DNA of 42,189 nucleotides, from IMG/VR virus record IMGVR_UViG_3300035001_000009, positions 1 through 42,189 of that record, one strand, 5' to 3'. Under the pieces are notes generated by a model. It was not told where the DNA came from. It made no database searches and worked only from the letters and a program-made list of their open reading frames with translations. Below are positions 1 to 42,189 of the stretch, piece by piece. Both the position numbers and the translations under genes were made by a program. Position 1 is the first letter of the stretch; each line of letters begins with the position of its first letter. The DNA is from a virus.

Positions 1-213
1 TCAGTCGCTTGGGGCGTTCTTGATCCAGTCGCGCACGGTGGCGGTGGAGAGCTTGCCGGCCTCAGCGATGACTCGCACGGATCCTCCAGCTTCGGAGGCG
101 GCGAGCACTGCAGCTTTCATCTCGGCGTCGGATCGTCGGCGTGCTTCGGCCGCGCGCTCGAGGCGTCCGCGGTGTGCGGCGTCGAGTTCCTGGCGGGGGC
201 GGGTCACATTCAT
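1..213 (-). CDS. small helix-turn-helix protein
   Basis: 70 aa basic protein. A charged N-terminal helix (about residues 8-38) is followed by a helix-turn-helix at about 42-66 (core SVRVIAEAGKLSTATVRDWI), so DNA binding is likely. The ATG at 213 is chosen because AAGAGG lies about 9 bases upstream; the longer open frame to 444 runs through the divergent promoter region and the start of the next gene. It is transcribed away from the plus-strand conversion genes. In the circular form of the phage it would lie beside the integrase across attP, so a role in excision or integration control is possible but only inferred. The stop codon is the first three bases of the window, so the gene is complete. 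Confidence 0.7.
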   Translation of the reverse strand: MNVTRPRQELDAAHRGRLERAAEARRRSDAEMKAAVLAASEAGGSVRVIAEAGKLSTATVRDWIKNAPSD

Positions 214-310
214 AGCGTATTGCCTCTTCCATTTCGTAGTAGTTCTGCTACGGTATAGCGTAGCAACTCCACCACGAAACCGGATACCGGTTTCCAACGA
301 AAGGCACATC
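214..310. promoter_or_regulatory. divergent promoter region with inverted repeats
   Basis: 97 bp between divergent starts. At 235-263 the pentamers CGTAG, CTACG and CGTAG alternate, making two overlapping inverted repeats (235-252 and 248-263). GTAGCAACT at 260-268 is also found (reverse strand) in the right-end immunity control region at 39791-39799. A TATAGC at 254-259 could be a plus-strand -10. These features suggest an operator, possibly for the prophage repressor; that link is inference from a 9-base match. Confidence 0.4.
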
Positions 311-613
311 ATGTTCAAGGCACTTGTCACCCTCGCCCTCACTCTCGGACTCGCCGCCGGAACCGGACTGGGAACCGCACCGCGCTTCGCCGAGCGCCTC
401 GCCGAGTTCGACGCCACAACAGTCGGCATCCAGGTCGCCCACACCGCGCACCTCGCGGACCCTGAGGACCAGCGCGCCGAGCGGGCCTACATCGCCCTCA
501 CCGAGCACTGCGCCGACCTCGTTGCTCTGTACAACGTCGGCGCCGAAGCCGCACCCGCCGATTTCGCTGCCGCTCACCTCCCCGCCTCGCTCGACATCGC
601 GGAGTGCCGCTGA
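311..613 (+). CDS. small hypothetical protein, exported or membrane-anchored
   Basis: 100 aa. Residues 2-24 are hydrophobic after one Lys, typical of a signal peptide or single N-terminal anchor; the rest is acidic and alanine-rich with two Cys (about 68 and 99) that could pair outside the cell. CGAAAGG lies 5-6 bases before the ATG. First gene of the rightward left-end cluster. No family is recognised. The position beside the polysaccharide polymerase suggests expression in the lysogen, which is inference. Confidence 0.6.
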   Translation: MFKALVTLALTLGLAAGTGLGTAPRFAERLAEFDATTVGIQVAHTAHLADPEDQRAERAYIALTEHCADLVALYNVGAEAAPADFAAAHLPASLDIAECR

Positions 614-656
614 CCGTCGTAGAATCGATGACCTCGGCCGGAGAAAGGATCCGGCC

Positions 657-971
657 ATGGCATCACGAGGACTCTCACCCGACGTTCGGCTCAGCGTCCG
701 CCTCGACGCGATCTGCTCCCGCAACCGTTACACCACCGATCCCGCGCCCGTCATCGCCGAACTGCTCGCCACCGCCGGCGACCGGCACCACATCCTCACC
801 GAGTCTGTCGGCACCTGGGTCGGCTACTTCGAGGACGATTACACCCGCATCCTGTGCACTGCACTGCGGGACCTTCCCGGCCTCGAGCCATGGATCGCGG
901 TCGGGCAGGAGAGACGGTCTATGCCAGCGCCGAGCACTCTCGGGTACACGCGCCCACCTGGAGTCCGCTGA
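657..971 (+). CDS. hypothetical protein
   Basis: 104 aa soluble protein, no membrane segment, no recognised domain. The start is supported by GAGAAAGGA 7-8 bases upstream. The frame is followed within 11 bases by a strong hairpin terminator, so it is probably the last gene of a two-gene unit with the gene at 311. Function unknown. Confidence 0.6.
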   Translation: MASRGLSPDVRLSVRLDAICSRNRYTTDPAPVIAELLATAGDRHHILTESVGTWVGYFEDDYTRILCTALRDLPGLEPWIAVGQERRSMPAPSTLGYTRPPGVR

Positions 972-981
972 GACGACGAAA

Positions 982-1015
982 AGACCCCCACCCGGCCGAA
1001 GCAGAGTGGGGGTCT
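982..1015 (+). terminator. hairpin terminator after the first plus-strand unit
   Basis: Perfect 10 bp arms AGACCCCCAC (982-991) and GTGGGGGTCT (1006-1015) around a 14-base loop. It lies just after the stop at 971 and closely resembles the hairpin at 2805-2839, including the preceding ACGACGAAA. No clear T-tract follows. Confidence 0.7.
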
Positions 1016-1198
1016 ATGATTTCGATCATGATGCAGCAGCTTGTCGACTGGGTGCGGTCGTTCTATGCGGAGCCGACTGTCTGCGGCACCTGCGGACGTG
1101 ACCTGTCCGACGTCGAGCCATGGGGTGCGATCGGTGCCCCAGGTCGTTACTGCTCCGAGGTATGCGCCGACGAGGGGACCTCCCACGGCGGCTGGTGA
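1016..1198 (+). CDS. small zinc-ribbon-like protein
   Basis: 60 aa. The Cys pattern CGTC (about residues 23-26) and YCSEVC (about 45-50) is that of a small zinc-binding knuckle pair. The ATG at 1016 touches the 3' arm of the preceding hairpin, whose GTGGGGG would be the only nearby ribosome-binding sequence; ATGs at 1028 and 1031 are alternatives. No function can be assigned. Similar small zinc-binding proteins recur across this genome. Confidence 0.5.
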   Translation: MISIMMQQLVDWVRSFYAEPTVCGTCGRDLSDVEPWGAIGAPGRYCSEVCADEGTSHGGW

Positions 1199-1212
1199 GC
1201 CGTAGCTCGCCC

Positions 1213-1218
1213 TATACT
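1213..1218 (+). promoter_or_regulatory. possible -10 element for the polymerase gene
   Basis: TATACT matches 5 of 6 bases of the sigma-70 type -10 box. It would start transcription near 1225, just before GTG at 1229. No good -35 box is seen 17 bases upstream. It lies after the previous gene's stop and downstream of a terminator, where a new promoter would be needed. Confidence 0.4.
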
Positions 1219-1228
1219 CGCAGGGTGA

Positions 1229-2572
1229 GTGAGACGTCGATGCCCAGGTTCAGCCGTGCCTGAACTACTCCTCTTCGTCTTCGCCCTCGTCGGACTCTAT
1301 GCGATCACCGCTGGTGCGCGATTCGGCCACCTGTCCGTGATCAGCCTGTTCGTCTACGCGCAGGCGATGATGGCCGCTGGCACGCTTCCGGCGCTCGACC
1401 CTGCGCAACCCGCCGACGAGATGCATGGCACGCTGATCATGCTGACCTTCAGCACCCTCGTCGTTGTCGCGTTCGTTGCTTCTTTCGTGAATCGCGAGCG
1501 CACGCGGAAGAACTACGCCCCGGAAGTTGACTACGCGATCCCCACCAAATCGGTTGCGTTCTGGATCATCCTTGCGCTCGCGGTCAGCGCCGGCTACTTC
1601 GCCAGCATCGGATACATCGCCTTCTTCGAGTCTCTGCAGTCGATCGCGGGGGACACGAACGAAGACCTCGCAGGGCTGCGCCTGGAGTCCTATGCGGGCA
1701 GCCGCTATTTCTTCCCCGGGTACGTGAACCAGTTCAAGAACTCGCTGCTCCCTGCCCTGACAATCGCGGCGATCGTTTCCGCGTACCACTTCCGCAAGAC
1801 GGGTCGCATGGTGCTCGCGCTCATCTTGATCCCCGCGACGCTCGTGTTCCTCCTCGGCACGGGCCAGCGTGCAGCGTTCGTTCTCGCCCTCGCCCTTGCC
1901 GTCGTGTCGGCGTACCTGATCGCACCGAAGAACTTCAAGAAGTACGCACTCCGCGTCGGGCTGCTCGGCGTCGCCCTGTTCTTCCTCACCACCATCGCTG
2001 GCGGTCGAGCGGCCGATGACCTCCGCGCCGCCGCCGGGTTCGGACAGCAGATCGGCATCCTTTTCGAACAGCTCGCGTTCCGCCTCTTCGGCAGCAACCA
2101 GCTGAGCTCGGTGGTCGGCTTCCAGTACGTCTACGAGCAGCAGATTCCTGCCGGCAGCGAATGGTGGCAGGGCATCGTTGGACTGCTCCCCGGTCAGGCG
2201 GGAAGTGACCTGTCGAACCGGATCTTCCAGGTGCTCTACGGCTCCACGCGAGGCACCTCGCCCGTGTCCCTGTGGGGATCGGCCTACCACAACTTCGGTT
2301 TGCCCGGAGCGATCGTGCTCGCCGCCTTGCTCGCCATTATCTTCTGCCGCATCGCGACCAAGATCAACACCACACAGCACACGAACCTGATCCAGATCGT
2401 CGGCATGGCCGGGGTCACCGTTGTCCTTGGCACCTGGATCGCGGACGGTCCCACGTCCATCATCAACACAGGGGTCGTGATGTACATGGTCATCTGGTGG
2501 TGGGGCTCCCGCCTCGAGAAGAAGAAACGCCCCGTGAGCAGGCGCGCGTCGGTCACTAGGATAAACGCATGA
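1229..2572 (+). CDS. Wzy-like polysaccharide repeat-unit polymerase
   Basis: 447 aa integral membrane protein with about 10-12 hydrophobic segments, a long periplasm-facing-type loop around residues 260-345 and a basic C-terminus. This is the architecture of O-antigen or oligosaccharide repeat-unit polymerases, which join lipid-linked sugar repeats at the outer face of the membrane. Start uncertain: GTG 1229 lies about 4 bases after a predicted transcription start; GTG 1256 (MPELLLF) gives a cleaner N-terminus and overlaps the stop of a 7-codon frame starting at 1240, so it could be translationally coupled. The gene is co-transcribed with the membrane protein at 2569 and ends at a strong terminator. 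In phage D3 of Pseudomonas a phage wzy gene changes the O-antigen of lysogens; a similar role is inferred here. The family assignment rests on topology, not on catalytic motifs. Confidence 0.7.
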   Translation: MRRRCPGSAVPELLLFVFALVGLYAITAGARFGHLSVISLFVYAQAMMAAGTLPALDPAQPADEMHGTLIMLTFSTLVVVAFVASFVNRERTRKNYAPEVDYAIPTKSVAFWIILALAVSAGYFASIGYIAFFESLQSIAGDTNEDLAGLRLESYAGSRYFFPGYVNQFKNSLLPALTIAAIVSAYHFRKTGRMVLALILIPATLVFLLGTGQRAAFVLALALAVVSAYLIAPKNFKKYALRVGLLGVALFFLTTIAGGRAADDLRAAAGFGQQIGILFEQLAFRLFGSNQLSSVVGFQYVYEQQIPAGSEWWQGIVGLLPGQAGSDLSNRIFQVLYGSTRGTSPVSLWGSAYHNFGLPGAIVLAALLAIIFCRIATKINTTQHTNLIQIVGMAGVTVVLGTWIADGPTSIINTGVVMYMVIWWWGSRLEKKKRPVSRRASVTRINA

Positions 2573-2784
2573 CCACTACCGTGTTGCGATTCCTCGGGCT
2601 CGGCCTGTTTGCCGTCTGGGGCGTCCTCGCGTGCGTCCACATCTTTCTGACAGACATCGATGCCGCCCAAGCCGTCGCGTTTCAGGATGTGCTGCCCCTC
2701 GCCTTCGCGAGCTGCATCCTCGGCGTACTGCTAATCGCGCTTGCGAGCGCCATCGACTACCGGGCAAAACGCGCCGAGCGGTAG
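2569..2784 (+). CDS. small two-helix membrane protein
   Basis: 71 aa with two membrane helices (about residues 5-27 and 38-61) and a basic tail RAKRAER. Its ATG overlaps the polymerase stop (ATGA), so the two are translated together. It may be a partner or regulator of the polymerase. Phage D3 pairs its polymerase with a small hydrophobic inhibitor of the host enzyme; that parallel is inference only. Confidence 0.65.
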   Translation: MTTTVLRFLGLGLFAVWGVLACVHIFLTDIDAAQAVAFQDVLPLAFASCILGVLLIALASAIDYRAKRAER

Positions 2785-2804
2785 AACCACTCTGGAACGA
2801 CGAA

Positions 2805-2839
2805 AGGACCCCCACTCTCAGTGTGAGAGTGGGGGTCCT
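2805..2839. terminator. strong bidirectional terminator between convergent operons
   Basis: Perfect 16 bp arms (2805-2820 and 2824-2839) around a 3-base loop, core GGACCCCCACTCTCA. It separates the plus-strand conversion unit from the minus-strand late operon, whose last gene stops at 2849, and can serve both. The outer part is nearly identical to the hairpin at 982-1015. Confidence 0.9.
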
Positions 2840-2848
2840 CGTTTGCAT

Positions 2849-4198
2849 CTAATAGCGCCGCCGCACGACCTCGCTGACGGGCAGGACGGTCATGTACTTC
2901 AACGCGAGGTAGTCGATGACGGCCTGGAAGTCTGCCGTTGCCCAGTGGGTTGCCGCAGATGGTGTCGTCACGATCTGGTGGAAGCAGATGATCAGCCAGG
3001 TGCCTTCCGCGCGGCACCTGTCGATCGCCGCCGTCACGGACGCGACTGTGGTCGTGTTGGTGATGTACAGCGATCGGAGCTTCGACGGCACCGACGGGCG
3101 GATCGCCTCTTGGGTCGTCCCCGAGGTCGTGCGCGCCGTCGCGAAGAAGCTGTCGATGATCCGCGCCTGCGCCGGCGTGTACCGGCCCATCGGGAAGGCG
3201 AGGTGATCGCTGCCCCGGAACCCGTTTGCCGTCAACCATCCGATGCTCTTCCGACACTCGGCATCCAGCTGCGTCGGGGTGAGGACGTCGAACCCGGTGG
3301 CATGGGCATCCAGAGAGGAGGCGTGCGCCGCAACATCCCACCCCGCGTTCTGAAGCTGTCGCAGTTGCGTCAGCGTCATGAACGAGGAGGACGAACCAAT
3401 CGCGTCACAGATCGTGTATGCCGTGCCCGCGTACCCCTTCGCCGTCATGATCGGCTCTGCGACCGTGGCGTGATTCACCCAGGAGTCGTCGAACGTCAGC
3501 GACACGACCCCACCGTGAGCCTGAGGCACGAGGCTGATGCCGCCAAGGTCAACCGTTCCAGAGGATCCAGCGTTCGAGTCCGTCTGAAGCCGCAGCGTCG
3601 TGAGCGCCGCGCGCGATGGGGCGCCTGTCACCACGGCATCCGCGAAGTTCAGGATGACCGGTGTCCAGTCGCCCGTCTTGACGAACTTCGAAGCTTCGTC
3701 GTCGGGCCGGGACTGGATGGTCCACTCGAAGAACGCCGTCATGCCCGTGTTCCCCGCGAAGAACTTGAGCGTGTGCGCGGCGTGCATGTTGAGACGCACC
3801 CAGACTCGGAATGCTCTCTGAGTCAGATCGAGCGCGAGGCCCGCCTTCTGGATGTACCCCACTGGGCTGCCGACCGCTGTCGTGAAACGGAGGAAGTGCT
3901 GACTCAGCGGCCCGCCAAGCTCCTGCAGCACGAACGAGGACGTGCTCGTGTTCGCCCAGCCGTGACCAACCGCGGGCACGAACACGAAGGAGGAGTCCGG
4001 TTCGACGAGAGGCCGCGGGCCCTCCACGCGCGCCGCCACGCGCGCAACCGCGAGCGACGTCTCCGACGCGGGCGTTTCGACGTTGATGGCGATCGCGGAG
4101 TCGGTCGGGACGCCGTTCACGCCAGGCGCACCGGGGACGCCTTGCTCGCCCTGGAAGCCGCGGGGCCCCTTGATGTTGGCGATCGGTGTCCGGATCAT
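2849..4198 (-). CDS. tail protein with collagen-like start and NodB polysaccharide deacetylase domain
   Basis: 449 aa. Residues 11-30 are Gly-X-Y collagen-like triplets; 35-225 look like a beta-rich carbohydrate-binding or jelly-roll region; 228-449 form a NodB carbohydrate esterase. Visible motifs: TFDD (235-238, catalytic base and metal Asp), a His pair in HASSLDAH (292-299, metal ligands), FPMGRY (335-340) and FHQI (406-409). The family removes N- or O-acetyl groups from surface glycans. Last gene of the late operon, next to the other tail-fibre gene, so it is probably a receptor-binding or glycan-modifying tail protein. The start follows the upstream stop by 2 bases. The His motif differs from the usual H-S/T-x-x-x-H spacing, so activity should not be assumed. 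Confidence 0.85.
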   Translation of the reverse strand: MIRTPIANIKGPRGFQGEQGVPGAPGVNGVPTDSAIAINVETPASETSLAVARVAARVEGPRPLVEPDSSFVFVPAVGHGWANTSTSSFVLQELGGPLSQHFLRFTTAVGSPVGYIQKAGLALDLTQRAFRVWVRLNMHAAHTLKFFAGNTGMTAFFEWTIQSRPDDEASKFVKTGDWTPVILNFADAVVTGAPSRAALTTLRLQTDSNAGSSGTVDLGGISLVPQAHGGVVSLTFDDSWVNHATVAEPIMTAKGYAGTAYTICDAIGSSSSFMTLTQLRQLQNAGWDVAAHASSLDAHATGFDVLTPTQLDAECRKSIGWLTANGFRGSDHLAFPMGRYTPAQARIIDSFFATARTTSGTTQEAIRPSVPSKLRSLYITNTTTVASVTAAIDRCRAEGTWLIICFHQIVTTPSAATHWATADFQAVIDYLALKYMTVLPVSEVVRRRY

Positions 4199-4200
4199 AG

Positions 4201-4674
4201 TTAGCTCACCATCTCGAGAATGCCAGTGCCGACGTTGGGGTCGTCGACGGAACCGTTGAGGTACCACCCCTTGTAACCGGGAGGTGGCGGGTCGAGGGAA
4301 ACGAGGACGCTGTTCGGCGCGGCCGCGAAGTCGGTCATGTCGCCGACGTTGCCGCCGCCGTCGACTGCGGTGAACTCCCACGTCTCGGTGCCGTGCCAAA
4401 TCTTCTGGAGGTCCTCGGCGAGTTCGAACCGGCCGACCTCAACGACGTAGGGTACGCCCGCGGTGCCACCGGCGACTGGGGTCAGATCCCCGGACGGAAT
4501 GAGGTTCATCGTGAACGCGCCCGCCGCGAGGGCGACGGGCACGCGGACGTCCGAGACGAGACCGTCCGGTCCGAAGGCGGAGACCTTCGGGCGGACGGTC
4601 ATCTCGGGCTGCCAGCCGCCGAGGTTGCCGAGGCCGATGTCGGTCAGCGCGCCCGTGTAGGCGTACGTGACCAT
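4201..4674 (-). CDS. probable minor tail / tail fibre protein
   Basis: 157 aa, no membrane segment, rich in Gly, Val and Thr and probably beta-structured. Begins VTYAYTGALTDIG and has a PPPPGYKGWYLNG turn near the C-terminus. Its start overlaps the upstream stop (TGATG) and the deacetylase gene follows 2 bases later. Position at the end of the tail/lysis block suggests an upper fibre or adaptor for the deacetylase protein. No specific family recognised. Confidence 0.6.
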   Translation of the reverse strand: MVTYAYTGALTDIGLGNLGGWQPEMTVRPKVSAFGPDGLVSDVRVPVALAAGAFTMNLIPSGDLTPVAGGTAGVPYVVEVGRFELAEDLQKIWHGTETWEFTAVDGGGNVGDMTDFAAAPNSVLVSLDPPPPGYKGWYLNGSVDDPNVGTGILEMVS

Positions 4675-5186
4675 CAGTCGCCCTTGATCTCGATCTGCCC
4701 GGAGACGCTGGTCGGGCTGGCCACACGGATCTGGCCGTTCTCCACGATGTGCGTGGCCTGGTCGCGCCAGGTACCGTCCGCGCCCTGCGCCATGATGACA
4801 ACCTTCTGCTGCTGACCGCTGGTGAAGATCGCGACCGCGGAGGAGAACATCGTGAGGGCGAGAGAGATCCCGGTGACGATTTGGGTGTTCACGGCGTCGT
4901 CGTACAGTCCGAGGAGGACGAGCGACGGCGAGACGACAGTGGCGAGGGTGTAGATCGTCGCGCGGACGATCGCCCAGCCCTGGGTGGCCCAGTCCGCTAC
5001 GCGCACGTTGACGAGGTTGAGCAGCGATGCGACCGCGCCGACAACGGCGCCAGCGATGATGAGCAGCTGCTCCCACGTGCCAGCGGTGCCGTAGCCGAGC
5101 ATGATCGCGAGCGTGGCGAGAGCGGCCAGGAATGCCTGGATCAGCTGTCGACGCTCGGGCGTGAGGAAACGGGCGAGTGCGTTCAT
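4674..5186 (-). CDS. holin-like membrane protein
   Basis: 170 aa with four predicted membrane helices (about residues 16-33, 41-59, 73-96, 103-122) and a soluble C-terminal tail of about 45 residues. Size, topology and position in the block with the endolysin fit a holin or holin-associated protein. ATGA overlap with the upstream gene. The C-terminal extension (GQIRVASPTSVSGQIEIKG) is unusual for a simple holin and may bind a partner. Confidence 0.65.
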   Translation of the reverse strand: MNALARFLTPERRQLIQAFLAALATLAIMLGYGTAGTWEQLLIIAGAVVGAVASLLNLVNVRVADWATQGWAIVRATIYTLATVVSPSLVLLGLYDDAVNTQIVTGISLALTMFSSAVAIFTSGQQQKVVIMAQGADGTWRDQATHIVENGQIRVASPTSVSGQIEIKGD

Positions 5187-5800
5187 GATGCGGGTTCTCC
5201 TTCGGGAGGATCAGGGATGGGGTCAGGTTTCGGTTCAGGGGTGATGACGATGCGGCACGGGCCGGGTACGTCGCGGATGGTGCCGTCGGTCATGACGAAC
5301 TGCCAGGTGCCGTCTTCGAGGCAGGTGATGGTGGCGACGCCGACGCCTGGAGCGCCGGGGTCACCCGGATCGCCCTTGTCGCCTTGATCGCCTTTGTCGC
5401 CCTGCTCGCCCTTCGCGCCCGCGGTACCGGGGTCTCCCGAGTCGCCCTTGTCACCCTTGTCGGCTGTGCAGGGGGGGCCGGAGGCGAAGCATGCGCGGAT
5501 GCCATCCATCACCTGTGCCGCGGAAGCGGGAGGCCCCTGCGGGCCGCGTTCGCCGTCCTTGCCGTCCTTCCCGTTGGCGGGGACGAGAGGGCTGACCTCG
5601 GCCGGTTCTTCGCCGTCAGGTTCGACGCCCTCATCGAGCAGCTGCTCGTAGAGTTCCTGCGCGTTCGCCTGGGAAGCGGCGAGTTCATCGCGCTGCGTCT
5701 GCGCGGTGACGGCGAGCCATACGACGCCAGCGAGCAGCGCGATGACTGAGATGCCGACCACGGCGAAGGTGGCGATGCGCCAGAGTCGTCCGTCCTTCAT
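5183..5800 (-). CDS. membrane-anchored collagen-like protein
   Basis: 205 aa. One N-terminal membrane helix (about 8-32), a short coiled-coil (about 33-57), an acidic stretch, two blocks of Gly-X-Y triplets (about 75-92 and 115-150, for example GDKGDSGDPG), and a C-terminal domain with Cys residues (CLEDGTW...CRIV) ending in a Pro-rich tail. The helix-first layout implies N-terminal anchoring in the host membrane with a trimeric collagen rod outside, not a virion fibre. It lies between two holin-like genes and overlaps both by 4 bases, so it may belong to the lysis cassette, for example as a spacer across the cell wall. The start at 5800 is chosen for the hydrophobic N-terminus; a longer frame to 5875 looks non-coding. 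Confidence 0.7.
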   Translation of the reverse strand: MKDGRLWRIATFAVVGISVIALLAGVVWLAVTAQTQRDELAASQANAQELYEQLLDEGVEPDGEEPAEVSPLVPANGKDGKDGERGPQGPPASAAQVMDGIRACFASGPPCTADKGDKGDSGDPGTAGAKGEQGDKGDQGDKGDPGDPGAPGVGVATITCLEDGTWQFVMTDGTIRDVPGPCRIVITPEPKPDPIPDPPEGEPAS

Positions 5801-6084
5801 GGTGTTCCTTTCAGGATCAGGGCGACACCGAGAGAGACGACGCCGGAGACGATCGCCATGACGATCGCGAACCACTGTCGCGCTCTCTCTTTGCGCTGCT
5901 CCTCCTGCGTTGTCTCGATCGACTGGAGCCGGGCGGTCAGGCGGTCATCGGTCTCTTTCTGCGCCTGCTGGAAGGCAGCAAATAGCGCCTGCGAGACCAT
6001 CCCGGCCGTGACCTTGTCGACCGACGATCGAAGCTCGCGCATCGCGCGCATGAGCTCCCAGCCGGTCGGTTCCGGCTCAGTCAC
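5797..6084 (-). CDS. XhlA-like coiled-coil membrane protein
   Basis: 95 aa: an amphipathic coiled-coil (about residues 8-68) followed by one C-terminal membrane helix (about 70-91). This is the layout of the XhlA family, small proteins that work with holins in phage lysis of Gram-positive hosts. It lies immediately after the endolysin gene (8 bp overlap). Assignment is by topology and position. Confidence 0.65.
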   Translation of the reverse strand: MTEPEPTGWELMRAMRELRSSVDKVTAGMVSQALFAAFQQAQKETDDRLTARLQSIETTQEEQRKERARQWFAIVMAIVSGVVSLGVALILKGTP

Positions 6085-7042
6085 GACCCGCTGTGCCGAC
6101 GCGCTTGCGGTCTTCCCACTCCGCGTATGTGAGGTTCTTCGCGTTGCCGTACAGGCGAGCCCACCCGTTCGCGACCGCGATCGCGTCCTCGCGCTTCATG
6201 CCCTCGGTGGTGTCCCAGAACCCCCGGGCCCAGAGTGCGTAGGTGAGCGCGTCGCCGTCCTGGATCATGATGACTTCGGCGTCGTCGCGCTGCTTGGTCG
6301 GCATCGGCAACCCGTACCCGCACACTGTCGCGATTGCCTGCAGGGAGGTGTCGAGGCCCTTGATGACGAGCCCGCCCGTGATGGCGTAGTTCGCCTCCGG
6401 TGCGGTGCACACCCGCATGAGTGCCTGCCCCTTCGGGTAGACGTCATTCGTGATGCCCTCGACGGCGTAGACGTCCGGGAAGCTGGTGCCGCTGATGTAC
6501 ATGGCGTTCTCCTTCCGCCGCCGCAGCAGCGCAGTGTCAGGTGTCGGTGTGACAGCGTCAGTGGCGCCGCCCGAAGCCGAGCCTCCGCCAGGGGTGTCGA
6601 TCGTTCCGAGCGGACCCCAGAAGGTCCAGTGCCACCACTCGCGGAAGCCCATGCCCTCGCAGGTGATGTTGTGGCGCTTCGCGAGCGCCTGGCCTGCCCG
6701 GTGCGCCGGAGTGTCCCGGTCGTACGGGTAGGCGAGATCGGATGCGCGGCGCTTCTCGTGGTTGCTGGCGCCGGGGGCTGCGATCGTGGCGTTGCCTTTG
6801 ACGCGCTTCCAGTACCCGTGACCTGTCCAGTACCGCCGGTCGTTGAACGGGCCGACGTCACGAGGGCCCGATGACGGCACGTAGGCGTCGCGGAAGATCT
6901 GCTCCTGCAGCGCCTCTTCTCGGTCTCCGCTGTTGACGACCGGTTCCGCGTATCCCGCTGCGACGAGGTCTGCGCCCCAGGCCGCGAAAGCTTTGCGCGT
7001 CCCCGATGCCAGGTGGTACCGTCCGCTTGCATATCGAGTCAT
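6077..7042 (-). CDS. lysA: endolysin, M15/VanY-type peptidase domain
   Basis: 321 aa. Residues 1-148 form an M15 D,D-/L,D-carboxypeptidase-like domain with zinc-ligand and catalytic motifs SNHEKRRASD (His95, Asp102) and EWWHWTF (His138). A Gly/Ser/Pro linker (about 152-172) leads to a C-terminal domain of about 140 residues that probably binds the cell wall. It would cleave peptidoglycan stem peptides after holin action. ATG 7042 is chosen because MTRYASGRYHLASG starts the domain; it overlaps the upstream stop by 4 bases. No N-acetylmuramidase or lysin B partner is seen. Confidence 0.88.
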   Translation of the reverse strand: MTRYASGRYHLASGTRKAFAAWGADLVAAGYAEPVVNSGDREEALQEQIFRDAYVPSSGPRDVGPFNDRRYWTGHGYWKRVKGNATIAAPGASNHEKRRASDLAYPYDRDTPAHRAGQALAKRHNITCEGMGFREWWHWTFWGPLGTIDTPGGGSASGGATDAVTPTPDTALLRRRKENAMYISGTSFPDVYAVEGITNDVYPKGQALMRVCTAPEANYAITGGLVIKGLDTSLQAIATVCGYGLPMPTKQRDDAEVIMIQDGDALTYALWARGFWDTTEGMKREDAIAVANGWARLYGNAKNLTYAEWEDRKRVGTAGRD

Positions 7043-7941
7043 GATGCGCTTCCTTCGGGGCTGGTGTACGGGACTCGCCATGGACCGACGCGGCCGTCTT
7101 CGGTCTCGTCGGGCGGAATCTGTTCCTCGAGCATGAAATCGGCGTATCGGCGTTCGGCTTTTACGAGCCAGAAGACGTCGCGGTCAGGGTCGCCGTAGAC
7201 GGTGACCTTCCCGTGGACCACGTCATCGGCGCCGACGGGGAACGGTCTGCCGACGGGCGTCAGCTGCACCGTGCGGCCCTCAGACTTGTTCAGCGCCTCG
7301 AAGTATTCGGGGAGGTCGATGACGCCCTCACCGTCGGCGTCGAGCGTTACCCGCCCGCTGTACTCGGTGCCCGACACGGGTGACTCGGTCGACCCGTGGC
7401 GGAGCCAGTAGCCCGGCTTCGTCGGGTGGGAGATGCGGAAGTTCTTCGGGCCGTCGACGTCGAGGCCGTCGGTGAGGAGGATGCCGCGGATGTCGACGTT
7501 CGTGTCCATGAGGATGCCGGATCCGGCGTCGAGCACCAGGATCGACGAGGAGGAGACCCGGCCGCCGTATGCGCCCGCGCGGTCGATAGAAACCGGGCCA
7601 GCGAGGATGCGGCCCGTGCCGACGGTGAGATCGCTGTTCAGCGTCACCGCACCGTTCAGGGTGGTCAGGCCCGAGACGAGGAGGTTTCCGGAGATCCCAC
7701 CGTTGCCGCGCAGGAACCACGGACCCCACCAGTCGAGCAGCCCGAACCCGGTGAGGGTGCCGATGATGTTCGCGGTCCCGGTGACCTCGAGGCCGCCATT
7801 CTCGATCGTGATGAACCCGCCGCTGTGCACACGGAACCCGGCGCGACCGATCGACACATGCTGCATAGTCTGGTTCGCCGACTCGCGGCTCGAGCGGGTG
7901 ATCGGCCGGAGGGTGGGGCTTCCGAGATGGGGGACGCCCAT
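7039..7941 (-). CDS. minor tail protein
   Basis: 300 aa. N-terminal 25 residues are followed by repeated beta-strand segments rich in Gly (about 25-140; pattern L-x-V-S-G-L-T-T-L-N-G) and then the motif HPTKPGYWLRHGSTESP...LDADGEGVIDLPEYFEAL (in part shown), a domain common in tail and adhesin proteins. It is the most distal tail gene before the endolysin. ATG 7941 overlaps the upstream stop (TGATG); a GTG one codon earlier is possible. Confidence 0.75.
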   Translation of the reverse strand: MGVPHLGSPTLRPITRSSRESANQTMQHVSIGRAGFRVHSGGFITIENGGLEVTGTANIIGTLTGFGLLDWWGPWFLRGNGGISGNLLVSGLTTLNGAVTLNSDLTVGTGRILAGPVSIDRAGAYGGRVSSSSILVLDAGSGILMDTNVDIRGILLTDGLDVDGPKNFRISHPTKPGYWLRHGSTESPVSGTEYSGRVTLDADGEGVIDLPEYFEALNKSEGRTVQLTPVGRPFPVGADDVVHGKVTVYGDPDRDVFWLVKAERRYADFMLEEQIPPDETEDGRVGPWRVPYTSPEGSAS

Positions 7942-9014
7942 CACGCACCTCCGATTCGCTGCACCGTGACGGTCTTCTTCGACGACTTGTTGCTGCCGTC
8001 GAGGCGGACCACACGACGCGGGAAGATGCCGTCAGGCATCCAAGGGTCACCGGAGAACTTCATGTTCGCCTTGTCGCCGATGCCGACCGGGTGCGACTCG
8101 TCGACATCGAACGTCCACTGGCTCACCGGACGTCCGAACGTGTAGATGTCCTGCGTCGCCATCGACTGCAGCTGGTCGATGTCGGAGACCGACTTCGAGA
8201 GGCTGATCTGCTCGAGCAGCGGCAAGGGCGACGCTTCGTCTTCGTCGGAGCGGACGAGCATGTCCTTCTCCGACCCCTCGCCGACGCGGATGGCGTTGTT
8301 CGCCATGCGCTTGCCGTCACCCTGGGCGTCGAAGTTCGACACGGGGGACTTCTCCGCGGTGACGTCGAAGTCGTGCACGATGCCCGACTGCCAGGCGACG
8401 CCGGCACGGTAGTACCACTCGAACTTCTTCGACGCCGACCAGCGCGGCCGGAAGTAGATGTCCAGCCCCTCGGCCATGAGGTTTTCGAACACCTCGGCGA
8501 GGTACTTCATCTCGTACCCGCGGAACGGACGCGTGACTATCGCTGTGTCGGGGGACGGTCCGAGCGTGACCGGGAACCGCGGAGACGGGATGATCGCGCG
8601 GTTCCAGGACTCCATGAGGTGCCATCCGCCAATCGCGGCGAGGGTCCCGTTGACGTCCTGCTCCCACTGGACGATGTTGTCCGCGTCGCGACCGGTCATG
8701 ACCCGCATCTCCCACAAGGACCAGATGTCTCCGAGTTCGACGGTGACGGTCGACTGCCCGCGGTGGTAGCGCGGCTCGGAGAGGATGTACCCGCCGAACT
8801 TCGCGACGTCGTCACGCTCGAAGACGATGATGTACCGCCATGGCGTCGCGATCAGCGCCCGCAGCTGCTCCCTCGTGTACGCGCCGCCGAGAGGGACCGT
8901 GATTGTGGTCTTCGCGCCCGCAGACAGGAGCTCCGACCAAGGGAAGTCATCGACCGGGATGAGGCCGACCCGGTCGCCGGTGAACGAATCGACGACATGC
9001 GCGAGATCAGCCAT
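7941..9014 (-). CDS. minor tail / tail tip hub protein
   Basis: 357 aa, no membrane segment. Begins MADLAHVVDSFTGDRVGLIP and has the strand-rich layout of siphovirus tail-hub proteins of the Gp37-like type, with a C-terminal FDVDESHPVGIGDKANMKF segment. Lies directly after the Dit-like gene, the usual place of the hub/Tal protein. No endopeptidase motif is seen. Confidence 0.75.
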   Translation of the reverse strand: MADLAHVVDSFTGDRVGLIPVDDFPWSELLSAGAKTTITVPLGGAYTREQLRALIATPWRYIIVFERDDVAKFGGYILSEPRYHRGQSTVTVELGDIWSLWEMRVMTGRDADNIVQWEQDVNGTLAAIGGWHLMESWNRAIIPSPRFPVTLGPSPDTAIVTRPFRGYEMKYLAEVFENLMAEGLDIYFRPRWSASKKFEWYYRAGVAWQSGIVHDFDVTAEKSPVSNFDAQGDGKRMANNAIRVGEGSEKDMLVRSDEDEASPLPLLEQISLSKSVSDIDQLQSMATQDIYTFGRPVSQWTFDVDESHPVGIGDKANMKFSGDPWMPDGIFPRRVVRLDGSNKSSKKTVTVQRIGGA

Positions 9015-9026
9015 GCGCGCCTCCGA

Positions 9027-9779
9027 TCAGACGAGGGTGTCGGTGACCGCCGTTTCGAGGACGACGCCCGCGGTGATGGTGTGTGCGAACGCGGCCGGCC
9101 CCGGAGGGATCGACCACGGCTGCCACACCGTGACGTAGTTGTTCACCGGTGTGCCGTTCACGGTGAGGATGCCGGTGGCGGTGTCGATCCGGTGCGGCCA
9201 ACCCGGGACGACCGGATACGTGATCTTGATGATGCGGCCGTTCGGCCCGGTGATCGTGTACCCGCCTGGAACCTCGACTGCCGAGGTGACGGTATGCACC
9301 GACCAGGCGTCCACGTTCCCTCGGTGGAAGACTGGTGTGCCGGCGGGGAACCGGTGCACGTCGCCGTACTTCCGGGGGTCCTCGCACGTCACTTCGAGGA
9401 CCCACTGGCCCTCGGGTGCGAAGACGTGGTTCTCGAATGCCGCCTGGGTGACTGTTCCGCTCACCCAGCGGCGGCCGCGAGGTGTCTCGATCGACAGTGT
9501 GATGACCCTGGTGATCAGGCCGCGGAACTGCTCCGCCTGATCCTCCAAATCAGAGTGCGAGGCCGCGACAAGGAACCCGGGCACCCGCACCACACGCTCG
9601 TCAAGGAACGCGGGAGTACGGAACGTTCCCGCCGCCCGGGAGCGCTTGATACGCTCCCGGACGACGTCGGGCGCCTCAGTCCAGCCGATCAGGTCGGACA
9701 TATGCCAGCCCAAGCCCCGGAACCGATCACCGTACGCGGTGATCCCGGCGAACCGGGCGATCGCTCCTGACTCCATCAT
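9027..9779 (-). CDS. distal tail (Dit-like) minor tail protein
   Basis: 250 aa. Follows the tape measure gene with a 4-base overlap, the standard position of the distal tail protein that caps the tube and carries the hub. Contains a segment VTCEDPRKYGD (about residues 130-140) frequently seen in this family, then a beta-rich C-terminal domain. Two in-frame ATGs (9779, 9776) are both plausible. Confidence 0.75.
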   Translation of the reverse strand: MMESGAIARFAGITAYGDRFRGLGWHMSDLIGWTEAPDVVRERIKRSRAAGTFRTPAFLDERVVRVPGFLVAASHSDLEDQAEQFRGLITRVITLSIETPRGRRWVSGTVTQAAFENHVFAPEGQWVLEVTCEDPRKYGDVHRFPAGTPVFHRGNVDAWSVHTVTSAVEVPGGYTITGPNGRIIKITYPVVPGWPHRIDTATGILTVNGTPVNNYVTVWQPWSIPPGPAAFAHTITAGVVLETAVTDTLV

Positions 9780-12697
9780 GCCCCCCAGGCGCTATCCGCC
9801 AGTTTCGTCGCACCCTGTTCGACCTTCACGTCGATGTACTGCAGCAGGTCAATGCCGCCCTTGGACTGGAGAATCACACGGATGTCGGCCGGTGCTGACG
9901 AGGCCCCGATCGTTCCGCCGTCTGCGAACGAACGCGCACCCGCTGGGATGTACTGACCCCCGAGGATGCGGGCGGTTTCCGTCATGATCTGCTCAGAACG
10001 GGGGAGCTTCGACTTCGCGTGAGGGATGTATGACTCGCCGCCGGTCTCATCCTCCGCCCACACCCGGTACTCACCTGCCCGTGCGATCTCAGCGACGTGA
10101 TTCTCAGGAACGGTGCCGCCGCTCGCGAAGTAACGGACGGAACCGTCCGCCTCGGCCGACACCGTCTTGCTGCCTACCTTGAACGACTGATTGCCGGTCT
10201 CCGCGTCGACGAACACCTTGACGCGGCGCCCATTGTTGAGGGTGACGAACTGGTCGACGTCCTGCTGCGCCGCGGTGGTCTCGGCGAGGATCGCGATCTC
10301 CTTCTCCGAGGGGATCCGGTAGATCGAATCGGCGAGAAGAATCGCGGCTTCTTCGGTCGCACCCATTGCGATTGCGGAATCGATGATTTTCTGACGGCCG
10401 TCAGTGAGCCGGGCCAGGTACGCCTCCGTGTTGCCGTCGAGGTCCAGCTGCGCCTGAGCCGCGTCCTGCGAGTCCTGCGCCATCTTCACGAGCATGTTCG
10501 AGTTGTCGATCCCGGCCTGAGTGGTCAGGTCGAGACCCCGGCCGAAACCCTCCACCCCGCTCCGGATGTTCGCGATCTGCTCGCTCACATCGAACAGCGT
10601 CTGCTGGTAGTCGGCGTTCGCCGTGACCGCGTCCTGACCGACGCCGTTGGCCTCGTTGATCGTCTCGATCAGCGTGGACAGCTTCGAGTTCAGGTCCTCG
10701 ACAGAGTCCGCCTCAGCGATGTACGCCTCGGCGGCAGTCTGCGAGCTCGTCGCGGCGCCGTCGGTCGCTTCCTTCTGCTGGTCGATGAGCTTCCGGCCCT
10801 CATCACGGGCGGCACTCTCACGCTCGACGGCCTGCGTGACCGTCGTGCTGAGTGCCTGGTAGTCCGTGAGCGAGATCCCGAGGTCTTCGAGCTTCTTGTC
10901 GAACTCCTCCGTCCCGAGGCCGCCGAACTCCATCTCCTTCGCGAGCTTCGCCTGTGCTGCAGCGTTGCCCTCGGCGGCGTCCGTGACGAGATCGATGCCG
11001 ATGCCGAGCTTCTTCGCGGCGTCGTACGCCGAGTCGCTCTCCATCCACAGGAAGCTCTCCTTCGTGGAGAGGTTGGCTGCGACGATGTCGCGGGCGGCTT
11101 CGTCGGCGGCGGATCCGGTCTGGCGCAGCGCGTCAGCGTAGCTTTCCGCGCGTGCACGAGCGTCAGCCTGTGCAGCCATGAGACCTGCGACGACCGCGAG
11201 CACGCCGGTGAGCGCGATGCCTGCGATGCCGCCCATGACGGCGGTCTTCCCCATGCTGGTTGTCGTGGCGTCGAGCGCGATCTTCAACTCGAGGAACTTC
11301 GCCCGCGCGCCGACCGCGCCACCCGCGAACAGCAGCACTGCCGCCGTAGCGACGCCGAGCACGAGCGCGGTCGCCTGGATCGGCTCCGGGGCTTCGCCGT
11401 ACATGTCGACGAGCTCGGTGAGACCCTGGACCATGGTGCGGAGGACGTCGTTCGCGGACGTGCCGGTGCGGATCAGGGCTGTGTCGAACGCGCCACCGAG
11501 CTTCTCGATATCGCCGGCCAGGTTGTCCTGTCGGATCGCGGCCTGTTCGGCGGCGTAGCCGGAGTCGTCGACGGCGGCGGTCCACTTGTTGACCTCGCTC
11601 GCGCCACCCTCGTAGAGGAGTGTCGCGGCGTTGAGGGACTCGTTGCCGAAGATGCGGCCGAGCGCGGCCAGACGCTCCTGCTCGGTCAGCCCGCCGAGGC
11701 GGGTGCGCAGCTGCTCGGCGATGCCGGCCATCGACAGCATGTTCCCGTTCGCATCGAACATGGAGATGCTGTACTTCTCCATCTCCTTGTTCGCGATGGC
11801 GGACGGCGCCTGCAGTGAGGCGAGGACGCCGCGCAGCGACGTACCGGCCTTCTCGCCGATGATGCCCTGCGTGGCTAGGTACGCGATCGTTCCCGCGGTC
11901 TCGTTCAGCGAGAAGCCGACGGAGCCCGCGATCGGCCCCACGTAGGACAGTGCGAGGGCGAGGTCGTCGACGGAGCCCTGCGCCTTCCCGGCGCCGGCGG
12001 CCAGCACGTCGGAGACGTGAGCCGCCTGCTCCGCGGGGAGCCGGAACTGGGTGAGCGTCGTCGCCATGATCTCCGCGGAGCGAGCGACCTGCAGCTGACC
12101 GGCAGCGGCGAGGGCCAGGGCACCATTCAGGGAGCCTCCGACGACCTCCGCGACCGAGAGTCCCGCCTTGGCGAGTTCCTCCTCAGCAGCGGCAGCCTCG
12201 GACGCGCTGTACGCGGTGTCCGCGCCAGCGTCCAGGGCCGCTTCGCCGAGTTCACGCTGCTCGGCAGCGGTCGCCATCGTCGAGGCGCGCACGTTGGACA
12301 TGGCGGCGTCGAACTCGGTGTTCTTCACGACGGCGAGCGACACCATTGCAGCGACGGCCGTGCCAGCGATGAGCATCGCGGCGGACAGCCGCTTCGCGGA
12401 CTCGATCTGCTGCTCGGTCGACGCGGTGGTCTTCTTGATCTTCGGGTCCGCGGCAGCGTTCTCGTCGCCGACCTTCTTCGTCGACTTCGCCTGCTCATCG
12501 AGCGGCGCCTTCGAGTCCTTCGCCTTCTTGCCGGCCTTGTCCGTCGACGAACCGAGGCTGTCGACCTGCCCGGCGGCTGTCTGCGCGGCCTTTCCGGTTT
12601 TCTCGACCGCCTGCTTAGCGTCGCCCTGATCCTGGACGAATATCTGCTTCCCGACGGTCTGGATCCTGAACAGCAGCGAGCCGGCGTCGAACATCAT
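9776..12697 (-). CDS. tail tape measure protein
   Basis: 973 aa, the longest gene. N-terminus is charged and coiled-coil (residues 20-95), followed by a TP901-type core (about 100-400, with AMSNVRASTMATAAEQ and repeated Ala-rich helices), hydrophobic segments (about 100-125, 440-465, 480-510) and a C-terminal ASGGTVPENHVAEIARAGEYRVWAE-type domain shortened here to its key ends. It sets tail length and may help DNA entry. At the usual 0.15 nm per residue the tail would be about 145 nm. It overlaps the end of the frameshifted chaperone by 83 bases. Confidence 0.93.
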   Translation of the reverse strand: MMFDAGSLLFRIQTVGKQIFVQDQGDAKQAVEKTGKAAQTAAGQVDSLGSSTDKAGKKAKDSKAPLDEQAKSTKKVGDENAAADPKIKKTTASTEQQIESAKRLSAAMLIAGTAVAAMVSLAVVKNTEFDAAMSNVRASTMATAAEQRELGEAALDAGADTAYSASEAAAAEEELAKAGLSVAEVVGGSLNGALALAAAGQLQVARSAEIMATTLTQFRLPAEQAAHVSDVLAAGAGKAQGSVDDLALALSYVGPIAGSVGFSLNETAGTIAYLATQGIIGEKAGTSLRGVLASLQAPSAIANKEMEKYSISMFDANGNMLSMAGIAEQLRTRLGGLTEQERLAALGRIFGNESLNAATLLYEGGASEVNKWTAAVDDSGYAAEQAAIRQDNLAGDIEKLGGAFDTALIRTGTSANDVLRTMVQGLTELVDMYGEAPEPIQATALVLGVATAAVLLFAGGAVGARAKFLELKIALDATTTSMGKTAVMGGIAGIALTGVLAVVAGLMAAQADARARAESYADALRQTGSAADEAARDIVAANLSTKESFLWMESDSAYDAAKKLGIGIDLVTDAAEGNAAAQAKLAKEMEFGGLGTEEFDKKLEDLGISLTDYQALSTTVTQAVERESAARDEGRKLIDQQKEATDGAATSSQTAAEAYIAEADSVEDLNSKLSTLIETINEANGVGQDAVTANADYQQTLFDVSEQIANIRSGVEGFGRGLDLTTQAGIDNSNMLVKMAQDSQDAAQAQLDLDGNTEAYLARLTDGRQKIIDSAIAMGATEEAAILLADSIYRIPSEKEIAILAETTAAQQDVDQFVTLNNGRRVKVFVDAETGNQSFKVGSKTVSAEADGSVRYFASGGTVPENHVAEIARAGEYRVWAEDETGGESYIPHAKSKLPRSEQIMTETARILGGQYIPAGARSFADGGTIGASSAPADIRVILQSKGGIDLLQYIDVKVEQGATKLADSAWGA

Positions 12698-13453
12698 CTA
12701 CCGCCTTCCGCAACCAGGTGCCGTTGATATCGAGGAGACGTTCGACCGCACCGCGCACGAAATGCCACGTGTGCGTGTCGAGCGCGCGATCGAGGTCGAG
12801 GATGAGGTTTTGTTGCGACAGGTCGAGTTCGATCTCGCCGAAGAGCTCCGGGAACGCGATGATCCACAGCTGCTTCGACGACACACTGTTCGCCGCGACC
12901 GTCTGAACAGCCACGGCGCGATCCCGGGCGGCCTTCCACTCGGGCAGGTAGACGTAGTCGGGGTAGATCCCGTTCGCGTCCGCCTGCCCGACAGGGATGA
13001 TCAGCCCGTCACGGACTCCTTGGGCGATGTCCGCCGGACCAAGAGGCCCAGTCGGGCGGTCAGCGCCCCGGACGCTTTTAGGGTGCCGGCAAGACCCTCA
13101 CCGCCCTGGATGTACGCCTTCACGCCGTCCATGCCGAGGATGGTCTGCCAGAAGAACGCGGGCATGATGATGAGCTCGGCCTCCTCCTGCGAGAGTTCCA
13201 TGCCGATGCGGTTGAAGTTCGTCTGCTCGGCCGCAGGTCGGGGAACCCACCGGTCGCCGTCGATGACAGCACCGTCGACGGCCATCTGTAGAGCCGCGGT
13301 GAGGTCCGTGGCCGTGGCGCTGCCACTGACCGAGTTGAGGTACGTGTCGGTGATCTGGAGGCCGACGTGCCCCGGGAGGGGGTGGATCACGAAAGGCTCC
13401 ACCCCCTCCATGGTGAGCACGAGGTTGCGGGCGTCTTTCTTTGCGTCGATCAT
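12615..13453 (-). CDS. tail assembly chaperone, long frameshift product (G-T)
   Basis: A second frame, one base back from the 13001-13453 gene, is open from upstream of the stop at 13001 down to 12615, where it overlaps the tape measure start. A -1 shift gives exactly 280 codons (279 aa plus stop). The extension reads GLIIPVGQADANGIYPDYV, then VSSKQLWIIAFPELFGE, and is clearly coding. There is no good independent start. Slip candidates are CCTAAAA (13076-13082) and CCCAAGG (13018-13024); neither is a canonical X-XXY-YYZ heptamer. Fusion of two chaperones by -1 shifting before the tape measure gene is a conserved feature of long-tailed phages. Confidence 0.8.
13001..13453 (-). CDS. tail assembly chaperone (G-like)
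   Basis: 150 aa, lies between the major tail protein and tape measure genes. Starts MIDAKKDARNLVLTMEGVE and has a mixed alpha/beta body with an acidic helix SQEEAELIIMPAF. It is the unshifted product and also supplies the N-terminal part of the long form. These chaperones coat the tape measure during tail assembly and are absent from the virion. ATG 13453 is chosen because the upstream extension is Arg/Ser-rich shadow sequence. Confidence 0.85.
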   Translation of the reverse strand: MIDAKKDARNLVLTMEGVEPFVIHPLPGHVGLQITDTYLNSVSGSATATDLTAALQMAVDGAVIDGDRWVPRPAAEQTNFNRIGMELSQEEAELIIMPAFFWQTILGMDGVKAYIQGGEGLAGTLKASGALTARLGLLVRRTSPKESVTG

Positions 13454-13475
13454 CAGGAACCCTGCTTCCGTCAGA

Positions 13476-14228
13476 TCAGGCCGCTGTGTAAGCGAGCGAG
13501 TTGGACGCGCCGACGCTGTTCGTGACGACGATCGGCGCAGCGCCCGCGACAGCCGCGGGAACCTGCAGCACGACCGTGTAGTCGTCGACGATGGTGAGCT
13601 CGGTGACCGCGACGGCATCGATGGTCGCCGACACGGTCGAGGTGAGCTTGTGGCCGCGGACGACGATCAGGTCGCCGACGGCTGCCCCGGTGGGCGACGC
13701 GGTCTCCAGGATCGGCTCACCGTCACCAGCGAGCGGGGACGGGATCTGCGGGACGACACCCGACGATGCGAGCGTGAAGCGGACGATCGCCTTGTCGGCG
13801 TAGCCCGTGTTCCCCTCGCTGTACGCCACCGAGAAGCGACCTTCGAGAACGGGCATGTCCTCGTCGAGCGCGTCGGTGAAGATCTGGAAGTCGCGCTTGT
13901 TCGCGGCGCCCTTCGAGAACGCCGCGGCGACGAGGTCTTTGAACCACGCCTGTGCTGCGACGATCTGCTTCGTCACCGGGTCGCGGACGACCTCCACGTC
14001 GAACGACGGGGCGTACGAGTAGCCGATGATGTCCTCGGACGGCATGCCCTTCGTGCCGTACACCTCGCGGGGCACGGCGATCTTCGTCGGGTTGAGGGCG
14101 AGGTTGTTGATGTCTCCCGTGATGTTCACGAAGACGCCGGCCATCTTGAGGCGCAGCAGCTTCTCGTGGGCGAGCGCGACGGAACCCTCGGAGGGCGCCG
14201 TCGTGTCGTACATGGTGGTGTCGGACAT
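13476..14228 (-). CDS. major tail tube protein with C-terminal Ig-like domain
   Basis: 250 aa. Residues 1-165 are the tube domain (MYDTTAPSEGSVALAHEKLL; later EGRFSVAYSEGNTGY). Residues about 172-250 are an IPT/TIG-type Ig-like fold (ASPTGAAVGDLIVVRG; VVLQVPAAVAG), the kind of surface decoration often fused to tail tube proteins and thought to bind carbohydrate weakly. Strong ribosome site AAGGAG before the ATG. Confidence 0.9.
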   Translation of the reverse strand: MSDTTMYDTTAPSEGSVALAHEKLLRLKMAGVFVNITGDINNLALNPTKIAVPREVYGTKGMPSEDIIGYSYAPSFDVEVVRDPVTKQIVAAQAWFKDLVAAAFSKGAANKRDFQIFTDALDEDMPVLEGRFSVAYSEGNTGYADKAIVRFTLASSGVVPQIPSPLAGDGEPILETASPTGAAVGDLIVVRGHKLTSTVSATIDAVAVTELTIVDDYTVVLQVPAAVAGAAPIVVTNSVGASNSLAYTAA

Positions 14229-14273
14229 GGTCCGTCTCCTTCGGTGGGGTTGTTGCCGGCGCTTCCGGCGGTT

Positions 14274-14687
14274 CTACGGGCGGCGCCCGCGGAAGTGATA
14301 GGTCGCAGCAGTCGCTGAGCGTTTCTGCGTGTCGGGGTCGAAGTCGATCGCGGAGAACTCCCACGCCCACGAGATGCCGAGCACCCCGGGGAGGTAGGCC
14401 TTCTGGTCGAGACGTCCGCGGAGTTCGGCGGCCCAGTCGCGAATGTCGAGGGGCGAGCCGATCCGGGCGGTGTAGATCTGCGTCCGGTAGATCATGTCGG
14501 CGCGGCCGTCGGGGATCGGACGCAGCGGCGTGAGGAGGGTGAACTCCTTGACCGTGGTCGGCATGACGCCGTCCGCGCGGATGCCGCGCTCGGGGATCGT
14601 CCCCGTCGGCTGGTAGACAGCGAGGTTCCAGTCGTCGAGTAGCTGCGCGAGCGCCCGATTCAGGGTCTTCTCGGGGGAGTTAGCCAT
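14274..14687 (-). CDS. tail terminator / minor capsid protein
   Basis: 137 aa. Matches in size, order and content (FTLLTPLRPIPDGRADMIYRTQIY, in part) the tail terminator group of actinophages, which caps the tail tube and joins it to the head. It precedes the tail tube gene. The start at 14687 overlaps the upstream 49 aa gene by 8 bases; the longer frame to 15056 is Arg-rich shadow. Confidence 0.72.
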   Translation of the reverse strand: MANSPEKTLNRALAQLLDDWNLAVYQPTGTIPERGIRADGVMPTTVKEFTLLTPLRPIPDGRADMIYRTQIYTARIGSPLDIRDWAAELRGRLDQKAYLPGVLGISWAWEFSAIDFDPDTQKRSATAATYHFRGRRP

Positions 14688-14829
14688 CGGATGCCCCCAG
14701 GCGGCGTGCTGTCTCAGCCCAGATGGACGCGCTGCGCACACGGTCCTCGGGGTCGAGTGGGATGTAGCACTCGACGTCGTCCGGGTCCCACATCGGAGTG
14801 CCGGGAGGGAGCATGCCGCCGTCAGCCAC
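14680..14829 (-). CDS. small hypothetical head-tail region protein
   Basis: 49 aa, acidic N-terminal half (PMWDPDDVECYIPLDPEDRV). The GTG at 14829 is chosen because AGGAGG lies 6 bases upstream; the ATG at 14814 has no such site. Overlaps both neighbours by 8 bases. Function unknown. It is a tightly coupled member of the connector gene group. Confidence 0.7.
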   Translation of the reverse strand: MADGGMLPPGTPMWDPDDVECYIPLDPEDRVRSASIWAETARRLGASDG

Positions 14830-15187
14830 CGCGCACCTCCTGGCGGATGATGTCGCCGAGCTCGCGCTTGTTTTCGAGGATCGCGTTCTCGACCCACTTC
14901 CCCTGAGCGTTGGGGTTCGAGTCGGTGGAGAAGTTGAACTCGGGGTGCTCGTGCAGGCGGGCGGCGTAGGTCGTGTCGACGACGATCGCAGCGCCTTCCT
15001 CGGCGTCGGTCGCGCGCTCCACGGAGTGCGCCCCGGCGAGGGTGGCCTGATCCCACGGAGAACGGTCGACAGCGAGGGCCATGCCACGCTCGGCGGCCTT
15101 GTTCTCACCGGCGACGAGCCGGCCGAGGATCTCCTCGGTCACGTCGCCGAAGTTGTTCGTCATGGTGACGACTGCGCGAACGCCCAT
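14822..15187 (-). CDS. HK97 gp10-like head-tail connector protein
   Basis: 121 aa. Contains the family-like pattern VVDTTYAARLHEHPEFNF (about 69-86) and GKWVENAILENKREL near the end, as in HK97 gp10/minor capsid proteins that complete the neck. Sits between stopper and terminator genes, its usual place. Confidence 0.75.
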   Translation of the reverse strand: MGVRAVVTMTNNFGDVTEEILGRLVAGENKAAERGMALAVDRSPWDQATLAGAHSVERATDAEEGAAIVVDTTYAARLHEHPEFNFSTDSNPNAQGKWVENAILENKRELGDIIRQEVRGG

Positions 15188-15196
15188 GGCGGCCTC

Positions 15197-15541
15197 CTAC
15201 TCGAGGTAGAGCTCGACGTGTGATGGGGTGCCGCGGTACTCGAAGTAGGCGGAGTCGATAACCTCGGACGTGCGCTCGCGCGGCGTTCCACCCCAGACGG
15301 TCACCTCGGAGCGGGGGAGCACGTCGTCCTTGAGCAGCAGCACGACGAACGTCGTCGAGATGATCTGCTGGCCGCGGGTGGGGGAGGTGCTGCGCCGGTC
15401 GACGACGAGGCGGGACTTCTGCTCCGCGTAGGCGGGGCGGTCGGCGTCCGGGTCGTCCCAGATGTCACCCTCAGCCCCCTCGCCAGTGAGTCGACGGATC
15501 GTGACCCGGTGGGGGAGGTGCTTCTCGCGGAGACGCGTCAC
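15197..15541 (-). CDS. head-tail stopper
   Basis: 114 aa beta-rich protein beginning MTRLREKHLPHRVTI, resembling the SPP1 gp16-type stopper group that plugs the portal channel. Position after the adaptor gene supports this. No catalytic motif expected. Confidence 0.72.
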   Translation of the reverse strand: MTRLREKHLPHRVTIRRLTGEGAEGDIWDDPDADRPAYAEQKSRLVVDRRSTSPTRGQQIISTTFVVLLLKDDVLPRSEVTVWGGTPRERTSEVIDSAYFEYRGTPSHVELYLE

Positions 15542-15550
15542 GAGAACCCC

Positions 15551-15970
15551 CTACGAGTGAGCGGTGGCCGAGGTGATGAGGCCAGCGTTGGCGAGGATGT
15601 CGAACACTCGCGAGCCGATGCGCTGCGCGAGCTTCTCCCGGGCCGACATGCCGTCGGCAGAGGATGAGGTCGTGCCGAGCGACACGGAGCCGATTCTGAC
15701 GGCCCCGGCGGCGGCCTCGACCCCGTACGGATCATCCGTCAGCTGCCAGTGCTCCATGATCGCGCACGTCGCCTCCGCGAACGCCTCCGAGGTGTCCGCG
15801 TCCTCCGGGTAGCCCTCAGGGTCGACGTCGTAGATCGAGGCTCGGGTGAGCTTCTCCACCTCGATCGATGCGGAGCGGAGGCGCTTGAGCAGGAGACCTT
15901 CGTCGCCGTCCCAGTCCTCTTCGGCGTACTTCGTGTAGTCCTGCGCGGTCGCGTAGGTGCGTGTCGCCAT
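15551..15970 (-). CDS. head-tail adaptor (gp6/gp15-like)
   Basis: 139 aa helical protein: starts MATRTYATAQDYTKY, with RLRSASIEVEKLTR and AFAEATCAIMEHWQ helices typical of the adaptor that docks on the portal. Start at 15970 chosen because upstream codons to 16123 are Arg/His-rich shadow. Confidence 0.78.
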   Translation of the reverse strand: MATRTYATAQDYTKYAEEDWDGDEGLLLKRLRSASIEVEKLTRASIYDVDPEGYPEDADTSEAFAEATCAIMEHWQLTDDPYGVEAAAGAVRIGSVSLGTTSSSADGMSAREKLAQRIGSRVFDILANAGLITSATAHS

Positions 15971-15972
15971 GG

Positions 15973-16467
15973 TCAGTCCTCGAAGTCGGGTGCCTCGTCG
16001 GCGGCGCCGAGCGTGACGAGGCTGTTGCCGTCGCCGACGACAGTGCCGTCGAGTCGCGTGAAGGTGCCGAACGGGCCGGTGAGTTCCTGACCCTCGGGGA
16101 TCGGGACGCCCTCGATGGTCCAACTGCCGTCCTCGTTCTGCGTGGCGCCGGGGATCGGCTCGGCGGGGAGCGCGGCGACGAGAGCGACGAGGTCGGCGTG
16201 GTTGACCCGCTTCGGCACCTCAGCGTCTTCGGGCAGCAGGGCGCGCAGTTCCGCCTTGGTGAGCGAGGTGAGGTCGATGATCGGCTCGCCGAGCGCCTCC
16301 TGGAACGGTGCCTCCACGTCGAGGTCGGCCTCGATCGTGAAGCCGTGCTGGCGAAGTGCGAGCTCGCGCTCGGGGTGCAGCGACTCGACGATCGCGACGC
16401 CGTCGGTGAAGTCGACGCCGAGGTCGTGCTGGCGGCCGAGTTCCGGGCGGGGGTGGTTGATGCGCAT
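15973..16467 (-). CDS. hypothetical head-tail region protein
   Basis: 164 aa acidic protein. The middle (about 62-100) reads IDLTSLTKAELRALLPEDA, a short helix-extended-helix motif of the HeH/Rho-N type often seen in head genes. Ends APDFED. AAGGAG lies 6 bases before ATG 16467. It is the first minus gene downstream of a reversed plus-strand gene, and their possible starts share the CATG at 16465-16468. Function unknown. Confidence 0.7.
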   Translation of the reverse strand: MRINHPRPELGRQHDLGVDFTDGVAIVESLHPERELALRQHGFTIEADLDVEAPFQEALGEPIIDLTSLTKAELRALLPEDAEVPKRVNHADLVALVAALPAEPIPGATQNEDGSWTIEGVPIPEGQELTGPFGTFTRLDGTVVGDGNSLVTLGAADEAPDFED

Positions 16468-16510
16468 GACGATCTCCTTCGACGAGGCGGCGGGCGGATA
16501 CGCTCAGATC

Positions 16511-16696
16511 GTGGACGATGTAAGCGAAGACAAGGTGTGGTTCGTGGATGACCCCGCCAAATGGGGCAGGGGCGAGATCATCAGCCGCATGCGGCTCCCG
16601 GACAACGCGATCCGGCTCCCGCAGGAACTCAACGGATCGATGGTGGTCGGCGCGGAGGATCGCATGTACGAGGTGTGGACGCCCGAAAAGGGCTGA
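16511..16696 (+). CDS. small reversed gene inside the head operon
   Basis: 61 aa from GTG 16511 (DDVSEDKVWFVDDPAKWG ... EVWTPEKG), or 76 aa from ATG 16466. It reads as a compact acidic soluble protein and has no minus-strand gene opposite it. It runs against all neighbouring head genes and ends 7 bases before a perfect 15 bp hairpin that lies between it and the convergent gene stopping at 16746. Such a layout suggests an independently expressed moron. No promoter or strong ribosome site is obvious, and no family is recognised. Confidence 0.55.
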   Translation: MDDVSEDKVWFVDDPAKWGRGEIISRMRLPDNAIRLPQELNGSMVVGAEDRMYEVWTPEKG

Positions 16697-16702
16697 GGTG
16701 GT

Positions 16703-16739
16703 GCTCCCCGCGCGACCGGGTGAGGGTCGCGCGGGGAGC
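16703..16739. terminator. strong hairpin between convergent genes in the head operon
   Basis: Perfect 15 bp arms GCTCCCCGCGCGACC (16703-16717) and its complement (16725-16739), 7-base loop. It lies between the stop of the plus-strand gene (16696) and the stop of the minus-strand gene (16746). In the minus direction it could reduce transcription from capsid into tail genes. Confidence 0.8.
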
Positions 16740-16745
16740 TTGACG

Positions 16746-17168
16746 TCACTTGACCGGCAGGTCTGCCTGGTCCTTGACGGTCTTGTCCTCGGGGTCGGTG
16801 CTGTCGTTGACGAGCGCCTTCCCTTCGGGGGTGGTGATGCCCTTGTAGGGGGTGCCGCCGGGCTTGATCGCGCCCCAGATCTCGTCCTTCGTCTTCGCCT
16901 CGCCGATGTCGATCTTGTGATCGCCGGCGTACGCGAGGAGCTCATCCTTCTTCCACTTGTCGGAAGGATCGCCGAGGGGGTACTTCGCATCCGGGTTCCC
17001 GGGCTGCTCGGCCGGCTCGTCGCCGACTCCGTATCCCTGGCGCTCGAAGTACGCGATCGCGGCCTCGTTGTCGGTCTTGCCGACACCGTCCACGAAATGC
17101 ACGCCGACGACGAGGCCGGTGAAGGACTCGACGGGCGACTTGATCGTCTTCACGCTGGTCTTTGCCAT
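16746..17168 (-). CDS. hypothetical head protein with SAP/HeH-like motif
   Basis: 140 aa. Residues 70-104 (SDKWKKDELLAYAGDHKIDI, then KTKDEIWGAI) form a helix-extended-helix motif of the SAP/HeH type, often found in proteins encoded just after the capsid gene. The N-terminus SVKTIKSPVESFTGLVVGV could be a small beta domain. Decoration or head-completion role possible, not shown. Good site GGAGAT before the start. Confidence 0.65.
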   Translation of the reverse strand: MAKTSVKTIKSPVESFTGLVVGVHFVDGVGKTDNEAAIAYFERQGYGVGDEPAEQPGNPDAKYPLGDPSDKWKKDELLAYAGDHKIDIGEAKTKDEIWGAIKPGGTPYKGITTPEGKALVNDSTDPEDKTVKDQADLPVK

Positions 17169-17180
17169 GATCGGATCTCC

Positions 17181-18191
17181 TTACTGGACCCGGACGTTGC
17201 GGAGAACCGCAGCGGCCTTGGTCTTCTTGAGGGCGACGGCGACGGGACCCATCTCGACCTCGCCCGTCTTCACCGCACCGGAGGTGGAGAAGTCGGGCAT
17301 CCAGGTCTGAATGACCTGGCCGCCGACGGTGGAGACGCCGTGGAAGCCGTCGATACCGACGCGGTAGGCGTACAGGTCGGTCAGGCCCGTGGTGGACACA
17401 GTCGCGACCGTGCGCGTGACGATCGGGATGATCGGGTTGTTGGTCCCGGGCTTGGAACCCGGGTCCAGGAACGCGATGTTCCCGTACATCTCCCGCGTGA
17501 CCGGAACCTTCTGCTCGAGGTCTGCGAACAGGCCCTCGACCGGGTTGCGGGTGTACATCCCGGCGCGACGAGCCGCGGCACGCACGCGGGCCAGGGCTCG
17601 CTTGTTGCCGAGGATGACCGACGGTGCACCGTCCAGGTAGGCGAGGAACTCGTCGATCGCGTCGAGCGCCTTGTGCTCGGCACGAGGGTTCGTGTCGAAG
17701 TCGCGCCAGTCGGTGACGACGCCGGTGCCGACCTCTGTCGACGTGCCGGTGAGCGCCTTGTCCAGACCGTCGAAGCCGTTGGCGTCGACGGCGGTGTCGC
17801 CGTTGATGACGGCGTCCTGGAACTTCGTGGTCGTCGCCTTGATGGTCTGCAGCATGTTCAGCGCGATGCTGCCCGATGCGGCGGGACCGATCTTGGCGAG
17901 CACGCGGTCGATCTCGAAGGAGCCACCGAGGGGAGCCAGGGTGACGGAGTGCTTCGTGGTCGTGACGTGCTCGGGCGTGTACTCCGTGTTGTAGGCACGG
18001 AACGCGGCGTTGCGCTGCGTCTCGAGACGGCGGTAGCCGTAGTCGAGGGTGGCGCCGCCGCCGACGGGGTTGACGACGTCTTCGAAGATCAGGGTGTCGA
18101 AGATCGCCGTTTCCTTGCGGAACTCGTCGATCACGGCCACATCGAGATCCTCGACGGCGTTCTTCTTACTCTCAACGAGGGTAACGGGCAT
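17181..18191 (-). CDS. major capsid protein
   Basis: 336 aa, the size of HK97-fold shell proteins without a long fused scaffold. Contains FRKETAIFDTLIFEDVV near the N-terminus, a GGSFEIDRVLAKIGP strand-helix and the A-domain-like VILGNKRALARVRAAARRAG helix. Immediately follows a scaffold-like gene, which fits. Clean AAGGGAGAT site before ATG. No protease gene is recognised nearby. Confidence 0.88.
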   Translation of the reverse strand: MPVTLVESKKNAVEDLDVAVIDEFRKETAIFDTLIFEDVVNPVGGGATLDYGYRRLETQRNAAFRAYNTEYTPEHVTTTKHSVTLAPLGGSFEIDRVLAKIGPAASGSIALNMLQTIKATTTKFQDAVINGDTAVDANGFDGLDKALTGTSTEVGTGVVTDWRDFDTNPRAEHKALDAIDEFLAYLDGAPSVILGNKRALARVRAAARRAGMYTRNPVEGLFADLEQKVPVTREMYGNIAFLDPGSKPGTNNPIIPIVTRTVATVSTTGLTDLYAYRVGIDGFHGVSTVGGQVIQTWMPDFSTSGAVKTGEVEMGPVAVALKKTKAAAVLRNVRVQ

Positions 18192-18213
18192 GATTCATCT
18201 CCCTTCCGGGGAG

Positions 18214-18906
18214 CTAGCCCTGCATCCGCGCCGCGACGGCGCCCTGCAGAGACGGGGTGGATGTGGTGCGGGATCCGCCCTGATGCCCGCCACCGCTTGT
18301 GCCGGGGAGAGTGGGTCCTGCCTTGAACGCCGAGTTCCTCTCGAGCGCGTCTGTGATCGCCTTCTTCACGTCGTCCTCCTTGGAGAGGTCGACGTCGGCG
18401 AAGGTCTTCATGAAGCTGCTGGAGTCCAGCAGCAGGTCGGGGCGGGCACCGAACTTCGGTGCGTTGAGGAGCAGCGCCTTCTCGCGGTTCAGCGCGTCGC
18501 GCTCAGCGGCGACCGCGTCGCGCTCCTGCTCGGCCTTCTCGGCTGCGAGCCGGTGGCCCTTCGACTCCTCGCGAAGCTCACGCACGTACTCGTCCGGGTC
18601 GCCCTTGTACTGGACCGGGGCGGGAGCGGGCGGAGCAGCCGGGGCCGCAGGAGCGGGTGCGGGAGCCACGGGGGCAGGTGCCGGAGCGGCGGGTGCGGGC
18701 TGTGCGGGTGCCGCCGGTGCTGCTGGGGCCGCAGGAGCGGGTGCAGCAGGAGCCGGAGCAGCCGGCGCGGGTGCAGCTGGCGGCGCTCCTGCGGGGTCGT
18801 CAGCGAAGCGGATGCCGCGCAGCTGGAACAGCGTCGGGCCGATCTGGGCCATGCCGTCGCGGTTGATCGCGACGGGGTGGCGGTGCTTCGTGGGTGTTGC
18901 GGACAT
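18214..18906 (-). CDS. capsid scaffolding protein
   Basis: 230 aa. Short N-terminal region, then about 60 residues of Ala/Pro repeats (about 41-98, tandem PAAPA units), then a coiled-coil (about 105-150, EERDAV-type heptads in AEKAEQERDAVAAERDALN) and a C-terminal Gly/Ser-rich tail with a basic end. Acidic coiled-coil plus position before the capsid gene identify a scaffold. ATG 18906 chosen because AGGAGG lies 6 bases upstream. The Ala/Pro tract is repetitive at DNA level (about 18610-18785) and may vary in length between relatives. Confidence 0.82.
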   Translation of the reverse strand: MSATPTKHRHPVAINRDGMAQIGPTLFQLRGIRFADDPAGAPPAAPAPAAPAPAAPAPAAPAAPAAPAQPAPAAPAPAPVAPAPAPAAPAAPPAPAPVQYKGDPDEYVRELREESKGHRLAAEKAEQERDAVAAERDALNREKALLLNAPKFGARPDLLLDSSSFMKTFADVDLSKEDDVKKAITDALERNSAFKAGPTLPGTSGGGHQGGSRTTSTPSLQGAVAARMQG

Positions 18907-19281
18907 GCTGAGCCTCCTGCTCATTGGTTTCCCTCGCACCCTGCGCGCGAGGAGAAGTGAGACCGTGCCGTCGACGTGCAGGGCCGACGACGGCACGGAG
19001 AATGTGGGAAGGGCGCCGAGTTAGTCGGCGACGCCCTGAAAAGCACGGCCGACGCGTGCGCGCACAGAGGCCGGAAACGCGATGTTCCCTAGGCCAGGTG
19101 GGACCCCGACGTCGTCTTACGGATCCGATTGAGTCGCCCCACCTGGGAGCATGTGCGTGGTGTGATCCCGGCAAGGGCAGGTCCAGCTGGCGGAGAAAGG
19201 TAACCGCTTCGTGAGTGGCCTTCACGTGGAGGAGCCCAATGAGCAAGCAGGCGTGTTGACCCCTGCCGGGATGGTCTGTGT
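18907..19281 (-). other. 375 bp structured stretch without a convincing gene
   Basis: Frames here are Arg/His-rich shadows without ribosome sites. On the other hand several inverted repeats are present: 19264-19272 with 19165-19173 (ATCCCGGCA), 19094-19102 with 19138-19146 (CCAGGTGGG), 19210-19214 with 19222-19226, 19010-19037 (bulged) and 18965-18973 with 18988-18996 (GTGCCGTCG). It lies between the MuF-like and scaffold genes in an operon that is otherwise tightly packed. It may be a structured RNA element, a processing site or the remnant of an excised gene. No tRNA is seen. Confidence 0.5.
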
Positions 19282-20538
19282 TCAGCGGCCGTCGGCGAAG
19301 CCCAGCTGCTCGCGGTACGACTGACGATTGCGGCCGGTCTCGCGGATGAACTCCCGCATCTCGACCTGAGCGTCGCGCACATCGGCGGCGGCCCTGGCGC
19401 GGTCGGTGTCGTTCATCGCGGACACCTCACGGCGTTTCGCTGACCGGATCTCCCGCTCGAGCGCACGCTGGCGGGCACGTTCCTTCTCGGCGGCCTCGTC
19501 GTACGTGGTGTCGTCCTGCGGGACGGTGAGGCCGGGGGAGTAGGCGACGAGCCTGCACCGGCAGTTCGGGTGGTTCCAGCCTGCGGCGCGTGCTTCCTCG
19601 ACAGTCGCGGCGACGTTCACCGTGACCGTGGTGTCGCCGGTCGCGTGCGGGATGCTGCGAGGCCCTGCAGGTGAGCCGTCGGTGGAGAGGATCTTCCCGG
19701 CCCAGGCCGCGCACTTCCGGCACGAGTCCAGGCCACGGACGACGGTGACGAGGTTGAACCCGGACTGCTGCATTCGCCACGTGCCGGCGTCGTTGAACGC
19801 CCGGTTGACCGTGGTGCGTCCTGCCATTTCGGCGTACGCGCCGATCGTCCAGCGACGGTCGGACCTGTCGACGAACCCGGTGATCCCCTCGGACAGGAAC
19901 CGCTGCACCGCCTGAGCCTGCTGGATACGCGACGTCGTGACGCCGAGGAGCGTATTCGGCGAGTGGAGGGCCATGATCCGCTGGTAGGCGTCCTGCGGGT
20001 ACCGGGTGAGGCGCTGGTTCAGCACTTCGAGGCGGGACTCCAGCGACAGGGCCACCATGGCGACAGCCTGCGACGCGGATCCGGTGAGCGTGGTTGCGGA
20101 GATCGCGACGGGGGAGCCGAGGAACGTCAGCGGGACGACCGTCTGCGCCTGCCGTTCAGCGAACCCGAGCCACGCGGCGGCGGCAGCTTCACCCTCGCGG
20201 GCGGCGATACCGATCACGTACTCGGCCATCTCCCGCGGGCGAAGGTCCGACACGATGCGGACAGCGGCGGCCTGCAGTTCCCGGAGCGACTTCGCACGGT
20301 GCCCGTTGAGCTCGGCGAGGATCCGGTTCTGCCGACGCCGCTCGGCGACCGTCATGCCGCCACCAGCGGGAGCCTCGGGCAGCTGCGAGGCGAGCGCCAT
20401 GTCGCGGATCGCCCGCTCGGCGACCTCACGGATCAGCGCGTCTTCAGCGTCGCGGTACCGTCCAGCGATATACCGCGAGAGGTCCTCGACGAGTTCCTCG
20501 ACCGACTCGCGCTCAGGGTTCGGGACGAACACGGCCAT
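19282..20538 (-). CDS. MuF-like minor capsid protein
   Basis: 418 aa. The C-terminal half has the phage minor-capsid motif set: LDSCRKCAAWAGKIL (about 298-312) and WNHPNCRCRLV (about 347-357), which identify the MuF / minor capsid 2 group. N-terminal 250 residues are helical. These proteins are packaged inside the head and lie next to the portal gene. Downstream of it the coding stops and the structured gap begins. Start 20538 (MAVFVPNPERESVEE) is chosen; the frame upstream is shadow. Confidence 0.85.
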   Translation of the reverse strand: MAVFVPNPERESVEELVEDLSRYIAGRYRDAEDALIREVAERAIRDMALASQLPEAPAGGGMTVAERRRQNRILAELNGHRAKSLRELQAAAVRIVSDLRPREMAEYVIGIAAREGEAAAAAWLGFAERQAQTVVPLTFLGSPVAISATTLTGSASQAVAMVALSLESRLEVLNQRLTRYPQDAYQRIMALHSPNTLLGVTTSRIQQAQAVQRFLSEGITGFVDRSDRRWTIGAYAEMAGRTTVNRAFNDAGTWRMQQSGFNLVTVVRGLDSCRKCAAWAGKILSTDGSPAGPRSIPHATGDTTVTVNVAATVEEARAAGWNHPNCRCRLVAYSPGLTVPQDDTTYDEAAEKERARQRALEREIRSAKRREVSAMNDTDRARAAADVRDAQVEMREFIRETGRNRQSYREQLGFADGR

Positions 20539-20561
20539 GACGGGCCCCCGATCTGACTCTC

Positions 20562-20774
20562 CTACGTGGAGGGCTCGAACGATCGCGGAGGGTGGCCGGT
20601 GAGCATCTGGACCTCGCTGTGGCCGAAACCGCCACGCTCGGCGATGCGTTCCGCGCTCTGACGCGTCCCGTACCTCGCGGCGTATGCCGCCCACACTTCG
20701 AGGTGTTCAGCCCACGCGATCGTGCCCTTCGCCCCGACACCCTTCTCCGCCTGGAGGGGAGCACGCGACGGCAT
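20562..20774 (-). CDS. small hypothetical protein in portal region
   Basis: 70 aa, begins MPSRAPLQAEKGVGAKGTIAW, helical middle (HLEVWAAYAARYGTRQSAERIAE in part). The region TRQSAERIAERGGFGHSEVQML could be a small helix-turn-helix. TGATG overlap with the preceding small membrane protein. Unknown function; frequent kind of spacer gene between portal and minor capsid genes. Confidence 0.65.
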   Translation of the reverse strand: MPSRAPLQAEKGVGAKGTIAWAEHLEVWAAYAARYGTRQSAERIAERGGFGHSEVQMLTGHPPRSFEPST

Positions 20775-20926
20775 CAGCGCGTCTCCTCGCTTAGGTCGGT
20801 CAGGTCGCCGAAGTAGCCGGCCATGACGCGGTAGAGCATCACGCACACCCACACGACCGAGGCGACGCACAGCACGACGAGGCCGAGCAGGAAGCCGCCG
20901 ATGAGGAGGACGTTCACGAGGTCCAC
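20774..20926 (-). CDS. small single-helix membrane protein
   Basis: 50 aa: MDLVNVLLIG then a strongly hydrophobic helix to about residue 35, followed by an acidic tail ending LSEETR. GTG 20926 has GGAGGT 5 bases upstream and lies one base after the portal stop; the stop overlaps the next ATG. A membrane protein in the head gene block is unexpected and its role is unknown. Confidence 0.65.
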   Translation of the reverse strand: MDLVNVLLIGGFLLGLVVLCVASVVWVCVMLYRVMAGYFGDLTDLSEETR

Positions 20927-20927
20927 G

Positions 20928-22508
20928 TCACACCTCCGCGTCGGGGTCTTCCGGGTCGGGCGGGTCGTCGCCGTCGAAGGTGGTCGGGTCGGGAGCGTTG
21001 CGCTCCAGCCGGATCGCCTTCACCTCGTCGAGGATCTGCTGGTCCTCCCAATCGGGGTTGGCCCGGCGCACCTTCTGCTCGAGCGAGATCGCCGCAGCAG
21101 TGTCGAGGAGCGTCAGCGTGCGGGCCAGCTTCTCCGGGTCCTCCTGCGACACGTCGGGGAAGATCACTGTCGGCTGGTCGAACCGGCCGCCACCCTTGCC
21201 CGGGAACACGGCGCCATCGATCTCCAACGCCACGGATGCGGCACGGGAGATCGCGACACGATCCTGCAGGATCTTCTTGTCCCGGGTGCGCTCAGACGCC
21301 TTGTCCTTCGCGTCGACCTCGGTCGCGGTCTGCTGCGCCTGACCGGCGTAGTCACCCCACGCGGACTGGGAGAACCCGGCCTTGCGGAGGATCTCCCGGT
21401 AGATGCCGAACGCGGTCTTCTCGTGCTCCTCGACACGGATGTCGAACTGCACCTTGTCGAACGCGACCTTCCCGGGCTCGCCGGGCATGTTCAGGCCAGC
21501 GAAGATCTCGCGGCCGCTGTCGAATGACGCACCCTGTCCGATGAGGCCGTAGTCGAGGGCCGCTTCGGGGACGAGGATCTTTCCGGCGCCGAGGCGCAGG
21601 TCACGCATCCACGAGGAGAACGTCTCATCAAGCCAGTCGAACAGGGGGTGCAGCTGGGCGAAGTCGGAGCGGCCCGTGTTCGCGAGCACGCCCTTCTTCC
21701 TCCATGCTGCCGTCGGAATGTTCTTGTTGTACACGGCAGTGAGGCGGTCGATGCCCGTGAGGATGCGAGAGTCAGCGTCGACGACAGCGGCGTACGTCAG
21801 CGTCTCCGGGATCTCGGTCAGCGGCACACGGCGGCCGAGGTTGTTCTCGGACCCGGCGTACAGGGCGTGTTCGATCGCTCCGACGACGTGGTGCTCGAGG
21901 TGCCGGTAGTAGATCGACCCCTTCACGTACTCGGACCACATCGTGCACTCGACCATCCGGCCGGAACGGAAGACCGGGATGATCACGTCGGCGGCGGACG
22001 GTTCCAGCCAGGCATGCTCAGCGACCTCGGTGTCCCAACGGACCACGAGGGCGGTCGCGCCGAGAGCAGACTTGAGCTCGCCCATCTGGTTGAACGTGGC
22101 GTGAGCTTCGTCACCGTTCGCGATCAGGTCGAGACGCGTCTGCGCCTTCCCATCACGACGGAGAGTCTTCTCGTTCGGGGACTCGAGGCGCACCTCGGGC
22201 GGCTCAGCGAACACGAGATCCGATGCGAGGGTGGCGAGGTCCGCCGGGGCCGGGACGTGCAGCCGTGCGCGGTTCTCACCGGCCGGGACCGGACGGCCCC
22301 AGAACATGCGGGACGCGGCACCGACGAGACCGCCCTGCATCGGCTGGCCGTTGCGGACGTGCGTCGTCCGGGTCTTCTCCGTGTTGCCGTACATCTTCGC
22401 GAGAGCGGCGGTGTCGCCCGTGTACCAGGCATCGTTCTCCGCGAACGCCTTGTACGCGAAGTCCCACGGGGCGGGAAGCCAGGCGGTGTTCGGTTCGGGG
22501 ATCGGCAT
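20928..22508 (-). CDS. portal protein
   Basis: 526 aa, typical portal length. Features of the SPP1 gp6-like group: N-terminal WDFAYKAFAENDAWYTGD, a long stem/clip region with DWLDETFSSWMRDLRLGAGK, the wing motif IYREILRKAGFSQSAWGDY (about 392-410) and an acidic tail DGDDPPDPEDPDAE. It forms the dodecameric ring at one head vertex and lies after the terminase genes. Confidence 0.92.
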   Translation of the reverse strand: MPIPEPNTAWLPAPWDFAYKAFAENDAWYTGDTAALAKMYGNTEKTRTTHVRNGQPMQGGLVGAASRMFWGRPVPAGENRARLHVPAPADLATLASDLVFAEPPEVRLESPNEKTLRRDGKAQTRLDLIANGDEAHATFNQMGELKSALGATALVVRWDTEVAEHAWLEPSAADVIIPVFRSGRMVECTMWSEYVKGSIYYRHLEHHVVGAIEHALYAGSENNLGRRVPLTEIPETLTYAAVVDADSRILTGIDRLTAVYNKNIPTAAWRKKGVLANTGRSDFAQLHPLFDWLDETFSSWMRDLRLGAGKILVPEAALDYGLIGQGASFDSGREIFAGLNMPGEPGKVAFDKVQFDIRVEEHEKTAFGIYREILRKAGFSQSAWGDYAGQAQQTATEVDAKDKASERTRDKKILQDRVAISRAASVALEIDGAVFPGKGGGRFDQPTVIFPDVSQEDPEKLARTLTLLDTAAAISLEQKVRRANPDWEDQQILDEVKAIRLERNAPDPTTFDGDDPPDPEDPDAEV

Positions 22509-22537
22509 GCGTGACCCCTCTCAGGCGTCGGTCTGGG

Positions 22538-22840
22538 TCACCACTTGGCGACGATGCGGTAACCGGTGACGACGGGGTCGCGCTGACCCTGCTCGATCGG
22601 GGTGACTTCGACGGTCGCCTGTTCCGGGAGGTCCCGGAGGAGGGCGAGCAGAGTAGCCCGAGGGATCGGGGCGGGCGTGCTGACCTTCGCCGTGTGCTCG
22701 ATGGACGCAGCGGGCGAGGGCAGGTCAGGGTGGAGGACTCGCGGCGGGCAAGTCGTACCGGGGCTGTGAGTGCCACCGCAGTTGCGGCAGTGACGGCCCG
22801 CACGTTCGTCGTCGAGCCAGTCCATCTGCTCCGTGGTCAC
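22538..22840 (-). CDS. small zinc-ribbon protein between terminase and portal
   Basis: 100 aa. CRNCGGTHSPGTTC (about residues 18-31) is a zinc knuckle; the C-terminal half LLALLRDLPEQATVEVTPIE is alpha/beta. GTG 22840 is chosen because GGAGGT lies 5 bases upstream and the large terminase stops 15 bases before. Unknown function. Confidence 0.68.
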   Translation of the reverse strand: MTTEQMDWLDDERAGRHCRNCGGTHSPGTTCPPRVLHPDLPSPAASIEHTAKVSTPAPIPRATLLALLRDLPEQATVEVTPIEQGQRDPVVTGYRIVAKW

Positions 22841-22854
22841 GCTGCACCTCCGCG

Positions 22855-24171
22855 TCAGGCCGCGAGCTGCGGCCTCCAGTAGTTCTCGGTCGAGTGGGTG
22901 ATGTACCGGCCGCCATCGAGCGAGTGGTCGTTCTCCTTCACCACGACGTCCTCGCCGGCGTCGGTCGCCTTCGCGTCCCACCGGTACTCGGTGACTTCCT
23001 CGATCCAGCCTTCGCACCGGTCGGTGACGATCATGTCGTCGTTGTCGAGGAGGTTCGCGACGGTCTTGATCCCGGGGAGGACATCGTTCACGGCGGGCCA
23101 GGGGGACAGGCCGGTGCCGCGAAGGTCCTGCTGCATCTGCATGTGCATGGAAGCAGCTGCCGGGTCGAGCATCAGGAACCGGGGGGCGATGGTCAGCGGG
23201 TACGGGGTGTGATCCTCAGGCAGCCAGGCGCGGAACCGCTGAGACAGTGCGGCGTCGGTGAGACGCTGGTCGCCGTGGTCCTTCGGGTTGTACCGCCACT
23301 CGTCCATCATCACGAGGCGAGAGTGCGGGACGGTGCGCCCGTGGCGGTCGACCTTCGTCTCGTCGGTCACGCCGAGCAAAAGCGCCGCGGTCGTGTTCGT
23401 CGTGCCGTAGTCCATCCCGATACCCATGACGTCGCGCAGGCGAGGCATGTCGTCGAAGCGGATCACGTGACGTTCCGGGTCCCACATCGGGTACACGGCG
23501 CCCTCAGCGTTCGTCCACTCGCCACGGATCATCCGGTCGTAGAAGACGCCGGAGAAGGACCGCTCCATGTCGGCGACATACTCGGCCGGCAGGTTCGGGT
23601 TGTCCTTCATCGTGAAGTGGAAGCTGACGAGGTTCTTCGCCGCGCCGGGGACAATCCAGTTCTTCCGGATCCAGTGGTTCCGGGATGCCGGGTTCATCGT
23701 CGCGAGCAGGCGGGCACCCTCGACGCGGAGACGGGAGACGAGCATGTTCCAGAACGCCTCAGGCAACAGTGCCGCCTCGTCGACATACGCGAGCGCGATC
23801 GTCGAACCCTGAATGCGACCGACAGCCTCAGCGTTGTGCGCACCGATGACCATGACCTCGCGTCCGAGGATCCGCGCCGACGATGCACCGGGCGTGTAGT
23901 GGATCTGCGAGGAGATCACGGTTCCGAAGATCGCCGTGTTCTGGAACAGCACGAACACGTTCTGGTAGACGGTCGTCATCGTCCGTCCGACGATCACGAT
24001 GATCCCCGTACGGGGCGCGATGCGTATGGCCAGCAGGAACGCCCACAGGCTGATCACGGTCTTTCCCGACGACACGGCACCGAACCACAGCGCGAGCTTG
24101 AACTTCATCGCGTCGACAAGGGACAGGATCTGCGCGCGGGATGCGGACCGCTCGATCTCGTCAAGCCTCAT
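22855..24171 (-). CDS. terL: terminase large subunit
   Basis: 438 aa. Walker A GAVSSGKT (31-38), Walker B LAYVDEA (127-133), a coupling segment ATMNPASRNHW (157-167), and a C-terminal RNase H-like nuclease beginning IGMDYGTTNT (Asp254) with a later Asp in RFLMLDPAA. This is the PBSX/T4-type packaging motor, which cuts concatemers and pumps DNA through the portal. Overlaps the small subunit by 11 bases. Confidence 0.93.
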   Translation of the reverse strand: MRLDEIERSASRAQILSLVDAMKFKLALWFGAVSSGKTVISLWAFLLAIRIAPRTGIIVIVGRTMTTVYQNVFVLFQNTAIFGTVISSQIHYTPGASSARILGREVMVIGAHNAEAVGRIQGSTIALAYVDEAALLPEAFWNMLVSRLRVEGARLLATMNPASRNHWIRKNWIVPGAAKNLVSFHFTMKDNPNLPAEYVADMERSFSGVFYDRMIRGEWTNAEGAVYPMWDPERHVIRFDDMPRLRDVMGIGMDYGTTNTTAALLLGVTDETKVDRHGRTVPHSRLVMMDEWRYNPKDHGDQRLTDAALSQRFRAWLPEDHTPYPLTIAPRFLMLDPAAASMHMQMQQDLRGTGLSPWPAVNDVLPGIKTVANLLDNDDMIVTDRCEGWIEEVTEYRWDAKATDAGEDVVVKENDHSLDGGRYITHSTENYWRPQLAA

Positions 24172-24664
24172 TCGGTGTCTCGCCTCGGTATATGTCCGCT
24201 GCTGCCCGGAATCCCTCGGCGAGCGTGTCGAGAACGCCGACAGCCTGCTCCAGGCCAGTGTCCGACTTCTCCACGATGCGGGTCAGCTTGTCGAACGTGA
24301 TCCCCGCCGTCGTGATGATGTTCCGGCGCACCTCCACCGGGGCAGAGTCCAGCACGCGGGACTCGAACGTGTTGTCCTTCCCGCCGAAGTTGTACACCTC
24401 GTACGGGCCATCGATCACATCGAGCATCGCCTCCGACGCCGCGAGCATCTTCTCCGCCAGACGGATACGCCCGGCAGCGAGGTCGACCTGACGGGCCTCG
24501 GTCGCCTGTTTCGTCTCTGACCGGTCAAAGGTAAGACCCTCGGCGCGGCAGATGTTGGTGACGGATCCGGCGCTGATGCCGACGCGGCGGGCGATTTCGT
24601 TGCGTGCGATGCCTTCGGCGTGTAGTGCGAGCACTTGGGTTTTCTGGTCTTCGGATATCGCCAC
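24161..24664 (-). CDS. terS: terminase small subunit
   Basis: 167 aa. N-terminal helix-turn-helix (residues 17-39, GIARNEIARRVGISAGSVTN) followed by long helices (about 52-130). Size, HTH and position before the large subunit fit the DNA-recognition subunit of the packaging enzyme. GTG start at 24664 with GAGGTG about 7-8 bases upstream. It is the first gene of the late operon. Confidence 0.85.
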   Translation of the reverse strand: MAISEDQKTQVLALHAEGIARNEIARRVGISAGSVTNICRAEGLTFDRSETKQATEARQVDLAAGRIRLAEKMLAASEAMLDVIDGPYEVYNFGGKDNTFESRVLDSAPVEVRRNIITTAGITFDKLTRIVEKSDTGLEQAVGVLDTLAEGFRAAADIYRGETPNEA

Positions 24665-24782
24665 GATGGTTCACCTCGACTCGGGCCTCTTGCCCTGTGC
24701 GGGATGCGCTGGAATGTCGGCGCGGTCTGGGATGCTGACGGGATCTCGCGCGTTCGGTGCGAGCGATGAAGGGGAAGATCAG

Positions 24783-25070
24783 ATGGGATCCGATACAGCG
24801 GCAGCGGGCCGGTATGCGCAAAGACACCTAGACGAGGCTTCGGGAGAGTCGACGCGGTGCGCTCAGCTGCTCGTGGACATGATCCAGCAGGGCGAGGAGG
24901 GGTCGGCCGCGTTCAACGAGACCATCCTGAAGCTCGACGAGGCTGTGGTGGCGGAGTTGCGCTGGCGTTCAGTGCAGAATGCCGCGATCCAGATGGCTGG
25001 TGAGATGTCTGTGCCGTACGTGAGGCCGCAGATTGTCCCGAATGATGAGCCACCGCTCGGCGCGTTCTGA
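24783..25070 (+). CDS. hypothetical reversed gene upstream of terminase
   Basis: 95 aa, mostly helical and acidic (QLLVDMIQQGEEGSAAFNET, then ILKLDEAVVAELRWRSVQ), ending PNDEPPLGAF. No membrane segment. AAGGGGAAG lies about 9 bases before ATG 24783. It runs opposite to the terminase genes and is followed within 10 bases by its own hairpin terminator. Likely an independently expressed gene; function unknown. Confidence 0.65.
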   Translation: MGSDTAAAGRYAQRHLDEASGESTRCAQLLVDMIQQGEEGSAAFNETILKLDEAVVAELRWRSVQNAAIQMAGEMSVPYVRPQIVPNDEPPLGAF

Positions 25071-25077
25071 GACGAGA

Positions 25078-25123
25078 GAAGCCCCGGTGTCCCTCTGAGC
25101 GAGGTGGAGACTACCGGGGCTTC
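25078..25123. terminator. hairpin terminator between convergent genes
   Basis: Perfect 11 bp arms GAAGCCCCGGT (25078-25088) and ACCGGGGCTTC (25113-25123); the 24-base loop can pair further inside (CTC/GAG). It follows the plus-strand stop at 25070 and precedes the convergent minus-strand stop at 25205. Confidence 0.82.
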
Positions 25124-25204
25124 GGTCTGTGGGCGGACTTGTCCACCATCTACGTTCTATCGTTGCGGGTTTCGCGAATTAATGCACTTCTGATCTCCAG
25201 CGCG

Positions 25205-25726
25205 TCACGACATGCTGGCAATGCTCACCGCGATCGCGGCAACAGCTGCTGCGAGTGAAGCGCCGGCGATGATGACGGAAGCCCAGGACATCCGTCTCGC
25301 GAATCGCTCAGTGCGCTCGGAGTGCTCCTGCTGCGTCTTCGAGAGGGCGAGGTTAGAGAGCGTTATCTCGACGAGTTGAGCGATGGCCTCGTTCTGCTCC
25401 GACATCAGTTCTGCAGCGCGCTCGGTGTTGGCTGCTATCTCGTCGGGTCTCGTGTCGGGTTGAAAGCGCTCGATCATGTTGTCGATGACCGACTGCTCAG
25501 GAATGATGGTTCGCTGCATCTTCAGCAGCGGCTCGGCAAGGAAGTCGGTCCTGCCGCTATCGATGAGCGGTTGCATGCCGCGGAATCCCTTGCCGATGCT
25601 CTTGAGTTGCTCGGCGCTGAGCCCGCCGCCTTTGAGCTTCCCGTTGAGCTCGACGTACGCTGCCGCGAGGGACTTGGGCGGATCTGCGGCGTCCGCAGTC
25701 GGCTCGTCGTCCGGGGCTTCGGTCAT
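25205..25726 (-). CDS. tail-anchored coiled-coil membrane protein
   Basis: 173 aa. Acidic N-terminus, helical middle, a coiled-coil (about 95-140) and a single C-terminal membrane helix (about 147-171) with no residues beyond SMS. The body would therefore face the cytoplasm. GTG 25744, right after the upstream stop, is an alternative start. It is in a lower-G+C island between early and late operons. Such proteins in temperate phages can exclude other phages, but nothing in the sequence proves it. Confidence 0.65.
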   Translation of the reverse strand: MTEAPDDEPTADAADPPKSLAAAYVELNGKLKGGGLSAEQLKSIGKGFRGMQPLIDSGRTDFLAEPLLKMQRTIIPEQSVIDNMIERFQPDTRPDEIAANTERAAELMSEQNEAIAQLVEITLSNLALSKTQQEHSERTERFARRMSWASVIIAGASLAAAVAAIAVSIASMS

Positions 25727-25745
25727 GTGCTGATGGTCCCACACG

Positions 25746-25955
25746 TCACCGACGTCGCGCAGTGCCTCGCGGGCGACCGCGGCGAACTTGCGGTTCGATC
25801 CGCAGGACAGCCTTCGACATCACCTGCGTCACGCCCTCTGCGTTCGTGCGGGAGGCGAGGCGGCCGGCGTCGATCCACCGGTACACCTGGGACACGTGCC
25901 GTCCGATCAGCGCGGCGGCTTCCCTCGCGGTCACCCACTCTTTCGGCTCAGGCAT
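25746..25955 (-). CDS. excisionase-like helix-turn-helix protein
   Basis: 69 aa. Residues 7-35 (WVTAREAAALIGRHVSQVYR, then WIDAGRL) form a MerR/excisionase-type winged HTH, ending in a basic tail RRGRPRGTARRR. Could be a directionality factor for the serine integrase, a regulator of the late operon, or the regulator of the divergent gene at 25987. Location beside a palindrome at 25969 supports a local regulatory role. No choice among these can be made from sequence. Confidence 0.7.
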   Translation of the reverse strand: MPEPKEWVTAREAAALIGRHVSQVYRWIDAGRLASRTNAEGVTQVMSKAVLRIEPQVRRGRPRGTARRR

Positions 25956-25968
25956 GATTCCGCCCGTG

Positions 25969-25986
25969 GCCCTCTAGCATGAGGGC
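25969..25986. promoter_or_regulatory. palindrome and possible leaderless promoter
   Basis: GCCCTC and GAGGGC arms (25969-25974, 25981-25986) flank TAGCAT. TAGCAT is a fair -10 box ending 6 bases before ATG 25987, so transcription would begin at the start codon itself, as in leaderless actinobacterial mRNAs. No good -35 box is seen. The palindrome may be an operator for the divergent HTH protein. Confidence 0.35.
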
Positions 25987-26517
25987 ATGACCGGACCCGA
26001 GATCTTGTCGACAGTCGCGATCGGGCTGAGCGCAATCAGCTTGGTGTGGACGTCCTTCATCACGATCAGACTGAACGATGCTCACTTCACGATCTCGCCA
26101 GCGCCGGTGGAGATGGCTTACGCCGACGGCTACCCACCCGTGTCGTTGACGCTCACAAGCATGGGCACGAACCTCGTCAAGGATGTGAAGTTGACCGTTC
26201 AGGCAGATCCGATGAATCACAGCCTGCAGCTGAGCGAGCGGAGTTGGCACAGTATCGCCGCGAAGAGCTCTGTGAGCACCACAGCGCACGGCGTGGGTTG
26301 GTATCCCAGGAACAGGCCCGGCAACCCCTGAAACCGTCTGTTCTACGATCCCGAGCGGACCGTCGAGGATCGGGTTGTCACCGTCTCCTGGAAAAACGCG
26401 CTCGGTATTCCGCGGAAGCAAATCATCGAACTCCCGCAGCTTCGCGATGAGCCGGAGTACGTCACCGACGACTTGAAGCGTTCGTCCGCGCAGGCGCGAG
26501 CCGAACACGGCGGATAG
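25987..26517 (+). pseudogene. membrane-anchored protein gene interrupted by in-frame TGA
   Basis: The same frame runs 177 codons from ATG 25987 to TAG 26515-26517 with a single TGA at 26329-26331 (codon 115). Before it: an N-terminal membrane helix (about 5-27) and a beta-rich soluble domain. After it: NRLFYDPERTVEDRVVTVSW and KNALGIPRKQIIELPQLRDE, which read as the continuing domain. TGA would be CGA (Arg) after one base change. It may therefore be a nonsense-broken gene, a truncated but working 114 aa protein, or a sequencing error. No selenocysteine signal is claimed. The flanking DNA is poorer in G+C than the rest, suggesting recent transfer. Function unknown. Confidence 0.7.
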
Positions 26518-26534
26518 AGAGTTACACCGCCTGC

Positions 26535-26756
26535 TCACTGTCCCGCTCCTTCCTGCTTCGCCTCGGCGTGGATGAACGCGTGCGGGTGCGGTCGGGTGCC
26601 GTCGCTGAGGAAAGCGGCATCGACGCACTCGTCGCACATTCGCTCGACGGTGCCGCGCAAGACCGCTTGCGGGAGGCCGGGCAGGTGTGGCAGCTCCCCG
26701 AAGTTCTCGCAGCACACGCACGCTGAGCGGTCTGCCGCCGGGCCGAAGGCCCTCAT
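26535..26756 (-). CDS. small zinc-binding protein
   Basis: 73 aa. CVCCENF (about 13-19) and MCDECV (about 40-45) give a four-Cys zinc site; tail is His/Ala rich. ATG 26756 overlaps the upstream stop (ATGA). Last gene of the leftward early operon. Function unknown. Confidence 0.65.
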   Translation of the reverse strand: MRAFGPAADRSACVCCENFGELPHLPGLPQAVLRGTVERMCDECVDAAFLSDGTRPHPHAFIHAEAKQEGAGQ

Positions 26757-27067
26757 CGCACGCCCCCAGCAGCACGCAGAGCCGCGCGGGCGAGCGTGGT
26801 TGCACCGGACATGGACAGGGTGTTCGTCCACTCGTACATTGCGACCGCGGCGGCACGAACCTGCGCATCGGACGGTTCGCCCTGCGGTTCCGGGGCCTCA
26901 GTCAGGTAGATCAAGCCCGCGAGTGCTCGGGACGCCTCGCGCATCGCGATGATGTCCTGGTCGGTCTCGCGGAAGATCGACTTTCCGAGTCGGGAGACGG
27001 TCGACCGGTGATCGAGGTTGGCCTTCGCGGTCTTGGCGAGCCCCAGGGGCGTTTCGTCGGTGCTCAT
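26753..27067 (-). CDS. hypothetical early protein
   Basis: 104 aa soluble helical protein, starts MSTDETPLGLAKTAKANLDH. No domain recognised. The start overlaps the upstream stop by 4 bases and GAAAGGAC lies upstream. Part of the coupled run of small early genes. Confidence 0.65.
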   Translation of the reverse strand: MSTDETPLGLAKTAKANLDHRSTVSRLGKSIFRETDQDIIAMREASRALAGLIYLTEAPEPQGEPSDAQVRAAAVAMYEWTNTLSMSGATTLARAALRAAGGVR

Positions 27068-27987
27068 GCTGCGGTCCTTTCGGCGGTGGGTTTGATGGTG
27101 AGTTCGTCCTGGATGGCCCAGTCGGCCCTGTATGTGTCGCGGTGTTCGTGGATGTCGCCGAAGGTTGGGTGTGTGATCCACCCGGTGGCGGTCGGCTCAC
27201 GCCATGTGCGGACGCGGCGGCCGGTGCGGCGGCGGGCGATAACGGCGTGCTGATCGGCGTCCCACAGCGCCTGCACGCCGCTGGGGCGGGACTGGGCGCC
27301 GAGGAGGTGGCAGTGGCACGGGCAGGAGAGAGCGTCGCAGTCGGCGTGCAGCTGGTGCTCGCACGTCGGGGAGCCCTTCCAGCGGGTGACGTCAGGGCGG
27401 ATACGGGCGCGTTCGATGCCGCAGAACGAGCAGGTGACGACGGTGACGCCGCGCTCCTGGTGGCTGTTCGCGATCGTGAGCGCGTCGCAGTTGGGGCACC
27501 GTTCCCGGACGACGGGCTTCTCCCTCGATTCGATCTCGAGGGACCGGTACGCCTGCTCGGCTGCGACGGCGAACCGGATCGCGTCGGCCGCGCCCTTCTC
27601 GTCGTGCACCCACAGGTCGACCGTGCGGTCGGCGCGGGATGCGAGGTGCCGCTGGCACTCGTCGACGGTGAGGAACGTGAGCGTCAGGTTCGAGTACCCG
27701 CCCGGCGTGGCGCCCTTGATCCCGTCTGATTCGGGGGACAGGAGGCTGCCGCCGGCGGCGTCGAGCGCTGCACGGAAGTCACGCCACCCGGCCACCGCGT
27801 TCACGGTGCGCTCGTAGCAGGACTGGCAGAGGAAGCCACGGTCAGCACCGCGGGGGAGGCAACCCCAGCAGGTGCCGGGGTTCTCCGCCCAGCCCTCGTG
27901 ATCGGGGCAGGTGACGCGGTGCGCGCCGAGCTCCGTGCACGGGCGGACGCCGGGCAGGCCGGTCGTCGTGATGCAGAGGATCGTCAT
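27064..27987 (-). CDS. multi-zinc-ribbon protein
   Basis: 307 aa with three Cys clusters: N-terminal CWGC/CQSC (about 40-55), CPNCDAL...CSFCG (about 163-187; paired CxxC 22 residues apart, a classic zinc ribbon) and a C-H rich CEHQLHADCDALSCPCHCH (about 205-223). Probably nucleic-acid binding or protein scaffolding. Start at 27987 (MTILCITTTG) with a 4-base overlap; the 88 codons upstream are Arg/His-rich shadow. No known pathway. Confidence 0.7.
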   Translation of the reverse strand: MTILCITTTGLPGVRPCTELGAHRVTCPDHEGWAENPGTCWGCLPRGADRGFLCQSCYERTVNAVAGWRDFRAALDAAGGSLLSPESDGIKGATPGGYSNLTLTFLTVDECQRHLASRADRTVDLWVHDEKGAADAIRFAVAAEQAYRSLEIESREKPVVRERCPNCDALTIANSHQERGVTVVTCSFCGIERARIRPDVTRWKGSPTCEHQLHADCDALSCPCHCHLLGAQSRPSGVQALWDADQHAVIARRRTGRRVRTWREPTATGWITHPTFGDIHEHRDTYRADWAIQDELTIKPTAERTAA

Positions 27988-28526
27988 GCGAGTTCTCCGA
28001 TCTGTCGGGACGGCTCGAGCACGAGTGGAGCGGCCCCCGTGCCGCCGCCCAGCCGCTCCCGAACTCGCTGTTCTGCGAGACTCTTGCTGCGCGCTTCGAC
28101 CTTCGCCGTCACCGTGATCCCGTCGGCGGAGAGCAGCGAGATGGTGAACGTGCGGACGCGGCCAGGGATGCGGAGTGCGTCGCACAGGCGGTCGTAGTCG
28201 CCGCAGAGCCCGAGCCGCTCGGCCATGCGACCGGCGTCTTCCCAGAGCCACTCGAGGCCGGGGTGGTCGGCGGGGATGCCGTCGGCCGGGACCTGTCCGA
28301 TTTTCCGTGCTTCGTGGCGGACGTGCGCCGTCGGGATCCTGAACACGAGGCCGTTGGAGGGCGGCGCGGGGCGGACGTTGAGGTATCCCGTCGACCGTGC
28401 GCTGGTGACGATGAGTTCCTCGCCCGGTTCGTAGTGGTGTGCCCCGCGACCGCGCACGTAGTAGCCGTAGTCGCGCTGCGTGACGACGACCACGTCGCCG
28501 CTCTGGTAGTCGGCGTTGTTCAGCAT
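27984..28526 (-). CDS. hypothetical early protein
   Basis: 180 aa. N-terminal part (residues 8-60, SGDVVVVTQRDYGYYVRGRG) looks like a small SH3/beta-barrel; the rest is alpha/beta with DHPGLEWLWEDAGRMAERLG. No catalytic motif. Start at 28526 overlaps the upstream stop by 7 bases. Confidence 0.62.
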   Translation of the reverse strand: MLNNADYQSGDVVVVTQRDYGYYVRGRGAHHYEPGEELIVTSARSTGYLNVRPAPPSNGLVFRIPTAHVRHEARKIGQVPADGIPADHPGLEWLWEDAGRMAERLGLCGDYDRLCDALRIPGRVRTFTISLLSADGITVTAKVEARSKSLAEQRVRERLGGGTGAAPLVLEPSRQIGELA

Positions 28527-28741
28527 GAGCAGGCTCCGTTCAGTGCGATTTCCATGAAGCAGGTCGGGCAGACCGGCCGGGGTTCGGGTTCGGGCTTCTC
28601 GTCGGGGATGCAGCCGTGGTGCACCAGCTGACCGTCGACGTACTGCACCGTGTCGCCGGGGTGGACACGGCTGCCGCAGTCGGCGCCGCATGTGCCGTCG
28701 TAGCGCGCCGTGAACGGCGGCGACGGGAACTCGCTCACCAT
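28520..28741 (-). CDS. small zinc-binding protein
   Basis: 73 aa. Cys pairs CGADC (about 18-22), HHGC and CPTC (about 58-61), ending CSC. The HPGDTVQYVDGQLVHHGC core resembles small zinc-finger/LIM-like units seen in phage and bacterial proteins. Starts at 28741 with 7-base overlap. Function unknown. Confidence 0.65.
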   Translation of the reverse strand: MVSEFPSPPFTARYDGTCGADCGSRVHPGDTVQYVDGQLVHHGCIPDEKPEPEPRPVCPTCFMEIALNGACSC

Positions 28742-29025
28742 GAGAGGTCCTCGCCTTCCGCTGCGCCGCGGCGGTTGCGCACGAGGGCTTCCGCCCATGG
28801 GTGGAGGCGGTCACGACTCTCATCGAGCCAGACGATCGCGTCCTCCCAGGTGGCGTGCGGTCGGACCAGGCAGGCCTCGCCGTCGATCAGCACGTAGGTC
28901 AGAGCGTGCGGCGCGTCCGGGAACGGCCAGTTCACGCACGCGACCTTCCAGCGCGGCGGCTCGTCATGGATACCGAAGCGTGCGACCTCGGCCTTCTCAT
29001 CGGCGGAGAGCTCAACGGTGCTCAT
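28735..29025 (-). CDS. hypothetical early protein
   Basis: 96 aa, starts MSTVELSADEKAEVARFGIH; contains a WPFPDAPHALTYVLIDGEA strand-turn segment. No recognised domain. Good AGGAAGA site before the ATG, and 4-base overlap with the upstream gene. Confidence 0.62.
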   Translation of the reverse strand: MSTVELSADEKAEVARFGIHDEPPRWKVACVNWPFPDAPHALTYVLIDGEACLVRPHATWEDAIVWLDESRDRLHPWAEALVRNRRGAAEGEDLSW

Positions 29026-29363
29026 GCTGTCTTCCTCTCTGCGCTGTCGCGCATGTTCTGTTCTCTGACTTCGGTTTCGTACTTCGCCAGCCATGTGCGG
29101 GCCGTGTGATCCGATATCCCCAGCTGCCGGGCGATCTCAGTCCAGGTCGTCCCGAACCGACGCCCCGCGCTGATTTCCTCGCCCGCGAGCGTGGAGTAGC
29201 CGCTGCGGATGCCCGCTCGCTTGCGGCGCCCGCCATGCTGCGGAGGGCAGAGGACCTGCGCGATTCGCTCCGCCACCGTGATGCCCCGAGCCTCGGCCTC
29301 GGCGTTCAGGCGTCGGTAGTCCCCGAGCGGGACATTCACCCTCACCTGCAGATAGCCATCCAT
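29022..29363 (-). CDS. two-domain DNA-binding protein (RHH-like plus HTH)
   Basis: 113 aa. Residues 4-38 (YLQVRVNVPLGDYRRLNAEA) look like a ribbon-helix-helix arm and residues about 72-97 (TWTEIARQLGISDHTARTWL) are a clear helix-turn-helix. Probably a regulator. ATG 29363 overlaps the replisome-organizer stop (TGATG); GTG 29366 is possible. Confidence 0.7.
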   Translation of the reverse strand: MDGYLQVRVNVPLGDYRRLNAEAEARGITVAERIAQVLCPPQHGGRRKRAGIRSGYSTLAGEEISAGRRFGTTWTEIARQLGISDHTARTWLAKYETEVREQNMRDSAERKTA

Positions 29364-30076
29364 CACGACACCTCCATGGACGCCGTGTCATTCCCGACCA
29401 CCCGGAGACGTGAACCCTGTGGATAACCCGCCGCGAGATCAACCGCATCTTCGATAGAAGATGTAGCTGTAGGGGTAGATGTAGCTGTAGAGGTAGTAGG
29501 GCCGGTCTGAGCGTTGCCCGACGTTTGGTCTGAGCGGTGCCCGTAGCGTTGGGCGTAGCGCTCCCCGAACGACTGGGCGAACGCCCATTCCATCTGGGTC
29601 TCCGTCTCCCTGACCGAGACCGAGTTCTGTCGCAGCACCGTCTTCATCTGCGGCTTCTCCCACGCCGACAGATCCGGGTTCTCCCGCTTGTACCGGAGAA
29701 GCTCGTGCACAATGACAGCCCGGATCTTGTTCGAAGCGACAGCACCGAACGCCTTCGCCGCCGAGACCGCCAGCCGGGGCTGCTTGAGCAGCCCATCCCA
29801 GCGGAGGAACGACCGCACCAGCACCTCCTCGGTGTCCTGGTCGACGACGATGAAGTACTTGTCGGCGAGCTCCTGCGCCGCGATCATCACGTCGTCTGCG
29901 ACCTGCTCGCGGGTCATCGCGGCGAGACGCCCGGGACGGAAGTCGGCCACACCGCAGTAGCTCAGGTCGGCGTGTGTCAGCAGCTTGAAGTAGAGAGACT
30001 GCGCGGCGTCGGTGCAGTCCCGCCAGTCGTCGTCGTTCCAGATGTCCACGTTGATCGTGGCTCTCTCGCGGGCCAT
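29363..30076 (-). CDS. replisome-organizer-like replication initiator
   Basis: 237 aa. N-terminal winged helix region (INVDIWNDDDWRDCTDAAQS, LYFKLLTHADLSYCGVADFR) matches the actinophage replisome organizer group that binds the origin and recruits host helicase. A Thr/Ser/Ala-Pro low-complexity linker (about 192-208) is encoded by a hexamer repeat tract. No loader, helicase or polymerase gene is seen, so replication must rely on the host. TAATG overlap with the upstream HNH gene. Confidence 0.75.
   Translation of the reverse strand: MARERATINVDIWNDDDWRDCTDAAQSLYFKLLTHADLSYCGVADFRPGRLAAMTREQVADDVMIAAQELADKYFIVVDQDTEEVLVRSFLRWDGLLKQPRLAVSAAKAFGAVASNKIRAVIVHELLRYKRENPDLSAWEKPQMKTVLRQNSVSVRETETQMEWAFAQSFGERYAQRYGHRSDQTSGNAQTGPTTSTATSTPTATSSIEDAVDLAAGYPQGSRLRVVGNDTASMEVS
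29446..29498. repeat. hexamer and inverted repeats in the initiator gene, candidate origin
   Basis: CATCTTC-GATA-GAAGATG inverted repeat (29446-29463) abuts six GTAGNN hexamers (29463-29498), within which AGATGTAGCTGTAG is repeated at 18-base spacing (29459, 29477). The tract is AT-richer than its surroundings and lies inside the replication gene, as lambda ori lies in gene O. It also encodes a Thr-X linker, so coding bias could explain the hexamers. Confidence 0.45.
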
Positions 30077-30453
30077 TACGTCGGCCTCCCCTCGCTGATG
30101 TGTCGCCGCTCGGTCGCGGAGACGAGATAGAACAGTTCTCCGTCGATCGCGGTGACGGGTGTCGCCTTCGAGCGTTCGAGTGTGGCCGCGTTCGTCGCGG
30201 CCTTCTCGACCCGCAGACCGCGATCGATCAGATCCAGGCGGAGCATTGCGCCGGCATCCTCCGCGGCACCGTTGCAGGGCACGCAGACGGCGCAGAGGTT
30301 CGCCGGGTGGTCCAGGACGGTCGAGCCGCCAGAGCCGCGGTTCGCGCGGTGGTGCGCCGTCTGCGCCTCCCCCAGGCAGCCCGGGAGCATCATCAGACAG
30401 AAGCCGCCGTCACGCTCGATCACGGCCCTCTTGGTTGCCACGGTGACGGTCAT
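30076..30453 (-). CDS. HNH endonuclease
   Basis: 125 aa. HNH core from residue 16: GGFCLMMLPGC, then AHHRANRGSGG, LDHPANLCAVCVPCNGAAED; the Cys pairs bind structural zinc and the His/Asn residues are in the expected order. Cuts or nicks double-stranded DNA. Its position beside replication genes suggests a role in genome processing or simply a mobile insertion. Starts at 30453. Confidence 0.8.
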   Translation of the reverse strand: MTVTVATKRAVIERDGGFCLMMLPGCLGEAQTAHHRANRGSGGSTVLDHPANLCAVCVPCNGAAEDAGAMLRLDLIDRGLRVEKAATNAATLERSKATPVTAIDGELFYLVSATERRHISEGRPT

Positions 30454-30617
30454 CGCTTCTCCTCTCGGTGGCACTGGCACGCCAGTGGATGCGTCGACGG
30501 AAGGTGATCTCGGACGGTGGAGTGCCCGAGCGGTGTCCAGCAGCAGCGGCGCCGGCACGGGAGGCGCTTCTCGCGCGCCTGGGTGTCCGGGCATGCTCCG
30601 GGCGGCAGGTTCTTCAC
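30450..30617 (-). CDS. small Cys/Arg-rich zinc-binding protein
   Basis: 55 aa, very basic: CPDTQAREKRLPCRRRCCW (about 9-27) and HPLACQCHREEKR at the end. GTG 30617 overlaps the methyltransferase stop (GTGA) and the stop overlaps the HNH start. Likely nucleic-acid binding; no family name. Confidence 0.6.
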   Translation of the reverse strand: MKNLPPGACPDTQAREKRLPCRRRCCWTPLGHSTVRDHLPSTHPLACQCHREEKR

Positions 30618-32008
30618 GACGCCACCGCCTCTCGCACGCGGGGCCACAGGACGCCGAGAGCGGCATGCGCTTGCTGCGGCACCACCCCGTTCCCGCACGC
30701 CTTGATCGCGGCATTCCAGCCGATGACATCCGTCACCCATCCGGCCGGGTAGCCCATCATCCACTCGTCGAACGCTGCCGAGAGACGTCGGTTCCCGTTC
30801 TTGCCGTCCGGGAGCGTGGGAGAAGGGGCGGATCGTGTGATCGCTTCCCATCGCTGGACCGCCGGCAAGTACTCTCCCCAGTCGACCGTTTCGCCGTCCG
30901 TCACGTCGCGCGCGATCCCGGGGAGCAACTTCTCGCCTGATCGATCACCACCTCGCACCGCATTGCCGCCGGTTGCGTAAGCCGTCGTCGGCGTCGGCAG
31001 CAGTTTGTGGTGCACGGCGGTGGCGAGGGTGATCGACCTCTTGGCTCCAGACTCTCGAGTCCCACCCATCTCTGATGAGACCCTGCCGCCGGAACCATCC
31101 GCGGCAGCCGGCGTCGGGAGCAGCTTTACCTCCGCGCCAAGGTTGCGCGCGTGACCGTTACCGGTGTCCGGCATCGTTGTCGGCGTGGGCAGCAGTCGAC
31201 CGCCGGTCTTCATCAGGTCGTTCTCGACGAGGATCGCGAGGTCGGTGACGACCGAGCGGCCCGGCTTCTTGCGAAGGTGGTTCTCTGGGGTGTTGCCGGA
31301 CGGCTGCGCGACCGGCGTCGGCAGCAGCGTCAGAGGTGCGTCAGCACGTCCGCCAGCGACGGCTGATGCCCTCCCGCCCGTCGCTTCTCCGGGGATTGCG
31401 TCCCACCTCGATCCGAGTCGTACGCCGCGGGCGTAGGCAAGAACGAAGACACGGAACCGCCCGTGAGGGGCACCGATGTCGGACGCGGGTAGAGCGTGCC
31501 ATTCCGCATCGAACCCGAGGGCGGCAAGGTCGATGAGTACACGTCCGAGGGCTCGAAGATTGGGAGCATGTTGAACGCCTGACTCGGGGTCAGCACATCT
31601 CGGGCACGGTCCCAACTTGCTATCGGACTCTGATTCGGCGCATCCACTGAGCAGCCCCCTGACGTTTTCGATGAGCACCACGCTCGGGCGGAGCGCGGCG
31701 ATCGCTTTCCTGAAGTCGGCCCACAGGCCCGACCGTGTTCCGGGCCGCATCCCCGACCGCCGCCCAGCGAGGCTGAGGTCCTGGCAGGGGAATCCGCCGC
31801 AGATGATGTCGACGGGTTCGACGGTCGACCAGTCCACAGTCGTCACGTCACCGAAGTTCGGAACGCCCGGCCAGTGGGCGGCGAGCACCTTCGAAGGTTC
31901 CGGCTCCCACTCGACGTGCCATGCCGTGCTTCCCCCGAAGAATGCTTCGACGGCGAGGTCAAGGCCGCCGATGCCAGAAAACAGTGAGCCGACACGCAGA
32001 GCGCTCAT
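30614..32008 (-). CDS. C5-cytosine DNA methyltransferase with repeated recognition region
   Basis: 464 aa. Motif I FSGIGGLD (10-17), motif IV GGFPCQDLS (71-79, catalytic Cys75), motif VI ENVRG (114-118), motif VIII-like HGRFRVF (182-188) and motif X ACGNGVVPQ (about 442-450). It methylates cytosine in double-stranded DNA. The target-recognition part (about 227-365) holds four LLPTP repeats (at 228, 272, 297, 337) plus a degenerate LLPG (361), each followed by a T/A and Gly-rich stretch. No partner restriction enzyme is seen, so it probably protects phage DNA from host restriction. 4-base overlap with the helicase-methyltransferase gene. Confidence 0.9.
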   Translation of the reverse strand: MSALRVGSLFSGIGGLDLAVEAFFGGSTAWHVEWEPEPSKVLAAHWPGVPNFGDVTTVDWSTVEPVDIICGGFPCQDLSLAGRRSGMRPGTRSGLWADFRKAIAALRPSVVLIENVRGLLSGCAESESDSKLGPCPRCADPESGVQHAPNLRALGRVLIDLAALGFDAEWHALPASDIGAPHGRFRVFVLAYARGVRLGSRWDAIPGEATGGRASAVAGGRADAPLTLLPTPVAQPSGNTPENHLRKKPGRSVVTDLAILVENDLMKTGGRLLPTPTTMPDTGNGHARNLGAEVKLLPTPAAADGSGGRVSSEMGGTRESGAKRSITLATAVHHKLLPTPTTAYATGGNAVRGGDRSGEKLLPGIARDVTDGETVDWGEYLPAVQRWEAITRSAPSPTLPDGKNGNRRLSAAFDEWMMGYPAGWVTDVIGWNAAIKACGNGVVPQQAHAALGVLWPRVREAVAS

Positions 32009-34599
32009 GCCGCCTCACCCCCTTCAATGTCGAATAGGTCGAACAGCGTCGGGGTCGCCTGCTGATTGTCGAGCTCCTGCTGGTACATGACGGCGTCGCG
32101 GAACGACGTCGGGTTGAGCTCGGACGCGCGACCCTCGCGCCCGAGCTTCCGCGCCCGGAGCGGCACGGTGCCGAGCCCGCCGAACGGGTCGTAGACGAGG
32201 TCGCCACGGTTCGAGTACCGCTCGATGAGCCGGTCGACGATGTCGAACTGCAGCGGGCAGATGTGGAACTCGAGCGCCCGCCGGGACTGTTCCCCGTTGA
32301 GGGTGAGCATCCGGTTCACGTCGTCCCAGACATCCGGCCGCCATGAGCCGGGGTCGAGGCTCTTGAACGTCGACGGGAGCGCGTTCTTCGCCGCCAGTGC
32401 CTCGCCGGTCGCGACGTGCGCGTCGAAGTCGTAGACCGTCGCGCGGGACTGATCCCTAAACAGGCGCGAGCGGTACTTCGGTTCGACGGCCGCGAGCTCC
32501 TCGGGCGTCAGCAGACGGTTACCCGCGGAGCGCCAGTCGGCGGCGGCATCGATCTGCCAGCGCGCGAGGGAGTAGTCGGGGATGTCCTTCGCCACCCGGT
32601 CGTCGGCGTAGCCCTTCGAACGGTCGCTCTGCGGCTTGTGGAACAGCAGGATGTATTCCGGCGAGCCGACGCCCATCTTCGTGCCGTCCTTGCGCATCTC
32701 CGTGTAGCCGAGGCGGTAGGTCTGGTTGTTCTCTCGCACGACGTCGGTGGTGACGGTGATCATCCCCATGTAGTCGAAGCCGTGCTTGATGCCGTGCGCG
32801 AGCGCCTCGGCGTGGAACGGTGACACTGTCGGGATGCCGGCGCCCGTGACGGCCCCGAACTGGATGCGGTCCTTCACGTGGCAGGCGTAGATCCGGCCGG
32901 GGCGCAGCACACGCAGGAGCTCCGGGGTGAGGTAGTCCATCTGCTGCCAGAAGTGCAGGTTGTTGTCCGTGTGCCCGAAGTCGTTGTAGCTCGGCGTGTA
33001 CTCGTAGTGGTTCGAGAACGGGATCGAGGTGACGATCAGGTCGACCGAGTTCTCGGCCATGTGGTCGCGGGTCTCCATCACACAGTCGTTGAGCGCGAGC
33101 GTCCAGCCGGGCCCGGACTTCTCGACCCGCTCTACTCCCATCGCGCGAGTGAGCGCGGCGGAGATCGCGGCCGGGTTCAGCCCGAACTCGCGGATAACGT
33201 CGGACATGGTGTCGGTGAGCTTGTCGTGCTCTTCCCACTTCGCCAGGAGGGTGTCGCGGATCTCGGACTCGGTCTCGGCGTAGATCAGGTGGACATCGCA
33301 CGCGCTCTGCTGCCCGAAGCGCTGGATGCGGTGCACGGCCTGGATCGTGTCGTTGAACTTGTACGTCACGCCGACGAAGACGGCCGTGTGCGACTGCTGC
33401 AGGTTCATCCCCTGCCCGAGCATCACCGGCTTTCCGATCAGCGCATACGTCTCCTTCGCGCGCCAGGCGTCGAGTCGGCGCTCCGCCTCCATGTCGTCGA
33501 GTCCGCCGTGCACCGACGAGTAGGTGATGTTGAGGTCCGCGAGCATGCGCTCGATCGCGCTCTGCTCATCGTTGAGGTCGCACCAGAGGATGATCTGGCC
33601 CTTCTCATCCGGATCCGCCCAGTGGGAGACGACGATGCGTTCCAGTTCCGCCACCCGGTCGGGCAGCGTCTCGCGCTTCTCCTTCGCCGCGCCCTGCAGC
33701 GACATCGCTCCACCGCGGACGAGGACGCCCTGACCGTCGCGATCGATCTCGTCGGAGAGGACGCCGACCTCGACCTGGTGCCACTCGACCTGCAGCGGCG
33801 GTAGGTCGTAGCCGGCGTCGGAGTGGCCGAGGTCGGACGGTCGCTGCACGAAGCAGGCCCAGGTGTTGAGCCAGAGCCAGAACTCGCGCTCCTTGTGTGG
33901 GTACAGCTTCAGGTTCCCGGCCTGCGATGAGTCGCGCTGGAAGAACCTCGTGAGCGCCTGGCCGGTGTCCATGATGCCGAGGAACCCGGCGTAGTGGATG
34001 AGCTCCTTGTGCCGGTTCGGGGACGGGGTCGCGGTGGCTACGAACCGGTACGGGATCGCGTCGAAGAGGCCCAGGAACTCCTGGTATGTCTTCGATCCGA
34101 ACGACCGCAGCACCGACGCCTCGTCGAGGCTGACAGCGTCGAACTCGTCGACGGCGAGACGGCCGTCTCGCACGCTCTCGTAGTTCGTGACGTAGATCCC
34201 GGACCATGCTGGGTCGATCTCTTCGGTTCGGCGGATGAATCGCACCTCGAGTCCGAGGAGTTCGCGGCCGTCGCGGATGAACTCGCCGCGGACGCCGAGC
34301 GGAGCGATGATCAGGCCGCGGCCGCCGGCGACGGTCGATGCCGGGTGCGTCAGGATCAGTCGCAGCGTTTCCAGCTGCATGACGGACTTCCCGAGGCCGA
34401 ACTTCGCGAAGATCGCACGACGTCCGCCGAGCACCGCCCACTGCACGATGTCGCGCTGATGGGGGAGCAGGACGGGAGAAAGGTCGTCGCCGTGCACGGG
34501 GAAGCCGAAGCTCCGGTCGAACGCGACCTTCTCGCGGAGGAATGCGTCGTGGGTGGTGGTGGGAAGGTCAAGGAAGGCTCTCGATGTCAGCGCGCTCAT
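32005..34599 (-). CDS. fused SNF2-type helicase and N4/N6 DNA methyltransferase
   Basis: 864 aa. N-terminal SF2 helicase: Walker A FGLGKS (67-72), DEAS (159-162), TATPSPN (189-195), C-lobe HGGLDDMEAERR (364-375) and motif VI AVHRIQRFGQ (421-430). C-terminal beta-class amino-methyltransferase: motif IV VTSIPF (523-528; S-x-P-F where most have S/D-P-P-Y/F) and, in circular order, motif I DPFGGLGT (about 804-811). The combination resembles DarB-like phage antirestriction proteins and helicase-methyltransferases of defence systems. Start 34599 overlaps the HNH stop; the 242 codons upstream in the same frame are shadow. Confidence 0.9.
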   Translation of the reverse strand: MSALTSRAFLDLPTTTHDAFLREKVAFDRSFGFPVHGDDLSPVLLPHQRDIVQWAVLGGRRAIFAKFGLGKSVMQLETLRLILTHPASTVAGGRGLIIAPLGVRGEFIRDGRELLGLEVRFIRRTEEIDPAWSGIYVTNYESVRDGRLAVDEFDAVSLDEASVLRSFGSKTYQEFLGLFDAIPYRFVATATPSPNRHKELIHYAGFLGIMDTGQALTRFFQRDSSQAGNLKLYPHKEREFWLWLNTWACFVQRPSDLGHSDAGYDLPPLQVEWHQVEVGVLSDEIDRDGQGVLVRGGAMSLQGAAKEKRETLPDRVAELERIVVSHWADPDEKGQIILWCDLNDEQSAIERMLADLNITYSSVHGGLDDMEAERRLDAWRAKETYALIGKPVMLGQGMNLQQSHTAVFVGVTYKFNDTIQAVHRIQRFGQQSACDVHLIYAETESEIRDTLLAKWEEHDKLTDTMSDVIREFGLNPAAISAALTRAMGVERVEKSGPGWTLALNDCVMETRDHMAENSVDLIVTSIPFSNHYEYTPSYNDFGHTDNNLHFWQQMDYLTPELLRVLRPGRIYACHVKDRIQFGAVTGAGIPTVSPFHAEALAHGIKHGFDYMGMITVTTDVVRENNQTYRLGYTEMRKDGTKMGVGSPEYILLFHKPQSDRSKGYADDRVAKDIPDYSLARWQIDAAADWRSAGNRLLTPEELAAVEPKYRSRLFRDQSRATVYDFDAHVATGEALAAKNALPSTFKSLDPGSWRPDVWDDVNRMLTLNGEQSRRALEFHICPLQFDIVDRLIERYSNRGDLVYDPFGGLGTVPLRARKLGREGRASELNPTSFRDAVMYQQELDNQQATPTLFDLFDIEGGEAA

Positions 34600-35024
34600 G
34601 CTGCAATTCCGATCTGGTGTGTCCGGCGGTACTTCGCGCTGCGGGTGCGGATGCACTTCCGGCAGTCGCGGTGCCCGGACGGGCGGATGTAGGTGTTCGC
34701 CGCGGTGAAGCGGTGGCCGCTCTTGCAGCGCGTGTAAAGCGCGTAGCGACGGCGGATGTTCTCGGCGCGGGTGACTGGTTCGAGGTGGTCGGGGTTGACG
34801 CAGAGCGGCTTCCGGCACAGGTGGTCCAGTTCGAGGCCGGCGGGGATGATGCGGCCGAGGGCGAGCCAGACGTGACGGTGCGCGGTGGTGCCACTCGACT
34901 TGCCATAGCCCTTCCACACGGGTCCGGTCCACAGCCAGCAGGCCTCGGTGATCTGGATGTGATGCCACGGCACACGGCGACGGCCACCGGCACGCGCCGG
35001 GGTGCGGAGGTCGACGAGAGTCAT
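34596..35024 (-). CDS. HNH endonuclease
   Basis: 142 aa. Recognisable core ELDHLCRKPLCVNPDHLEPV (about 81-100) with His-Asn-His, a Cys pair earlier and CKSG...CRKC near the end for zinc. N-terminal CWLWTG motif is common in this phage HNH group. Second HNH gene in the genome, inserted between recombination genes and the helicase. Start 35024 chosen over the Arg-rich upstream frame. Confidence 0.85.
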   Translation of the reverse strand: MTLVDLRTPARAGGRRRVPWHHIQITEACWLWTGPVWKGYGKSSGTTAHRHVWLALGRIIPAGLELDHLCRKPLCVNPDHLEPVTRAENIRRRYALYTRCKSGHRFTAANTYIRPSGHRDCRKCIRTRSAKYRRTHQIGIAA

Positions 35025-35416
35025 CGGCCGATCCCTCCGACCTGCATCGCGGCCCCGTTGACCTTGTTGATGTTCTGGTAGCCCATGAGCTTCGCCGTGA
35101 GCGCCTTCTGCAGGTGCTCGGCGTGGTGGAGCTTCGCCTTCGCCTCGTTGACCAGACGCATCTGCGGGAGGCACGTGAGGAGAGCTTCGGCGCGACGGTC
35201 AGTGACCATCTCGCGGCGAGAGGCGAGCTTCGCCGTCTCGAACTGCCGGGAGTACTCCTCCTCCGCCTCGTAGCGTTCGCGCTGCAGCTGATCCAGGACG
35301 GGCACCGCGGCCTCGAGGCGGTCACCGAGAACGCGGATGATGTACTCGACCTCGACGGGGGAAACCGGGCGGTACTCGATCACTTCGCTGGTCAGGTCGT
35401 GGATGAGCTCAGTCAC
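35021..35416 (-). CDS. hypothetical coiled-coil protein next to RecT
   Basis: 131 aa, nearly all helical: long coiled-coil (about 25-110, e.g. LDQLQRERYEAEEEYSRQFE). Overlaps RecT by 8 bases and the HNH gene by 4. May assist recombination; unknown. Confidence 0.65.
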   Translation of the reverse strand: MTELIHDLTSEVIEYRPVSPVEVEYIIRVLGDRLEAAVPVLDQLQRERYEAEEEYSRQFETAKLASRREMVTDRRAEALLTCLPQMRLVNEAKAKLHHAEHLQKALTAKLMGYQNINKVNGAAMQVGGIGR

Positions 35417-36407
35417 GATCGGCCTCCTCCGCGTGCCCGTCGACGAAGCGCCCGGCTTCCGCGGCCTCGTACTCCTCGGGCGTCAGTTCAGGACCGGGGA
35501 CGGATCGGGCTGGCACTCCTGTTGCTTCGGGGTGGTCCCCGTCAACAGCCGCACCGCCCCCGGTGTTCTCGTCGACGATCTCCGCGTCGACCACGTTCGC
35601 CTCGCGGGCAAGGACGCCAGCGCGAGCCATGAATGCGGCGCGCAGCTTGTCGGTGCCCTCGCCCTTCTCCGCGAGCCGCGCGGCGACCTCGTCGAGCTCG
35701 GCGCGGGTCTTCGCGGCGTCGAACAGCTTCTGCCAGTCCTCCGTCGGCTCCACGGGTGCCGGAGGCGGGTCAGAGATCGGGATGCCTCCGTCGGACATCT
35801 CCTCGGTGGAGTACAGGCCGAACAGGACGTCGGCGAAGCCCTCGCGGCCGACCTCGGACATCGCACGCCACACCGGCATCAGTTCGGCGTACGCCTCCCA
35901 CGGCTTCGCGACCGACCCTTCCTTGTTCCGTGCCCGCACCTGCCAGAGCCCGTCGGAGTTCTTCGTGTACGCCTGCACCAGCTGCGCGCGGATCGCGCGG
36001 GGGATGTCCCACGTCGACGTGAACACGGTGCCGTCGTCCGACCGCGTGCCGGTCACGGTGACGGAATAGTCGCCGCCCGCGATGGTGCCCGTCTTGGCGA
36101 CTTCGAGCTTGTGCCCGGCCTTCCGGATCAGCGCGCCCATGAGGCGAGCCGAGAGTGTCGCGCGGCCCTCGACGACGTCGATCGACTGCAGGGCAGCGGC
36201 AGGAGCAAGGCCGAGCATCGCGCCCGTCTCCATGACGAGCAGCACCTTGCCCGGGGACGGCGCCGCCGGGACGAGCGTGCCGTTCACGTTCGTGGCGTTG
36301 TTCCAGAGGCCCTTCGGGATCAGGTCGCCAGCGGCGGCGAGGGTCTGGGCGTACTTCATGCGGTCGTTGAGATCGGCGGCTTCGTATGCGACGACTGCGG
36401 TGGACAT
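35409..36407 (-). CDS. recT: RecT-like single-strand annealing protein
   Basis: 332 aa. Core (about 10-200) shows the RecT family layout: YAQTLAAAGDLIPKGLW, MLGLAPAAALQSIDVVEGR and the MPVWRAMSEVGREGF segment. Acidic, disordered C-terminus (about 215-332). It anneals complementary single strands made by the adjacent exonuclease. TGATG overlap with that gene, the usual partner order. Confidence 0.87.
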   Translation of the reverse strand: MSTAVVAYEAADLNDRMKYAQTLAAAGDLIPKGLWNNATNVNGTLVPAAPSPGKVLLVMETGAMLGLAPAAALQSIDVVEGRATLSARLMGALIRKAGHKLEVAKTGTIAGGDYSVTVTGTRSDDGTVFTSTWDIPRAIRAQLVQAYTKNSDGLWQVRARNKEGSVAKPWEAYAELMPVWRAMSEVGREGFADVLFGLYSTEEMSDGGIPISDPPPAPVEPTEDWQKLFDAAKTRAELDEVAARLAEKGEGTDKLRAAFMARAGVLAREANVVDAEIVDENTGGGAAVDGDHPEATGVPARSVPGPELTPEEYEAAEAGRFVDGHAEEADRD

Positions 36408-37033
36408 CAGAACGGTGCTCCTTCGAGGACGGGGGCCGCGTCGAGCGCGGCCAGGACTTGCTCAGCGATCGGGACGATCAGCTGCGTGGCGGCGACGATG
36501 CGGGGATCGTGCCGGAGAAAGACGAGGGTCTGCGGGTCACGGCGCAGGATCCACTCGCCGTCCTGGTCGCGGACGAGCTCGCCCCACACCCACTCGGCGT
36601 GCGTCGCCTCGGGGATGCAGTGCAGCTGCCAGGCCAGTTGCCGCACCTCGTACGGGGTCGGATAGGTGATGACCTTGAGGTGCTTCGCCTTCGTCTCGAC
36701 GATCACCAGGTCATTGAAGGCGTCGCGCTTCGTGCCATCGACAGTCGCGGCGTGGCGGCGGTTCTCTGGGTGGTGCACGAACAGGCTGTTCGCCTCCGCG
36801 CCGGCCCAGGCGAGGAGCATCGGCTCCCACCGGTTCCCTGATTCCGTCGACGCGTTCCCTGAGAACGTGCGCGGCTCGAGGATCTGCCGAACGTACGTCT
36901 CGATCGATCCCGGCTTCGCGAACTTCCCGGCCGTCGACGAGCCGATGACCTTTCCCGCGCCGTGCAGAGCCAGCCACGACTCCCGGTCGTTCGAGTCGGC
37001 GAGTGTCCGATCCAGGACAGAGAGAGCGTTCAT
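36407..37033 (-). CDS. YqaJ-type lambda-like exonuclease
   Basis: 208 aa. PD-(D/E)XK exonuclease with conserved STESGNRWEP (about 62-71), DLVIVETKAK (about 108-117, catalytic E-T-K) and RQLAWQLHC (about 130-138). It resects double-stranded ends to feed RecT. Overlaps both neighbours, consistent with a recombination operon. Confidence 0.87.
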   Translation of the reverse strand: MNALSVLDRTLADSNDRESWLALHGAGKVIGSSTAGKFAKPGSIETYVRQILEPRTFSGNASTESGNRWEPMLLAWAGAEANSLFVHHPENRRHAATVDGTKRDAFNDLVIVETKAKHLKVITYPTPYEVRQLAWQLHCIPEATHAEWVWGELVRDQDGEWILRRDPQTLVFLRHDPRIVAATQLIVPIAEQVLAALDAAPVLEGAPF

Positions 37034-38265
37034 GCGAGCGCCCCGTCCTGGACGGTGAAGCCGATGCTGCGGGACTCGTCGCGGTCGCGCTCCATAAGCA
37101 CCATGTAGCCGCGCTCATCGGCGATCTCACGGATCGCGGCGAGGGAGTCTGCGTCGAGCAGGTCCCCATCCTTGACGATTACGAGCTTGAGCTTCGGGTC
37201 GCCGGAGGTGGCGATCGCGAACGCGACCCGGCGGCGCATGGCGGAGTTGACCTGACCGAACGGGACGCCGTCGAACGTGACGCCGTCCTCATCGATCGAG
37301 AGGCCGTTCACAGGGAACTTCGCCTTCGCGAGACCCGACCGCTTCTGAGCGTCGATCGCGTCGAGCGCTGCCTGTGCGGCCTCGTGCAGGTGAGCCGCCG
37401 CCGCGAGGTCCGCAGCAGTGCGCTCGTAGACCTTCCGATCCCGGACAGCCTGGTTGATCGCGTCGAAGTTTCGCAGCTGCACCTGGAGCGGCTCGATGTC
37501 GACCGGATCGGGAAGCGACAGCAGACGGTCGCGTGCGACCTCCTGCTCCTCGCCGACCTTCTTGCGCCGGGCTTCGAGCTCCTCAATCTGCACGGTGAGA
37601 TCGTCGTATCGGGCAGCCAGGCCGTCGTAGTCGGCCTGGGCTTCCTCGGCGAGGCGCTGCTCGAGCCGCGCCGAGTCGAGGGCCTCGAGGATGCCGGCGG
37701 CAGGGATATCCTCGGCCGGGGCATCCTCCGCCGGCTTCGGGAGCGAATCGAGGGCACCCTGCAGGCGCTTCACGTCGCGCCCTGCTTCAAGGCGACGGGC
37801 CTCCGCGCCTGCCTTCTGGCTGGCGAGCTCGTCAAGATCGAACGGGAGGTCGACTTTCGCGAGTAGCGCGTCACGCTGGCGGCGCTCGTCGAGGTTCAGG
37901 AACTCGACCGGGTCGAAGATCGCACCCCCGAGGAGCCCGGCGACGACCTCGGACGGCTTCGAGTACTTCGCCCCGTCGAGCGCCTCGACGGTCAGGGTGC
38001 CGGCGTTGCCGTTCTGCTTCCACACGCGGCGGATGCGCAGCTGCAAGTCCTCGTCGACGTACTCGGCGCGGGCCTCGTCGGCGCCCTCGCGGATCGGCTT
38101 CGGGGTGAGCTTCGCGCCCTTCGGGTCGAAAAGTTCCGTGATCGCGTCGATGAACGACGACTTGCCTGCGCCGTTGCCGCCAGCGATGACGACGAGGCTC
38201 CCGGCGGGGGAGAGGTCGATCTGTCGGACGCCCTTGTAGTCGGAGACGGAGAATCGCTTACTCAT
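37030..38265 (-). CDS. RecF/SbcC-like AAA ATPase
   Basis: 411 aa. N-terminal Walker A GGNGAGKSS (29-37) in an SMC/RecF-type head, a central coiled-coil (about 135-320) and a C-terminal head piece with a degenerate Walker B region LKLVIVKDGDLLD (about 359-371). Forms part of the RecT-exonuclease recombination unit, probably loading or controlling them; exact role unproven. The canonical signature motif LSGGQ is not evident. Confidence 0.8.
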   Translation of the reverse strand: MSKRFSVSDYKGVRQIDLSPAGSLVVIAGGNGAGKSSFIDAITELFDPKGAKLTPKPIREGADEARAEYVDEDLQLRIRRVWKQNGNAGTLTVEALDGAKYSKPSEVVAGLLGGAIFDPVEFLNLDERRQRDALLAKVDLPFDLDELASQKAGAEARRLEAGRDVKRLQGALDSLPKPAEDAPAEDIPAAGILEALDSARLEQRLAEEAQADYDGLAARYDDLTVQIEELEARRKKVGEEQEVARDRLLSLPDPVDIEPLQVQLRNFDAINQAVRDRKVYERTAADLAAAAHLHEAAQAALDAIDAQKRSGLAKAKFPVNGLSIDEDGVTFDGVPFGQVNSAMRRRVAFAIATSGDPKLKLVIVKDGDLLDADSLAAIREIADERGYMVLMERDRDESRSIGFTVQDGALA

Positions 38266-38449
38266 GGTGTCGTGCCTTTCGAGAGTTGGGGTCGGACGCG
38301 GCGAACGTGCCGAAGGTCCAGAGGACGAAGAGGAAGAGGGTGACGAACGCGGCGACGAGGAGTGTCGATGGCCAGCCGTGCGGGGCGAAGAACAGTGCCA
38401 CGAGGCAGATGACCGCCCAGAGGATCGCGACCCAGCGGAGAAGCACCAT
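38258..38449 (-). CDS. small two-helix membrane protein
   Basis: 63 aa with helices at about 4-22 and 28-48 and a His/Arg-rich tail. ATG 38449 overlaps the preceding stop (TGATG). A membrane protein in the recombination operon; possible exclusion or growth-control function, unknown. Confidence 0.65.
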   Translation of the reverse strand: MVLLRWVAILWAVICLVALFFAPHGWPSTLLVAAFVTLFLFVLWTFGTFAASDPNSRKARHHE

Positions 38450-38736
38450 CAGAAGCACGCCGAGCAGGTGCAGTGGGTCACGGCCCGGGGCCGGTAGTGG
38501 CAGAGCCGGGACGGCTCGTGAGCAGGAGCGCCGGGGATCTTGCAGGTGGCGCACGGCTCCGCGAGCGCGCCGACGTACACCTCGGGGAGGACGCCGCGCT
38601 CGAACGCGGGATGGGCGTTCTCGTCGTCGGCGAGTGAGCGCTCAGCGAGCGCCTCGGCGAGAGTGAGCCAGCGACCCCAGGTGGTGAGGTCCAGGCCCGC
38701 GGGCTCGGCCACTGCGGCGATGCTGTCGACGCTCAC
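38449..38736 (-). CDS. small zinc-binding protein
   Basis: 95 aa. C-terminal third has CATC (about 63-66), LCHY and HCTCSAC at the end, a zinc-binding cluster; N-terminal half is helical. GTG 38736 gives a GTGA overlap with the upstream stop and is preferred to the shadow frame upstream. Confidence 0.62.
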   Translation of the reverse strand: MSVDSIAAVAEPAGLDLTTWGRWLTLAEALAERSLADDENAHPAFERGVLPEVYVGALAEPCATCKIPGAPAHEPSRLCHYRPRAVTHCTCSACF

Positions 38737-39011
38737 GAGTGGGCCTTCTTCCCGCACAGCGCCTTGAGCTCGCGGTCGGACTGGACTGTCCCGTTGTCGA
38801 GGATCTGGACGGTGCCGTCGTCGTAGGTGACGTGCCACCAGTCGTTTCGCTTGTCGCCGTCGTGCCCGTTGTTCTGCAGGTAGACGCACGCGATCGGGGT
38901 GCGGGGCGTCACGGACGCCGCCGCGAGAGGTGTAGCGGTCGAGGCTGCGATCACGGGAATCGACCAGGCTGCGTGGGTGACGATCGCACGGCGGGTGACG
39001 TCGGCGCTCAT
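38733..39011 (-). CDS. small exported protein with Tat-like leader
   Basis: 92 aa. Leader TRRAIVTHAAWSIPVIAAST with twin Arg and APLAAAS-like cleavage region (here TPLAAAS, about 28-34), then a secreted domain of about 58 residues with two Cys (about 42 and 86) that could form a disulfide. Such RR-x-I leaders are common in secreted proteins of Microbacteriaceae. Unexpected in a recombination operon; may act at the cell surface early in infection. ATG 39011 overlaps the upstream stop. Confidence 0.68.
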   Translation of the reverse strand: MSADVTRRAIVTHAAWSIPVIAASTATPLAAASVTPRTPIACVYLQNNGHDGDKRNDWWHVTYDDGTVQILDNGTVQSDRELKALCGKKAHS

Positions 39012-39169
39012 GAGATGCGCCCCTTCCCGAGGACCAGATCCGCGAACCCACCGATGTCACCGCGGGTGACGGGCGCCTTCGGGTGGTCCAGGACGGGCGG
39101 GAATCGGTCGGCGGCGACCTGAGCCGATACCGGCTGAGGCTCCTCTTCGAGTACGATGAGCTTGAGCAT
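39008..39169 (-). CDS. small hypothetical early protein
   Basis: 53 aa: MLKLIVLEEEPQPVSAQVAA ... GGFADLVLGKGRIS. ATG 39169 with AAGGGAG about 9 bases upstream; stop overlaps the next ATG (ATGA). Acidic N-terminal half. No family. Confidence 0.62.
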   Translation of the reverse strand: MLKLIVLEEEPQPVSAQVAADRFPPVLDHPKAPVTRGDIGGFADLVLGKGRIS

Positions 39170-39196
39170 CTGTAGTGCTCCCTTTCATTTGTGATT

Positions 39197-39218
39197 CGCC
39201 CCCGTTCCAGCGGGGGCG
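39197..39218. terminator. GC-rich hairpin in the early operon leader
   Basis: Perfect 8 bp arms CGCCCCCG (39197-39204) and CGGGGGCG (39211-39218), 6-base loop. On the plus strand it is followed by TTTCCTTTT. In the direction of the early genes it lacks a T-tract, but lies just after the second early gene, like lambda tR1, so it could be a site for transcription control. Confidence 0.5.
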
Positions 39219-39229
39219 TTTCCTTTTGG

Positions 39230-39406
39230 TCAGGCGGCGATGAGTTCGCGGCCCGCTGCGATCTGCGCGGCGAGGACGTCGACCGGGGGTCCGTCCGGGC
39301 GCCATGCCCGCTCGGCCGCTTCGAGCGGCGTGAGGTGATCGGTCTGTGCGGCGATCTCGGCGATCACGAGGCCGAGGTCTCGGAGCGCTTGCGAGCGGGT
39401 CTTCAC
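39230..39406 (-). CDS. small hypothetical early protein
   Basis: 58 aa helical protein (KTRSQALRDLGLVIAEIAAQ, LEAAERAWRPDGPPVDVLAA). GTG 39406 overlaps the Cro-like stop (GTGA). No domain recognised; follows the Cro-like gene directly. Confidence 0.62.
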   Translation of the reverse strand: MKTRSQALRDLGLVIAEIAAQTDHLTPLEAAERAWRPDGPPVDVLAAQIAAGRELIAA

Positions 39407-39642
39407 GACGCCACCGCGAGCGATTCGTCCTCGACGATGTCGAAGACCTCTCCGAGCCCCATGCCGAACGCCGTGCAGAACGACGCCATGAACCCGCCTG
39501 ACGGCTGAGTGCCGCCCATCACGCGCCGCAGCGTCATCCGGTCGCATCCGACGAACCGTGCGAAGGCGTCTTCCGAGGTGATCCCGCGGGACTCACGGAG
39601 ACGCTGCACCAGGCCGTCCTTGATGCGGATGGAATGTGCCAT
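39403..39642 (-). CDS. Cro-like helix-turn-helix regulator
   Basis: 79 aa. A helix-turn-helix of the phage Cro/XRE type (about 18-50, RGITSEDAFARFVGCDRMTL) follows SIRIKDGLVQRLRE. First gene of the leftward early operon, divergent from the repressor, so it is the expected lytic-choice regulator. AAGGAGGAGGT just upstream of ATG 39642 gives a very strong ribosome site, in contrast to the leaderless-looking repressor start. Confidence 0.8.
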   Translation of the reverse strand: MAHSIRIKDGLVQRLRESRGITSEDAFARFVGCDRMTLRRVMGGTQPSGGFMASFCTAFGMGLGEVFDIVEDESLAVAS

Positions 39643-39810
39643 ACCTCCTCCTTTCATGTAGCAGCGTTGCATCATGTTGAGGCAAGTCTGACACAGAAAG
39701 GGGAGAGTGTTAAGCGAATCTGACTCAGTGAGGCAAAGATTCGAGGCGACTGTGCATCAAATCAAGCCAAAGTGCTTGACGTTGATGCAAAGTTGCTACA
39801 AACTAGCCGC
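39643..39810. promoter_or_regulatory. immunity control region with paired operator-like repeats
   Basis: Divergent 168 bp. GTAGCAGCGTTGCATCATG (39658-39676) faces an inverted near-copy at 39781-39799 (16 of 19 match). A third TGCATCAA lies at 39753-39760. A second pair, TCTGAC with GAGGCAA, occurs at 39679-39692 and 39719-39738. For the repressor, TTGACG (39776-39781) and TACAAA (39797-39802; 15-base spacer) would start transcription close to ATG 39811, which has no ribosome site, so the mRNA may be leaderless. Promoter calls are tentative; the repeats are direct observation. Confidence 0.65.
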
Positions 39811-40299
39811 ATGGCCCCAAACGACCTCGCCGAGTACTTCCGCGTCCAGACCAAAGAGCGCAGCGTGCGCGCGATCGCGATGCGCGCAGGACTCGACCAG
39901 TCCACGCTGAACCGCCAGCTGAACGGCACGACCTCGCTGACCGTCGAGACCGTCGTCGCCATCGCTCGCGCGTACAACCTCGACTTCGCAGACACTTTCG
40001 TCGCCGTCGGGTTCATCACCGACGCCGAGGCGCGCACATTCAGCCGGCGCTACAGCCTCAGCCAGTTCGCAGACCAGGACCTCACCCGCGAGGTCGTGCG
40101 TCGTCTGCATGACGGCACGGCGTCGGCTGACCTCACTGAGCCCGTGTCTTCCGCCGTTGTCGAGGAAGTGCTCGCGGAGAGGGACACCGGCGGCGCCGAG
40201 GACGTGCCGTACATCGGCCGCATCCCCTCTGAGGACATCCCGGAGCGCCTCGCAGCCGACAAGCGGCCCAAGCGCTCCGAGCACCCGCACGCTGAGTAA
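39811..40299 (+). CDS. phage repressor
   Basis: 162 aa. N-terminal XRE-type helix-turn-helix (about 19-46, VRAIAMRAGLDQSTLNRQLN), a dimerisation-type acidic C-terminus and no self-cleavage (Ser/Lys peptidase) domain. That lack, plus the adjacent ImmA-like protease, suggests inactivation by cleavage from ImmA rather than by RecA. ATG 39811 is preferred over a GTG at 39772 because the HTH fits and promoter elements overlap the upstream codons. Confidence 0.85.
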   Translation: MAPNDLAEYFRVQTKERSVRAIAMRAGLDQSTLNRQLNGTTSLTVETVVAIARAYNLDFADTFVAVGFITDAEARTFSRRYSLSQFADQDLTREVVRRLHDGTASADLTEPVSSAVVEEVLAERDTGGAEDVPYIGRIPSEDIPERLAADKRPKRSEHPHAE

Positions 40300-40784
40300 T
40301 GTCCCCGGCGGGGGAGAGAGTGAGCAGACTGACTTGGAGGGAGCCAGACTTGCGCGAACTGCTAGCCCACGCGGCACGCATGGGGATCTCCGTGCACGTC
40401 GCACACCTTCCGGCCCCATACCGCGGCTGGTTCGATATCGAGCGTTCACGGGCCGTCTACGACTTCGACCTCACCCCGATCGAGCAGCGCTGCGTCCTCG
40501 CCCATGAACTCGGCCACGCACACCACGGGCACGAGTGCGAAGACAACCCGGACCACGAGCGCCTCGCCGACATCTACGCCGCGTACCTCCTCATCCACCC
40601 CGAGGACTACGCCCGCGCCGAGCAGATGAGCCACGACACCGCGCAGATCGCCGACGACCTCGACGTGACCCCGGAACTCATCGACACTTACCAGCGGCAC
40701 TGCCTCACCCGGCTCCGCGGGATCTCGTACGCCACCCCTCGCATGGGCCTCGGCCAATGGCGCTACAGGAGCGCATATGCGTAA
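40299..40784 (+). CDS. immA: ImmA/IrrE-type metallopeptidase
   Basis: 161 aa. Zinc protease motif HELGH (69-73) with a following acidic ligand region ECEDNPDHERLADIYAAYLL (79-98). In ICEBs1 the homologous ImmA cleaves the partner repressor ImmR. Translation is coupled to the repressor (TAATG); GTG 40320, with GGGGGAGAGA before it, is an alternative start. It is the likely inducer of this prophage. Confidence 0.85.
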   Translation: MSPAGERVSRLTWREPDLRELLAHAARMGISVHVAHLPAPYRGWFDIERSRAVYDFDLTPIEQRCVLAHELGHAHHGHECEDNPDHERLADIYAAYLLIHPEDYARAEQMSHDTAQIADDLDVTPELIDTYQRHCLTRLRGISYATPRMGLGQWRYRSAYA

Positions 40785-42189
40785 CATCAGAGCGCTCACG
40801 GACACCCCGCCGCGCGCCATCATCTACCTCCGCCAGTCCGTGCACCGCGAGGAATCGATCAGCCTCGAACTGCAGGAGATTGCCTGTCGCGACTACTGCG
40901 ACCGTGCCGGTTACGTCGTCGTCGGCGTCGAAGCCGACCCTGGGATCTCCGGTCGCACTTGGAACCGTCCCGCCGTGCAACGGACGATGGCCGCGCTCGA
41001 GGGCAAGGACGCCGACGTCGTCGTCCTCTGGAAGTGGTCCCGCCTCTCCCGCTCACGAAAGGACTGGGCGCTCGCGATCGACCGGGCAGACATCGCTGGC
41101 GGGAAGATCGAGTCCGCGACCGAGCCGATCGACACGGCGACGGCGTCCGGGCGATTCGCGCGCGGCGTGATGACCGAATACGCCGCGTTCCAGTCGGAGC
41201 AGATCGGCGAGCAGTGGGAGGAAGTCCGGCAGCGTCGCCTCAAGCTCGGGCTGCCCGCGTCCGGGCGCCTGCCGTTCGGGTGGGAGTGGCACGAGGGCGG
41301 GATCCGCGCGCATGCCGAGCATGCTCCGCTGGTCGTCGAGATGTACCGCCGCTACCTCTCCGGTGACGGGTCCGCTGCGATCGCGCAGTGGCTGAACCTC
41401 CGAGGCGTCCCGGCGCCTAACGGTGGCCTCTGGCGGCGCGCACGGCCGCTGACCGTGATGGACTCGCCCATCCACGCCGGGCTGATCCCGTACCGCGAGA
41501 CCACCTACCCCGGCCAGCACGAGCCCATCATCGACGCCGACACCTGGGAGCAGTACCGCCGGGAGCGTGAGCAGCGGCGCGAGACCGGCGCAAAGCCACG
41601 CAGCTACGCCCACCTGCTGTCGAACCTGATGATCTGCGCCTGCGGGAACCGCATGCACGGGAAGGGCAGCGTCACCGGCGGGAAGCTCTACCGCGGCTAC
41701 ATCTGCGGTGAGCGACTGAATGGGCATGACGGCCGCGCCTACGTCTCAGCCCTCACCGTCGAACCGCTCGTCACCGACTGGCTGATGACGTTCGACCCCG
41801 AGGTCGACGCCAGCGTCGACACAAGCTCGCAGCGCGCACGCCTCGACGCCGTCGTCCGCGAGCAGAACGCACTCGAGGTCGAACTCGTCACCCTGACCCG
41901 CCAGCACACTCGCGGCATCATCCCCGAGGCCGCGTACGTGCGCGCCTCGTCGGACATCGAGAGCGAGCTCGCGCGGCTGCGCGCCGACGAGCGGAAGCTC
42001 ACCAGCACCAGCCGCGCGGCACCGAGTGGGGCGCAGATCGCTACGCTGCGGGGGAAGTGGCCCGCCGGCACCGTGAGTGAGCAGAACCGCGCGCTGAGGC
42101 AGGTCGTCGCTTCGATCCGCGCGCGGGAAGACGGTCAGAGCTTCACGCTAAACACCACGTGGGGGAGTTCGTCTTTCCTGTCTCGATGA
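40777..42189 (+). CDS. int: large serine integrase
   Basis: 470 aa. Resolvase domain (13-150): YLRQS with catalytic Ser21, QEIACRDYCDRAGY, KWSRLSRSRKDW (active-site arginines). Recombinase domain (about 165-275; GRLPFGWEWHEGG, then LNLRGVPAPNGG). Zinc ribbon with MICACGNRMHGKG and YICGERLNGHDGRAY, where the last ligand seems to be His rather than Cys. Coiled-coil after residue 350. Good CAGGAG before ATG 40777, overlapping immA by 8 bases, so repressor, immA and int form one operon. The stop ends the window; attP is not included. Confidence 0.93.
   Translation: MRNIRALTDTPPRAIIYLRQSVHREESISLELQEIACRDYCDRAGYVVVGVEADPGISGRTWNRPAVQRTMAALEGKDADVVVLWKWSRLSRSRKDWALAIDRADIAGGKIESATEPIDTATASGRFARGVMTEYAAFQSEQIGEQWEEVRQRRLKLGLPASGRLPFGWEWHEGGIRAHAEHAPLVVEMYRRYLSGDGSAAIAQWLNLRGVPAPNGGLWRRARPLTVMDSPIHAGLIPYRETTYPGQHEPIIDADTWEQYRREREQRRETGAKPRSYAHLLSNLMICACGNRMHGKGSVTGGKLYRGYICGERLNGHDGRAYVSALTVEPLVTDWLMTFDPEVDASVDTSSQRARLDAVVREQNALEVELVTLTRQHTRGIIPEAAYVRASSDIESELARLRADERKLTSTSRAAPSGAQIATLRGKWPAGTVSEQNRALRQVVASIRAREDGQSFTLNTTWGSSSFLSR

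Follow-up and report, generated by a model that had tools for sequence, protein, structure and literature searches.

Why would a temperate phage carry a gene for building a surface glycan directly opposite a tail protein that ends in a polysaccharide deacetylase domain? The question is raised by an IMG/VR virus record of 42,189 bases, the whole of which is referred to here as the window, in which a Wzy-type oligosaccharide repeat unit polymerase gene lies on the plus strand and converges on the last gene of the minus-strand late operon. The features on which the argument draws are as follows.

657-971, plus strand: small phage-conserved ‘anchor’ gene, with homologues in phages, on the att side of an accessory site
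977-1017: terminator-like hairpin 1, which bounds the insert on the left (-22.7/-27 kcal/mol, z -4.8/-5.3)
1016-1198, plus strand: 60-residue Cys-containing open reading frame, without relatives among the compared loci
1213-1218, plus strand: -10-like sequence TATACT
1256-2572, plus strand: Wzy-type oligosaccharide repeat unit polymerase, 438 residues (TIGR04370); a longer start at 1229 is possible
2569-2784, plus strand: 71-residue membrane protein with two predicted helices, overlapping the end of the polymerase gene by 4 bases (ATGA)
2801-2841: terminator-like hairpin 2, which separates the two convergent genes and bounds the insert on the right (-35.7/-35.5 kcal/mol, z -6.3 on the plus and -7.4 on the minus strand)
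2849-4198, minus strand: tail protein with a short collagen-like N-terminus and a C-terminal NodB/CE4 polysaccharide deacetylase domain; its gene closes the late operon
40777-42189, plus strand: serine integrase (phrog_95, 8.1e-94) at the right end, adjoining the anchor gene in a circular relative (G014 synteny)

The polymerase gene and its phage

The window is a temperate siphophage of actinobacteria, with a host among the soil actinobacteria. Its temperate nature, as originally predicted, is evident from the serine integrase and the flanking phage genes, and its gene content is otherwise that of a standard siphophage, with terminase, portal, capsid, tape measure, tail and holin-like genes on the minus strand. 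Beside the holin-like gene, positions 5183-5800 encode a collagen-like phage protein whose N-terminus resembles a membrane anchor. The anchor gene has homologues in Microbacterium phage Footloose (gp29, 75.5%), in the relatives G007, G010 and G014, and in 20 viral contigs. In G014 the integrase is directly followed by this homologue, and the window is therefore cut between the integrase and its own left end. Because the anchor gene lies to its left and the late operon to its right, the polymerase gene is inside the phage. Contamination of the contig end with host DNA was considered and ruled out, since the gene at 657-971, which lies beyond the polymerase, is phage-conserved beside the integrase.

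The original prediction of a Wzy-like polymerase holds in a profile search, where the protein scores 55.8 bits against TIGR04370 (curated cut-off 40, positions 46-374 of 396), but its match to the Pfam family O-ag_pol_Wzy is weak (16.7 bits, below the cut-off of 26.6). The frame is open from 1229 to 2572, with the GTG at 1256 favoured as the start by the N-termini of homologues, and it shows the codon-position GC pattern typical of a coding gene. The product is a multi-pass protein, with nine hydropathy peaks in a crude scan and a model that is nearly all helix, and it retains 33 of the 34 residues that are invariant in ten chromosomal homologues. Structure comparison, proposed together with the prediction, gave a divided result. 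A transporter fold is without support, but the AlphaFold model (pLDDT 83.8, pTM 0.85) has no significant Foldseek match in PDB or BFVD (best PDB E 0.2), so that the structure neither proves nor refutes a polymerase; the top PDB rows are transporters, which at E 0.2 and a TM of about 0.14 are noise. From its sequence, we conclude that 1256-2572 is a real Wzy repeat-unit polymerase gene, with a predicted polymerizing activity.

The closest relatives of the polymerase are found in Microbacterium (64% identity), Leucobacter (54%), Microcella (42%), Mumia (40%) and Micromonospora (35%), followed by distant phyla. These five (64-35%) belong to actinobacterial glycan clusters of the Wzx/Wzy type on the chromosome (L002-L006), in the company of glycosyltransferases, sugar-nucleotide enzymes and UDP-glucose dehydrogenase. 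A Polysacc_synt_3/MOP flippase is recognised by profile in the clusters L002 and L006, and a flippase-like neighbour in L003 is without a profile match. The best models for the cluster sugar enzymes are FnlA (L003, below the equivalog cut-off), a WbcJ/FnlB-like enzyme (L004, below cut-off) and the WecB epimerase (above cut-off), suggesting that the repeat unit may contain an L-FucNAc-like sugar.

The predicted coupling of the polymerase to a small membrane protein is likewise present, in the form of the ATGA overlap with the 71-residue protein. No homologue of this protein was found in the phages, chromosomal clusters or related loci searched, and it is a candidate inhibitor or partner of the polymerase. 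The original prediction had also given the cassette its own promoter-like -10. The hexamer TATACT is there, but it has no matching -35 and a promoter scan gives nothing above chance, and the promoter claim is for these reasons weak. A transcript starting from TATACT would begin at about 1225, on a GTG. Leaderless mRNAs that start at the initiation codon are a feature of actinobacteria. Positions 1225-1263 form a 12-codon leaderless-type open reading frame (GTG 1225), the stop codon of which runs into the probable start of the polymerase gene (GTG 1256), and translational coupling of this frame to the polymerase is possible.

The tail deacetylase and the accessory site

NodB-type tail deacetylases are common in actinophages. 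The tail protein of the window, predicted to end in such a domain, matches Pfam Polysacc_deac_1 above its cut-off (E 1.9e-8, 34.7 bits, cut-off 23.1), in addition to weak phrog tail-fibre matches, and its CE4 residues are intact: D237/D238 (TFDD), H292, H299, P336/G338 (PxG) and the distal His H407. The spacing between H292 and H299 is three residues wider than standard, a trait common to the phage homologues. The domain and motif residues are also found in the annotated tail deacetylases of Gordonia phage LittleMunchkin (gp20) and Arthrobacter phage Gorpy (gp36), which are 26-28% identical to the window protein and, unlike it, have no adjoining polymerase in the stretches viewed. Curtobacterium prophages are also predicted to encode tail deacetylases (PMC9862828).

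The polymerase cassette and the tail gene were said to converge across one terminator. They do converge on a strong hairpin, but this hairpin was not listed by a T-run-based terminator scan, and it is called terminator-like because its U-tract is weak. The 1.8-kb insert of the window is flanked by two GACCCCCAC-type hairpins (at 977 and 2801), compared with one in the sister phages in which the site is empty (L098 of G014, L090 and L094), where the anchor gene is followed by a single hairpin of the GACCCCCAC type, or a close variant, and by the late operon. The sequence family of hairpin 1 recurs at the same junction in sister phages. A CGAAAGACCCCCACCC-type hairpin recurs at gene junctions of the accessory site, in the window at 977-1017 and 2801-2841 and in L087, L090, L091, L092, L094 and L098; it is a possible recombination point for cassette exchange.

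With the 657-971 gene as marker, the site was collected from the 20 viral contigs and Footloose. Other envelope-modifying enzymes fill the equivalent site in about ten related actinophages, a list that documents recurrence and not exclusivity. The contents discussed here, including those of two Arthrobacter phages, are as follows.

Footloose: gp28, SGNH, facing the gp27 esterase
G007 and G010: secreted SGNH protein facing an SGNH tail protein
L096 and L097: SGNH hydrolases
L101 and G008: OafA-like acyltransferases, with beta-helix-like tail proteins opposite
L091, 5521-6969: AlgX-like SGNH acetyltransferase-type protein, convergent with the tail genes
L092, 924-1805, late strand: CAP12/TIR-domain protein (Pfam PF10137, E 2e-27)
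Arthrobacter phage MrSmee, interval between late genes and integrase, late strand: gp26, annotated O-acetyltransferase
Arthrobacter phage Faja, L141:10314-11399, opposite to the late genes: gp34, OafA-like acyltransferase (Acyl_transf_3, E 3e-28)
Arthrobacter phage Faja, L141:11467-12771, opposite to the late genes: gp35, Wzy_C-like polymerase candidate, annotated hypothetical (E 4e-6, 27.0 bits, below the gathering cut-off of 31.7)

The TIR protein indicates that the site also carries defence genes. Several anchored sites have no insert or encode small proteins lacking an assigned function, and the site is thus an accessory site and not exclusively a glycan one. In G017 (51132-53711, L145) an Acyl_transf_3 protein follows the tail genes on the late strand, its long frame suggesting fusion with a second domain.

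Faja (MH834612), a cultured phage of Arthrobacter globiformis, was found via a weak structural match of the polymerase model (BFVD, probability 0.63, E 0.1). Its gp34 and gp35 genes converge on the late genes, which end in the gp32 esterase. As in the window, the polymerase candidate lies between the last late gene and the integrase on the opposite strand; unlike in the window, it belongs to the Wzy_C family, at a score below the gathering cut-off, and is accompanied by an Acyl_transf_3 protein. The neighbouring gp33 is a 70-residue, Cys-containing, soluble-looking protein. The Atf-like enzyme of Faja is noted in PMC10400925, the consulted passages of which do not mention the polymerase. A further weak Wzy_C match, in G765, was dropped on account of an in-frame stop and a location away from the site.

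Proposed role and alternative explanations

With the polymerase, an infected cell can probably alter its surface. In the mechanism that we propose, a glycan-conversion cassette would have entered the accessory site that separates the att-side gene from the last of the late genes. The phage Wzy, residing in the cell membrane of the lysogen, would take lipid-linked repeat units made by a Wzx/Wzy-type cluster of the host and join them with a linkage of its own, in competition with the host polymerase or in its stead; the 71-residue protein would probably restrain the host polymerase or aid that of the phage. The altered polymer would be a poorer substrate or receptor for NodB-tailed phages, making the lysogen harder to superinfect. 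Comparative sequence anatomy gives good support to lysogenic glycan conversion as the role of the site, because the same site in related phages holds different envelope-modifying enzymes, and the orientation of the cassette, on the plus strand against a minus-strand late operon, is as originally described. For the polymerase itself, we favour with reasonable confidence the view that its exchange in the lysogen converts the surface glycan, presuming expression in the lysogen and a new linkage. Blocking of reinfection by the altered glycan is plausible; that the conversion is aimed specifically at NodB-tailed relatives is a more tentative proposal, to which we give somewhat less than even weight.

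The main rival is that the cassette is a moron of general benefit to the host, for example in biofilm formation, desiccation or defence against other phages, and that the tail deacetylase adjoins it only because the site ends the late operon. Many relatives do end their late genes with a glycan-active or beta-helix tail protein whatever fills the site, and empty sites also adjoin tail genes. Against this, several phages have a tail esterase opposite an esterase or acyltransferase, which hints at matched chemistry, and published prophage polymerases have been linked to superinfection resistance (PMC4815439). On balance we regard a purely general benefit as unlikely, though it deserves to be taken seriously.

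A recently captured bacterial passenger, non-expressed and without a role in phage life, would explain the narrow distribution of the gene. No polymerase homologue was detected in the phage collection or viral contigs by tblastn (E up to 10) or a profile-derived scan, and the gene is absent from all 25 of the related viral records searched. It is also rare in Microbacterium, with a close homologue in only 1 of 346 genomes and any TIGR04370 match in 10 of 149, and its GC content (62.9%) is slightly under that of the other phage genes tested. The rarity in Microbacterium also counts against the favoured reading, which needs a host able to make a fitting repeat unit. Prophages located via TerL in Microbacteriaceae genomes have diverged left arms and are uninformative here. 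However, the frame is intact, the active-site residues are conserved, and the differences from the nearest homologue at the DNA level are mostly synonymous (pS 0.78, a saturated value, and pN 0.26), which points to purifying selection; together with the hairpin borders of the cassette and the recurrence of envelope enzymes at the site, this makes a mere passenger improbable. The alternative that the protein is a transporter or some other multi-pass membrane protein and no polymerase, to which the noise-level structural matches might lend some colour, is very hard to reconcile with the TIGR04370 score and with relatives co-located with flippase and sugar-nucleotide genes.

Returning to glycan conversion, the sites may be related more broadly: actinophages may share a conversion site opposite a tail glycan enzyme, stocked with matching envelope modifiers that include at least two unrelated Wzy-type polymerases, amounting to serotype conversion in Gram-positive hosts, with the 71-residue protein as a hitherto undescribed inhibitor acting on the host polymerase. 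We advance this combined picture cautiously, as one that could well fail in part. If true, it would establish phage-encoded serotype conversion in Gram-positive hosts, in a field where little is known of actinobacteriophage host recognition and lysogen surface change. A phage-borne Wzy would offer direct access to the receptor glycan, as loss of one gene should alter polymer and adsorption together, and the shared site provides a list of comparable cassettes, one of them in a cultured phage (Faja), which makes the idea testable now.

Comparison with known conversion systems

The novelty claimed for the polymerase stands in part. A literature search with only minor coverage of subscription journals and preprints found no described Wzy in an actinobacterial or Gram-positive phage, but envelope modification by an actinobacterial prophage was already known, and the idea of a Wzy paired with a tail enzyme had already been put forward. 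The Mycobacterium abscessus prophage O-acetyltransferase MAB_1725c acetylates glycopeptidolipid (PMC10400925); like the window Wzy it is an actinobacterial prophage envelope modifier, but it is not a polymerase. Acinetobacter prophages encoding a tail glycan enzyme and a Wzy have been proposed to gain protection from their relatives (PMC13228068).

Wzy-based conversion is known in the Gram-negative phages D3 and epsilon15 (PMC4815439) and in Acinetobacter prophages (PMC9241936, PMC13228068). The serotype-converting unit of D3 consists of Iap, Wzy-beta and an O-acetylase, and is associated with superinfection resistance (PMC4815439). As in the window, a temperate phage supplies its own repeat-unit polymerase, with a small membrane peptide in the unit; unlike in the window, the target in D3 and epsilon15 is the Gram-negative LPS O antigen and the Wzy family is different, and no counterpart of the D3 O-acetylase was found in the window insert. 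The D3 inhibitor peptide and the 71-residue protein are alike only as small membrane proteins in a polymerase unit. The Acinetobacter prophage Wzy alters how capsule units are linked, and the host Wzy seems to be suppressed by it (PMC9241936, PMC13228068). The Wzy1Ph and Wzy2Ph phages of Acinetobacter baumannii share with the window the combination of a prophage Wzy and a tail glycan enzyme, but they act on a Gram-negative capsule, Wzy1Ph is of the EpsG family, and in place of the NodB deacetylase they have a tailspike depolymerase. Relative to D3, epsilon15 and the Acinetobacter prophages, the window thus has its own host phylum and envelope, its own Wzy family, its own class of tail enzyme and an orphan small protein.
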